A stretch of DNA of 64,000 nt from Druceiella hillmani (lineage: Eukaryota > Arthropoda > Insecta > Lepidoptera > Hepialidae). The position numbers and the translations under genes were made by a program. The first letter of the stretch is position 1, and every line of letters starts with the position of its first letter. Below, piece by piece: positions 1-64,000 of the stretch. Location: contig JAYKKI010000088.1 of the NCBI GenBank assembly GCA_039881145.1, positions 1,899,501-1,963,500 on the forward strand, read 5' to 3'. The notes under the pieces were generated by a model. That model saw only the letters and a program-made list of their open reading frames with translations, was not told the DNA's origin and ran no database searches.

Positions 1-405
1 CAAGATAGAAGAGGTACACTCTTTACTCTGGAGTAGGCTTTTGCGTAATAAGTCGCAATTTTGGTTTCCCGAGCTACAATACGTCGTTTTTCTTTGTGAG
101 GCTCAATTACTTTAGGTTTTGACACATAATTTCTCTAAGTCTAACTCCTCGGGTTAACGAAAGCTAGACAGGATAGAAGGAGTAGACTCTTTACTCTGTA
201 GTAGGCTTTTGCTTAATAAGTCGGAATTTTGGTTTCCCGTTGTTTTTTTTGTGAACCTCAATTACGCTAGGTTTTGACACATAATTTCTCAAAACTTAAC
301 ACCTCGGGCTAACGAAAGCTAGACAGGATAGAACAGGTACACTCTTTCCTCTGTAGTAGGCTTTTGCGTTTTGTACTAATGTAAGTCGCAATTTTTGAAA
401 CGTTT
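1..405. repeat. Tandem repeat, units ~155-168 bp, cut by window edge
   Basis: Three successive units are visible. The anchor GATAGAA recurs near 6, 172 and 327, and the string AGTAGGCTTTTGCG recurs in each unit. The units differ by small indels and the third is partial. The array continues off the left edge, so its true size is unknown. No coding content. Confidence 0.85.
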
Positions 406-2100
406 TATCAATCTTCTGAGAGTTTGGGCTCAGTTTTCTTTAACGTAAATTTAACATAATTAATTAAACTACACGTAAAATAAATATGTAAATTTACGTA
501 CGTGTTCGTAAAACGGAGGATATTTATCTACTTGTTGAATGTGATGTCAGTAAATAGAAGGGCTCGGCCCGACGCAGGCTGCAGAATGGCCCAGTTCTGT
601 AATGTCGCGTGCGAGCTGGCAATAATTCGTTTCAGGAATCGCATTACACCTGTCCGCTCCTGGGTAATTTAGCGTGTTTTTGTCGCTGAAATTATGTTTG
701 TTTTGAGGTTATGAATGTGTCGCGTGGTCGGAAATGGGAGATTGCGGTTAGGGGTCGACCGATATTAATTTTTCTCTTCAAACGTGATGGTAAGGGTTTG
801 GTTGTGTTTTGCACAAGTGCTCCAAAAATTTTTTACTTAACGAATTTTAAGGGCTTCGTATAATTACTTCCTCCACTTAGATCTGGTACAAAACTGTTAA
901 AATTATTCTAAATAGATACTGTTATGATTTCATCACCAAGAACTAAAGTACTAGGGCAGAAGACACCAACAATTCGTTGTTATAGCAATAGGAATTACGC
1001 TTTGTTTTGTGTTTTGGTGTAGGCCTTCTTTAGTCTATACCATTCCTTTCTATTCTGTGTCATCTGTATCCACTTTTAGATCAGCTATTATTTCTCCGTA
1101 ATCACGCCAATGCATTTCTGACTTTCCTGTACGGGTTTTCTCACCATGCTCTTTTCATTAAAATAAAAAAACTGGGAGTCATGTTTAGGGTCTACATGAT
1201 CGGCTTATTTCGACATAAATTTTGATATTAACTTGCCTGCATTGGTGACTTTGCTTTCTTCAAAAATAGACACTAAAAATAAAATAAAAATTATTAATAT
1301 TGTAGAATTATTATAGCGAAAAGGGACATTTGGTTTAGGTTTATCAAAGCGCTCATTAAAAGAGTTGTGCTATACTAAATTATGAACAGTTTATAAAGAA
1401 ATTAGGGGAGGGACTGGAGACATCCCTCTCCTTGAGAAATTTTCTCAATTCTGTTTATTGGACTTGACGTAGGGTTGGGAAAGTTGTGATGTTTTTGCTG
1501 TATTATGGCGATATCGACTTGCAGATTGAACCTTTTTTTAATAGCCGGGTTTTATCTTAAGACCTACCTCGATCGAATAGTAACAATTTTATTCTTAAGA
1601 ATATCTAATCAACTTGTTTTAAATTTAAATTGCTATTCTAAATGTATTGTGTTCATGACTTAATGCATATTTTCGTATACATATTTCTTTTTATTGGTTC
1701 ATCCCTATAAGCCATAAAAATAATCCTAAATATGTCATAAAGTGTGCCTAGTTTTTTTCTGATGCTGTAGTGTTGCTATTATTATATAGATCGATATTAA
1801 TAATGGTTAATAATAAACGTGGTTAAGAAGTTGTTAGAAAAGTAGGACTTCGAGAAATACATAAGTATGTTTATTATCTATTTATTTAATTATAAGGTAG
1901 GTATTTAGATAAATAATTATTTCCCACATAAACTTAGTTAAATATATTTCTTAAATGTTGTTTCCTGTGTTATTTTTATATTTATATCTAAAACATACGA
2001 TATTGTATAAATTTACGATGGCAACACTGAACATTTTTGTAACTGGCAATTTGTGATAATGGTAATAAAGTAATTAATTCGAATTTCAAAAATCGTCGAA
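406..2100. other. No gene seen; AT-rich DNA with one GC-richer patch
   Basis: AT-rich sequence without a credible open frame. The stretch 545-720 is clearly more GC- and CpG-rich than its surroundings and begins GTGATGTCAG, a string also found in the GC-rich patches near 39.1 and 62.6 kb. At 1405-1430 there is a short imperfect hairpin (GGGGAGGGA against TCCCTCTCC). Nothing else is recognised. Confidence 0.5.
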
Positions 2101-3086
2101 ATGTCATTTGAATTTAAAAATTGGCGGCAATATGAAGATGATTTGTATCACATCAAGATAAATTTAACATAAGAAAACTTTCGTTCGATAATCTTTTATG
2201 ACCCTTCATAACTGGGTTAACGAGTTCAAGCGTGGTCGTATCTATCTTAGTACTGATCTGCGTGTGGGACGTGCTTCCACAGCGACAACTGAAGATAGCA
2301 TCAATGCTGTGGGGGTGGGGGGGGATTTTAACTGACAAAAGGGTAACCTATCAGAGAATTCGGGCAACTTTAGGCTTTGTTATGGGTCAAGTACAGAAAA
2401 TGGTACAAGAAGATTTAGGCATCAGGAAATTTTATGCATCGCCGGTTTGATTCAGACCCAAAATGTCAGAAAAATTAGGCCGAGTTCCCTCATGTGCTGT
2501 GTTCGAAATCATCACCGGTGACGAAAACTGATTAAACTGTTATAAATTAAAAACTGACGGGCGACCTGCGCAGTGGGTATTTCCTTCTTGAGTATTGAGT
2601 TGTCTACAAAGGTGCAGAAAGAACGAAGTGCTGGAAATTGTGGGCGCCTCGTTCTTTGCACGGACAGGTTAATTTGTATTGTTTGTTCGGGAATATAAAA
2701 GAACAGTCACTGCAGACTAATATGCTAGAAATTGTTAGTTTGTCGTTTTGGGAAAAGTTCAAGCAGCAGAATCCTCTTTCATCATGACAGCCTTTCTGGG
2801 CACTCAGGCAGAGGAGAAACCATATATTTAATCAGATAACCAGGTCTGGTATAGAAATTATGAATCATCCACCATACAACTCGACTTTGTGATATGTGGT
2901 ATCTAATTATGACCAAGACTGAAAGGTGAATTGCGAGGAATAGGATTCCCTGACGCCGAAGAAGACGGTGAATGCCTTTAAAAAAGTAGTGGAAGAGACA
3001 TCCGAAGATGAGTGGGTTGACCTGTTTTCTCACAGGTTCCAAATAATGAAACTATGTACAGAGTGCCATGGAGATAATATTTAAAC
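2101..3086 (+). pseudogene. mariner-type transposase pseudogene
   Basis: Relic of a Tc1/mariner-superfamily transposase, the DDE enzyme that cuts and pastes its own element at TA sites. Conceptual pieces fall in the order of a mariner protein across several frames: WVNEFKRGR and TATTEDSINAV near 2214-2310; then VTYQRIRATLG, GQVQKMVQEDLGIRK to about 2440; ITGDEN followed by a stop where Trp is expected and AQWVFPS near 2510-2590; VGASFF.RTG near 2640-2670; RTVTAD near 2700; SGIEIMNHPPY near 2850; and C-terminal FPDAEEDVNAFKKVVEE...EDEWVDLF near 2950-3060. Family length is about 345 residues, so nearly the whole gene is present, but frameshifts, stops and a G-rich insertion near 2312-2330 have destroyed it. 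The first Asp (GDEN) survives; the HHDNA region is not recognisable. Terminal repeats were not found. Confidence 0.85.
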
Positions 3087-4373
3087 ACAATAAATAAATT
3101 ACAAATTTGCTAGTTGGTTCCATTTTTAGTATTTTCAAAACTTTCAGTGTTACCTATCATAATAACTCGAGAACGAGACATGAAATAAATAACAAAAAAA
3201 TACTCTGACGAATGTCCATTGGATGTGGCACGTGAGAAATAAGTTTTCGCTTTCAGTTTAAAGTTATTAGATAGTTGAGTCGGGGGTCGATAACTGCCGA
3301 CTTTTGAGGTCGGTGACCGATTTTCCAATGACTTACTGCACAAGTCAAGACAAGAACGCTGCATGCTAAATTTACGCCTTTTCAAATAGTCATGTATTCA
3401 ATAGGCAAGAGTCGGTCATTCACTCCGATTTTTAAAGAACCGATTTTTGTAGGATGTGTTCGTTAAAATATTAAACATAATATGTTTTATTTTTTCTACG
3501 TTGAGCATAAGTCGTGAAAGGTAATGTAATTGTAGGTGTTCGCAGTTTGATTACGGAATGTTAAAAATGGAGCCTATCGCATGTGAACGATTTTTTGAAA
3601 ACTTTCTTCTGAAATGAAATTGTAGTTTAAAAAATTAAAAAAAAACACGATTTTGTAGCAATATGAACTAAAGAATAAAAAAAACAATTTTTGGATATAA
3701 CGATTTTGGTCCAGAGCGAAAGGATCTCACAGCCTGGTATAAATTAATTTTTGTAATATGTCTAAAATAAAAATAAAGTCGTTGATCAATCATCAAAAAA
3801 TTAATTTAAATTATCAAGAAGCGTGGGGTGCTTGAAATCAGTTGTAAATTTTGTTTATCGCTGGCTATTTGTAAAGGTAGAGTCGTTATGAAAATCGTGT
3901 TGTATTGTCATCGTTTTTTGATACGCGTGCAAATAAATTAAATAATTCGGACGTTTGAAAATGGGTGAAAATTTAATTGAAAGTTTTCATTACATACAAG
4001 TGAAATGTCTGTTAAACAATATTTTCTGCCGTATTTTTGTCAAAATTGTAATCAGTTATCGTTTAAATTCGTTTGTAAATTGGCCTAAAGCACGAAATAT
4101 CTAAATAAAATATAATTTGGTAAGTTTTTTTTTTCAAAAACTATATTATTTTTGTTATTTAACTAGTTTTTATTTGCTATTTTCTCCCTTTGTACCTATA
4201 ATACATATATCTCATGTGAAAGTGTCGGTCAATTAGCAGACAAATGTCACATATGTCGATTTATATGATGATAAACAGAGTTAACATTGCGCTTAATTCT
4301 CTTACACTTAAGTACTTCCGTACTTTAATGTAATAATATAGACAACCTTATCCATTAATTTAACTAATTATTA
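3087..4373. other. No gene seen; AT-rich DNA
   Basis: AT-rich sequence with many A/T runs. Short open frames at 3110-3385 have no recognisable motif. Nothing is supported here. Confidence 0.5.
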
Positions 4374-4446
4374 TAACTGACAGTATATAAAACGATAATT
4401 AATATAAAATATTTATATTAATTATCGTTTTAAATAGTGTCAGTTA
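4374..4446. repeat. Long hairpin palindrome
   Basis: Inverted repeat with ~35-bp arms and a 3-bp centre: TAACTGACAGTATATAAAAC on the left mirrors GTTTTAAATAGTGTCAGTTA on the right, and the inner ATAATTAATATAAA / TTTATATTAATTAT match is perfect. It may be a tiny MITE or a cruciform-forming remnant. There is no coding content. Confidence 0.85.
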
Positions 4447-6397
4447 AAAATTAACCATTATAAATTATAAATTAACCATTATTTGCTCACGCTGTTGTAA
4501 TGATGTTTTTATACGTGGCTCGAGCTCTTTTTCAGCATATTCTGTAACAAGAAAGAAAGTCTTTTGTTACTTGAAAAAAAAGAAAAAAATCAATAAGAAC
4601 AGACACAAAGAATAATACTAATTTTAAAGTCTCCCTAAAATGGCATCTAATGTGACAGATGTAGTTTGCATCCATAATCATAGACGCGACCTCATATTTT
4701 ACATGTTCGTCTACGTAACGCGTCCTTGTCACATTAATTTTCTTCAAATAACCTCGGAATAATTATTCTATGGTTTTAATGAGTTACTAGTAGTAATTAA
4801 TACCTTTGTTATAACGATTTTATGAACGGCATAAGTATACTTAGAATAGGACTAGTGTAACTATTTTATATTTATATTATAGTTTAAATATTTTTTATTG
4901 GTAATAATGTTCATGTATTGATTTGGCACAAATGTTGTATGTATTGTAATGTAGTTTAAATCTGGAGAGGCTATATAAAAAAACATTTAGATCTATATAA
5001 AAAGACGCTGTATAAAAAACAACAAAGAAGATCTTTGGGAAAAAAATTCTATCAAGTTTGTTAGGTATCGTCGAAACAAATCGTCTTTGAGTAGAACACA
5101 GACGTATTTTCAATTAGACGGTTTTTATTACCAGGTTCATCTTGATAATGTAATGTGACGTTATGTATATTATATGTATACATGTGTATGTATGTGTACA
5201 TACGGTCCAATTTTCTTATCATTAAAAGCCTTTTATAATGACGTTTAGATTTCAAAAGGGGTGAACCCTTTTAACTGTTTAGCTAAAATTTAAAATCGTT
5301 TGGCAATGTGTCCCCATTCAATTCCCAAATAACACTATGTACAATTTTGGAAAAAATCTCGAAAATAGGTGCTGATGAGTACTTTGAAAAGAAACCATTT
5401 TAAGTAATCCTAATCCACCTTCATTAGTTTTGGACCTATCAAAAGAAACTTTAAAGTGAAAACTTAATGGAACTATGGAAATTATTGGACGATTGAACTT
5501 GTTTAAGACAAATTAATATGAATTAATAAAATATGTTTTCCAATCTTTAATTAAAAAAAATATATATATGGAAGTCGAATCGCAATAGTAACCCAAATTC
5601 TTATTTAAGTACCTTTATAGAATGTGTGAATGCGAAAACAAATTAATAAAATGTAGTATGCAGTTTAATATTTTGTGAACCGATTACGGAACCTTAATTT
5701 AGGCGTGGTCCGACAAGAATTTGTTTGATTTTTGTCATATTGGCCTAGATTTTTGGATAATTAAATGATTACACTTTACGGTCAGGCCTGTTGCTCTATG
5801 GGGCTGTACGCATTATGTATTTTTTAAAACAATCCACGGACTCTAAGGATTTTTATTTTTGGAAAATTTAGAATACACATCACTTTTATAAAAAATTATT
5901 AATTTTTGTAAAAAATATTAGAGAACGGTACAGAGCAACCTCTGCTTTATTAATATGAAGTAATTTTTTAAAATTTATTTTACAGTAAAACTCTATTTTT
6001 CTTTATATTGTAAGGTGAGATTTTATAAGTTAATTAAATTCAATAGTTTATGACTGAATTAATTGAAGATTGATTAAATTTGACAAGCATGTGTTTATTT
6101 TTAATAATATTAAATAAAATCGGGCCACATATATGTCGGAGTAAGCACAATATAGACAAAGAATAGTATCTATTAATGCGTATAGTTGGTATTCTTTGCC
6201 TAAATTGCGTACTATATAGTACTCTGTTGCAATCTATATTTCTTGTAATTGTTGATGCCAGTTAACTTAATTAATTTTGTTTGAGAATCCGATGAAGATG
6301 TTATAACTAGGTTTTAAGATTTTACGAAACCAGTTTAGAAAAATTAGGCGGTTCTATTATTCGGAAGCTCTAACTAAAGAAATAATTAGAATCTTTC
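4447..6397. other. No gene seen; AT-rich DNA
   Basis: Nothing recognisable apart from simple T/A runs and a TATG/TACA-rich patch near 5160-5205. Short open frames of 60-72 codons show no family motif. Confidence 0.5.
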
Positions 6398-6960
6398 TCC
6401 ATTATTTGGAGCCCACACGAAGCCAAGTACAACTTGATGTTTGAAAGTGTGCAAAAGATGTTCGTCCGATATCTGTATATCAGACAGTATGGTTACTTCT
6501 TCTTTCTATTTCCTACCGATTTCCTCTTGCGTATGCTAAATTTCCATTCCTTGTTATTCAGCCACGTCTCTTACGTTGCGCTTATGAGATTTATATTCAA
6601 GCTATTAAAGGGAAAATTTGTATGCTCTGTATTATATATTTTTGGAGTAAACGTTCATTCTTCGTAGCTGATAATTTCCTGTATTAACGCAATTATCACC
6701 TATTGGCTTTACCACCCTCTAGAACTGAATTATATCGAAACTCTCCAGTTTCCCGTTGTATTCAATTGCTCAACCACCTAATCGCGATCGTACCAGAGTG
6801 TGATTTTTTTATGATGATGGAAGTAAATTTGCCAAAATGTTTCGTCATTATCTTTTTTAGTTCTGGTGTACTTTTGTTTATCGTTACAAATAGGCTATAT
6901 CTAATGTTACGATAAATGTGTGCGTAAATAAATAAATAAACAAATTTTATAGGGTGAAAG
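6398..6960 (+). pseudogene. Non-LTR retrotransposon (LINE) reverse-transcriptase C-terminal relic
   Basis: The frame through 6398 reads SIIWSPHEAKYN, FESVQKMFVRYLYIRQYG, then FLLRMLNFHSL and FIFKLLKG. This is the conserved tail of insect LINE reverse transcriptases: an IWSP motif, then LERVQRRF-RYL, then LRLLNL and YKLLNG. After a frame break, RTELYRNSPVSRCIQLLNHL at 6720-6780 corresponds to the RTNYG-NSPINR-CRLYN block that follows in these proteins. An AAAT-type tail (6920-6945) looks like the 3' end. Only the last ~180 residues remain; the polymerase core and endonuclease are absent, as expected for 5' truncation. A related, more decayed copy is at 13.44 kb. Confidence 0.75.
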
Positions 6961-7084
6961 TTCAAAGAGCTTTATGTGATGCCTCGATACCCTGCATTCT
7001 CTGCTCTTTCTAGATACGTTCATGGTCTGTTGCTGTAGAGCTGGGTGGAGTATTTAGTTTTGACACATAGTTTAAATAGATTTC

Positions 7085-7245
7085 TTGCAAGATATACTGT
7101 TTGGGCCATAAAGGTTTGGAATCAACTGTATTCCAACACTAGAAACTCACGAAGTGTATTCAAAAGTTGACTGGAAAAAATTTGAATCTTCAACCCCTAC
7201 TGCCCTGTTAACCATTTTTTCTTCAATCGTAACTCATGTATACTT
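7085..7245 (+). pseudogene. Short LINE ORF2 C-terminal scrap
   Basis: The frame near 7098-7180 reads VWAIKVWNQLYSNTRNSRSV then FKS and a stop. That resembles the VWNSLP--LRN--SLSVFK ending of many insect non-LTR retrotransposons. It is too short to classify and could be chance; its position just downstream of another LINE tail favours a real relic. Confidence 0.5.
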
Positions 7246-8432
7246 TAGGTGGTCTAAAGGAAACAGGTAAAAGTATATATACTGTTGCGTCTGGGTGTTA
7301 TGACACACTTAAATAGAGAAAATAATCCATGACAACCTTAGAAAAAACAAATAAGATAAAAAAATAAGATTCTTAAAAATATCATTTGAATAGTTGATCA
7401 GTTAGTTAAAAAATATCATCAGAAAAGTTATTTGTATTTTTTTAAGAAAAAAACCAAATTATTTCTAAATGTAATAATTTGTCAATGCAGTTTTTTTATG
7501 GAATTTTTCCAACTTGCATGATGCAACAAATTGCAGATTATGTTTTGTTATATCCTCCAAATATACAAATATTACCAACTTATTTACCAAGAAATTTACA
7601 AGTTCGATGGAATCGTGGGAAAAGCCACGTAAAATTCGTAAGGAACGAAAAACAAATTTCCGTTGACAACACAGAATGAAGGTCAATGTCAGTTAACAGT
7701 TTATATTTAATTTGTTTAGGTAATGACTACACGTTTATAAATCGATCGATATGAATTATTTTTTGTAATCGTTTCTAAAAATCTATTATGTTCAGTTCGA
7801 TTTGTATTATTATTTCTATTTCCAACTAACTATTCTTGATAAAATATAATATTTTTTGCGTTTAAGAAGAAAGTTTTTCTTTGTTTTATATTATGATCGT
7901 AAATTGTTTATTATTTTTTAACCTTTCCTGATTGTTAATCCTTGAAATTTTTAGTTTTTTTTATTCCAAAATATATCAGGAAACATTAGGCCAATTTTTA
8001 GCGGTCCCCTTTGATATATATTTTTTTCTATTTTTTGTCTTTTCAAGTGAATAATTAGAATGTGTTGATGATGATTATTGTCTGTTTTGTTTTTATTTTG
8101 AATTATTTACTTAACTCTACTAAATCTTTTAAAATCAACTAAATTAATTTTTCGCACCCAAATCTGATTGACTTGAAGATAGCACGCAGTTATAACATAT
8201 GCGTACGCATACGTTCTTTGTTTTATTCAGATTGATGTTTATAAATAAATATATAAGTAAGAATGATACATTTAAATCTATACCTCATCTTCATCAACGA
8301 TTTCGCAGTTTGTGAAAAATAGTGTTGTCAACAAATGTTATTATTTTGTTTATTTTCATATAGTTACATAGTAATTACAGTTGCAGGTCTATATAATTCA
8401 GTAAAGATAAAAGCACTGATTACATTATATAC
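7246..8432. other. No gene seen; AT-rich DNA
   Basis: A 66-codon open frame on + (7479-7679) overlaps a 73-codon frame on - . Neither has recognisable motifs. The remainder is AT-rich. Confidence 0.45.
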
Positions 8433-9548
8433 GCAAGAATTAACAAATTCTACGATACTCTGTATAACGCAACAATTCATAAATTCTACAAGATTGTAAT
8501 ACATAAGGACGACAAATTCTCTGTACAAGCAACAATTCATAAATTCTACAAGATGATAATACATAAGGATGAAAAATTCTCTGTACAAGCAACAATTCAT
8601 AAATTCTACAAGATTATAATACATAAGGATGACAAATTCTCTGTACAAGCAACAATTCATAAATTCTACAAGATGATAATACATAAGGATGACAAATTCT
8701 CTGTACAAGCAACAATTCATAAATTCTGCAAGATTATAATACATAAGGACGACAAATTCTCTGTACAAGCAACAATTCATAAATTCTACAAGACTATAGT
8801 ACATAAGGACGACAAATTTTCTGTACAAGCAACAATTCATAAATTCTACAAGACTATAATAAATAAGGACGACAAATTCTCTGTACAAGCAACAATTCAT
8901 AAATTCTACAAGACTATAATACATAAGGACGACAAATTCTCTGTACAAGCAACAATTCATAAATTCTACAAGACTATAACACATAAGGACGACAAATTCT
9001 CTGTACCAGCAACAATTCATAAATTCTACATGACTATATAATAGATAAGGACTACAAATTCTCTGTACAAACAACAATTCATAAATTCTAGAAGACTATA
9101 ATACATAAGGGTGACAAATTCTCTGTATAAGCAACAATTCATAAATTCTACAAGATAATAATATAAGGAGGACAAATTCTCTGTAGAACCAACAATTCAT
9201 AAATTCTACAAGACTATAATACATAAGGGTGACAAATTATCTGTACAAGCAACAATTCATAAATTCTACAAGACTATAATACATAAGGGAGACAAATTTT
9301 CTGTATAAGTAACAATTCATAGATTCTACAAGATTATAATACATAAGGACCACAAATTCTCTGTACAAGCAACGATTTATAAATTCTACAAGACTATAAT
9401 ACATAAAGACAACAAATTCTCTGTAAAAGCAACAATTCATAAATTCTACAAGATTATAATACATAATGACGACAAATTCTCTGTACAAGCGACTATTCAT
9501 AAATTCAGCAAGACTATAATACATAAGGACGACAAATTTTCTGTACAA
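8433..9548. repeat. 60-bp minisatellite, ~18 units
   Basis: Nearly perfect 60-bp tandem units, each containing AACAATTCATAAATTCTACA, then ACATAAGGACGACAAATTCT and CTGTACAAGC. The central units differ at only a few positions; the outer ones are more diverged, and units near 9040-9180 carry small indels. Because 60 is a multiple of three, open frames run through the array on both strands (237 codons on -, 162 on +). Their 20-residue periodic products are a consequence of the repeat and not evidence of a gene. The array ends abruptly at a LINE-like sequence near 9548. Confidence 0.95.
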
Positions 9549-9700
9549 TTCTGTGCGATCCAGACTTGAGTATGCTGCTGATGTTTGTCATTCATGATAT
9601 GTCATACATTGTGACTTGATGGATCGGTTGCAAAAAACGATTCAAACGAACATTGCAATATTGCTTCAATGTGCCTAAAAAGATATCTAATTAATTATAT
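9549..9700 (+). pseudogene. LINE reverse-transcriptase scrap
   Basis: The frame reads SVRSRLEYAADVCHS, a stop, then MDRLQKTIQTNIAI. This resembles the LVRSKLEYASVVWHP...LERIQRRF segment of insect LINE reverse transcriptases. It is very short and abuts the 60-bp array. Confidence 0.5.
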
Positions 9701-10127
9701 TTATTTAAGTATTGCACTCTCCAGTTGGACAGGTACTGAATTTGGGGCTGAATTTTCGTTTTCATAGTATTGTATTTCACTATTCAATAATTCGTAATGT
9801 TATTAAACAAGTATATTGTTAAAAGTCCAGACCATCTTAATGAAAAATTTATATGTTTGATTTCTTTGCAAATGAGTATTTAAAGTTCAATTTAATGTAG
9901 TGATTCGAATAAAATGTCCTTCCATAATGCATATATTTAAATTATTAATAGCTTAAATTATATACACAATTTTGTCTAAAGAAAATGTTCTCAATACTGA
10001 ATAATTGTACTTATTAAGTTTGTAAAGATAAAAAAAAAATATTCATTAAAACTCAACGAAACGTTTTTTTAAAGGTAAAAATGTGGTAAATTTTGGGGTG
10101 CTGAATTCGAATATGTTTTTGTTTTTT
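9701..10127. other. No gene seen
   Basis: AT-rich DNA between a LINE scrap and a palindromic element. No motif recognised. Confidence 0.4.
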
Positions 10128-10265
10128 TCTACGTGATGTAGTATTATTTCTACTTTATTTAGATTATTTACCACGACCTAGGTTTCGTTGTATTACATCT
10201 TCAGGTGGGCAACTTGTAAAAATTGGCCAAATCTTTACAAAGAAACCTAGGTCGTGGTAAAGAAC
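10128..10265. mobile_element. Palindromic hammerhead element, copy A (decayed)
   Basis: First of five copies of a dispersed palindromic family. The left arm has CTACGTGATGTAGTATTATT and ACCACGACCTAGGTTTCGTT; the right arm has AGAAACCTAGGTCGTGGTAA. The minus-strand hammerhead motif (10171-10208) keeps CTGAAGA, GAAAC and the cleavage region, but lost three bases so that stem II is only about 2 bp. The right arm lacks the CTGAAGA half. The outer leader is missing, so the ends and any target duplication cannot be defined. Confidence 0.8.
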
Positions 10266-10435
10266 AACATTCAGCAATAGTCTACAATCACGTTAACATC
10301 TCATCTTTCTTGCCAATAGCTTTCCATTACCTTTATATCTGGAGGGAATCTCTCCCCTTCTTCTTAACTGAAATCCCTAAGATTTACAGGAAAATAGTCT
10401 AAGTTATTGTTTCTACCACTGGCGAGAGATGTAGT

Positions 10436-10580
10436 AGGCAATATATAGGGGTTGTGAAAAATTGTTAGTTGCAAATAGTTTAATAGAAATATTATGAACT
10501 ATTAAATTTTGTAAGCTAAACGTATACGGAACCTCCGTAGTGTGAGTTCTATTCATTTTTGACAGGTCTTTTGTTGTATT
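10436..10580 (-). repeat. Fragment of AGGGTTCCGTA repeat family
   Basis: Contains GTATACGGAACCTCCGTAGT and GTGAGTTCTATTC, which recur near 21150, 44020 and 63700. It is a decayed piece of the family whose longer copies are at 36.3 and 57.7 kb. Confidence 0.65.
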
Positions 10581-11040
10581 TGTTATTATTTGTTTGTAAT
10601 GATTATTATTATTCTTTCATTATTACTACTTTTCTTCCTCATGATCGACATAGTTTCTGAATGAATGATTGGTTGTTATATTTTTTTATTTTTTTTGTTT
10701 ATGACAATTGTTTGCAATATTATATATTTACTTAATTTAATACACATTGCATGTATTGTTTTAATTTATTGTAGTTAATATATTTTCGTAATATTTATAT
10801 GAATTTAAATGTTTATGTACGAAGTATGATAATTTTATGAGGAAATGTTAGGGTGCAAGTTTACCTAATACCTGAGAAATTCAGTCATTGCGTTTCACGA
10901 TGATTTTTATGCGTTTTTCCCCACCGATGATAAACGAATGAGTCAAAATGAATTCGACAACTGTTGGATATGGTGGGTTAACAAGAAATGTCGATAGGAA
11001 TAGTAAAGAAAGTTGAAAATCAGCTTTTAGGTTTCCGTAG
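10581..11040. other. No gene seen; AT-rich DNA
   Basis: T-rich sequence with no motif. Confidence 0.4.
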
Positions 11041-11180
11041 TTAAGTGGCTATTTTAGCCACTTAGCTACGGTTCGTCGTAATTTAGTCATGATCGTCTGT
11101 TCAATCGTAGCATTGTAGCTCGTAGCACCGTAGCTCGTGGCATCGTAGTTCGTAGCTTCGTAGTTCGTAGCATCGTAGCG
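11036..11180. repeat. Hairpin followed by short CGTAGC-type repeats
   Basis: An inverted repeat (GTAGTTAAGTGGCT / AGCCACTTAGCTAC) at 11036-11068 is followed to 11180 by irregular 10-20-bp repeats built from GTAGC, TCGTAG and CATCGTAGTTCGTAG. The antisense reading gives the periodic peptide YDATNYEATNYDATSYGATS, a repeat product. Confidence 0.7.
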
Positions 11181-11499
11181 TAGATTGTGATGAAATTTTA
11201 CAGAAGACGTAGTTGAATTACGCGAACACAGAGAGGCAAAGTGACAATTGCTTTTATTTTTTTCTTTAAAGTTTTTTTGCTCATAAATTCTATCAAATAA
11301 GGTGTGCAAATGAGGGTTTCAAGTAAAATGTGCTTGAAAATATCCAGTGATATTTTTAATATGGCACTTCTTTTGGAAATTGCGAGTGCCTAAAAGGTTT
11401 TTTTTTATATTGTGCCTTCTCTAATTTTTTAGGCAAAACTAAAAAAATACAATATATGGTAAAAAAACAATAATTATTTGTCTTAATAAATTAAAATAA

Positions 11500-12085
11500 T
11501 ATAGGCAATCAAGCTATTTGGCTTACGTTTGTGAATGATACTCTAGAAAATGTATACGCATACGGAAATTATAATTAAAATTTATAAAAAAATTAATAGA
11601 AATACTGCGTACTTTTACAGGTAAATAGGAAATACCATAAATATATGAGCTATTGGTCTTGTACATGTGACTGATACTTTAGAGAATGTCGTGTACGTTC
11701 TGGAAATCTATAATTACAATTTCTAAATAAATTAAGAGAAATATTGTGTGTTTTTGGGTGTAATTAGGAAACACCATAAAAATGTAAGTTATTGGTCTTA
11801 TGAATGTGAATGATATTCTAGAAAATGTGTACGAATATGAAAATACAAAATTAAAATTTATATATAAATTAACAGAAATACTGCATACATTCAAGGCTAA
11901 ATAGGAAATACCATGAAAATATAAGCTACTGGTCTTATGTACGTGAATGATGCTGTAGAAAATGTGTAAGCATATGAAAATTTTTAATTAAAATTTATAT
12001 TTTAATTAAAATCTTTCAATATTTTCAATATAATTTTAAAATAGTAATTTATATATAAATTAATAGAAATACTGCGCATTTCAAC
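11500..12085. repeat. Diverged ~138-bp tandem repeat, ~4 units
   Basis: GTGAATGATA-like anchors recur near 11530, 11670, 11806 and 11943. Each unit has TAGAAAATGTGTACG, AATTAATAGAAATACTG and TAGGAAATACCAT in the same order. Units are clearly diverged, so this is an old array. Confidence 0.8.
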
Positions 12086-12236
12086 TTTCATACCTAAAAG
12101 TGTACGAAATTGTCGTAGCGTGACTTCCACGTGCACATATCAGGTTAATTTATGACTATAATTTTCTGGAGTTAATTAAACGAGTGTGATTAAAGTTAAA
12201 ACTTCTTTAAACGCACCATGCGCACTGAATTTTTCT

Positions 12237-12310
12237 GATTAGTGAACGAAGTTAAGCTGTCACGCCCAGGTCGGTGATACTGAATTGGGTAACCTCGGCT
12301 CCCTTCGGCA
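12237..12310 (+). ncRNA. 5S rRNA-like segment (possible SINE3 head or 5S pseudogene)
   Basis: Reads GATTAGTGAACGAAGTTAAG, then CTGTCACGCCCAGGTCGGTG and ATACTGAATTGGGTAACC. This follows the internal-promoter half of animal 5S rRNA in order and spacing: GAAGTTAAGC (box A) and a GGT-GTACTTGGATGGGTGACC-like box C about 40 bp apart. The 5' third of 5S and a clean 3' end are missing. Either a 5S-derived SINE head or a decayed 5S pseudogene; not a functional 5S gene. Confidence 0.5.
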
Positions 12311-12588
12311 TCGACTAATAAATTACTTCTTTAGGCGCAACAAGCGCATTTCTTTTAGATATTTAATTAAATTTGAATCTAAAGTATTTGTAACATATTT
12401 TAGTTTCCATTTACCTATTGTTTCATTCTACGGGTAAACTCGGCTTCGGTATCGGCCAAGCGAGTACACTGTCTAACATGGAATGTATCGTTTCAAGAAT
12501 TAATTTTTATTTTCGATTAATATTTTATGTGAAAGTAGTTTAATATAATACGCGCATGTTATTGTGTGAACAATATAAACTTAAATAG

Positions 12589-12639
<51 letters not shown>

Positions 12640-13439
12640 TATTCTTTTTTTTTTTCTCTTTTTTTATCTTTTTTTTTAAATTAGAAGTTTTCACTTCTAT
12701 CGTGCGCTCCCAAGCACACACCAGATTTGTTTTTAAATTAAGTAGAAATTTGCTTGGAAATCAGTTTCTGCCTATCGGTTAAAAGGGTTTACGCAGTTTA
12801 TAATGTAGATTTTAGCAAAGGTTTTCTGAGTTTTAATACTGCGAAAAAAGTAAATTACAAGACATTTTAAGGATCGAAGTTAAGAGTTTTCAGACTTTTA
12901 GCCAAACTGAACGAGACGTCAGTTCAAAGAGCTTTAGCAACGATCCGTGATGCATATTATAGTATTTTTATATTTTAATTCGTCAAATAAATTTTGTATT
13001 TCACTTTTGTCTACTTCTTGTTTATTTTTAGAACCAGCGCTGCAAAAATTACACTTTCCAGTTAAAGTCGACGAAATAGCATTGTGCCTGTATGCCGTCT
13101 GGTACGGTAACAATAGACACGTAAAGCTTTGGAACTTGTTAACATTGTTTATGGGCGAGTTGTCATTTTGACATTTCTATTGATTAATTATTATATAGTT
13201 TTACGCGATTTGAAGTTTTGAACGAGGTTTCGCCCTTGAGGAGGCGTCACTGCACCTGGAAATTTGTCAGTTTTTTTGCGAAATTAACGATGCTTGTTCT
13301 ATTAATTTTACAAAAAGGAAACATTAGGAAAATCGTTTCGAAAATTTGGATTTGTGTTGCATAATTTCAATAATTTTCAATCCGTGTCATCTATTCGCTT
13401 GCTCTAAACTTCATTAGCGCAAAGTCGATAAGAATCTGG
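12311..13439. other. No gene seen; microsatellite and AT-rich DNA
   Basis: Apart from the TA run near 12590 nothing is recognised. An open frame of 74 codons at 12947-13171 has no motif. Confidence 0.45.
12589..12642. repeat. (TA)n microsatellite plus T-rich tract
   Basis: About 25 TA dinucleotides, followed by T-rich sequence to 12680. Confidence 0.95.
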
Positions 13440-13740
13440 CTCCATTATTTGGAACCCACAAGAACAAAACTACAGTTAGATGGTTGAATGTGTGCAAAAG
13501 ACGTACTTCTGACATCTGTGTATAAGAGAGTATGGTTACTTTTCTTTTTTATTTTTTACCGATTTCCTCCTACTCCTATTTCCCTTAGACGAAAAAAAAT
13601 TTTAAAAAATACAAAAGTAAATAAAAAAGAAAACAAAATATTGACATGATTTGGGAAGGGATTGACGGTGTCGTCATTATCTTTTGTAGTTCTTGTGTAC
13701 TTTTGACAATATTATAAATGTAAGTGAAGAATGTCGAGGT
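13440..13740 (+). pseudogene. LINE relic, second copy of the 6.4-kb sequence
   Basis: TCCATTATTTGGAACCCACA and TGAATGTGTGCAAAAGACGT, then GTCATTATCTTTTGTAGTTC, line up with 6398-6880. Translation gives SIIWNPQEQNYS with stops and frame breaks. More decayed than the copy at 6.4 kb and with an internal deletion. Confidence 0.65.
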
Positions 13741-14502
13741 ACACCGGATACATTTGGAGTTAAACTTTTAAACCATTATAGAAACCATGAAATTGTAAAC
13801 AATGTGTGACCTTCACCCACACACGCACAGAGAAAATGTGAAACTTCTTTAACAGGGAATCTTAATTAATAATTTATTTAATATACTTTTGATTAAACTA
13901 GTTTTTGACATTCAGAACCGCCATGTAGTTAAGGTTTGGTCGGTTCCACTGGCACACAGTGAATAGAAAGTCTTGTTTGAAGGACGTGAAATTTTTTCAC
14001 AAAAATCTCATTGATTTCAATGGCAATCGATAGAGTAAAATAGCCTAATGAAAAGTTGTTGAGCAATTTTTTTCGTAAAACCAATAACTAGCGAGAAAAA
14101 TTGTAATGTTTGAAAATGTCGTACAGAACTAAGTACAACATGCTCAGTTGCCCCTTAGTCTTGAAAGTTGTTGAGTTGGCTTTACCTGGGTAAATTATCT
14201 TTTTTCGGATGTTTACTTAAAATGTCATAAAATATGTGCCATTTTAATGAGAGTTAGCATTATATTATGTACTTACTGATAAAATACAAAATATTACGTT
14301 ATTGCAATGGTAATATTTGTTGATTACAACATTTTAATATTTAAACACAATTAAATTAACTTCAATTTTTTCAAATACATGAATTTACTTGCCAAACATG
14401 AATAATTTTATTTTCTTGGGTGTTACATGGTTTTAATGTGACGCAATAATTCAGATGTCGCTAAAGAAGTTTCTCTTGGAAAAAAATTTACATACTATTA
14501 AT
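13741..14502. other. No gene seen
   Basis: AT-rich DNA without recognisable motifs. Confidence 0.4.
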
Positions 14503-14669
14503 TAAAACACATTTATGACTTGTTTTCTGCTCTGAAATCGGATTGTTATAGTATTAACGAGTTATACAATTAAATTGTTAGTTACATTAAAATAACGTTT
14601 GAGTGAGCTGTAAACGTTAACGAAACCTACAAAAAAGCTCTACGACGTATACAATTATTTATTATGGAT
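14503..14669. repeat. ~160-bp satellite, unit left of the hAT insertion
   Basis: One unit with TGACTTGTTTTCTGCTCTGA, then AGTTACATTAAAATAACGTT, GAGCTGTAAACG and AAAGCTCTACGACGTATACA. The array resumes at 18409 after the hAT element, so this unit and those at 18.4-19.1 kb were contiguous before insertion. Confidence 0.85.
14662..14669. repeat. hAT target-site duplication, left
   Basis: TTATGGAT immediately before the element's CAGCGGCGTAGCG end. It pairs with TCATGGAT at 18409-18416 (7 of 8 identical); 8 bp is the hAT duplication length. Confidence 0.85.
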
Positions 14670-15069
14670 CAGCGGCGTAGCGGGGCTTCAACCAAAGGAC
14701 TTTAAAATATAAAGTAATTCTAAAGAACTTTTCGGCAAGAACAATCATCTTTATTGTATATTGTACAGTTTAAAGATAAAAAGTCATGTTTTACAAAATA
14801 AATAATATTTATCATTAAAATTCTTAAGCATAAGCCACTTACATTCATTTAACAAGTATCGAACTTGCGGTTACGATCGACAAGATTAAGCTATTAGCGA
14901 ATTTAATAAAAAACACAAGTAGCCTTCCAACTAGAATAAGAATGATACTGTTACTGTTTATACATATCTTTATTGAAAAATATAATTGCTACAATTAAAT
15001 GTAAAACTCCTGTCTTTAAATAAAACTTGAAAATTTGTCTTAAAGCAAAGTTTTTTATTACAGTATCCC

Positions 15070-17654
15070 TGTCAATCACATAACTCTTGCTCAATAGACA
15101 AGATAGCCAGATTGGTTACTCAGCCTTAAAGTACTCATTGTGATCTTAAATAATTTTTGATCAATTTCAATTTTCAAAAACTTCTCTCCCAGCTGGGATT
15201 GCTCATGGCAGTGCTGAGGATTATTCGGAGTGTTATTATAGTATTGGGCAGAGTATCTTCCAGCTTGGATTTCACAATAAATTTTAATAATGCAAGCGGA
15301 TTCGCTTCTTTAACTTATTTTCATTGCCTGTGGCAGCAATGAAAGTCTGCAATCGAAGTCGTTTGAGCTTGAAGTCCTGCTCGTCAATTTTGGCAGTTGC
15401 GTAGTCTAGATTACATTTAGTGTCGTCCGAATTTAGTAATATAGGTGGGGTTAGATAAGCAAACTTATCCGTCAAATTCTGCAGCTGCTGAAACCTAAAA
15501 GCTCATGAATTTCTAAAATTATTCTATCTAACGAACAAAACAGCTTCCGTCTCAACTCACTTTCATAAGACAGGTTGGCATCACTTGTCTCGTCATCAAA
15601 ATATGCCTTCTCGTTACATGCCTCTGAGGTTCCATAGAAATGCCAAGTTCTTCACATATATTGTTTGCTTAAGTTATAACGCTATTTGCCATTCCTCTCG
15701 TAGGATACTGATAGGGATCAGTACCTTCTGCAAAGCATTTACTTTCTGAGCGCACCGTCTTATGTCAAGTCCCTTTGTTTGTAAATATTTTTGTGCATCA
15801 TTCACTTTATGTAGCACAGTCTGCCAGAGGCTCAAGAAACGAAGAAAGTAAAATGACTGCATCGTAACTAGCAAAGTTCCTTCATCTGTTCGTGTGTTTA
15901 TGCTTGCTACTGTCTCTGTCAGTTTTTCCAAAGCAACAATAATGTCTTTGTAATGATGCCGTGTCATATTTACGACATCGCCTCTTGGAATGCGAGAGGC
16001 GATGTCGTAAATGCTACGATGTCGTAATGTAAATGCCACGTGTCTTGAACTTTTTTTAAACTTTTGCTTGTAGGTGCTATCAGAACTTTTTAACGATATG
16101 TGGACATGGACAAAACATGAATAGCAACGTTCGAATGTGCCGAAAAGTTACTGAACTTACCTCTACTGAGGAAATGTGTAAACAAACCAGCTTTAAAGAA
16201 TTATTTGAGCGCGGTACGAATTCAAATTTGGGATTAATTTTTATAATTCTTTGCTGAACTCCTGAATGCTTTCTAGCCATAACATCAGCATTAACATATG
16301 CTTGGCCTCTACAGTTGTTCAACGAGCTCCATCTGAACCATCAGCTTCAAGCTTGCTCAAAATCATCTTTGAAATCCCATCAGCACTTTTATCTTTTGTT
16401 TCAATGAAATCTATAAAACATTTCATTACTTGTACTTCCTCACTTTCAATCGCTACGCATCTAAATACCTGGCTTGTTTGATAAATATCTGGAGAGCTGT
16501 CGAATATATTCGAATAATACTTGGCATTTTTTACCTGTCTGATGATAAGTTGGCGCACTTTATTTCCCAAAATTAAAATAAATTCATTTTTAATTTCTGG
16601 TGATATATATGTGATTAAAATGTTGTCCCACATTTTTGATCTAACAAGATGTTCACGCAGTATGGGATCGTACCTTGCTATTAAATGCACCAATTCCAAA
16701 AAAATCCTCCATTAGTACTGGTATCGTTTTACTATGGCAACGTAAAGCCAAATTTTGTTTAACAAGGGATTTTATAATATCAACCATTCTTATAAGAATT
16801 TCTGGCCATTTTTTGTTTCCTGTGCCACAAGGTTTTGCTCTTTCTTGTCAATGGTCTATCCTTTTTGAAATCTGGTCTCCAACTCCTCCCATTTGCAATA
16901 ATTTTGGTTGTGTGGTACACTTGATATGTGTCTTGAAACCTTAGGATTTAGTTTCTACCAAGTATTAAGTCCATCAGATGAGCAAAATTTTGACCATTTG
17001 GTGTATTTACGTTCTCAAATAAAGGACATCAAAAGCAAAATAATGATGCTTTGGAAGGAGAATAAGTCATCCAAGTACATAAAACTTTTTCGCTGTCAGT
17101 TAATGTGCAGTAAAACCATTCCTTGGTAAGCCACCTTGTCTCACCTTTTGATATTAAAAAGCACAAATCTGACCATGTTACTGTTGGTGCTTTGGCAAAA
17201 TTAGTATTGATATGCTGAACAACTTTCTGGCCCTGCTGAATGAGATAAAATTGCACATTTTTATCTACATGCTCAGGCCATTTTCCAATATCGTCTAAGT
17301 TTCCGTATTGAATAGCAGACAATGCCAATGCTTTATCAGTCTTTGTCACTAAGCTATAAAAATTCATATCTAGACATATAGATGCAGACTCTGATTGAGT
17401 AGATGTTGTTTGATCTTCAGGAACGATGTCAACATTCCTAATAAATGCCAGATCAACGCTGTCAAGTTTCTGTATTTTTTACCTTGTTCTGAGGTCGAAG
17501 GCTCAGATGTATTTAAGCCCTACATAGAATCTGATGTCTCAAGAACAGGTATTTTCACATATTTAAGTAAAGTCTCTCTATTTTTTCTAATATTTTCCAA
17601 CTTTGCTTTTCTTCTATTACGATAAGCTGTTCCACTTTCTTTTACTCTTTTCAT
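15070..17654 (-). pseudogene. hAT transposase pseudogene (TTF zinc finger / DUF4371 / hATC type)
   Basis: Read on the minus strand, blocks appear in family order. The start MKRVKESGTAYRNRRKAKLE is at 17654, a usual opening for these proteins. The N-terminal region (17367-17029) has LDDIGKWPEHVDK and GETRWLTKEW. The DUF4371 region (16699-16319) has LREHLV, YISPEIKNEFI, KYYSNIFDSSPD and KSADGISKMIL. Then come CRGQAYVNADVMARKHSGVQ (16322-16263) and NSLKLVCLH. The next block (16039-15674) has YKDIIVALEKL and FLSLWQTVLHKVNDAQKYLQ, and DYATAKIDEQDFKLKRLR is at 15475-15284. The C-terminal hATC dimerisation block (about 15250-15085) has TLPNTIITLRIILSTAMSN, ERSF, KLKLIKNYLRS and TNLAILSIEQELC. Intact length would be ~850 residues. 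Stops and frameshifts separate the blocks, and the Asp expected in the GQGYD motif is Val here (QAYVN), so the enzyme is dead. Long + strand frames in this interval are antisense shadows. Confidence 0.9.
15968..16012. repeat. Perfect 18-bp hairpin inside the hAT pseudogene
   Basis: ATTTACGACATCGCCTCT at 15968-15985 is mirrored exactly by AGAGGCGATGTCGTAAAT at 15995-16012 with a 9-base loop. A third related string (ACGATGTCGTAATG) follows. It lies in former transposase coding sequence, so it probably arose by a template-switch event after the gene died. Confidence 0.9.
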
Positions 17655-18408
17655 TTTTTATGCTGAAGTAAAACATTATAATTACTGACACTTGCCTAAT
17701 TCGCTAAGCACGAGTTGGATTCGAAAATGAAAGTATAGTAAAACATTTCAAAATAATTATTAATAAATTTAAAAAAAAATAGAATACTTTACTAAAATTT
17801 ATTTTTTGATTTTAATTAATTAAAGCTTTCACAACGTAGTATATAGACAAACATACAATTACATAAATAAAATATTTAATACTCACATAGTCAAATGTAC
17901 CTATACACGTGGCAGGTCCCATTATCTATGTGGCGAGGACGTCTGGGTTGGTACCACCTTCCTTCTTATTTCTGTCGTAAAATAGTTCGCTGTGTTCCAC
18001 TTTGAAGGGAAAGGTAGCCAGTGCAATTACAGAATTACATACATGATGTATAACATCTTAAACTTCCGGGGCCGTAACACAATTGCGGGAATTAGTCCTG
18101 TGGCTATAGGCGACCGCTTTCCATCACGTGGCCTGTCAGCCTGTTTGCTGCTTCATTGAAATAAAAAAAACTAAGGCTCAAGGAATAGAGTTTTCGGACA
18201 ACGTATACAATTATATAATAATCAAATTACGTACTTATGAGCACTAGAATCATAACTTGGAAGGCGTATACACATGTATAATTAAGTCATTGTGACTTGG
18301 ACCACTGATGATCGTGCAATAAGTAAAACTTTCATTGAATTGTCAAAGCTTCATTCACGGACCGCCCGGGCGGGCAGCCCCTGCCGCCCTCGCTACGTTA
18401 CACCACTG

Positions 18409-19075
18409 TCATGGATTGTCTTTTATGACCTGTTTTCTGCTTAAAAATCGGACTGATGATATTTCCGAGTTACAAAATTAAACCGTTACAGTTACATTAA
18501 AATGACGTTTGAAAGAACTGTAAACGACACCAAAATCTACGAAAAAGCTCTATAACGTATACAGTTAATTGGGATTGTTTTTTAAGAATCTTTTTATGAA
18601 AAATTGGACTGCCATGATATTTTCGAATGACACAATTAAATCGTTAGAGTTACATAAAAATAAAGTTTGAAAGAACTATAAATGATACCAAATCTATAAA
18701 AAAGCTCTCAACGGATATAGTTAATTATTGTGGATAGTTTTTTAAGAGCTTTTTCTGATGCAAATTTGGACTGCTATGATATTTCCGAGTTACGTAATTA
18801 AATCGTTAGTGTTACATTAAAATACCGATAAATGATAATGGAAATTGAGAAAACTATAAATGATAATGAAACCTACGAAACAGCTCTCCGACGTATATGG
18901 TTAATTATTATGGATTGCTTTTCATTAGCTGTTTTCAGCTGCAAAATCGGACTGCTGTGATATTTACTAGTTAATTAATTAAATCGTTACAATTACATTA
19001 ACATATCTTTTGAAAGAGCTGTAAACGATACCAAAATGTCTTTAATAGTTCTACACATTACTGATTATTATGGAA
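18409..19075. repeat. ~160-bp satellite, four units right of the hAT insertion
   Basis: Units start near 18411, 18568, 18730 and 18908, each with TTTTCTGC-like, GATATTTCCGAGTTAC, ACATTAAAATGACGTTTGAA and CTGTAAACGACACC-like blocks in order. Divergence between units is substantial. The first eight bases (TCATGGAT) are the right hAT target duplication. Confidence 0.85.
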
Positions 19076-19584
19076 CGTTTCTTGTAAAAGTTATAAGATT
19101 GGGTAGTACAGCTGAGGATACTGATAACATCTTAACCATTACTAATTATTAAATGGAAAACGAGTAAAGTAATATTAAAATTAGTTACGATCCTTTCCTT
19201 GTCCGGACAAAAATATATTTAGACAGAAAATAGAATGGAGTGGGAAATGTAGAGGTATGATAGCAAAAGTTGAGAGATAACCTGAAAAAAATAAAGTGTA
19301 ATAGGGAACTTACTTCGAAAACTACGAAAGCAGAAATCATGAAAAAATTTGGTTGGTAAAGTATGACTAGACGGTTACAGGCATGGTTTTAGAGTACCGT
19401 ACCTTTCAAGAACCCGTGTCTGTCTAACCGTCTGTCACAGTCGTTTTTCTCAAAAACCACAAAGCATAGTAATAAAACATTAATTCGCACATACCTCGAT
19501 AGTTAACTCTCAAAAATATTGGTATGGAAATTTTAGGGAAAGCTAATTAAATGCTCGTATTTTTTAAAAATTTTATATTCAGGT
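19076..19584. other. No gene seen; remnant of a dispersed repeat
   Basis: Contains GTGTCTGTCTAACCGTCTGT near 19418, reminiscent of the (GTCT)n-bearing lepidopteran repeats, and AATCATGAAAAAATTTGG near 19336, with a similar string at 59500. No open frame of interest. Confidence 0.4.
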
Positions 19585-19674
19585 GTCACGTAAGTCGTGG
19601 ATCAACCGAAAAGGGGCGATAGGCCAAACTATGACTGGGTTACTGACGAAATTTTCCCTTAATAAAAATCTCTT

Positions 19675-19885
19675 GTTAAATATATTTGGCGTTAATTTTG
19701 TAGAAATTCATTATTCACAATTAAATGAAACTACGTGATGTAGTATTATTTCTACTTTCTTTAATTTCTTTACCACTACCTAGGTTTCAAAAATCTTTGC
19801 TAATAAAAAAAAATGGGATAGAAAGTGGTAAAGAAATTAAAGAAAGTAGAAATAATACTACATCACGTAGTTTCATTTAGTTGTG
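19675..19885. mobile_element. Palindromic hammerhead element, copy B
   Basis: Starts GTTAAATATATTTGGCGTTA, contains ACAATTAAATGAAACTACGT and its mirror, and ends CATTTAGTTGTG. It is flanked by the 11-bp direct repeat AAAAATCTCTT at 19664-19674 and 19886-19896. The opposite arm of the host inverted repeat (20770-20786, minus strand) has that string once with no insert, which proves insertion and the duplication. The hammerhead cores are lost: ACCTAGGTTTC is followed by an A-rich deletion junction. Confidence 0.9.
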
Positions 19886-20225
19886 AAAAATCTCTTAGTT
19901 TTCTCTATATTGACACTTTTTTAAATTTGTGAAATCATTAATGTGGGCCGATCTTTTGAGTGCCACGATTAATAATTAAGTCTGGTTTTTAATTTATTTG
20001 CGTTAAATATAGTAATAATACCCCTTTTGAATAATACCCCTTTTGTATCAAAACTTTACTAAAACTAATACAGGTTCTTTCAAAAAAAAAAGTTCAAAAA
20101 TATATTTTTTAGGATTTCGTAATTTTTATTACCAAACTTTGACTGTTTGTACTGAAAAAAAAACTATACTATTCAGAACTGGGAAAGCATTTAAAAAATT
20201 GGTACATATAATTCAAATTTTTTTT

Positions 20226-20366
20226 TCATTTTATTTTTATTTATCTACTTTAATGTATATAATACATATGGCAAACTTATTGATACGGAGTAATCTCTTA
20301 CAGCCAACCATAACACCAGTCCAGCCCCGCTGGACAAAGGCCGGGAATCGAACCCGGGTCCCCGCA
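20226..20366 (-). mobile_element. SINE with tRNA-type box B and LINE-shared tail
   Basis: Read on the minus strand: GCGGGGACCCGGGTTCGATT with a box-B-like GGTTCGATTCC, then CCAGCGGGGCTGGACTGGTG, TTATGGTTGGCTGTAAGAGA, a TTTGCCATATGTAT block and an A/T-rich tail. The region from GGTTGGCTGTAAGAGA onward matches the 3' tail of the LINE ending at 51771, so it probably used that LINE's machinery. It starts at the same internal point as the copy at 45.3 kb and lacks a clear box A. The short open frame across it on + is not a gene. Confidence 0.8.
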
Positions 20367-21044
20367 TGACAATTTAAACAGAGGATAATTATTTCATAAT
20401 GGGTGTCTTTCATGGTTAAGTGTGAATATCTTTTATAATTAAAGGCAGTAATACTTTCATTGGTATACTTTTTGAATTACATGTGCCAATTTTTTAAAAG
20501 GTTTGCCAGTTCTGAGTAGTGCATTTTTTCTTTCAGAACAGTCAGAGTTGGGTGAAAGTACGTACGGTGTTGAATCGGTTTGAACCTGTTTGAGAGAACC
20601 GTATAAGTTGTCGTAAAACGATTAAATTAATTCAAAAGGCGTATTATTTCACTATACTGTACAAAAAATTAACAAACAGACTTAATTTGTAGTCGTGTCA
20701 GTGTCACTCAAAAGATCGACTTAGAGTATTCATTTTCACAAATTTTAAAAAAGTTTCTATATATCGAAAGCTAAGAGATTTTTATCAAGGTAACATTTTG
20801 CCAGTCCTAGCTTGACCTATCGCCCATTTTTAATTGGTCCATGTCTTACGTTTACGGGTTTCGTTTGAAGGGGCTTATAAGAAGGTTACCGAAAATATTT
20901 TTTTCATAGTTTTAAGTCTTCAGAGATATGCTAAGAAATATGTAAAAAAGTTATGTTGTGCCGAACTTATTTTCGAACCACTCAACCTAAAATTATTCGT
21001 TATACTACATATTATAGTTTTTTGAAACTTGCGTCATGTTTTTA

Positions 21045-21215
21045 TGCATGTGAACGTTATAGTAGGCAAAGTACTTTCGTTGTGAAAAATTAATATTTGT
21101 AAATAGTTTAAAAGATATACCATGCGAATTTTACAATATATATGTACCTAAATGTGTACAGAACCCTCTTAGTACTAGTTCTATTCGTACGTTATAGGTC
21201 CTTACATTTATATCT
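21045..21215 (-). repeat. Fragment of AGGGTTCCGTA repeat family
   Basis: Contains TGTGAAAAATTAATATTTGT, then GTGTACAGAACCCTCTTAGT and GTTCTATTCGTACG, matching the fragments at 10.5, 44.0, 59.7 and 63.7 kb. Confidence 0.65.
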
Positions 21216-22679
21216 TAACTACGTAAGAGGTATTTTTTCAATCTATACAGTTAGCTTGATTTCGCTTGATTTGTTTCAGATCGTTATAAGGCACTTCATT
21301 TTTCGAATTCCGATCTAAAAACAGTGGCTATTCCAGGTATTGTCAGGATACGCGAAAAGGCAGAGCACAAGGTACTTGATACAGTCCCATGTAGAATGGC
21401 GCCTGATTAATGAATATTTTGAGAATTACTTCGTGATCCACACTTCCCAAACCACCCACTGTTGAGTTTCAATCCATTAGTAGATTCTATTGATGATAAC
21501 GTTTTTTTCATCCATATCTGGCTTGTCACTTTAGAGAGATCATCCGGCCAACTAATTGATTGCTTGTTTATGTTTCTGCGATTCTTTGGTTTCCATTTCA
21601 GAATTTTTTTGCTTCACGGGACGTCATCTATTTTGCAATTATGGCCTTTTGCCTTTATTTTCTAGCCACTAATCTCATTATATTAGTTTTGTGCACCTCC
21701 ATATTTGAATATTTCGCATTAGGGATTTAAGAGAAATATCTAATATCACATAATCCATGGAATAGGTTAGTTTGTGTGCTATCTGGTGAGAGTCAACGTC
21801 TCAAATCCATACATCATGACCGGAAGGGTAAATTACTCAAACAAGCGGTTTTTGCGTCGAATGGGATACTGCTTTCAAACAGCTAAGATTTCCAACAATT
21901 TCCAAATCTAACCGGATGTGGCGTTGGAATCCTCGAGCTTCTCCGGGAAATTCACTTTATTAAATTGAATAAAAATGAAAGCAATTTAGGGATACGGATT
22001 CAGTAGATTCTGTAAGTAATATATAATACTATAACGTATTTTTAATTATAACGTACTTTACAACGACAAATATATTTTAAAATATATTTTTGTCGTTGAA
22101 ACAAACACATTGTCGCGATGTAAATGGATACAGCGCCATCTCGTGAAACATTGACTGAATATTCGTAGTCAAACAATTAAGTCAATAAAATTGTCAAGAA
22201 AATAAAATTTTAATTGCGTATATTTTTGGAAACCCGTTTCCTCCGTTAATTGTTTTTTCATTCTGTTTTCTTTTTGCGTAGTATTTTTTATTCAAATGTT
22301 TTGGTTATTGTTCATATAATAATGTAAAATAGGGGAAAACGCAATAATAATATTTTATATAATTTCTATGTAAAAATTTAAATCATTTTTTTATTTTGAC
22401 GTATATATGGTGGAAAATATATTTCGTATTGTGTATTTATAAATATTTTTTTTTAAATATAACGATGTGGAGATCGTAAAGAAGCCATTTTACATCCGTT
22501 TTGTTACTAGGTCTACCTCGATAATTCTGGACCTAAGTACCTGGAATCCCTAGTCTATTCTAAAGTATCTTGGACTGGAAACATCTGTATTTAAATGATG
22601 GATGCTAATATTAAACTATATTTTCATTTATGTAAATGAATAATACAAAAATAACTTTTTTCCTTTTTGTGTTCCGTAT
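21216..22679. other. No gene seen; one AT-rich palindrome
   Basis: A palindrome at 22061-22098 (CAACGACAAATATATTTT against AAAATATATTTTTGTCGTTG) is the only structure noted. A 67-codon open frame at 21462-21665 has no motif. Confidence 0.5.
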
Positions 22680-24720
22680 CTTGTAAGAAAAATGGATATC
22701 TTTATAAAAGATCGTTCATATATTTGTTCATCCGTACGTCTGTGGAAGTAATTTTATCTGAAATCGTTTATGGTAGAAATCTGGCACATTGGTAAGCATA
22801 ATAATTATCGCACATTTCAACAATCATGGCTCATAAAATATTTATATGGAAGTTTTAGAGGGGATAAATAAAGTGTACATACTCTGAACTACCGATGTAG
22901 AGATTATGAAAAACAGCGTTATTAAAAGTTTACCTAAGTTTAATGGAAAATCATAGTGATTATTTTAAATTTCACAGTTTTCGAGTAATTCAAGATATTT
23001 AAATATTTTTACATGGTAAAAATAACTTTAATATTTGTAAATTGTTTAATAGAAGTACTAAGCACCCTTAAGAGTTAATACCTGCCAAATGTGCGCAGAA
23101 CGCTCATAATATTATTTCTCTGTTTAAATTACCAAATCCTAAATGGTACCACTTCAAAATATAGTATGAATAGGTAAAATTTTATACCAACCTCAAACTA
23201 TATATATTAAAAACGATAAATTGCGCGCACTCTGAAACTATTGAAGTAGATATTATAAAAAAACAACGTTATTAAAAGTTTATCCATAGTTTACTGGATG
23301 CGATGATTCTAAATTTCACAGTTTTGGAATGATTGAAGATATTGAAATATATTTACACGCTGAAAAATCATCATATATATTAATACGCTAAGGTTAAGAT
23401 GTTACACTCCCTTTTTAGAAAAAACCTCACAACTAATCCACATAAATTACATATCATTTTATAGATAATTGCTTGCTCTACCGGCATCCACAACTAAAAA
23501 ATTTATTATTGCTATTGTTTTTGCAAATTAATTAATTATTAAAATTTCATATATATTAATACGCTAAGGTTAAGATGTTACACTCCCTTTTTAGAAAAAA
23601 CCTCACAACTAATCCACATAAATTATATATCATTTTATAGATAATTGCTTGCTCTACCGGCATCCACAACTAAAAAATTTATTATTGCTATTGTTTTTGC
23701 AAATTAATTAATTATTAAAATTATATACACAAAACAGCAATACTGCCATCTAACGGCTCAACGTCAATATGATTGACGGTCGGTAAAATTTTTGTTTAAT
23801 TTCAAATCCACTCACGTATAAATAAAGTGGCGCTTTAGCTCAATGCTTTTGATACTTGCGCCTCTATATGTCAATTTTAGTAAAATATTTGTTTGATCTG
23901 TCATCTGAGCTTCATAATGGAATAAATAATGCGAAGACTTCGCACGGGTCACGCTAGTAACTTTAATATTACAACTATTAAAGTTATTTTTTAACCGTGT
24001 TTCACATTATTACTTTCATAGAAATATTATACACTTTAAATGTTAATAGGCGCCCGAGTTTGTGCACAACTCTCATAAAGCTATTTCTCCGTTTAAAAGA
24101 TTTTATTGAATTATCAAGATCCTGTATATCACCTCAAAATATATTATAAATAGGAATATTTTATACCCATGTGGAAACTATAGCGTTGATTCTAAATTTC
24201 ACAGTTTTGGAATGAATGAAGATATTGAAATACTTTTACACGGTGAAAAATAACTTTAATATTGCAAATATTAAAGTTATTTTCACATTACTAGTTTAAT
24301 AGAAATGTTATGCATCCTTAAATGTTAATAGTTGTCCACATGGGTATAGAACCACATAAAGTTATTTCTCCGTTTAAAAGATTTTATTAAATTATCAAGA
24401 TCCTGTATATCACCTCAAAATACATTACAAATAGACCGATTTTATACCCACGTGGAAACTATAGCGTTAATTCTAAATTTCACAGTTTTAGAATTAATGA
24501 AGATTAGAGTTATTTTTTACTGTGTCTCACATTATTAATTAAATAGAAATGTTATGAATTCTTCAATGTTAATAGGGGCCCAAGTGTGTACACAACCCTC
24601 ATAAAGTTATTTCTCCCTTTAAAAGATTTTATTAAGTTGTCAAGTTACTGTTTGTCACTTTTCAAAATATGTAGGTAAATTTTATACTCATGTGCAATAT
24701 ACTTAATTTCTTTAAATGAA
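22680..24720. repeat. Diverged ~300-bp repeats related to the AGGGTTCCGTA family
   Basis: Repeated blocks in constant order: GAAAAATAACTTTAATATTT, then TTTAATAGAAATGTTATGCA, TTAATAGGTGCCCAAGTGTG, ATAAAGTTATTTCTCCGTTT, ATTATCAAGATCCTGTATAT, CACCTCAAAATATATTA and TCTAAATTTCACAGTTTTGG. They are seen near 23020, 24000, 24290 and 24520, with partial copies between. A hairpin at about 24247-24284 (TAACTTTAATATT mirrored by AATATTAAAGTTA) marks a head-to-head junction. A Helitron is inserted inside. Confidence 0.75.
23371..23957 (+). mobile_element. Nonautonomous Helitron with duplicated 5' end
   Basis: The 3' end is canonical: a perfect hairpin TGCGAAG-A-CTTCGCA (23930-23944), then 9 bases, then CTAG (23954-23957) followed by T. 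Upstream, a 176-bp block beginning TCATATATATTAATACGCTA occurs twice in tandem (23371 and 23547), both preceding the single 3' end. Helitrons begin with TC, so each block is a plausible 5' terminus. No Rep/helicase coding is present. Families like this are moved by rolling-circle transposases encoded elsewhere. Confidence 0.75.
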
Positions 24721-24744
24721 AAAAGTTTAAATGCTGGCTATACA

Positions 24745-25090
24745 TTGTATGATTAGTTTTCTATGCTTATCAGCCTCCCAATAAGGTTATTAACAGTAAT
24801 GCGTTCCGGCTTTCTACAGCGCTGCTGTCAACTTTGGTTGTTCGCAATACAATCTAGACGATCATTCAACAGCTTATGCCCTCACAGTTTGTGCCTGTTC
24901 GTCTGGCCTCGTTTGCGATATCGCATACTTTATTTCGTAAGCTCTCGGGTTAACTTCGGCTATCTCGGTCGTTATATCTGCCGTGCTACCCGCGTCCGAG
25001 GGCACCAATGCCGTATCACATTGAGTACGTGCGGAACTAAGTGGGAAGCGTTTCGACTGAGCCAAATGAACATTTTGAAAAATTTATAAG
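24745..25090. other. GC-richer patch with open frames on both strands, unrecognised
   Basis: Base composition is noticeably more balanced than its surroundings. A + frame (24763-25089, 108 codons) and a - frame (24874-25065, 63 codons, MAQSKRFPLSSARTQCDTAL...) are open. The minus product, polar and Asp/Glu/Thr-rich, looks more protein-like than the + one. No family is recognised. Most likely a fragment of a transposon ORF. Confidence 0.3.
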
Positions 25091-26249
25091 TACAAAAGTG
25101 TTCCTTTCAGAGTGAGAAATATTTTTGTCAAAAATGCTTTTCTCTAAAACCAATAATTCAGTAATTATAAGAAGAGGAACAATTAAGTTGTTTATAACAA
25201 TTCATCGCCCTAAAATTAAAGCTTCAATCCTGATAATTTTGGGTTCAGTGTATACTTAATTCCCAATGTTCATGATTTTTTCAGATTTTTCTGAGCAATC
25301 TTTTTGTGATAAGGTTGGGAGACAGAGATTTTTAAACATTTTTCCCGAAAAATGTTTAAGCGGACTCATGAAAAAAATACTTCATATTTATTGTTGAACT
25401 TGTGCTTCAATAATTTTCATTTCAAACTTTACACGATATCCTTGTTTTTGTTATTTTCCAATTTCCTCTCTGAAATTCAACCCTACTATCAAAAATATTA
25501 CTTTTACGTCTATAAATGGGCTCCATACTCGATGCTAAATTAAATTTTTTTTTTATCTTATAGTTTCTGATAAAATCGTCTGTGATATACGAGCAAATGA
25601 CCGGATACCATAATGATTAAATAATTGTCCCATTTTGGCAATTTTGACACGAGACGCTAAAATGTACACGTTTTGTATTACATATACTTTAAGTAATATC
25701 GAAACGGAATACTTGTAACAGGAGCCCAACTCATACCCGGTTTATATCGCCTTAAAGATATTTTAACCTAGAAGTTGTTCAAACTGGATCACCGTACAAA
25801 ACACAGATACATAAATAAAAAAGTTTGGATTTGTAATAGAAGTTTCACGTCTTGCTTGTTGGCCACTCCCTCAATAGATATGAGTTTTAATCCGAAGGTT
25901 TTCCCAAAAGAGATGTTAAAGTAGCGGATCTAGAAAATAAGTACTTATTATAAAAGCTCGGAAAACATTCGGAGAAAGCTTTCGGCTATAGATTTTCATT
26001 ATCTCTAATTTGATTAACATTATGGCAATAAATAATGTTCGGCTTGCGTCGACCTAAACGACGGAATAAATGGCACCGCCTGCCGCTTTCAGAACGTGGT
26101 GTTTTATGATAATTCGATACGATTGCGTGTCGACTCGGTGATTTGTGATTGGTTCGATTTTTCTACAGGCTGTTACAACAGAGGATTCTTGACAGAGGGA
26201 AATTATTATTAGGTGGAATATTATTATTAGGAGCTGAATGTGGCGATGG
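25091..26249. other. No gene seen
   Basis: AT-rich DNA without recognised motifs. The composition becomes more balanced from about 26040 on, towards the LINE relic. Confidence 0.4.
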
Positions 26250-26770
26250 CCAGATCGAGGATCGATGTACTTGGGCACGGTCCTCGACTTAAAGCGGAGT
26301 TTACTACCGAAGCCAGGTACATTGGTGAGAAGGCCAAGGTGGCTTTCTATGCCATGGCCCGGGTTGCTGGAGCTAGCTAGGTGCTAAACAACTTAACCCT
26401 AAAACAGATACGGCAATGTACCTTGGTATATTAACTTATGCGCTATCAGTGTGGGCTCCGTGGTGCATCGAGGTCCAGCAAGTTAGGAGAATTGCACTTA
26501 GGTCCTAACGTGCGCTGCTAATGGTCCTGATCAGAGCGTACAAAATTAGATCCACGGATACTTTGCCTATTTTAGCGGGACTTCTGTCTTCTAGCGATCG
26601 TGAAAAGCACGTGTAATTTCTGTTTGGTATGGGGTAAGCAAAAGAATCTCCAATTGACAGAATGAGATGCATTTCAAAAGTCGTCTGTGCTCATTGGCAG
26701 CCTTTGTGGGCCTTCCCGAATTCTAGAAGCAAGACCGCAGAATTGTTTTTCCGCGATGTATCTGAGTTGT
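26250..26770 (+). pseudogene. R1-like non-LTR retrotransposon ORF2 C-terminal relic
   Basis: Pieces in changing frames read YIGEKAKVAFYAMARVAGAS, a tyrosine/alanine-rich TYAxSVWAP region near 26430-26460, then RRIALR near 26487, STDTLPILAGL near 26550-26580, and HWQPLWAF..RSKTAELFFRDV near 26690-26755. R1/Tad-group reverse transcriptases have this order: KA-RAF--ISRVSAASWG, a TYAAEAW-type motif, RRALI-LTKAYRTVSTEALPVLAG and a terminal WQ-W---GR-T--FFPDV. Many stops and frameshifts. GC content is higher than the neighbours, as usual for this group. Confidence 0.65.
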
Positions 26771-26785
26771 TGAATAAAACCTGAT

Positions 26786-27019
26786 TCAAAAGCGAATATT
26801 ATATTTCTGATGGGGTGTGGCATCTTCCGCGCCAATTTCTTTAGATTTGCACTGAGAGACTGCTTGGCAAGTTGCTGCAGTTTCAAGACGCAGAATATGA
26901 ACACGTTGTTCCTCTGCAGTGAGCTCGATGATGCTCGTAGAGTTTGATGGAGAGCATGCATCAGATATCGGTATAGTCGAGTCACGCGATTTTTTAGAAC
27001 GTGGTATTTTAGTCATCAT
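26786..27019 (-). other. Unrecognised open frame, 77 codons
   Basis: The product starts MMTKIPRSKKSRDSTIPISD and has a coiled-coil-like stretch, ELTAEEQRVHILRLETAATC. It lies in a GC-richer island beside the R1-like relic. It could be part of a transposon gene (for example an ORF1) or the start of another decayed element. No function is assigned. Confidence 0.3.
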
Positions 27020-27338
27020 GACTTGGTTGGGAAAGGATCGGCCTTTGAGGCAATTAGAGTGTTCACAAAGTGCGTGCTTGAAAGGATGGATTTGTTAAAT
27101 GGCTCATTGACAAGGGATAGTTCTTAAATATGTTTGGTGGAAACGCTGGATATTAGTAACGAGACACTATTATAGACCTTCGAAATTTCCATTTGTGAAT
27201 GAAGGAGGGATGTTATGGGTTCCTAGAGGGACCCTGATACTACCCAGGAGGTCAAGGCAGGAATAGATCAACCTTATATTGCTATTCAAATAAGAATATA
27301 TAATGAGTTATCAGAATCGGGGAATGGTTATAATCATT

Positions 27339-27407
<69 letters not shown>

Positions 27408-28617
27408 TATACACACACGACGTATCAAGCAGAAACACATTTATATTGAGTGCACTTCACAGTTGGTTAATTTATTTATATGAGATTCTTTGAACATGTT
27501 TTCTTGATTATAGTAAAAGGAAATGGACAAATGATCTTAATGACTTTTTTTGTAAAGTACGAAGATTTTGTTTTCAAAAATTAATATTTATATTTTTCGG
27601 TTCATTTTTGTGGTTTCTTATTTAGTATAAAGTGTTTTCTATCGAATCGTAGTTTTTGTGTATTGCCTCGGTTTCTGAGAAAAAAAAGATATTATAGGCG
27701 AGGGTTTAGTATTTAGGGTTTTGCACCCTAATGGCAAAAGCGGATCCCTTATAGTTTCGTCATATCGGGCTATCTTTCTGTCCATCCCTGTCTGTCGCAT
27801 CCTCATAGTCAAACTGTACTTTTACGCAAAAAATGCAAGTAAATGTTTCACACGTAGATTTAAATTAACGTGCAGTTGAATTAAAGTACATGTAAAGTAG
27901 GAGCAAATATATGGTTTTTAGGCCAAGAAAGGTTTTTTAAAATAAAGTGGAAGTTCCATATACAATTTTCTATTTTATTTGTGAAATATTAAGCTTTAAA
28001 GCGAAACGCAATATTTTTTCTTCCAAGTTGCGTGAAATAATTTTTTTCAAATTGACATTAAATCATTTTTTAATGTGACATGCGATAAGTTTTCTTCAAC
28101 TTATGTGATTTCCAATAATTTTTTAGTTATGAGGAAGAAAAATGTGAAAAAATGTTAAATACTGACATTTGATTAGAATTTCGAAATTAAAATATTTTTA
28201 AAAAGTCATGTCAGCAATTATGGGATATAAACAATTACGCACCTTGCAGTTTTGTTTCATTTTGACCCAGAACATTAAAAAAAGCAGAATTTCATTAAGT
28301 AAAGTGGTAAAGTTATTTTAATTCAGTATTTAAGTTCTTTTTGCGCGTACAGACCCTTCCTACAGGCATTGGGTATATGTGCATAGAAAACGTGCTTGTT
28401 TCAGCGTTACCCCGAAGAGTTGCCATTCTCCATTCTTTCACTCTTGGAGTGGCCAACTACTTCACGGCTTCATCCAACCATCGAGTCGTTAGTCTATCTC
28501 TGTCCAGAGTGCCTCCTGTTTTTTTGAAAATTAATTTTTTCATCGGATAGTTATCTGGTTTTTCCATAGGTGACTTGGCCATCTGAGTCTGTTGCTAAGG
28601 ATGATTTGTGGAGTGCC
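27020..28617. other. No gene seen; microsatellite and repeat scraps
   Basis: Holds a TA microsatellite (27345-27404) and, near 27712-27840, AGGGTTTTGCACCCTAATGG with a CTGTCCATCCCTGTCTGTCG string, which resembles the end of the dispersed AGGGTTCCGTA repeats. Otherwise AT-rich. Confidence 0.45.
27345..27404. repeat. (TA)n microsatellite
   Basis: About 30 TA dinucleotides without interruption. Confidence 0.95.
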
Positions 28618-29013
28618 GTATACTAACTATATAATATTATAAATAGGAAAGCGTATTTGTTTTTCCTTCTTTCAACGGCGCAACGGATTGACGTAATTTG
28701 CGTAGAGATGGTTGGTGGGCCGAAAAAGGACATGGGCTACTTTTTATCTCCGGAAATTTCACCCAAACTAATATTATAAATGTGTTTGCCTGTCCTTCTT
28801 TCACGTTGCAAAGAAGCGACGGCTCAATATGATTATTTGCACAAAGATCGTCGGCGTCTTGAAAAATGATATTCGGAAAATTTAGTTTGTTCGGAAAATT
28901 CTTATTATAATATTTAATTTTCCTTAAACATCGTAAATGGTGCTGTGTATTTTAATTTCTTTCCATAAGTTTGTGACTATAAAAACGCAAGCGATGCCGC
29001 TGGTAAAAGCTAG
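28618..29013 (+). mobile_element. Helitron-like nonautonomous element
   Basis: Begins near TATACTAACTATATAATATT with ATTATAAATAGGAAAGCG, continues with TTTCCTTCTTTCAACGGCGC and CATGGGCTACTTTTTATCTC, and ends CCGCTGGTAAAAGCTAG followed by T. This is the layout of a very common lepidopteran Helitron group (ACTAATATTATAAA start, AAAGCTAGT end). A second start-like block (AAACTAATATTATAAATGTG) lies internally near 28768, so two 5' ends precede one 3' end, as in the element at 23.4 kb. Confidence 0.75.
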
Positions 29014-29904
29014 TAATATGTAAAGTTCAAAGTTGCATCTGTATTTTCAATGTGCAGAATGCACTGAACCAAAAGAAAACCAAGAAAATCTTAAGTACAG
29101 GATTTTCTTTTTAAAACGCATCCGGTGAGAGTTAGTCATCTTTATTTAAGGTTCACTCTCACTATCATTTAATAGAACTGGCCGCATGAGGGTTTCGTAC
29201 ATTTAAAATTTCGTTTTGAGAGCTAATGATATGAAGTCTTAGCTATTTACTCAATAAATAAAAATATTTGTCAGCTATTTTAATTTGGCTCTTAATTTAG
29301 TTTTCGTTTAAGCTTTAAGTTTCCGTAATACTTTTTAAATTTTTTCGAATTCCGTATTTAAATAATGCGTTCGTTAAGTCTGTCCTTCAGTCTGTCTGTT
29401 TATTGCAACCTCAAAACTTCTATAAAAGTAAGCCTATGCACATACACTTTTGTGGGCGGGTTTTTCAAACGCTGTTAGCCATTTTACGGCAAAATTAAAT
29501 AAAAAATAATAAGAGGTAATTTGAAACAAAATTATGTTTTCGTAGGATATTTTTAATTTTGAAGTTTTATTTGGGAAATATAAAGCCCCAAAGTGGGTTA
29601 TAATATTTTTCCCGACTTTTGAAAAGTTTAAAAGAAAATCTCTGTAAGTTTTGAAACATTTAAAAGAAAATATCGAACTCTTTCGTAGGGAGCACGTTCA
29701 TATAAAATTATTTTGTCCGTATTACATCAATAACAAGAAAAGTTTTTCGTCACGGCTACACAGCTTTACCCTTGCGTGTTTCCGATGCGCACTTAACGGT
29801 CTTTTTTAATGAAAAATTTGTGCTGGTGAAAACATGAAAATACATCATTCTTAAAAAGGTGAAATCACCCAAATTGTACCTAACGCTACTTTTAAAGTTG
29901 CATC
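29014..29904. other. No gene seen
   Basis: AT-rich DNA. Strings such as TCTGTCCTTCAGTCTGTCTG (29380) suggest a decayed dispersed repeat. Confidence 0.4.
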
Positions 29905-30395
29905 ATCACGTACACCTAGGACAAATTGTCGACTTCGAGAAAGAGGTCAATCGGAGATTCCAACTCTTGGGTATCGTTCAGGAAACCTCGCCTTATTTTT
30001 TCCTTTAAAATATGCCAGTGCTTGAAGACGAAAATCTTCAACCACCGCGTGTTACCAGTGATGACATATCGAAGTGATACTAGGTCACTAAGTGACTTAT
30101 GGAAAAGGATACGCTTAGGATTACTATACAAAGTGTTTTCCGTAATGAGGAGGTTCATTGAAGAACTAATGTTACAGACATGGCTGATAGGATTGGCAAT
30201 GGCATAGCATATAGCGTGCAGAACTGACTAGCAAGATGAGAACTCGTTTGGCAATCACGTACCGGAAAACGTAGAATGGGACAATCCCTCACTAGGTGGA
30301 CAGATGACTTGGTAAAGGTTCTATGTTGGATGCAAGTAGTGCGGGATCGAAGTTTGTAGGAATTTGTGGGGATGTTGAGCGACGTCTTCCATCTG
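29905..30395 (+). pseudogene. RTE-like non-LTR retrotransposon ORF C-terminal relic
   Basis: Reads HLGQIVDFEKEVNRRFQLLG near 29909-29968, then ICQCLKTKIFNHRVLPVMTY to about 30067, DxRSLSD, then FRNEEVH and TNVTDMADRIG near 30142-30200, and SRTGKRRMGQSLTRWTDDLV near 30255-30315. It ends WMQVVRDRSL near 30330-30355. RTE-like endonuclease/reverse transcriptases have this order: YLGQIV, EVNRRI, KTKVFN-CVLPVMTYG, RNEEIRRRT-V-DIA, GRR-VGRP-TRWTDDL and W-Q-A-DR. Only the last ~165 residues are left, with several frame changes and stops. Frames on - over this region are shadows. Confidence 0.85.
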
Positions 30396-33019
30396 ATATA
30401 AATGTAAATAAACCAAAATGATATCACATGTGCACTGAGTTTAGCTTTCTTAATACTTTAAAACTGATATACTGGCTTTGCGATTATTATTAGAAATATC
30501 TTGGGAAAATATATTTGCTTTTCAATTTTCGTCATGATTACAGCCCAATTATAGTTTATACCAATATAATCATAGTTATTTGTTTAAATTATTCCATAAT
30601 TATATTGATAACCGTCCGCTCTTGGGTTTGGTCTTTATACTTCTGAATGTTGCGAGAGAGTTGGAGTGATAGTTTATTTCATCTGCCTACAGCGCGCAAG
30701 AACGTCTTTCAGCGTTCATCTATTTTTCACGCATTTACATGGACCAATGTGGTATTGCGAGAAGCTTCCGATCTTGATATTTTTTTCTGCTTCGTTGATT
30801 GCTTTACAAATGCATTATGGAGTTGCTAGGTAGTTCACATTTGATAATTAGTTAGTTTTATGTCTAGTTGAATAAATGTGCGTTTTTTTCTGTTTTATCA
30901 ATTAGTATTTATTTGATTGTGTGTACTTTAATTGTTGTACTATTAGTACTTGCACACGTTTAGCGTATTGAGGTTCCCTGTAAGTTGGAAATGGGTTTTT
31001 TGGTAAATAAATGTACAAGCACATCCCTTTCAACCCTATCAAACAGAGAGCCCTTCGACCTTTTTTTGATTAACCTTTCGATGTACCTTGAGTCGGTTTA
31101 TTAGGTCGACGCTATACTCGCCTGTATTGAAAGTTGTTGGTTATCATTAATTTTGTAATGCGTGTTATGATTTGCTTTAGATATATATCGATTTCCTTAA
31201 GTGTGAGCATCAAATCGCGGATGTTAATGTATAAATCAAATCTCTCTTTTTAAGAACGCCTGGAACTCATGTATTCAGATTTGAAACGAATTAAAGTTAT
31301 TTAAAAGAGTCATGAACGGTTAAATTTTAAAATCAGTTTTGTAGTAATTTCTGGTATTATTATTCAGAGATTTCCTTTCAACCAATAGTTTCATTTGACT
31401 TCCACCAGCTATTATAAACAAATTCATAATAGCTGATGAAGTCTTGAAACTGTGGCGCATTTTTAACGTTGAAATTTATAGAAGGAAACTATGCAAAAAA
31501 ATTCTTGCTTTCTGGGGTTCTATTAAGATGTCTTTTCCAACATATTTCATATTTGTTTTCTTGGAACAGCATTCTTCCATTTGTGGTAATTAGCATAAAA
31601 TATGACAAAACGTTCGTTTTAATCTCCCATTTTTGATAAGGTGCCAAAAAGAATAGTGGCCAAGTATCCGTCACTACTAAATTTAGCAACGCTTCCGGAT
31701 TTCCGGAATTAAACTTTTTATCATTGCGCCACGTCATGTATCAAAATAGTTATTGTAATCAAAGATTATTTACTTTTATGTTGATATTTATGTTTATTTA
31801 TTTTTTATAAATGGGAAGAAGATATTTTATTCATATGTGATGTAGTATTGGAGGGAAATGTTTAGAAGTATTTTGTTTTCTTTTATATTATATATCACAA
31901 ATTTATTTCAAAGTTTATTTTTTATTCAAGTTTAAAATTAACTGTCAAGGTTATTTTTTCTACTGGATTCCTTTCCTTATCAGTCGGCTTCCCTAGTCGC
32001 AAGACGCATATATTAGGGATTTGTCATTGTCTATATCTTTTTAAGGCAAGCTAAGCGAAATAATTATAAATAAAAATTTTAATTAAAGGAAAATTTTAAT
32101 CTGGAATTTTTACGGATTTTCGAAGGTTAACTATGGTGAACAATTTTAGATAAACACTTGGGACGGCTCGTTGTATATTGCATCGTAGCTTAATGTTTGG
32201 AAATCGAGGATAAAAAATAAAAAAGATGGCAAATGAAGCTTCACTTTTATATTAAAAGATGGATCTGGAGTTACCTAAAACAGAGTTCATACGCACTTTA
32301 CACCAACAGGAAGGCTATTAAACATTGTTTCGTCGAAACAGCAAAACCGTTGTAGACAGATGGACTGATTCGATTAAATTCTGAGCATTCTTTTTTTCTT
32401 TACAGATAAACAATTACACAGAACCAATTTTTCTATTAATGGAATACACAATGACATTATGATTCAGTTGTTTAAGGTCACGATTAATGACGATCAGTGA
32501 GAGAAAACGAAATTATTTCCAAACAATCGCGTATTACGAGAATGCCCTTGCTAAAGAAAAACTCATATACCTACGTGTAGGTTATAGTTTCACGTTAAGT
32601 TATACATATTGAGAGACATTTTCCTGTAACATACGGTCGCAAGGACGGCAGCGTGTAGTTAATAAGGCACTTCCTAATCTACAGAACAATTTAGTTGGTA
32701 AATTTATGAATCTAGCAAATATGTAAGCAACCCCTTAACAGGAAAAACTTCAAGTACTGTAATGACAACGAATTATTATGCTCGTTCAGTAATGTTTCAG
32801 CCATTAGGCGAGTATTCTGATTATGTTTTCTCATAACTTGTTTGTTAGTTTGTACTTTTATAAGCTAGTACAGCTTTGGTAAGCTAGTTCGGCTATGCTC
32901 GCACGAGCAAGGAAATTAATTTTAATATGATTTAAAAGTAAGGTTCTTCCGAAAATATTATATTTAGTATTATTTAATTAGCCAATTAGACCGGGATGCA
33001 CAGAATCGAGAAAATGGCG
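30396..33019. other. No gene seen; one inverted repeat
   Basis: Apart from the inverted repeat near 31385-31450, AT-rich sequence only. An 82-codon minus frame (31489-31737) and a 60-codon + frame (30647-30829) have no recognised motif. Confidence 0.45.
31385..31452. repeat. Inverted repeat with ~28-bp arms
   Basis: AGTTTCATTTGACTTCCACC then AGCTATTAT on the left is mirrored by ATAATAGCTGATGAAGTC then TTGAAACT on the right, with a ~10-base loop (AAACAAATTC). The right arm contains CTGATGA and GAAAC, the hammerhead core strings, but with no pairing stem II between them. Confidence 0.7.
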
Positions 33020-33375
33020 TACTTATGTTCGCACCCTTACTCACGTGCAGATTTTTATTTATGTTCACGCTCTTACTTATGTTCACGCTCCTACTTACGT
33101 TCATGTTCTTACTTATGTTCTCGCTGTTACTTATGTTTTCGTTCTCACTTATGGCCACATTTTTAGTTATGTTCACGCTCTCTCTTACGTTCACGTTCTT
33201 ACTTGTGTTCTGGCTCAAACTTATCTTTACGTTTTTACTTACGTTCGGGCTCTTAGTTACGTCAGTGTTTTTATTTAGATCTACGCTATTACTTTCTTTC
33301 ACGATTTTACTTATGTTTGCGCTGCTATTTATGTTCATATTCTTATTTATTGCTTACGCTCTCATCTCTCTTTTT
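33020..33375. repeat. Diverged 18-bp minisatellite
   Basis: Built from TTACTTATGTTCACGCTC, about 19 units, many with one to four substitutions but almost no frame-breaking indels. Two + frames (117 and 77 codons) and a - frame (122 codons) stay open. The minus product is a six-residue repeat rich in Asn, Ser, Lys and Val (such as NVSKNVNISKSVNIN), and the + product is Leu/Phe-rich. No promoter or splice signal is visible, so the frames are most simply repeat artefacts. Confidence 0.85.
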
Positions 33376-33504
33376 TGAAGTGAAACTTCTTTGTGTGCAA
33401 TGTGCGCAAAACGTCATTGTCGCAGCGTGCAACGTTTCTACAAGGATTTCAAACATTTAGTTGTGAGGTTTTCAATACAAGAATCTATCACAAAAATGAC
33501 AGAA

Positions 33505-33765
33505 AACAGGTACTTAGTAACAACACGATAGAATAAGGGCACTTAGTAACAACACGATAGAATAAGACAAGAAGTTCATGGGCGGAAACGAAAAAAAATT
33601 GCGCTCACTTTCAGCTGTTTGTAAGTTATGTGTGCCAAAAGTAAATTGTCAAAATTTTGTGAAGTGTTCGTATGCGCGAAAACAAATAAAAATGGAACTC
33701 ACTACTGATATCAGTTGTTTTGTACGTTATGTGTGTCAAAAGTAAGCTGTCAAAATTTTGTCGAT
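33505..33765. repeat. Two short tandem duplications
   Basis: A ~28-bp unit (CACTTAGTAACAACACGATA + GAATAAG) occurs twice at 33513-33565. A ~105-bp block with GTTATGTGTGCCAAAAGTAA and TGTCAAAATTTTGT occurs twice at 33600-33760. Confidence 0.8.
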
Positions 33766-33894
33766 TTATTTATTATGTTTGATTTATTACTAATTTTGCG
33801 CGTATTTCATCTATTATAAGACTAACGACATATGTAATTACACCCACGTTTATACCCACGTATATAATTGTCGTAAATATATTTTACAACACGA

Positions 33895-34210
33895 GCAATA
33901 GATCCCTTTTTTCAGTCACATTCAGCTATGTTTCTTCAGAAATTAAACTAACTTCTTTCAGTCACATTTAGCTATGTTTCTTCAGCAATTAGACTAACTT
34001 CTTTCAGTCACATTCAGCTATGTTTCTTCAGCAATTAGACTTTCTTTCAGTCGCACTCAGCTATATTTCTTAAGCAATTAGACTAACTTCTTTCAGTCAC
34101 GTTCAGCTAAGTTTCTTCACCAATTAGACTAACTTATTTCAGTCACATTCAGCTGTGTTTCTTCAGCAATTAGATTAACTTCTTTCAATCACATTCAACT
34201 ATGTTTCTGA
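33895..34210. repeat. 46-bp minisatellite, ~6.5 units
   Basis: Unit: CTTTCAGTCACATTCAGCTA, then TGTTTCTTCAGCAATTAGAC and TAACTT. One unit near 34040 has lost about 6 bp. Confidence 0.9.
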
Positions 34211-34604
34211 TACTGGTATTGTGGCCAATTTTTAATTCGCGATTGTCTATGCAAATTTATATGAAGATTTTATTAGACGTTTAAGTTGATTTTTAATAAT
34301 ATCTTAATAATTTTTCTGAACGTATAGTATTAAAATGTTTTTATACAAATTTAATACAATTTGTGGACTTACACTTAGTATATTTTTTAAATATTTAACT
34401 CAACGTACTCTGCTCTTAAGCACGTTTGTAACTTTGAAGAGTACCCATGAGCATGGACGAAATCTTGAAAAAATGTTAGTATTTTTCTCAGTTTATTTTA
34501 GTGGTAAAATTATTATATGATCGAATTTTGTTATATTTGTTAAAGTGTGATATTACCTCAACATAGCTATAACGGCTTAAATTTTGTAGCTCAAAAATTG
34601 ATCG
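34211..34604. other. No gene seen
   Basis: AT-rich spacer between two arrays. Confidence 0.4.
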
Positions 34605-35250
34605 CGTTTTGGACCACTTTGGATATTGCTTAATCATATTTGTTCATGTAGCCTAGAAATATTTACAGTATGTCCATCAGATCGCTACAAGCAATGTAAT
34701 GTCGGAAGCTCTTTTTTGTGTAAAAAATTTAAAAAAATACAACCAATAACTAGTGTTTTTTAGGGTTCCGTAGTCAAACTTGGATCACTTTGGATATTGC
34801 TTCATCATATTTATTCATGTAGCCTAGAAATATTTCCAGCAAAAACAAGCAATATGATGTCGAAAGCTCTTTTTTGTGTAAAAACTAAAAAAAAAACAAC
34901 CAATATCTAGTGTTTTTATGGTTCCGTAGTCAAACTTGGATCACTTTGGATATTGCTTCATCATATTTATTCATGTAGCCTAGAAATATTTCAAGCAAAA
35001 ACAAGCAATATGATGTCGAAAGCTCTTTTTTGTGTAAAAACTAAAAAAAAACAACCAATATCTAGTGTTTTTTAGGGTTTCGTAGTCAAACTTGGATCAC
35101 TTTGGATATTGCTTCATCATATTTATTCATGTAGCCTAGAAATATTTCAAGCAAAAACAAGCAATATGACGTCAAAAGCTCTTTTTTGTGTAAAAACTAA
35201 AAAAAACAACCAATATCTAGTGTTTTTTAGGGTTCCGTAGTCAAATACGA
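34605..35250. repeat. 156-bp tandem repeat, ~4 units
   Basis: TGGATCACTTTGGATATTGC recurs at 34781, 34937 and 35093, with a diverged first unit at 34610. Each unit contains TTCATGTAGCCTAGAAATAT, AGCTCTTTTTTGTGTAAAAA, ATATCTAGTGTTTTT and AGGGTTCCGTAGTCAAACTT. The unit includes the end motif of the lepidopteran AGGGTTCCGTAG repeats, so the array may have arisen by amplification of such an end. Confidence 0.9.
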
Positions 35251-36300
35251 AAGTCTTATAATTTCGTTACGTCTTGTGTATCTACGAGTATGTGCGTCTT
35301 CCATACAGTCATAATTTGGACAATTTCAATCTTACACGTATGCCATTTTGTAAGTATATGCTTCAGATAAATATCTAAATTGAAGTGAAAAAAAAATGAT
35401 TTTGTTCATTAAGCAATTAACCTTAAAATAATCTAGACTAACGTACAAGGCCAAAAGGTTTTTTTTTCATTTTTTTGTTTGTTCTTATTAATCTATGCGA
35501 GTATATATGCGATTTTAAAAATTGTATTATAACATTAATCTTCCGGTAAAGGTTACATATCATTGTGCAATTAAAAAGTATGGAGCAGTAACAAAGATGT
35601 ATCAAGAGTCGGAGAATATTGCTCAAAAAGCGTAGGATAGAGAGACCAGCTTATTTGTTGACTGATTGTCCTAAGTATTTCCGTCGATATACCCCCAAAT
35701 CCATTGACCGATATCGGCGAACGGAGCAGAGGAGTTTAGTGACCTCGGCTGAGAACAGCATAATTAAGAAAATTCTATGCGTGTAAACCCGCGGGATACA
35801 GATAGTAAGACAAAGTAAAAATTTTTTAGGTGCATAGTTACGAGTGAAGCTTTTATGTTGAATAAATCTAAAAACAATGAAAAGAAATGGGTATTCCTTT
35901 TAGATGTATTATGACTGATTTTGTAACTTATTGTAGTGAAATTCTTTAAATACAAAAGCAAAAAAATGGCAAGTTAATGAATGGAAATGCGATGTATTCC
36001 CACCCCAATGTGAAAATTTTCCAATGCTTTATGATATCCCCCTTTATTAAGAAATGGGGATATGTATATTTTTCGGTGTACTCTGTTGTGTGGGGATGAA
36101 GTTAGAAACTTTTTTTAAAATTAATGTTTAGGTTCACTTGCCACTTTCAATTTGTTACCCTTATTTTTGAAAAATTACGTCACAAAGTTCTTTGCAATGA
36201 TCCTTTAAATTAAATTACTTATTACTTTTGGAATTATCAAATTTAATAGTTTTGGAATTATCAAAAAAATCTACAAAGCACGAGCAGATCTCACATTACG
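35251..36300. other. No gene seen
   Basis: AT-rich DNA. Open frames of 62 and 65 codons on - show no motif. Confidence 0.45.
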
Positions 36301-36968
36301 AGGGTTCCGCACACATTTGTGTATTTATAAACATTTAATGGTACGTAATATTCCTATTAAACTATTTACAGTATTTAATTTTTTTGAGCGAATGTATATT
36401 GCTTACTGTATCTTTCATAGGGGGATATTGAAAAAAAATTATGTGATGTAACTACAAATTAACGATTTTCGAGTTTTTTTATCTTTACTTGTGCTGTAAG
36501 GCCTTGCTTCTTGACAAATTTCATGTTTGAGGACAATGGGAGGTACACTATAGGTTTTAATTTATTTGCGAATGTCAAAATATGTATCATAAATGGCCGG
36601 AAATAAATATATTACCTACCATATTTTCCACAGGCCCGTGATTAAAATATATTTGTTTTAAGTGATATAACTACAAATTAACGATTTTTTGCCAAATTTT
36701 ATGATTCTTGGTCAACAGGAAGTGCCCTATACGTCTTGATTCACTTGCGAGTGTCAAAATATGTGGCATAAATGAACATATTTTTAGAATTCTTACTTAG
36801 CACCTTGATTTTTTACAGCTTCAAGGGACCGTAGACCTAAGTATTTGATATTAATTTCAACGTGATGCCTCCACAGGTTCCTGAGGAAAAGGGTTTTGAC
36901 AGATAGACAGACGGACAACGAAGTGATCCTATAAGGGTTCCTTTTTTCCTTTTGAGGTACCGAACCCT
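36301..36968 (+). mobile_element. AGGGTTCCGTA-family element, longest copy
   Basis: Starts AGGGTTCCGCACACATTTGT and ends in CCTATAAGGGTTCC, TTTTGAGGTACCGAACCCT, so the ends are imperfect inverted repeats (AGGGTTCCG / CGAACCCT). Before the end it has GACAGATAGACAGACGGACA and ACGAAGTGATCC, the hallmark of a repeat abundant in moths. An internal ACTACAAATTAACGATTTT block occurs twice (near 36451 and 36671), suggesting an internal duplication. Noncoding; likely a nonautonomous DNA element. A related copy is at 57731-58278. Confidence 0.75.
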
Positions 36969-37195
36969 AATAAAGAGACTTAAGTAAAGGAAATTACGTA
37001 CATGTAAATTATTGGACGACTGAGCTTGCCAGTGTACTTAAATTAAATTATATGAATTATTAAAAGGTATTTTGTAATGTTTAATTTAAAAAAAAATGTG
37101 TGTATGCTTATATACAAGTGTTAGAAGTTTCACTTCTATGGGGTAATACAAGAAAAACTTGATTTAGCATGTAAATAATTAATAGAAATAAAATA

Positions 37196-37508
37196 ATAAA
37201 AGGACTGGACCGTGATTATAAATGCGGTTTATAAAATATAAATTCTGGACTGGACCGTGATTATAAATACGGTTTATTAAATATAAATTCTGGACTGGAC
37301 CGTGATTATAAATACGGTTGATAAAATATAAATTCTGGATTGGACCGTGATTATAAATACGGTTTATAAAATATAAATTCTGGACTGGACCGTGATTATA
37401 AATACGGTTTATAAAATATAAATTCTGGACTGGACCGTGATTATAAATACGGTTTATAAAATATAAATTCTGGACTGGACCGTAATTATAAATGCGGTTT
37501 GTAAAGTA
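37196..37508. repeat. 45-bp minisatellite, ~7 units
   Basis: Unit: GGACTGGACCGTGATTATAA, then ATACGGTTTATAAAATATAA and ATTCT. Starts at 37202, 37247, 37292 and so on. Units are nearly identical, so the array is young. Confidence 0.95.
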
Positions 37509-38159
37509 TACAAGAAATATTAAATTTAGTGAAACAATCTAATAAAATTTAATTAATAATGAAAATAAATATGTTGACAATTTATTGTAATTACTTAAAT
37601 ATAATACTAAATACTTATTTAATAAATGATAAAGTAATAATTTTTAATTTGCAATGCAAATAAATACACAGCGAAACTTAATCTCACTTTTAGAAATACA
37701 CTTACAATAAATTTTATTTTTATCACGAATATTCACAATAAATAATAATGTTTTTTATTATATACAGCACTATTAAATTTCGATTATTAAAAAATATTTT
37801 TTAAGATATAACTTAGATTTATATGAATGTAAAACACTTGTTGTGTATTTAAAAATATCTCAATAACTAACATGAATATAGCATCAGTCACTACACGAAT
37901 GTAAATATATTTTTAGTGACCAACTTCATCTCCCGATTTTTGTTGCATCGTGCGCGCTCATCGTGACCAACTTCATACTGTCGATTTTGATTGCATCATG
38001 ACCAACTTCATCCTGGCGCGCATCGTAAAATTTTACTAAAAAGTATAATTTAAAAAAAAAAGACATATTAAAGACGTATCACAATAGCAGGTTCAACTGC
38101 CGGATTAATTCTTATTCAGATGCAATAGACTTTAAGGTCACTTACGACTTACGAAATAT
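37509..38159. other. No gene seen; short GACCAACTTCAT repeats
   Basis: AT-rich. At 37917-38030 the string TGACCAACTTCAT occurs three times with intervening GATTTT-TTGCATC blocks and GCGCGC-containing ends, a small irregular repeat. Confidence 0.55.
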
Positions 38160-38285
38160 ATTAAATATATTTGGCGTTAATTTTGTAGAAATTCACAATT
38201 AAATGAAACTACGTGATGTAGTATTATTTCTACTTTCTTTAAAGTTCTTTACCACGACCTAGGTTTCGCTGTATTACAACATCAA
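38160..38285. mobile_element. Palindromic hammerhead element, copy C (one arm only)
   Basis: Leader TTAAATATATTTGGCGTTAA, then ACAATTAAATGAAACTACGT, CTTTACCACGACCTAGGTTT and CGCTGTATTACAACATC; it then breaks off. The minus-strand hammerhead keeps GAAAC, stem III, the GGTC cleavage site and a pairable stem II, but the CTGANGA strand is destroyed at the break. The right arm is missing. Confidence 0.85.
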
Positions 38286-38415
38286 TCAATCTTTGTTAAT
38301 TACTCGTTTTTAACGTGAAAAAATTGTATACATTTCAAAAATTTTCAGTTTTCTCCGTTTTTTTTGTATATGTAAAGGTACCTTGAAGTATGATGAAAAT
38401 AGCTATATAACTTAA

Positions 38416-38706
38416 AAGATAGTTACATAATTAATCAACAGCGCTATCTGTTTCTATTATTTAAAACCTTTATAAATGTGTAGTTTTGTAATTACGCACT
38501 AGTTGGCGTTGTTTATATTAATTATAATAAAGTTTATTTACGTATTAGTTACTAATACGTAAATATAAATGCTTTAATAAATTAAGAACGATTGTTATAA
38601 TTAATATAAACACCGCCAACTAGTGGAGAATTACAAAACTACACGTTTACAAAGGTTTTAAATAATAGAAACAGATGGCGCTGTCGATTAATTATGTAGC
38701 TATCTT
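38416..38706. mobile_element. Foldback element flanked by TTAA
   Basis: A 291-bp near-palindrome: AAGATAGTTACATAATTAAT on the left mirrors ATTAATTATGTAGCTATCTT on the right. ACAGCGCTATCTGTTTCTAT, GTGTAGTTTTGTAATT, CACTAGTTGGCG and TTTACGTATTAG are all mirrored. TTAA lies at both ends (38412-38415, 38707-38710). A 4-bp TTAA duplication is the signature of piggyBac-type insertion, so this is probably a piggyBac-mobilised MITE, although its ends do not show the usual CCY start. No coding. Confidence 0.8.
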
Positions 38707-38809
38707 TTAACTAATTAAATATTATTAGAATTGAAGAATATTCTCAATGTTGTCTTTTATAGATGTTGTAGATGTAATGCGAGCTTGGATGCTGCATCTT
38801 TGCCATTTT

Positions 38810-38810
<1 letters not shown>

Positions 38811-38876
<66 letters not shown>
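38811..38876. repeat. (TA)n microsatellite
   Basis: About 30 TA dinucleotides. A periodic IY frame on - across it is not a gene. Confidence 0.95.
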
Positions 38877-38877
<1 letters not shown>

Positions 38878-38999
38878 ATTATTTGACTAACATTACGTGT
38901 ACGGATAAAATAATTTGAACGGAAATAGCCAATAGTCGCAAAGTTTAATAGAATCAATGCGAAGACCGCTGGGAAACATCTTAATTTATTACCGCGTAG

Positions 39000-39200
39000 A
39001 GCGTCCATGAAACGGAGCCTCCCAGTCTGACGATAGCGATCACTTATCATCTGACTGAGCCATATCGAATTCTAATAAAGCCAGTCAATACTGGTAGGCA
39101 CTATGGGCGGTGACGTCAGCTGGGACGGGCGCCACGACCTTTGTTTCCTTGTTGCGAAGTCGGACATCAGCATTTCTAATAAGCTGGTGGTTAGCTGCCA
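39000..39200. repeat. GC-rich dispersed repeat, copy 1
   Basis: Contains CCAGTCAATACTGGTAGGCA, then CTATGGGCGGTGACGTCAGC and TGGGACGGGCGCC. It aligns with 62574-62625, where AGTCAATA, AGGC, GCGGTGATGTCAG, GGGCAGGGC appear in the same order and spacing. TGACGTCA is a perfect CREB/ATF-type palindrome here but not in the other copy. More likely a dispersed repeat than an exon. Confidence 0.5.
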
Positions 39201-40084
39201 CTTTGATCAATACTTATGGAAAGCTTCGTGTCAGAGAGTCGTTGATTCGACATTTCTTCTCAAATGAGTGATGAATGCTGACTAAGCCTTTTTTTGCAAT
39301 GCTAGGGCGTCGCCAAAAAAGGATCGCCAAAAAAGATTTCACTTAAAGAATTCAAGGCGTTTGGCCAGAGGGAGAGGTGCTTTGTATAAGTTTTTGAAGT
39401 TTGCGTACAATATATAAATAAAAAATTGGGTGGGGCTGTGTCATGGACACGGCCGTGTGTTGTACGTGAATACGTCTATGTAACGGGTTATATTTTTTAA
39501 ATAAAATATTTTTATTTATGTATTTACGATAAAAGCAAAGAAACAAATAATTATTGTGTTACAATAGCGTTTAGGCCGACATTATATATTTTTGATAATA
39601 TTTTTTTATTCTAACACCTTATTATATTCACTGTCACTACTTTTAACTAATGTTTTATATACAGATCGATAGATTTTGATGACAGCTGACGATTAAAACT
39701 TAAACGAACATCGTTGCAAATCTCGGTACGCAGCAAAATAAGCTCAAAACGGTGGCGCTTCCCCATCCACCGCACGCGATGCGTCACTATTCTCGCTTAT
39801 CGTAATGAATTCCTTGATCCTTTAGCTATCCAGGGGTATAATTTAATGTTTGATGTAGAGAACAGATTCGAAACTGCAACGCCAAACTGTATACCCCGAT
39901 TTTGTTATCATTAGGTTTTTTGGATAACAGGGGTAGTATGGTAGCAAATTTAAAGACGTATTCACGTCAAAATTTTGTGTGATGAGTAATTTATGGAGTT
40001 ATGTGAGTGTCTGCCTGTCTGTTCGAAACTTGGATTTTAATGGTTACGATTTTGAAACTTAAAATTTAATGATTATATTGCCTA
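39201..40084. other. No gene seen
   Basis: Mixed composition without motif. A 66-codon + frame (39714-39914) has nothing recognisable. Confidence 0.4.
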
Positions 40085-40206
40085 TTATATATAAATATCT
40101 TTTTTTCCTTTATGTAATTTAATATATACAATTTATATACATGACAGACTTATTGCTACGAGAGCAATCTCTCACGAGTTGCCAGGAATCGAATTAGGGT
40201 TCCTAG
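40085..40206 (-). mobile_element. Decayed SINE fragment
   Basis: TGACAGACTTATTGCTACGA followed by GAGCAATCTCTCAC and CCAGGAATCGAATTAGGGTT corresponds to the tail and box-B part of the SINEs at 20.2 and 45.3 kb, with the middle deleted. Confidence 0.6.
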
Positions 40207-40749
40207 GGTGGCTTCATTGTGGTGTGTTGGTTTATCAAAGATCGAATGTTTTGTGACAAACTCAAGACACCAAGGCCAAAATATTATATACAAACCCGAT
40301 ATCATTTTTGAAATAACAAAAATGGAAGTGTTCCGTGTGAATGGTGCATCAAGTGGAAACAAACGACATGGAAGATTTAGATTGATGAGTGAAATAATAA
40401 TTTTTATTTTTTATTTATCCATAAAAAGGGTAAAACCCCGAAAATTACTGATCTCAATCTTATCTATAAAAGTGACAATCGGAAAATATTTTGTGTGTAA
40501 AATTATCTTTAGATTGAAGAAGAAAATTGTGTGTCTTCCGAATTTTATAACTTAATTTCCCATTAGTTTTTCACTTGCGGGTTAGTGAGCGTCAGTCTTA
40601 TTTATTCAGTTCAAAATCTTATTTCTTGAATTCGATTGAGCAGAAAATGGTATCGTTAAATACCGACAATATCTTCGTTCACAGTATTTGAGAGTATGGT
40701 CATGGAAAACGCTCTAGAATACTGGATTGTATTTAGAAAATGTCAGCCC
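40207..40749. other. No gene seen
   Basis: A 115-codon + frame (40208-40555) opens across low-complexity AT-rich sequence. Its product (for example FRVNGASSGNKRHGRF) matches nothing known to me, and the overlapping minus frame is equally open. Confidence 0.35.
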
Positions 40750-41205
40750 ATTAAAAATTAAATTAAAAGTTATAAATGGGAGAATGTGTTTGTTTGTCGT
40801 TTCTTTACATCGCATTAAACTAATAATAATTTAAAAGAATTTTTGTACAAAAATAGGTATTGAGTCGGGAAATGATATAGGCCATTTGTTATTGCAAAAA
40901 AATCATTTCCTTAGAAAATTTCTTATTTGAAACTGAAAAAATAGGCAAACGGAATACGGGATTTTTTGAACGTACGCAATATAAAGGAGAACCAGAATAA
41001 CTTTACTCCTTTTACCCTTTAATCCTAAATTTAGTGGGTAATATTTTTATTTGTATTGTCATTTATTTTATAAAGTTGTGAAAATAAAGACATGGAAAAT
41101 GTATTTAATTTAGTTTAATCATTGTAAATGGGGCTACTTGCTTTAATTTCTCCTTTATAAGTTTGTAATTGTAAACACGTGAGCAAAGATGCGGATAAAC
41201 GCTAG
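40750..41205 (+). mobile_element. Helitron-like nonautonomous element, second copy of the 28.6-kb family
   Basis: The end GATGCGGATAAACGCTAG followed by T (CTAG at 41202-41205), plus CATTGTAAATGGGGCTACTT and TTTAATTTCTCCTTTATAAG, matches 28920-29013. The start near AAAGTTATAAATGGGAGAAT with TTGTTTGTCGTTTC is more decayed. Confidence 0.65.
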
Positions 41206-42234
41206 TTTGAAGTAAAATTGTTGCACAAAATGTTTAATTTCCCTACATTTTAATAAGTTAAAATAAATATTTTAAAATTATTTCTGGTTTCGTATGCACC
41301 AATAATACCCATTTTTAATAAGGTCGACGCTACATTTTTGCAGTGAAAAACTTTACTTAAGGAAAATAGTACAACTCCATTAGTTTTTAACATACCGATT
41401 TGAAATAAAAAAGGAAAACTAAAATGCTCAGACTATAACCTCTTTAATATTAAAAAACATCCAAAAATAGGCCTCAAGTAATCCTTGAGAAGGTCTGTAA
41501 AAAGTAAGTATTCTTAGACTTAAAATTTTAGCACAATGTAGTTAAAACACGGAATGAAATGTAAAGAAAATTGTAAAATTGAGAAGACATTTTTATAGAA
41601 AAAAAGTGTACCGAAAATACTTTTCTTTCCAGTTTAATATTTTCATAATTTTTTTTGCCATCTTCATGACAGTATATACTACCTTTAGACAACCATTAGC
41701 ATCCATGAAATTAAAAAAAAAATGTAAGCAACATATTTGTACTTATTAAGATGAAGAACTACTAAGAATACTTGGTAAAAATAACTGAAAAATTTGAACA
41801 ACGCCACCTGGCTGATTTGAAATCGGTTGCTACAATTGAAACGGGAACTAGGTCTGATTAGATAAAAAAAATAGAACCGAATTCAAAGATGGTTAATTGA
41901 AGCAATTATTCTGCTATCCATAGTGGGAGTATTTATAAATCTACTAGGACATGAAAACCGAATACACATTTGGATCCTTTCCAAAGTAGTTAACCTCATA
42001 AGAACAGCTAACTGCATTCAAGTTTAATATTATTAAGCAAATTTAATGGAGGGTCCATAAAATTAATGTTAGCATAAGCCCCAAGTTAGTGTAATGCTGT
42101 TAGATTAAATTTGCAAAAAGCCTGAATTGGTAGCCAAACCAATAGTTAGGTAGGACCAATAATCGTTATTAAATGAATAGAGTTCTGAATTATTAAACGA
42201 ACATACGAGATATTTTCTTGTATTTTTCAATTAG
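41206..42234. other. No gene seen
   Basis: AT-rich DNA with no motif recognised on either strand. Confidence 0.45.
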
Positions 42235-42272
42235 TCTACGGTCATGCTACGACGACGTAGCATGATCGTAGA
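42235..42272. repeat. Hairpin
   Basis: TCTACGGTCATGCTACG and CGTAGCATGATCGTAGA form a 17-bp stem with one mismatch and a short ACGA loop. Isolated; function unknown. Confidence 0.85.
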
Positions 42273-43032
42273 TGGACACGATCGTATTCGTCTACGCCAC
42301 TCCGTAATAGATTCTAGATAGTACTTAAGTACTAATCAATAAGAAATATGCTTTAATATCGTAATATGATTAATTACTAATTAGCAATATATTTAGACTT
42401 GAGTAATATTACTTTAACATACATAAACAACAGTCCGCCGTATAACTTTAATACTAAAATAAACTCAGAAAAACCTCAACAAATTTGTGGTTTCTTTCCA
42501 TCTATTTCTTAGCTACATCACTTAGCAACATTATATTGAAATATAATCTTCTCGCTACTAAATTTGTAGGGTTCTGTAGCCAAACTAGGAATCCTTATAG
42601 TTTTGCAATGTCTATCTGTTTGTCAATCCATTTTATCCACAGGTACAGTCGTTTTACTCGCAAACTATTAGTGTTTAAAGCTAAAATTAGGCAGTGTTAT
42701 ACATATTTATAACTCCTATAAAGGTATAAAATAAAATCTGAAAAAAAAGTTTATTAGGGAATCTCCCTATATGTAAACTGGGGTTGAATTTTTTTTATTA
42801 CCCCATTGTGTGGGGTATCGTTAAATATGTGTTTCAAAATGTTGGGGGTATGTCATAAACATTTTTTTTGAAACGGGAAACGGTTTACGAAATATTAAAT
42901 TTTAAAGTAGTCTTTTTTTAGAGTTACCTGTCTCCACCCCCTGTCAGCTAAACCGCTATTTTTGAATATCGGAAAAGTATTCACAATAGTATATATATAT
43001 ATATGGAAATTAAAAGGAAAATTATCACAGCT
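42273..43032. other. No gene seen; end fragment of a dispersed repeat
   Basis: GTAGGGTTCTGTAGCCAAAC with CTATCTGTTTGTCAATCC at 42568-42635 resembles the AGGGTTCCGTAG repeats. A short ATATATATATAT run is at 42992. Confidence 0.45.
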
Positions 43033-43144
43033 AAGTAGGTTCTACTATTGAATATATTTGGCGTTAATTTTGTAGAAATTAATTATTCACAATTAAATGA
43101 AACTACGTTATGTAGCATTATTTCTACTTTCTTTAAGTTCTTTA

Positions 43145-43185
43145 CCACGACCTAGGTTTCGTTGTATTACAACATCGTCAGGTGG
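43145..43185 (-). ncRNA. Type I hammerhead ribozyme motif (left arm, copy D)
   Basis: On the minus strand: CCAC (stem I), CTGACGA (core, position 7 variable), an extra T, GTTGT-AAT-ACAAC (stem II, 5 bp, 3-base loop), GAAAC, ACC-TA-GGT (minimal stem III), cleavage-site C, then GTGG closing stem I. All invariant core bases are present. The single T between the core and stem II is a bulge relative to the textbook motif. Predicted cleavage is after the C complementary to 43149. Confidence 0.75.
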
Positions 43186-43209
43186 GATATTAAGATCTTT
43201 GCTAATATC

Positions 43210-43250
43210 CCACCTGAAGATGTTGTAATACAACGAAACCTAGGTCGTGG
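43210..43250 (+). ncRNA. Type I hammerhead ribozyme motif (right arm, copy D)
   Basis: CCAC, CTGAAGA, T, GTTGT-AAT-ACAAC, GAAAC, ACC-TA-GGT, C, GTGG in order over 41 nt. Stem I is 4 bp, stem II 5 bp, and stem III 3 bp with a 2-base loop. The stem III strand ACCTAGGT is self-complementary, so two molecules could pair and form a dimeric hammerhead, as known for minimal type I motifs. Predicted cleavage is after C43246. Confidence 0.78.
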
Positions 43251-43324
43251 TAAAGAAATTAAAGAAAGTAGAATAGAGATACTACATCACGTAGTTTCAT
43301 TTAATTGTGAAGTAAGTTCTACTA

Positions 43325-44553
43325 GTTTACGAGTAATTGTCGATCAACTTATGACATGTTGTCGGGTTTGTAAAAAGTCCATAGAAACTCCATTCAAGTG
43401 ACTTATATCAATTGCAGAAACAACTTTGTATTTTAAAACCTTGATTAATTATACCTGGAACAGATATACTAGAAAATAATATTATTTAAATATGAATAAG
43501 ACATTTCTTCGAACTTATTAGGAATTGTAAAATTAAATTAAACAATTGCATTGCTCTGAAAACAAAGTTGGTTTATTTTAGTATTAGTGGTACACATAAG
43601 AATAATTACACAGTTTAACTTAAATAGTACTATACTACCTGAAAATAAAGAAACGATATTTAAAGTTTGTTATTTAAATTGTCAATTCCTTTATATATAT
43701 AATTTGTTTACTATAACCAAACGATCTGAATAATAATGCGAGTTCTGTCAACCAAAAATAATCTGCTTTGCTGACTGAGTTAGCCGCCAATACTCACAGC
43801 GCCATCTATGGAGTACATAAGTATATGGTCACTGTTTACCGACGGAAGAGCGCTGTACCAATTAAAGAAATATAGTTTTTTAAATAAGTACCACGCTTTT
43901 ACTCCTGTGAAACATTTAGCAAGCGATGTATTTAGGTCGTGGAAAATTAATTTTTTTAAAGATTTTAATAGAGATTTTATGTACCCTTAAATGTTTATAA
44001 GCGCTTAAGTATATACGAAACCCTCCTAGTGCGAGTTCTACTCGTACTTGACCTGCTTTTTATTTTCATGTAAAAATATAAACTGCTGACTGACATTGAC
44101 AAATGTTCTATTGTTGTCAAAATGAATGTCTTTTTAGATGTTTTTTGAATTTTTCGTCTCTTTTCTTCGACGACTCTGTCAAACATGCGAGTTTTATAGC
44201 TAAATAATATACCTGTGTATGGAATATATAATGGGAATAACCTGCAATTAGTCTAATTTTAATTTTGCTGCTACAATGAATTTAGTAGAAATAGCATTTA
44301 CAAATTATTCTGAAAAATAACCTGACTTTTCATAAAAAATACAGGATTTCCCATTTCACTGATCTACGATTTATATAAAGCTTTTAGAAATCCATTTTTC
44401 ATTTTCTCTGTATGAGAGTGTTATTTTCATTCTTGCAACACCTGGGTTCAATACTACATAGAAATACGACATGTGTGTAGATAACGAAATATGTATATTA
44501 AATCTATTTAAATTTCGCTGTTTTATAAAAAAATAATGCTGGCTAAATTGCAG
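43325..44553. other. No gene seen; repeat-family fragment
   Basis: At 43960-44060 there is an AGGGTTCCGTA-family piece (CTTAAGTATATACGAAACCC, TCCTAGTGCGAGTTCTACTC). The rest is AT-rich. A 60-codon + frame at 43808-43990 has no motif. Confidence 0.5.
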
Positions 44554-44685
44554 GCAAAATCCAGTTACCTTATTTGGCCTTTGGCCTGGTTATCATATTT
44601 GTTTTTTGGCATAATTATCTTATGTGGCCTTTGGCCTAGTTATCTTATGTAGCCTTTGGCCTAGTTATTTTACGTGGTCTTTAAT
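44554..44685. repeat. ~30-bp tandem repeat, 4 units
   Basis: TTATTTGGCCTTTGGCCTGG, TTATGTGGCCTTTGGCCTAG and variants follow each other. It is followed at 44690-44755 by an inverted repeat (ATTGTAATTAAATAATGTA against ATTTAATTACAAT). Confidence 0.85.
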
Positions 44686-45002
44686 ATTGTAATTAAATAA
44701 TGTATTTTGTTTTGTTTGTTTTTAAACATATCTATATTTTAATATTTAATTACAATTCCAAGCGCCGAGTCCACAATGCTACCAATGTATTAGGAATATT
44801 GGTACCTGTTTGAGATATCTGCGGACATACTTGGAATTTGTTATATATAGATATAGAAAGTATAATTAATTTCAAAACGATAGGGTTGCAAAGAGATTAT
44901 GAATTCCCGTATGTTAATTTATATGGTGAACCTTTTTAACTACAAGGAAATTTTCCCATTTTGAGTAATTGTTTGTATTTACATAGGATTAATTTATTTT
45001 CT
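44686..45002. other. No gene seen
   Basis: AT-rich spacer. Confidence 0.4.
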
Positions 45003-45140
45003 GTGTTCCGTACATAAAAAGGAAAAAGGAACCCTAATAGGAGCATTTCGTTGTATGTCTGTCTGTCTGCCTAGATTCTTTTTCTCAGGAACGCATGGAG
45101 AAATCAATTTAATTTACGGTTAATATAACTCATGTTCGAG
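45003..45140 (-). repeat. End fragment of AGGGTTCCGTA repeat family
   Basis: GTGTTCCGTACATAAAAAGG, AAAAAGGAACCCTAATAGGA, GCATTTCGTTGTATGTCTGT and CTGTCTGCC are the mirror of the end of the copy at 36.3-37.0 kb. Confidence 0.75.
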
Positions 45141-45305
45141 AGCTTTTTAAAGGTGGTAGCACTGCTTTAATTTTTTATAACGTACGATAAGACAGGAAAC
45201 CTAAATAAAACATTTTATCTTGCTAGAAATTATAATCTTTGTTATAATTTTTTTTATGAAAATGTGAGAAATAATGCAAAATATCAAAGCTTATGACCTC
45301 ATTGT

Positions 45306-45443
45306 ATTTTATTTATCAACTTTAATGTATCTAATTGATACATATGGCGGACTTATTACTACGAGACCACTCTCTTACAGTCAACCATAACACCTGTCCA
45401 GCCCCGCTCGACGACGCTCGGGAAACGAACCTGGGTTTCCGCG
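45306..45443 (-). mobile_element. SINE with tRNA-type box B and LINE-shared tail
   Basis: On the minus strand: GCGGAAACCCAGGTTCGTTT (box B), CGAGCGGGGCTGGACAGGTG, TTATGGTTGACTGTAAGAGA, AATAAGTCCGCCATATGTAT and a TAAA-rich tail. Same organisation and same 5' boundary as the copy at 20.2 kb. It directly abuts the start of the 33-bp array. Confidence 0.85.
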
Positions 45444-45446
45444 ATG

Positions 45447-47905
45447 ATATTTATACTTATTACAAGATTGGTATTGTCTCTATTTACACTGATTACAAGA
45501 TTAGTATTGTATCTGTTTATATTGATTACTAGATTAGTATTGATTCTATCTATACTTACTACAATATTAGTATTGTCTATTTTATACTGATTACAAGGTT
45601 AGTATTGTCTCTATTTTATACTTATTACAAGATTAGTATTGTTTCTATTTATATTCATTACAATATTAATATTGTCTCTATTTATACCTATTACAAGATT
45701 AGCATTGTCTCTATTTATATTTATTACAAGATTATTATTGTCTCTGTTTATACTTATTACAAGATCAGCATTGCCTCTATTTAATACTTATTACAAGATT
45801 AGTATTGTCTCTATTTATACTGATTACAAGATTAGTTTTGTCTCTATTTATACTGATTACAAGATTAGTATTGTATCTATTTATATTGATTACAAGATTA
45901 GGAATGTCTCTATTTATACTGATTACAAGATTAGTATTATCTCTATTTATATTGATTACTAGATTAGTATTGATTCCATCTATACTTACTATAATATTAG
46001 TATTGTCTCTATTTTATACTGATTACAAGGTTAGTATTGTCTCTATTTTATACTTATTACAAGATTAGTATTGTCTCTATTTATATTCATTACAATATTA
46101 ATATTGTCTCTATTTATACCTATTACAAGATTAGTATTGTCTCTATTTATATTTATTACAAGATTATTGTTGTCTCTGTTTATACTTATTACAAGATCAG
46201 TATTGTCTCTATTTATACTGATTACAAGATTAGTTTTGTCTCTATTTATACTGATTACAAGATTAGTATTGTATCTATTTATATTGATTACAAGATTAGG
46301 AATGTCTCTATTTATACTGATTACAAGATTAGTATTATCTCTATTTATATTGATTACTAGATTAGTATTGATTCCATCTATACTTACTATAATATTAGTA
46401 TTGTCTCTATTTTATACTGATTACAAGGTTAGTATTGTCTCTATTTTATACTTATTACAAGATTAGTATTGTCTCTATTTATATTCATTACAATATTAAT
46501 ATTGTCTCTATTTATACCTATTACAAGATTAGTATTGTCTCTATTTATATTTATTACAAGATTATTGTTGTCTCTGTTTATACTTATTACAAGATCAGTA
46601 TTGCCTCTATTTAATACTTATTACAAGATTAGTATTGTCTCTATTTACACTGATTACAAGATTAGTAATGTCTCTATTTATACTGATTACAAGATTAGTA
46701 TTATCTCTATTTATATTGATTACTGGATTAGTATTGATTCTATCTATACTTACTATAATATTAGTATTGTCTCTATTTATACTGATTATAAGATTAGTAT
46801 TATCTCTATTTATACTGATTACAAGATTAGTAATGTTTCTATTTATACTGATTACAAGATTAGTATTATCTCTATTTATATTGATTACTAGATTAGTATT
46901 GTTTCTATCTATACTTACTACAATATTAGTATTGTCTATTTTATACTGATTACAAGGTTAGTATGGTCTCTATTTTATACTTATTACAAGATTAGTATTG
47001 TCTCTATTTATATTCATTACAATATTAATATTGTCTCTATTTATACCTATTACAAGATTAGCATTGTCTCTATTTATATTTATTACAAGATTATTATTGT
47101 CTCTATTTATACTTATTACAAGATCAGTATTGCCTCCATTTAATACTTATTACAAGATTAGTATTGTCTCTATTTATACTGATTACAAGATTAGTTTTGT
47201 CTCTATTTATACTGATTACAAGATTAGTATTGTCTCTATTTATACTGATTACAAGATTAGTTTTGTCTCTATTTATACTGATTATAAGATTAGTATTGTC
47301 TCTATTTATACTGATTACAAGATTAGTAATGTCTCTATTTATACTGATTACAAGATTTGTATTATCTCTATTTATTTTGATTACTAGATTAGTATTGATT
47401 CTATCTATACTTACTATAATATTAGTATTGTCTCTATTTTATACTGATTACAAGGTTAGTATTGTCTCTATTTTATACTTATTACAAGATTAGTATTGTC
47501 TCTATTTATATTCATTACAATATTAATATTGTCTCTATTTATACCTATTACAAGATTAGTATTGTCTCTATTTATACTGATTACAAGATTAGTATTGTCT
47601 CTGTTCATACTTATAAAAATATTAATATTGTCTCTAGTTATATTCATTACAAGATTAATATTGTATTTATTTATGCTGATTACAATATTAGTATTGTCTC
47701 TATTTTATACTTATTACGTGATTAGTATTGTCTTTATTTTATGCTTATTACAGGATTAATATTGTCTCTATTTATACTTATTACGAGATTAGTGTTGTCT
47801 CTATTTATACTTAATACAAGATTAGTATTGTCTCTATTTATATTTATTATAAGATTAATATTGTTCCATTTATACTTTTTACAAGGTTAGTATTGTCTCG
47901 ATGAG
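45447..47905. repeat. 33-bp minisatellite with higher-order structure, ~75 units
   Basis: Basic unit CTCTATTTATACTGATTACA then AGATTAGTATTGT. Variant units recur in order: the TATATTCATTACAATATTAA unit appears at about 45650, 46082, 46480, 47009 and 47507, so blocks of roughly 12-16 units were copied as wholes. Because 33 is a multiple of three, nine overlapping open frames of 87-140 codons exist in two frames on +. Their 11-residue repeats (ISIVSIYTDYK and LVLSLFILITR) are artefacts of the array. Confidence 0.95.
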
Positions 47906-47992
47906 TAGTGTCTAAGAATAGTATTTTCTCTACTTCATGAAGTAAATGTAATAAACATGAGGTGTATACTGTGTCCAATTACTGTAGCAATT

Positions 47993-48163
47993 CACAATTA
48001 AATGAAAAAGATCTTTGCTAATATCCTACCTGAAGATGTTGTAATACAACGAAACCTAGGTCGTGGTAAAGAAATTAAAGAAAGTAGAAATAATACTACA
48101 TCACGTAGTTTCATTTAATTGTGAATAATAAATTTCTACAAAATTAACGCCAAATATATTCAA
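47993..48163. mobile_element. Palindromic hammerhead element, copy E (inverted orientation)
   Basis: Starts CACAATTAAATG and ends in AATTAACGCCAAATATATTC AA, the reverse orientation of copy D. One arm is almost entirely deleted (ATGAAAAAGATCTTTGC), while the other is complete. It is flanked by a perfect 13-bp direct repeat TACTGTAGCAATT at 47980-47992 and 48164-48176. It sits just beyond the end of the 33-bp array. Confidence 0.92.
48026..48066 (+). ncRNA. Type I hammerhead ribozyme motif (copy E)
   Basis: CTAC, CTGAAGA, T, GTTGT-AAT-ACAAC, GAAAC, ACC-TA-GGT, C, GTGG. Relative to copy D, one stem I base is changed (C to T) and still pairs as a G-U wobble. All core bases are retained. Predicted cleavage is after C48062. 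Confidence 0.75.
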
Positions 48164-48176
48164 TACTGTAGCAATT

Positions 48177-49264
48177 ATTAAATTGTGATCACTGGAACGT
48201 AAGAGACGCTTTTGAATCAGTCTTTTGTATGATTGTTGGTTACCCTGTAACTCTTTAATGCTTTAATTGACATCGGCCGATGCAGTTTTTGTATTAACAA
48301 TTTTCATAACCTAGTCATAAAATACAATAAATGTAATTATGAATTTGCTATGCTGAATTTCTATAAGCAGTGTCTGACGGAGGGGTGATTTTCTTGAGTT
48401 GAAAAATTTTGTAGTATCTGGAAAAATTTAAGGCGGTTGAATTTCAAAACTGCTTTTGGCATGATGTGCTTATTTAAACCTTAACGGATTTGCAGTCACA
48501 TAAATACGCAGTATTTATTATTTTAATGTGTTATACCAGTTTTAAAGTTCTTCGTCTTCCTTGTTTCATCTGGTTTCCTTTCAATACGGGTCAACAGGCA
48601 ATCGTCACATGATTGTTGCTAGAATGGTGGAAATACTTCGATGTTCACCAGATGCATCGCTGTCGACTATGAAGTCTGGAGATAGCTCTCTGTGTCGATT
48701 ACAAATGAATACTTCACATTGAACGTAAAAAAAATCTATAATATTTAAACAACTCTTTACAAAGTCAGATCGTATCAAATTGTCGAACTCAATCGATTGG
48801 TTGAACTAAATTGAATTGAACTCAAATTGTGGCACTGCCTCTTATATTGCTCCATGTGATTCCATTGTGTGGCCGCTAGTTTCTACACCAGTACGACCTT
48901 TTTCTGAACCCGCAGATATACGATCGTAGCGTCGGCTATGACGGTTGTCCGAAACATTTTCATTACATAAAAGAAAATTTTAAAAGTATTTTTTTTTGCC
49001 CCACTCCGGAACGGGACACATTTATTGGAATTTATTTCACAAAAATGCTTCCCAAAATATTCGAAGTCAGAGCATGGGTTCTTAAGTACCGTATACACAA
49101 AAGTTTTCTCTGAGATTTTAAACATCTTTAATAAATAAAATTTCAGTGAAACATTTGGCTATTCGAACAATCTTCAATAGATTTGTTGATTTCGGAGTGG
49201 GACAATGAAAGTCATTTAATAATCTGTTACGTTAATTATTTCTATCTCGGAAAATACTTCGATT
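48177..49264. other. No gene seen
   Basis: An 80-codon minus frame (48883-49125) is somewhat more protein-like than most (ends MFKISEKTFVYTVLKNPCSD...) but is not recognised. The composition near 48530-48720 is mixed, without motif. Confidence 0.35.
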
Positions 49265-50125
49265 TCAAAACACTGCATTTCTCACTCTAGTGAGTGTATA
49301 TAAATGCTTGTTATTCTCACCGTAGTGAGAGTACACAAATGCTTGTTATTTCTCACCCTGGTGAGTGTACATAAATGCTTGTTATTTCTCACTCTACGGA
49401 GTGTATATAAATACTTGTTATTCTCACCCTAGTGAGTGTACATAAATGCTTATTATTCTCACCCTAGTGAGTGTACATAAATGCTTCTTATTTCTCATCT
49501 TATTGAGTACATAAATGCTTGTTATTTCTCACTCTAGTGAGTGTATGTAAATACTTGTTATTATCACCGTAGTGAGTGTACATAAATGCTTGTTATTTCT
49601 CACCCCGGTGAGTGTACATAAATACTTGTTATTTCTCACCCTGGTGAGTGTACATAAATACTTGTTATTTCTCACTCTAGTGCGTGTATATAAATACTTG
49701 TTATTCTCACCCTAGTGAGTGTACATAAATGCTTATTATTTCTCACCCTAGTGAGTGTATATAAATGCTTGTTATTCTTACCCTAGTGAGTGTACATAAA
49801 TGCTTCTTATTTCTCACCCTAGTGAGTACATAAATGCTTGTTATTTCTCACTCTAGTGAGCGTATGTAAATACTTGTTATTCTCACCGCAGTGAGTGTAC
49901 ATAAATGCTTATTATTTCTCATCCTAGTGAGTGTATATAAATGCTTTTTAATCTCACCCTAGTGAGTGTACATAAATGCTTGTTATTTCTCACTCTAGTG
50001 AGTGTATATAAATACTTGTTATTCTCACCCTAGTGAGTGTACATAAATGCTTGTTAATTCTCACCCTAGTGAGTGTACATAAATGCTTGTTATTCCTCAC
50101 TCTAGTGAATGTACATAAATGCTCC
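49265..50125. repeat. ~36-bp minisatellite with a dyad in each unit, ~24 units
   Basis: Unit: CTCACCCTAGTGAGTGTACA then TAAATGCTTGTTATTT, varying by one or two T and by CACTCTAG/CACCGTAG/CACCCTGG. Each unit carries the inverted repeat CTCAC-N4-GTGAG. Substitutions concentrate in the four central bases, and the arms are the best-kept part in most units. Not a CRISPR array: there are no unique spacers. Confidence 0.95.
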
Positions 50126-50924
50126 AACAAATCTTATTTCTATCATATAGATTTATAAAACACTCTTAATTCAGAAGTGCTTTATTTCTAGAAAAAAAAA
50201 ACTTTAATCTGAATGATTACCGTTAACTTTCTTTCGCATTTCGTTTTATATTGATTAACGAACTCATCGTAGAAATTTTATAAATATTTACTGTGGATAT
50301 CATCCGCTTCAATTTAAATTAACAGAAATTAAATTTAAAATTACCATAAAGAATAAATTGCCACTCTAATAAGAAAGTTATTTCGAGCAATAATATGTAT
50401 ATCACAATGTTACGTCAGTCTGAAAGGATTTAAATGCAGAAATAGTTTTATTAAAAGTTTTTCCTGAGAATTCGAGCATTTTAAGGGTTATTTTTATAAA
50501 ATTGTGCTAATTGAAATAATATCTAATCGATCGAATGAACAATTAATTCTGAAGTGGGACAAAAATAAAAGACTAATTTTTAACATTGTCCTTTGTAAAA
50601 CTATTTCGAGTGTCTCCTTACTTCAAAGTATTCTTGTTAATGTAGAATGAAACTACCTCGTCGAAACTTTGTTGCTCAATTCTCCTTCCGAGTTTTAGTA
50701 TCAAAACTTTTCAACCATCCGACGAACAGACTTGAAATTTTGAGCAAATGTGTATGTAGTACTTCATTGCAACATGCTATCGAAATGATCTCTCGCGATG
50801 TTCCTTTGTTGGTTGTGTATTTGATTTTGGTATGTACAATTTTTATACACAATTACGTAGTACATGGTAACATATAATATCTACTGAAATAAAGGAAACA
50901 TAACTTTTGTCTCTTTTCTTTCGC
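50126..50924. other. No gene seen; one unrecognised open frame
   Basis: A + frame of 76 codons at 50647-50877 (MKLPRRNFVAQFSFRVLVSK ..., ending in a hydrophobic VPLLVVYLILVCTIFIHNYV segment) is followed by AAATAAAGG. It looks like a possible small membrane protein but has no homologue known to me and no visible promoter; chance is more likely. Confidence 0.35.
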
Positions 50925-51062
50925 TGCTTTAATCCTTAAAGATCCTTTTATCCTTAAAGACCCTTTTATCTTAAAGACCTTAAAGACCCTAAAGACCTTA
51001 AAGACCTTAAAGACCCTTTTATCTTAAAGACCTTAAAAATCCTTAAAAACCCTTTTATCTTG
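50925..51062. repeat. Short CTTAAAGACC repeats
   Basis: Irregular 10- and 20-bp units of CTTAAAGACC and CTTTTATCCTTAAAGACC. Confidence 0.9.
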
Positions 51063-51109
51063 TTGCAATATTTATAGCTCTTATGCTACCAAATAATTTG
51101 ATCTTGATT

Positions 51110-51771
51110 CTGATACCAAGCCTTCACTGTCCACTCAAGCACTCAAAAGTTTATGCCTCCGGTATATCTTCGGCCTCAGAAACTATGTTCATATTTCTGA
51201 ATATAGGTCACTTTTCAAATGGCTGAAGATCCGTGATTGACGCCAACTTCACATACTTACACTTCTTTTTAATATATTAAAAAATCCTCATGGCCGAAAT
51301 GATTTTAGTGGCAAATTTAAAGATTTGTCAGCTCACGGTCTTGGGCTACGATCTGAAAGTTCACTCACTCTACTTATTCCTAAACATATCTCTACCACTT
51401 ACGAAAAATCCGTCACTGTCCAAGCAGCAATTTGGAATCACCTAGATCCTGGCATCAGGAAAATCACGTCCCTAAATATTTTTAAAGATCGAGTGAAAAA
51501 GTCCTGCCTGTCCTGAAACCTTTTCCTTTGTATTCTTGTCCTTTTCTGTCTTTCCCATCCCAAATCACGTTAATAGTTTTTTTTTACTTTACTTTTGTAT
51601 TTTTTTTTGTCTAATGTGCTTTAAAGAATTTTCATTGTAAAATATCTTACAGTCCGCCAACTAAATCTCAATACAAATTGTTATGGTTGACTGGAAGAGA
51701 TCGCTCATGTAGCAATAAGTCCGCCATATGTACTAAACATAAAAGTTAATAAATAAATAAATAAATAAATA
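51110..51771 (+). pseudogene. LINE ORF2 C-terminus with intact 3' tail (best-preserved relic)
   Basis: One frame from about 51136 to 51516 reads QALKSLCLRYIFGLRNYVHI, SEYRSLFKWLKIRD, one stop, RQLHILTLLFNILKNP, then DLSAHGLGLRSESSLTLLIP, KHISTTYEKSVTVQAAIWN, and FKDRVKKSCLS with its own stop. This is the usual end of insect CR1/Jockey-like reverse transcriptases (RFIFGLRKYDHIS, LHILTLLY, LR-S--L-IP-H-TS, VQA-R-WN-LP, F---VK). A ~250-bp 3' UTR follows with TTATGGTTGACTGGAAGAGA, TCGCTCATGTAGCAATAAGT and CCGCCATATGTAC, then an AAAT repeat at 51747-51771. A single stop over ~125 codons means it is relatively young. Confidence 0.85.
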
Positions 51772-52689
51772 GAAGTTGTCTAAAAAAGCTTTGTACTTTG
51801 TATTCTACTTCCTTTCACATCCTTCCCCCTCAATACCTCTAGTTCCTTTTCATACCCTTCTGTTCTGCGCCAAATCTCCTCTCGATCTGTTAAAATTTGA
51901 TTATTTCCGGCTATTTTGTTGCGTTGTATTTTCTGATAAATTAGTTTATGATATTTTGTCATCACATTTGACATAAGTAATTTTTGTTTAATACTTCGGT
52001 CAAATTGGTTTTGGGAAAAATGTGCAGATGTAATTGTCATGTAATTTCAACCATTATCTTTTATGTCAATAAAATATTGTCATAGAACATTACATATAAA
52101 GAAAGAAAATTTTGTGAAAAAGAAAAACGTGCTTGGTAATTTGCACATAGTCGAATAATTCTACAAATTATGCAAATGGATCGGATATAGCTCCTGGCGC
52201 CAAAGTTTAACCTTGCCATATATACTTTTAGTGCCAAGTCGTGCAAAAACCAATAAGTTTCAAGAAATACGTGTATATAAAGGAAAAGAAACAGATATCT
52301 TAAGTCTTTTTTCGTGTACTTTATATTTACAACGAGCAATATTTAAGAGTATGCTATTGATGTTCCAATATTGGAGTGCCTTAATATTGACATATTTCAT
52401 TAGGGAAAAATACAAGGAACTTCCACCGATATGTAATTCATTCATTTTCAATGGGTATGAGGAACGGAAGGGAGGGGGCTAATACTCAACCCATTACTAG
52501 CTGAGATGAGATTGGAAACTAGAAAGAAACATTTTCACGTAAGTTCTGTTGTAATAAAGTAATGCAACGCGACAGCGTATTATTTGCCAAACGTTATTTT
52601 TACGGTGTAAAATCTCAAAAGTAAAAACGAAATTATAAAATCACTCATATGTCCGTTCGTCATCACATTTTGTTATTTAACTGTCTTGT
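51772..52689. other. No gene seen
   Basis: Several overlapping frames of 60-92 codons on both strands lack motifs. AT-rich. Confidence 0.4.
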
Positions 52690-52800
52690 AATATTATAAA
52701 TGCAACGTAATTTTGGTTTGATTGGGAGAAATTGTCATTGTAGCAATAAGTTCTCCAGATTTTATGTACATCATCGAAGTGAAGAAATAAATAGTTATAA
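52690..52800 (+). mobile_element. Decayed LINE/SINE 3' tail
   Basis: GTTTGATTGGGAGAAATTGT, CATTGTAGCAATAAGTTCTC and TATGTACATC, then AATAAATAG, match 51680-51771 with substitutions. Confidence 0.6.
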
Positions 52801-52842
52801 CGCGACGTCAAGCCTAAGGACGCACGCAATAAGCTTAATAAG

Positions 52843-52882
52843 TTACCAGATAAGCTCACTAGTTGGTGAGCTTATCTGGTAA
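52843..52882. repeat. Perfect 17-bp hairpin
   Basis: TTACCAGATAAGCTCAC (52843-52859) and GTGAGCTTATCTGGTAA (52866-52882) are exact reverse complements around the 6-base loop TAGTTG. No T-run follows, so it is not a typical terminator. Confidence 0.95.
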
Positions 52883-53085
52883 AGTGTTTTCTGCAGCGTA
52901 GCATGAGAGCCTTCATTGCCAGATTCGCATTACTTGCGTTGCATATTTTTCTCACGTTGCTTGAAGCGAATCTCACTCAATAACGTGATTAGAAGTTTTG
53001 CTTCAATAAAATTGTGGATATGAATAGAAAATTATTTTTATCGTAAGGTATTAACTTTCTATTTTAAGAATGTGTTAAATTTCGC

Positions 53086-53215
53086 CGCGTGGTGTACATG
53101 GTACTTGTACTTATTTCTACACAGTTTTGGCAGCGGGGTTCCATGTTCGATTCTCGGCCGCCCACCGACCAGATCTGGAGTTATGTTTGTAATCGCGTAG
53201 AAAAAATGCCCCAGA
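53086..53215 (+). mobile_element. tRNA-related SINE head
   Basis: CGTGGTGTACATGGTACTTG gives a box-A-like TGGTGTACATGG, and GGGTTCCATGTTCGATTCTC gives a box-B-like TGTTCGATTCT about 50 bp downstream, the layout of an RNA polymerase III promoter in a tRNA-derived SINE. The 3' limit is unclear, and it cannot fold as a full tRNA. Confidence 0.55.
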
Positions 53216-54184
53216 CGGTACGAGAAGGTATACAATGCGATCGTGAATCCGCTTGCCCTGCGTGGTCATTATGGACATTATCTCTTCAATGATATGCCTA
53301 TTGGGAGTGTGGACGAAGACAGGCTGTTGCTGATGATGGTGTCAAATTGCATCGATCCTATTGAAACACGCGTAAATGGGGCTCGTGGTGGGTTTTATCT
53401 CCTGGAATTGTTCATGCAAGTTAACTAAAATTATTTCTTAAAATATTTTTAGATGTTTTTTAATTAATGGTCAAAAAGAGGGGTATGGCAGAGTGTTGGA
53501 TCCCATCGCCTCTCACTTTGGAGTGTATGGTTGTGCAAACTTTTGAATTTAGCCTCCTGTGTGAGAACCAAAAGACACCTGTGTGAGAACCAAAAGAAAT
53601 TTAAAAAAAATGGTAGGACCTATTAATGAAGATGCTCCTTTGGAGCATCTACTTGCTTAATTTTATGAACGCTGTTTTAAAACTATGTCAATCGTAAAGC
53701 TGTGACAGACCCACGGTTTGAATAGACCAGGCGTATTCATAAGGAATCTAAGTAAATTTTCCACAATGGAAGTTTAAAAACTGATCAGGCGCGTGTTAGA
53801 ACTCGCAAAGTAAAATCTAGTAGTTATTCTGTACTATGGTCCAAAATGGAAATGCAATCGTAAATTTCCAAAAAAATGGACAAAAGAATGATTTTTAAAA
53901 AGACCTGTCGTTTACGAGTAGAACTTGGACTATGAGGAATATACATTCAAGCACTTTAAAACACTTTAGGGTACAAAGTAATGAATGTTTATTTTTACTT
54001 TATATGTTTAGTTATTATGTCCAATTTTATGTTTCCACGTGGCATAGTTTCTAAGAAAATCGGCTATCACTGCTGTCACAGACGGACTGACAGACAGACA
54101 AAAAATAATGTGATCAATTTTCACTGATAGAATGGTAAAGTATGCCTTTTCTAATGTTTTTAAAGGAACAAAATTTGAGCTATC
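53216..54184. other. No gene seen; small duplications
   Basis: ACCTGTGTGAGAACCAAAAG occurs twice in tandem near 53555-53600 (first copy imperfect), and AGATGCTCCTTTGGAGCATC at 53630 is a hairpin. A 61-codon + frame at 53243-53428 has no motif. Confidence 0.5.
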
Positions 54185-54700
54185 AGTATACCACTTTTGT
54201 ATACCTCTTTGTATCTGCGTACCACTTATATACACTATAATCACTTTTTTATACCTCCTTGTATCCGTATTCTACTTATATATACTATAATCACTTTTTT
54301 ATACCACTTTGTATCTGTGTACTACATATATACACTGTAACCATCTTTCTATACCACTGTGCTTCCATATACCACTTATATACGCTATAGTAACTTTCGT
54401 ATACCACTTTGTATCTGTATACTAGTCATATACACTAAACCCTTTTTGCATATCTCTTTGTACCTGCATACCACTTATATACCCTATAACCACTTTTATG
54501 TACCTCTTTATATCTGTATCCCACTTATATACACTACAATTACTTTTGTATACCACTTTGTATCAGTATACCATTTATATATACTATAATCGCATTTGCA
54601 TACCACTTTGTATCTGTATAACATTTATGCATATACACTGTAACTATTTTGTTTACCTCTTTGTATCTGTATACACTATAATCATTTTACGACTCCATTT
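54185..54700. repeat. ~52-60-bp degenerate repeat, ~9 units
   Basis: TATACCACTTTGTATCTGTA, TACCACTTATATACACTATA and ATCACTTTTGTATACC recur with variable spacing. Open frames across it (76 and 74 codons) are repeat products. Confidence 0.9.
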
Positions 54701-54935
54701 TGCGTTTGTGCAGAGTAAATGAATAAGATATTTTAAATTTTATTACATAGTAGGTCTTGCCGCGGCTTTGCTATAAAGCAGACCAATTATGTAGTTACGA
54801 GACAAGCACTGTTTTTAACATAATTTGCCAGCCCTGACTTTTGACAATTATGCGCACCTCACGAGTTATGGGATGGTAGTCTGAACTAAAATACCATCAT
54901 AATTAACGAATTAATTTGGCATGTTAAATGGAATA
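54701..54935. other. No gene seen
   Basis: Spacer between two arrays. No motif. Confidence 0.4.
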
Positions 54936-55022
54936 TGTAATGGAATATATTCCAACCAATCCAATGGAATATATTCCAACCAATCCAATGGAATATATTC
55001 CAATCAATCCAATGGAATATAT
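54936..55022. repeat. 24-bp repeat with palindromic core, ~4 units
   Basis: TGGAATATATTCCAACCAAT then CCAA; the core TGGAATATATTCCA is a perfect 14-bp palindrome repeated three times. Confidence 0.9.
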
Positions 55023-55622
55023 TTAAACAAGTAAGTTAAGCAACGCATTTAGTTTTACATGCGTGGGAATAATTTTTTTTCAGCGTTTATGTTTACTACT
55101 CTGCTTTTCAATTGATAGTCTAATTGTATACAGTCTATCTTTTGATTTAGGCTGTATACTGTAAAATTTCATTGAAATTTGTTTAATAGTTGAAGGAAGA
55201 TAAAGAACCAAATAAGCTGATAACGTCTCACTTTTATTATATTAGTAGAGATTAGTTTAAACACCTGTCTGACATCTTTATCGTCGGTATTTACCTACAA
55301 AAATTTCGTCCATTTTGATGGGTCTAAATTTGAGATTGTGTAGTTGTAATAGAGGAACATGACGATATTATAAGGATTCCTGAAAAGGGCTTGAAAAAAT
55401 ATTTTCCGATCACTTCTAAAATTATCAAGCTCATAATTGAAAAAAAACAGGTTAGCAAAATTAATAACGATAATTGTAGTGAAATCATAGCGATTGGTTA
55501 ATGCTCATCACTCCTTGAGATTCAACAAATGCATTGCTTGAAACCTAGTTGAGTCAGATATCCTAGACATATAAAGAAATTCACAACTTTTCACCGAACA
55601 TTAAATATACATAAGGTAAACA
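55023..55622. other. No gene seen
   Basis: AT-rich DNA without motif. Confidence 0.4.
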
Positions 55623-55790
55623 TAGTAAAGAAACTATATATGTATTATGGTACATTGGAAACTATATATGTATTATGAAAGAAACTATATATGTATTATG
55701 GGACGTTGGAAAGAAAATACAACATAATATGAAAGAAACTATATATGTATTATGGGACATTGGAAAGAAAATACAACATAAAACTATCGA
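55623..55790. repeat. Short nested repeat
   Basis: AACTATATATGTATTATG occurs four times. The last two copies carry the extra block GGACATTGGAAAGAAAATAC + AACATAA. Confidence 0.85.
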
Positions 55791-55984
55791 CGATAAAACC
55801 AAAAGTACACACTCTGTGCCTTTGTTTATTAATATTATTTTAATATTTATTTTTTTTGTTACTTTTATATATATATTATAAAATAATTATCCAAAACCTA
55901 ATGAAAAACATAATCATCAAACCCGCTTTTGGCGATATCTCTACATATAATAAAATAGCAAGAGAGCGAGTTCTTTACAAGGAA

Positions 55985-56510
55985 AATATTGTAAAAAGAG
56001 TTTGAAATTGATTTAGCGTAAGGAATGATAGTAGAAGTCAGAAAATCTGTTTTTCGAATGATAGTAGAAGTCAGAAAAGATAAGCGAATCCGTTTTTCGA
56101 AATATAGTAGAAAATCTGTTTTTCGAATGATAGTAGAAGTCAGAAAAGATAAGCGAATTCTTTACAAGGAAAATGTTTTAAAAAGAGTTTGAAATTGATT
56201 TAGCGTAAGGAATGATAGTAGAAGTCAGAAAATCTGTTTTTCGAATGATAGTAGAAGTCAGAAAAGATAAGCGAATCTGTTTTTCGAAATATAGTAGAAA
56301 ATCTGTTTTTCGAATGATAGTAGAAGTCAGAAAAGATAAGCGAATCTGTTTTTCGAAATATAGTAGAAAATCTGTTTTTCGAATGATAGTAGAAGTCAGA
56401 AAAGATAAGCGAATTCTTTACAAGGAAAATATTTTAAAAAGAGTTTGAAATTGATTTAGCGTAAGGAATGGTAGAGGAAGTCAGAAAATCTGTTTTTTGA
56501 ATTTTTGTTT
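55985..56510. repeat. Nested tandem repeat, ~70-bp units in a ~200-bp higher-order unit
   Basis: GAATGATAGTAGAAGTCAGA, AAAGATAAGCGAATCTGTTT and TCGAAATATAGTAGAAAATC alternate. The block TTTAAAAAGAGTTTGAAATT with GATTTAGCGTAAGGAATG recurs near 55992, 56170 and 56430. The 78-codon + frame is a repeat product. Confidence 0.9.
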
Positions 56511-57022
56511 GTATGTTAATCTGTTCATTAATCACACAAATTTCACTGGACATATTTTTATGAAATTCGGTATGGTAATAGTTTATAGCCAATATGGGAG
56601 AAACAAAAATTGATAACTTTAATTATTCTGAATTTATTATGCGAATTCTCTGAGATAACTTTTATTATGCGAATTTCATGCGAGGGAAACCGTGGGTCGT
56701 GGGTCCGTTTGGTTAGTTAGTTAACTAATAAAACGAAAATAGGCGGAGACCAGAGGAGCAAGAATAGAGAGAGAGAGTAAGAATATGTGCAGAAAACGGA
56801 GGTTGGAAATATTTCAGCTACTGTTTTTGGCCCCGTTTTCTGCAGATATTAATCGAAACAGTAGTCAAAAACGGTAGCTGAAAACAGGAGTCGAAAAAAA
56901 AAGAGTTTTTGTAGGAAACTGTTTACAAAAATTATACTTATTAACAAATCATTGTGAAAATCAATACGCTGCTGTTCTGATAGTTAACCAATCGGTTTTA
57001 AAAGAATTACGAATATTGCATC
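56511..57022. other. No gene seen; imperfect inverted repeat
   Basis: TGCAGAAAACGG near 56788 is mirrored by CCGTTTTCTGCA near 56832, and AGCTACTGTTTTTGGC by GTAGTCAAAAACGGTAGC-like sequence near 56862, so 56788-56890 folds back on itself. Confidence 0.55.
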
Positions 57023-57607
57023 CCTATATGTACATACTACATTCTTATATAATACATACTTATATACTACATAGGTACATACTACATACGTGCATACTAC
57101 AGTCGTACATACTACAAACTTACATACTACATACGTACATACTACATACGTACATACTACATACATACATACTACATACGTACGTACCACATACGTACAT
57201 ACTACATACGTACATACTACATACGTACATTCTACATACGTAAATACTATATAGGTACATACTACATACGTATATACTACATACGTACATACTGCATACG
57301 TACATACTACATACGTACATACTACATACGTACATACTACATACGTACGTACTACATACGTACATACTACATACGTACATACTACATACGTACATACTAC
57401 ATACGTAAATACTATATAGGTACATACTACATACGTATATACTACATACGTACATACTACATACGTAAATACTGCATAGGTACATACTACATACGTACAT
57501 ACTACATACGTACATACTATATACGTTCACACTACATACGTACATACTACATACTAACCTACTACATACGTAGAAATACATATGTACATACTACACACGT
57601 ACATAAT
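57023..57607. repeat. 15-bp minisatellite, ~38 units
   Basis: Unit TACATACTACATACG, with TATATAGG, TACGTACG and TGCATA variants that recur in blocks (for example CGTAAATACTATATAGG at about 57239 and 57404). The frames of 153 and 68 codons on - and 75 on + are products of the 15-bp repeat (periodic YVCSM or ILHTY). Confidence 0.95.
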
Positions 57608-57730
57608 AAATACTTATATACAACGTACAGACCAATGGAGACGTATGTTATTTTTCAAAGGCAAATTAAGATCACAATAAATATTAAAAGAAAAAAAAAC
57701 ACGTTGAGCCCGAGCGGAACTCGTACTACA

Positions 57731-58278
57731 AGGATTTCGTACACATTTAGGCATTTAGAAATCTTTATTGGTACGTAATATTCCTATTAAATTGTTTACA
57801 AAATTTTAATTTTTTAGATCGAGAATATGTTACCTACTATGTCTTTCACAGACGCACATTTAATAAAATATTTTTTATGTGATACCTATCACATAAAAAA
57901 TATTTTTATAACTACAAATTAACGATTTTCGGAGTTTTTCCTTTATCTGTACTCTGAGACCTTGCTTTTTGCCAAATTTCATGGTTCTAGGTCAACGAGA
58001 ACACCTCATAGGTTTACCCTATAGGTTGATTTACTTGTGAGCGTTATAATATGCGGCATAAATGACTGTATTTTTAGGGTACTCCTTGGTTGCGTTAACT
58101 CAGAAGCTTAATTTTTTTACTCCAAGCAAACCGTAGACTTAAGAATTGGGTATTCATTTCAATTTGATATCTCTACGCATTCCTGAGAAAATGGCTCTGA
58201 CAGATAGATAGACAAACAGACGGCCAACGACGTGATTCTGTAAAGATTTCTTTTTTCACTTTTGAGCTATGGAATCCT
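57731..58278 (+). mobile_element. AGGGTTCCGTA-family element, second long copy
   Basis: AGGATTTCGTACACATTTAG, ATTGGTACGTAATATTCCTA, AACTACAAATTAACGATTTT, ACCTTGCTTTTTGCCAAATT and a GACAGATAGATAGACAAACA end match 36301-36968 in order. An extra hairpin (57867-57908, TTTTTTATGTGATA against TATCACATAAAAAA) is present here only. Confidence 0.75.
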
Positions 58279-60126
58279 TAAAATTTAAACTGGTATAGTG
58301 TTTTAGAGTAAAACCTCCTTTTTCCAAAAACTTATAAGTCGATTGCTTGTAAAATTATTTAAGTATAATTACTTTTGTTTTCAAAAGTAGAGGTTGGCTT
58401 GCTTGCCCATCATAAAGCAGGATAAATCTGCGGTCTGTGCAACAGAGCGTAAGTTATTTTTATCACCGTAAGAGTATTTTATATGGTGTACAGAGTTCAC
58501 ATTATACCCTGAACAGATATAAAGATATGTCGGTTACTGATCAAATATTTAAAGATATGTCTGCTCATATTCTTAGGTTATGTTCTAAATCTATTAACCT
58601 TATCCTTCTTAAAAAACACCATAGTCATGCACGAAAAGGTATTTACTGATCAAGTTACAATAGAAGGCCATTAGCCTCCTATATTTTAATACTAGGAGTT
58701 AGGTAATAATGTTTATTTCATAAATGGTTTGCTTATGTCTCTGAGAATATCTTGATTTTTTTTTAATTATGACGTAACCTTATGACTTATTATGACTTTC
58801 TTTATCATTAGGCTTTGATATTAATTCGACGTCTCTGAGGGTTCCGTATTCATTTACGTACTTATAAACATTTAAGTTAATGTATTACTTACATTAAACT
58901 ATTAATAAAGATTTTTTTTTCAATCTGCATGTATTTTCTGCTATATGTTTAAAAATTATGGCTCCCAGAATCATCACCATATTTTTCTTCTGACCTTTAC
59001 CAAGACTTCCATTTGATGATTATTACTTTAGACAAAGATTTGAAGTTTTTAGAAAATTAATGAACTTATATTTCTTTGTCCCAAAACTAAAAATTTAAAA
59101 TTATGTACAATTTTATTTCAAGAGATGATCATGCATTAAAAAAATCATGTCGGTGATCATGGCGGTATGTCATAGGCATGTGATCATGGCAGTAACCATT
59201 TTTACATCCATGCGTGTGATGGATGATTCAATAGAGTACGATGTACTTTTAAATAAAAATAAAGACAATGTGGTTGATCGTCAAAGTTGCCAGTTAGCAA
59301 AATAAGTCTGGTTATTTCGTTATTGTATATTTTTGTATTCTATATCTCAAATACAAAAAGAAAATAGTTATAAGATCACTCACGTGTCCGTCTGTCTATC
59401 TATCTTCAGTATTTTCTAATAAACACAAAAATATTTTTCTTAGATATTCTAAAAATATGCTAAAATAAGGCATCTCTTTTTTATTTCCGAAACGACTGAA
59501 TCGAAAATCATGGAAAAACAGGATTGGTAAAGTTTGATTAGAAAATTACTGGATTTTATAATTTTATAATCGTCCTAGATTTCATAATTTTTTAAATAAG
59601 CACAGTGTTTTTATGTCTGCTAAAGATATTCTAGGCAAAATATTTCGGTTTTGAAAAATTAATATTTGTAAAATAGTTTATTAGAAATACTGTGCCCTTA
59701 AATATTTATAAGTGCCTATACAGCTGTAACCTTGGTGGTCTTTTTTGTAGTTTTAGTAGGATTTTAAAAAATATTTTTATGGAATTTATCTTGATAATAG
59801 GCGTCGAACTTAGTAAATGAAATTTCAAATCAATATTCTGACATCCTGTGTTTAAGCTACGTCGTTGCTTTGTAAGTTAAGAATAATAGAAACAGTCTTT
59901 GTTATCAAGAATTTCTAAAATATTGCTTTAAAATATAATGCGAATAAGTAAATATTGCACCTACATTACACTTTTCAAAATAAAAAGCGCAATGTATTTA
60001 AAAAATTAGTTTACTTAAAGCCACATGGCTTTAAATAAAATAGGTACTAAGTTTTTGTAGTACTTCTATGATCAATATTTGAGTCATTAAGTTGGGTTTT
60101 CAAAAAATGAATGAATAAGTTAGTGC
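58279..60126. other. No gene seen; repeat-family fragments
   Basis: Family pieces occur at 58842-58920 (GAGGGTTCCGTATTCATTTA) and 59640-59720 (TTGAAAAATTAATATTTGTA). A 70-codon + frame at 58437-58649 lacks motifs. Confidence 0.45.
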
Positions 60127-61330
60127 TATAAATGAGGTCTTCTCCAGATGTTTTCTCCTCGTCGGAGATTGGAAATCATTATGGCTACTCTAATCTTGTG
60201 TGCAACCGCTGCAAAAAGTTCGTTTGATGTACATCCATATCATTTTCTCAAGTTGTGCAGCAATGATATACTTCTTTTTACTATACTTCTTCTGCCTTAG
60301 ATTTTAACTGGCATGACCAGTCTTAACATGATGTATCTTGAGCTTCGTGTTGTATATTTAAGATATTGCATTTTTTTGGTTTTAATTACATCTACAATTT
60401 CCGTGTTTTTGTTAATTCTTGTTAAGATTTCGATGTTTGTTACTTTGTCCAGCCTTAAGATTCTCCTATATTTTCATATCGCAAACGCTTCCAGTTTTTT
60501 GGTGGTTGCCACTTTAAGTGTCTAAGCTTCTAATCGATAAGCGAAAGTTGTGAAGACGTAACACTTATCAACCTTTGCCAACGAGATTCTGCGATCGAGA
60601 TTTAAATTTCTCTTTGTTGTCATTTTTTTTCATTTTACTAAACTTAACTCATATTTTCTTCAGTCATTATGCAATGGTACATATATTTATAGACTTGTTC
60701 TATTTTTTCCTTTACCTAATAATACTTATTGATTTTAATTCTGGTTTTTCTTCTTTTAGGGCCTTTTTTAAAAACTTTTCAGAATAGGCATTGAAGAGTG
60801 TTGCTAACAGTACACATACTTGCTTCTTTTCTTATTTTCATTTCTTCTTAAGTTTACTGATCAATATTTAATGGTGCACTTTTGGTTATAATGCAGGTTT
60901 GAAATTGTCATTACGTCTCTGTGATCATGATGTTTGTGTTTAAATGTGTTTATTAATTCATCATATCGGACCTTGTAATGTTTTTTATTACAGTCAATAA
61001 AACATGGTTATATATCTTGGCTGATATCCAAGTATCTCTGGTAAATAGGGCTTCTAGTGTAATTAGCTCCTTGCATCATCCAGACTCATTTTCATTTATG
61101 TCCATATCTAGTTTTTTGTGGATTCGTTTATGTATTATTTTTCGAAATAGGTTTAGGGTATGTGATATCAAGTTGATAGCATGATGATTGTTGTATTTTT
61201 TGGAATTTGGTTTCTTAGGCAAGCATTTAATTCTCGTTTCGTAAATTTTATTGAATAATTCCGTAAGCAGTTTTATGTGGTTTTCAACAGTGAGTTTGAT
61301 AACATGAACAAGTAAGGTAGATGTATTCAA
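60127..61330 (-). pseudogene. Non-LTR endonuclease/reverse-transcriptase pseudogene, 1.2 kb
   Basis: Minus-strand pieces follow the polymerase order: LLTELFNKIYETRI, PKKPNSKK, INLISHTLNLFRKIIHKRIH (61330-61090); ISQDI*PCFIDCNKKHYKVR with YDELINTFK and DVMTISNLHYNQKCTIK (about 60990-60870); FLKKALKEEKPELKSI near 60770; ATTKKLEAFA, YRRILRLDKVTNIEILTRIN, KTKKMQYL and MLRLVMPVKI (60520-60300); and KIRVAIMISNLRRGENI with its neighbours at the end (to 60127). These match the common insect elements with YACFIDYEKAFDKV-H, LFN-YSE, KKLEAFEMW-YRRIL-I-W-D-VTN-E-L and KIRIAMMIANLR motifs. The catalytic DD segment is unreadable through frameshifts. The clade (RTE-like or L2-like) is uncertain. Several + frames here are its shadows. 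Confidence 0.85.
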
Positions 61331-61506
61331 CTACAAGCTGAGCGTGATCAAATGGTGTTTTTGTGAAAATATTGTTTTCGTTGAAATGGCAAGTTTGAAA
61401 GTTAGTCCTTTGGAAACGGTTGAGAATTTTAATTAGCTCCAGAATATTCTTTACACTCAGTTTGACACACAGAATAACCTGTATAAATAATGGATACGAT
61501 CTTTGT

Positions 61507-61509
<3 letters not shown>

Positions 61510-61591
<82 letters not shown>

Positions 61592-61600
61592 GCATATACA
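61510..61600. repeat. (CA)n(TA)n(CA)n microsatellite
   Basis: ACACAC run, then ATATAT, then ACACAC again, ending CGCATATACA directly at the terminus of the next element. Confidence 0.95.
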
Positions 61601-61983
61601 CGGTGTCCGGTAATAAATGTCGGACAAAGAAAGACGTTATTCGTTGACTGAAAAATAGTTGATTGCCGTCAAAATGAAATTTAAAATATGACTTTTTTCA
61701 TAAAATTTAAAATAATATTTATAATTATTTGTCGTTTTTTTCACAAATACAATACTTGCACACGTCAATCAGCACCACTCGGGTTAATGTAGTGGTTGCG
61801 TACGGCTAGCGTGAGCTTGTGTGCGCGTTAGCGGTATTAGGTGTGTTAAAAAGAGCTATGTGTCATTTTTTTTGCACCCAATTAGAAAAAGGACATGTTT
61901 TACGTTTTATTTCAACGACAATTTATTTCTTTATGGCCAACGAATAGCATCTTTCTTTGTCTGACTTTTATTCCCGGACACCG
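61601..61983. mobile_element. Nonautonomous TIR element, 383 bp
   Basis: Ends are ~47-bp inverted repeats: CGGTGTCCGGTAATAAATGT, CGGACAAAGAAAGACGTTAT, TCGTTG on the left, and on the right, read inward, CGGTGTCCGGGAATAAAAGT, CAGACAAAGAAAGATGCTAT, TCGTTG. The interior is noncoding. TIRs starting CGGTGTCC are familiar from insect mariner-like elements. A TA duplication is not clear because the left flank is a microsatellite. Confidence 0.8.
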
Positions 61984-63250
61984 GTTATTTTATATATACA
62001 TCATGCATTCATGTATATATAAAATCTTATTTACGACCCCGAGAAATTTTCGTTTCGAAAACTCTTAATATTTTTATGGTGCATAAAATATTAAGGGTTT
62101 TCGAAAATTAATATTAAATTTTTTCAAAAATTAATATTCATTTTTTCCCAAGTGTGTGTTTTTCAGAATGCCAGAAAATTTTATTTATCTGAAAATACGA
62201 GAAGTTTTATACGAAAAGGGGTTAAATTTATTTTAATCAATTTTAACGAAACACTGAGTGTTAGGTAGATATTTTTGGAGTACTTTTATCGAGTCCTTTA
62301 AAAATGATATTGTACCATTAACATTTTAGCAAAAAAATATTGGTTTTTTTATAGTTGTTGGTAACAGTCTGATAAGTTGTCTCACACAGGAGCGAAGGTT
62401 TTTCACTTTATGGATAGCTTCATCCTGAAAAAGAAGTGCACCAAACACAAATATACTATTTAATATAATTTTTCCTATCGAACTAATAAGCCGTATTGCC
62501 TAGTGGTGGAACCTTCCGAATACATTTTCATTCCAAAACTAGCCAATAACTCATCATTGAACCAATAATCACCGAGTCAATAGCAGCAGGCGTCGTAAGC
62601 GGTGATGTCAGAAGGGCAGGGCTCAGGCGAGGATATATTTCAGTGTCGTGTCTCGCGTGCCAGGGCTGGGCGTACGTCAGCTGGCGAGCCTGATACAGGG
62701 TGCGGTATCGCTTTGGTGACGCTTACGGCCGTATACGGAGTGTTATGAAGCACCAACACAGACTGCAAATGACTTTTTAGACTCATGTCTCGTGAAGGGT
62801 ATGTCGTGTCAGTAAACATTACTGGGAATTTTTATTGTATTTTAAAATAATTTACGACAATGTGCCACCCGAAGAAGTCGATGAGTGGAAAAGGGTCATC
62901 CTATCTTCGTGCGAAATTTCGTCACAATCGGTCTTAAATTGAGATAGCTATGATGCTACATCATGGACATGGTGAAATTACAAGGGATATGAGTGACGTT
63001 TGGCAGAGGCACAATCAATTGAAAATATGGGACATCTACAGGTTTTTTGAACGTAGATCCAAGACGTAAGCAGAAAAAGCTAAAATCTGGCAATACTATG
63101 TTAATTGCCATCCAACTGAGCCGTGACTATTCTGTGCATTACAGTGAAAAATAAACAAAACCCTTGCAAGATAACTTACGGGTTCGTCCCTCTACCTGAC
63201 TTTATTTCTCAGATATTGTTCAAAGTGGAAACTTGACGTTTGGCATAGCG
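61984..63250. other. No gene seen; hairpin and GC-rich dispersed repeat
   Basis: A hairpin at 62054-62107 pairs CGAAAACTCTTAATATTTTT with AAAATATTAAGGGTTTTCG. The stretch 62574-62760 is GC-rich and its first 50 bp align with 39088-39135 (see that entry). At 62870-63130 the composition is mixed, without an open frame of note. Confidence 0.5.
62574..62760. repeat. GC-rich dispersed repeat, copy 2
   Basis: GAGTCAATAGCAGCAGGCGT, CGTAAGCGGTGATGTCAGAA, GGGCAGGGCTCAGGCG: the same order as copy 1. Downstream sequence (CGTACGTCAGCTGGCGAGCC ...) stays GC-rich to about 62750 without a supported coding frame. Confidence 0.5.

Positions 63251-64000
<750 letters not shown>

Follow-up and report, generated by a model that had tools for sequence, protein, structure and literature searches.

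The window analysed here, the whole 64-kb stretch of Druceiella hillmani DNA, is AT-rich, with a GC content of 22-38% in 2-kb steps, and tandem repeats and runs of (TA)n are numerous in it. Dispersed within it are five copies of one small element, designated A to E, none of them in tandem (Table 1). Copy D is a 262-bp palindrome, flanked exactly by a direct repeat, and it carries a 41-nt motif resembling a minimal type I hammerhead ribozyme on each strand. The palindrome and both motifs were found where a preliminary description, made from the sequence alone, had placed them. Both motifs are intact only in D; E keeps one, and in A, B and C parts are missing.

Table 1. Coordinates of the element copies, their subdivisions and their flanking duplications in the window
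Feature	Position	Strand	Remarks
Copy A	10129..10265	.	both arms shortened; a 3-nt deletion breaks stem II
Copy B, left target-site duplication	19664..19674	.	AAAAATCTCTT; 11/11 identical to 19886-19896
Copy B	19675..19885	.	palindrome with most of the centre deleted; hammerhead lost
Copy B, right target-site duplication	19886..19896	.	pairs with 19664-19674
Copy C	38159..38303	.	tail-bearing arm and remnant of centre; 5' strand of hammerhead lost
Copy D, left target-site duplication	43033..43047	.	AAGTAGGTTCTACTA; 14/15 identical to 43310-43324
Copy D, whole palindromic element	43048..43309	.	262 bp
Copy D, tail	43048..43085	-	38 bp, left arm only; 3' end as read on the - strand
Copy D, left arm	43086..43199	-	candidate 5'-truncated pseudo-LTR; inner border nominal
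Copy D, minimal type I hammerhead	43145..43185	-	descriptor match; predicted cut after C43149
Copy D, junction between arms	43186..43209	.	putative remnant of the symmetric centre TTAGCAAAGATCTTTGCTAA
Copy D, right arm	43200..43309	+	without tail; inner border nominal
Copy D, minimal type I hammerhead	43210..43250	+	descriptor match; predicted cut after C43246
Copy D, right target-site duplication	43310..43324	.	AAGTAAGTTCTACTA; 15 bp, one mismatch to left duplication
Copy E, left target-site duplication	47980..47992	.	TACTGTAGCAATT; 13/13 identical to 48164-48176
Copy E	47993..48163	+	one tailed arm and a 15-nt stub of the other (internal deletion)
Copy E, hammerhead motif	48026..48066	+	no full antisense arm opposite
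Copy E, right target-site duplication	48164..48176	.	pairs with 47980-47992

The inner 71 nt of the two arms of D (43122-43192 and 43203-43273) are 97% complementary. Counted from an ATG at the base of stem II of the hammerhead (A = +1), the right arm ends at +90 and the left arm at +128, and the 38 bases between these points are the one-armed tail; the same termini are found in D, E and B. The junction of D would correspond to TTAGCAAAGATCTTTGCTAA minus 4 nt on one side. An interpretation in which D and E differ by a flipped loop was abandoned, because this single symmetric centre, with deletions, accounts for both copies.

A centre word, ATCTTTG(C/T)TAAT, identified by eye, is common to B, C, D and E, and in A there is only a look-alike. 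Since four of the five copies retain part of one centre, the palindrome appears to have been copied as a unit, and not formed anew in each copy. The right border of copy C was also set by eye, the BLAST match stopping at 38283.

Apparent target-site duplications bound three of the copies, measuring 15 bp with one mismatch in D, 13 bp in E and 11 bp in B. At D, an exact abutting-word test finds a longest word of 2, owing to the mismatch, and a test for 15 bases with mismatches recovers the duplication; neither test finds one at A or C. Among random pairs of points, a control that the tandem arrays inflate, exact abutting words of at least 11 occur in 1.1% of cases and of at least 13 in 0.84% with those arrays included, and a match of 14 in 15 occurs in 1.4% overall and in 0.15% outside large tandem arrays. 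Variable duplication length suits target-primed integration more than cut-and-paste transposition, in which the length is fixed. A DNA transposon with a fixed duplication length was rejected on the three lengths in D, E and B.

Hammerhead core and stems

The motif on the + strand of D reads CCACCUGAAGAUGUUGUAAUACAACGAAACCUAGGUCGUGG, and the version on the - strand differs at N7 only (A to C). The hammerhead core consensus applied here is CUGANGA ... GAA(A) ... UH. In both D motifs and in the + strand motif of E, the conserved core is complete, comprising C3, U4, G5, A6, N7, G8 and A9, then G12, A13 and A14, then the A15.1/U16.1 pair and H17. The statement in the preliminary description that every invariant hammerhead base is present on both strands of D is thus confirmed. 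It had also described stems I, II and III as closed; this is true of stem I, with 4 bp, and of stem II, with 5 bp and a loop of 3 nt, but stem III is very weak, and a bulged U between A9 and stem II, present in all three motifs (position 43221 on the + strand of D), had gone unmentioned. Stem III as 3 bp needs a 2-nt loop, and in the structure evaluated here 2 bp close a 4-nt loop. The place of a stable stem III is taken by ACCUAGGU, which is self-complementary, and two molecules could share its 8 bp. The two motifs of D are one motif doubled by the palindrome and are not independent finds.

The extra U creates the ATG mentioned above (43220-43222, A9-U-G10.1), which places C17 at base +27. 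De la Peña and Flores reportedly described a viroid hammerhead with an extra core nucleotide in 2001. It may be, as a conjecture, that the extra U is common to the hammerheads of Penelope-like elements (PLEs).

A descriptor that allows at most one bulged base matches the window three times, each time within this family; with the bulge disallowed, it has no match across the window. No matches to the bulge-allowing descriptor occur in 60 dinucleotide shuffles. First-order Markov sequence totalling 461 Mb yields 39 matches when the stems are lax (0.011 per 128 kb) and four at the stem lengths of D (0.0011 per 128 kb), none of these with short loops. Approximately 0.001-0.01 chance matches are thus expected per window, figures that are underestimates because the descriptor was written after the motif had been seen. 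Together, the shuffles and the Markov rates led us to reject a chance origin of the motif. The same rates count against a palindromic DNA transposon remnant, a MITE or a foldback element, in which the hammerhead match would be coincidental or irrelevant. Such a remnant could account for the near-perfect inverted arms, the small size, the several copies and the absence of a detected gene, and an unrelated foldback element also lies in the window, but three different duplication lengths and the one-sidedness of the tail do not fit it, and we consider this explanation unlikely.

Covariance models gave a weaker signal. Rfam finds nothing at gathering thresholds over the whole window, and a search of 43000-43340 (341 bases) at E ≤ 10 returns 17 matches, none of which is a hammerhead. 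On a 58-base stretch, for which the Rfam filters are laxer than on longer sequence, the + strand motif of D matches Hammerhead_1 with 16.6 bits (E 0.055; cut-off 34), and on a similarly laxly filtered 57-base stretch that of E scores 14.8 bits (E 0.21; same cut-off). By our own arithmetic, the E-value for D becomes approximately 0.014 when rescaled to the whole window, both strands and one family. The preliminary description had proposed that the lack of an above-threshold covariance hit should count as a refutation, and formally it does, neither score reaching 34, though the match is full-length, covering model positions 1-45 of 45. An exact 24-base search with the 3' half of the hammerhead and its flank found no matches in viral and prokaryote contigs, which, given the nature of those contigs, is little informative.

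Four substitutions occur within the motif: N7 on the - strand of D, one in stem I of E, one in stem II of C and one at H17 of B, those in C and B being read by eye. Every one of them obeys hammerhead rules, compared with 34 of the 123 possible single changes (a probability of 0.006 if they are independent), a small number in which two of the four sit in copies already broken. This pattern offers a hint, and no more, that the motif may once have mattered. Strong maintenance is not evident, because the deletion in A breaks the motif and only half of it is left in B and C.

Predicted folding and cleavage

For the whole of copy D, the predicted folding energy is -152.1 kcal/mol on the + strand and -154.1 kcal/mol on the - strand, against -78.9 and -81.9 kcal/mol, respectively, with the hammerhead enforced. 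On either strand, the long hairpin is thus predicted to be more stable than the hammerhead-enforced fold by approximately 72 kcal/mol, which supports the idea that the antisense arm is able to bury the ribozyme. On both strands, the motif of D sits in the 3' arm, and its own antisense is transcribed first. For copy E, the corresponding predictions are -32.3 and -22.2 kcal/mol. The energy models leave out tertiary contacts in the core and help from proteins. Given the gap in favour of the hairpin and the order of transcription, D is therefore expected to stay uncleaved and E to be the realistic candidate; in D, cleavage is probably off, with the hammerhead hidden within the predicted hairpin.

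Bare 41-mers fold differently as monomers and as dimers. The best predicted fold of the monomer is not a hammerhead in any of the three cases (both strands of D, and E). For homodimers of either D motif, the best fold is a double hammerhead whose two halves share an 8-bp stem III (-23.0 kcal/mol), and for the E dimer it is another structure (-22.6 kcal/mol, compared with -18.4 kcal/mol for the double hammerhead). Once the 41-mers are extended by 10 natural flanking bases at both ends, none of the three dimers has the double hammerhead as its best fold.

The preliminary description had suggested that self-cleavage in D might depend on whether the RNA folds as a long hairpin or as local ribozymes. 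A functional conformational switch of this kind, in which the RNA alternates between the two and folding regulates cleavage, would be in keeping with two intact motifs and a complementary antisense arm. In the portion of PMC11167929 drawn on here, the hammerhead of PAc, the Poseidon PLE of Anolis carolinensis, cut only after PLE protein was added, and for this reason a protein might also open the hairpin of D. On energy, the switch is nevertheless improbable, the hairpin being favoured by the margin given above on either strand with the antisense arm made first, and only one of the five copies retains both motifs; we regard it as very unlikely.

Predicted hairpins this stable raise the question of a double-stranded or small RNA source, the transcript entering the processing route of miRNA precursors or of hairpin siRNAs. 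The 17 sub-threshold Rfam matches include 13 miRNA precursors, but their scores of 20-50 bits fall short of cut-offs of 51-150, a result that any long hairpin might give. Identity as a miRNA precursor was rejected on these sub-threshold scores, and a small RNA source in the wider sense seems the most remote of the explanations weighed here.

Probable relation to Penelope-like elements

Copy D is best read as a non-autonomous PLE derivative, made up of two 5'-truncated pseudo-LTRs (pLTRs) placed head to head, only one of which bears the 3' tail of the element, and lacking any coding region; we put the probability of this reading at about 0.7. We infer the PLE ancestry from the layout and from the manner of insertion: an inverted pLTR pair with a tail of 30-40 bp on one member is what the arm ends and shared termini of D, E and B describe, and the duplications vary in length as those of PLEs should. 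Pfam matched no family at its cut-off, and so no reverse transcriptase (RT) or GIY-YIG gene, in the 20 open reading frames (ORFs) scanned, out of 185 stop-to-stop ORFs of at least 60 amino acids in the window, and an ORF with both domains is unexpected in a non-autonomous copy. The frame that opens at the ATG of D stops after two codons, ATG TTG TAA (43220-43228). An early stop is allowed in a non-coding derivative, yet it is no help to the PLE reading.

The comparisons that follow refer to the portions of the cited papers drawn on here. The Penelope element of Adineta vaga has a direct and a shorter inverted pLTR, one of which may bear a 31-bp tail (38 bp in D); some of its copies have duplications of 8-10 bp while others lack them, and its inverted junctions contain palindromes, for which self-priming was proposed (PMC3846280). 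D is like it in its head-to-head inverted pLTRs, its one shorter arm, its palindromic junction and the presence of duplications in some copies. However, the A. vaga element has an RT and endonuclease ORF and pLTRs of approximately 200 bp, whereas D has no ORF and arms of approximately 110 bp, and all three duplication lengths here exceed the 8-10 bp seen there (PMC3846280). The palindrome is repeated as a family in the window, unlike that of A. vaga, and the word hammerhead does not occur in that paper (PMC3846280). Inverted pLTRs in PLEs are also described in PMC8969392. The preliminary description had taken the inverted arrangement to be non-standard, a view that does not survive these reports of inverted, partly truncated pLTRs and palindromic junctions (PMC3846280, PMC8969392).

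Its suggestion of a resemblance to the hammerheads of PLEs fares better, as minimal hammerheads are described in PLE pLTRs (PMC7761336, PMC11167929). These are of type I, with stem III absent or very short, and tandem ones may cleave as dimers (PMC7761336). In the present motif, stem III is self-complementary and thus shareable between two copies; additionally, the minimal PLE hammerheads are reported in tandem (PMC7761336), whereas D has one on each strand, opposed, so that one RNA carries one sense motif. Compared by description, the ATG of D and its predicted cut position agree with the text on PAc, which consists of tandem full elements, unlike the inverted and ORF-less D (PMC11167929). 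As reported in the same portion of that paper, hammerhead mutants of PAc were unaffected in insertion in vitro, and no RNA-seq reads started or ended at the hammerhead cut (PMC11167929).

Metazoan non-LTR retrozymes, small elements living as circular RNA from hammerhead-cut tandem copies, are another possible source. They are likewise small and AT-rich, with a type I hammerhead and duplications longer than 4 bp (PMC7229834), and copy D agrees with them in each respect. Against this, retrozymes are tandem direct repeats with full hammerheads, which in their canonical form have loops 1 and 2 in contact (PMC7229834), but the five copies here are dispersed without a single tandem direct repeat among them, the arms are inverted, the tail is one-sided and the hammerhead is minimal, with a stem I of 4 bp. 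A retrozyme is accordingly an unlikely identity for this family.

Under the preferred reading, that of a gene-less PLE derivative, a hammerhead on each strand would follow from the inverted pLTR pair, because each arm would bring its own minimal type I hammerhead, which in PLEs lies at the boundary between UTR and ORF. The mirroring of the ribozymes is then probably a side effect of the inverted end and no new device. Mobilisation might begin with transcription or read-through that yields an RNA containing the tail. A PLE protein acting in trans could then cut AT-rich DNA, prime reverse transcription at the tail and copy the RNA, and a repair step would leave duplications of varying length. 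The inverted arm may first have formed via self-priming or template switching, after which the palindrome would be copied as a unit. The hammerhead would be inherited cargo, which could still cut read-through or dimeric RNA where it is free, for example in copy E.

It is also conceivable that the pLTR palindrome is mobile and spreads as a family of its own with a self-silencing ribozyme, off when the arms are paired and on only once the palindrome has been disrupted, as in E, or unfolded by a PLE protein, such that palindromic RNA would persist as template and broken copies would cut themselves. We consider this elaboration highly improbable.

If the PLE derivative reading is right, an inverted pLTR pair without genes can be copied as a unit. 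This would bear on how inverted PLE junctions form, self-priming being one route, and on the purpose of the PLE hammerhead, which in D is present, mirrored and probably silent; in a palindromic host element, a hammerhead on each strand would need no special function. Each single ingredient has already been described. An ORF-less palindromic pair of hammerhead-bearing pLTRs as a repeated family was not found in the open-access literature searched, within which the combination is apparently new, although this is no proof of absence elsewhere.

Other repeats in the window

A second foldback element, unrelated to the family, is located at 38407-38715, with 141-nt arms that are 87% complementary, a 27-nt spacer and a AACAGATGGCGCT-type motif in the arms. 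On the - strand at 15677-17478, there are three broken high-complexity ORFs that by eye resemble a decayed transposase-type gene, with no Pfam match at cut-off. A long minisatellite with a 33-bp unit begins at 45415 and extends beyond 47172 (43 overlapping register copies were counted), and the GC content of 46001-48000 is 22%. More minisatellites occur at 56906-57610 (15-bp unit), 8323-9642 (60 bp), 49174-50165 (about 36/71 bp) and 54134-54678 (50 bp), and some of these leave long low-complexity open frames.
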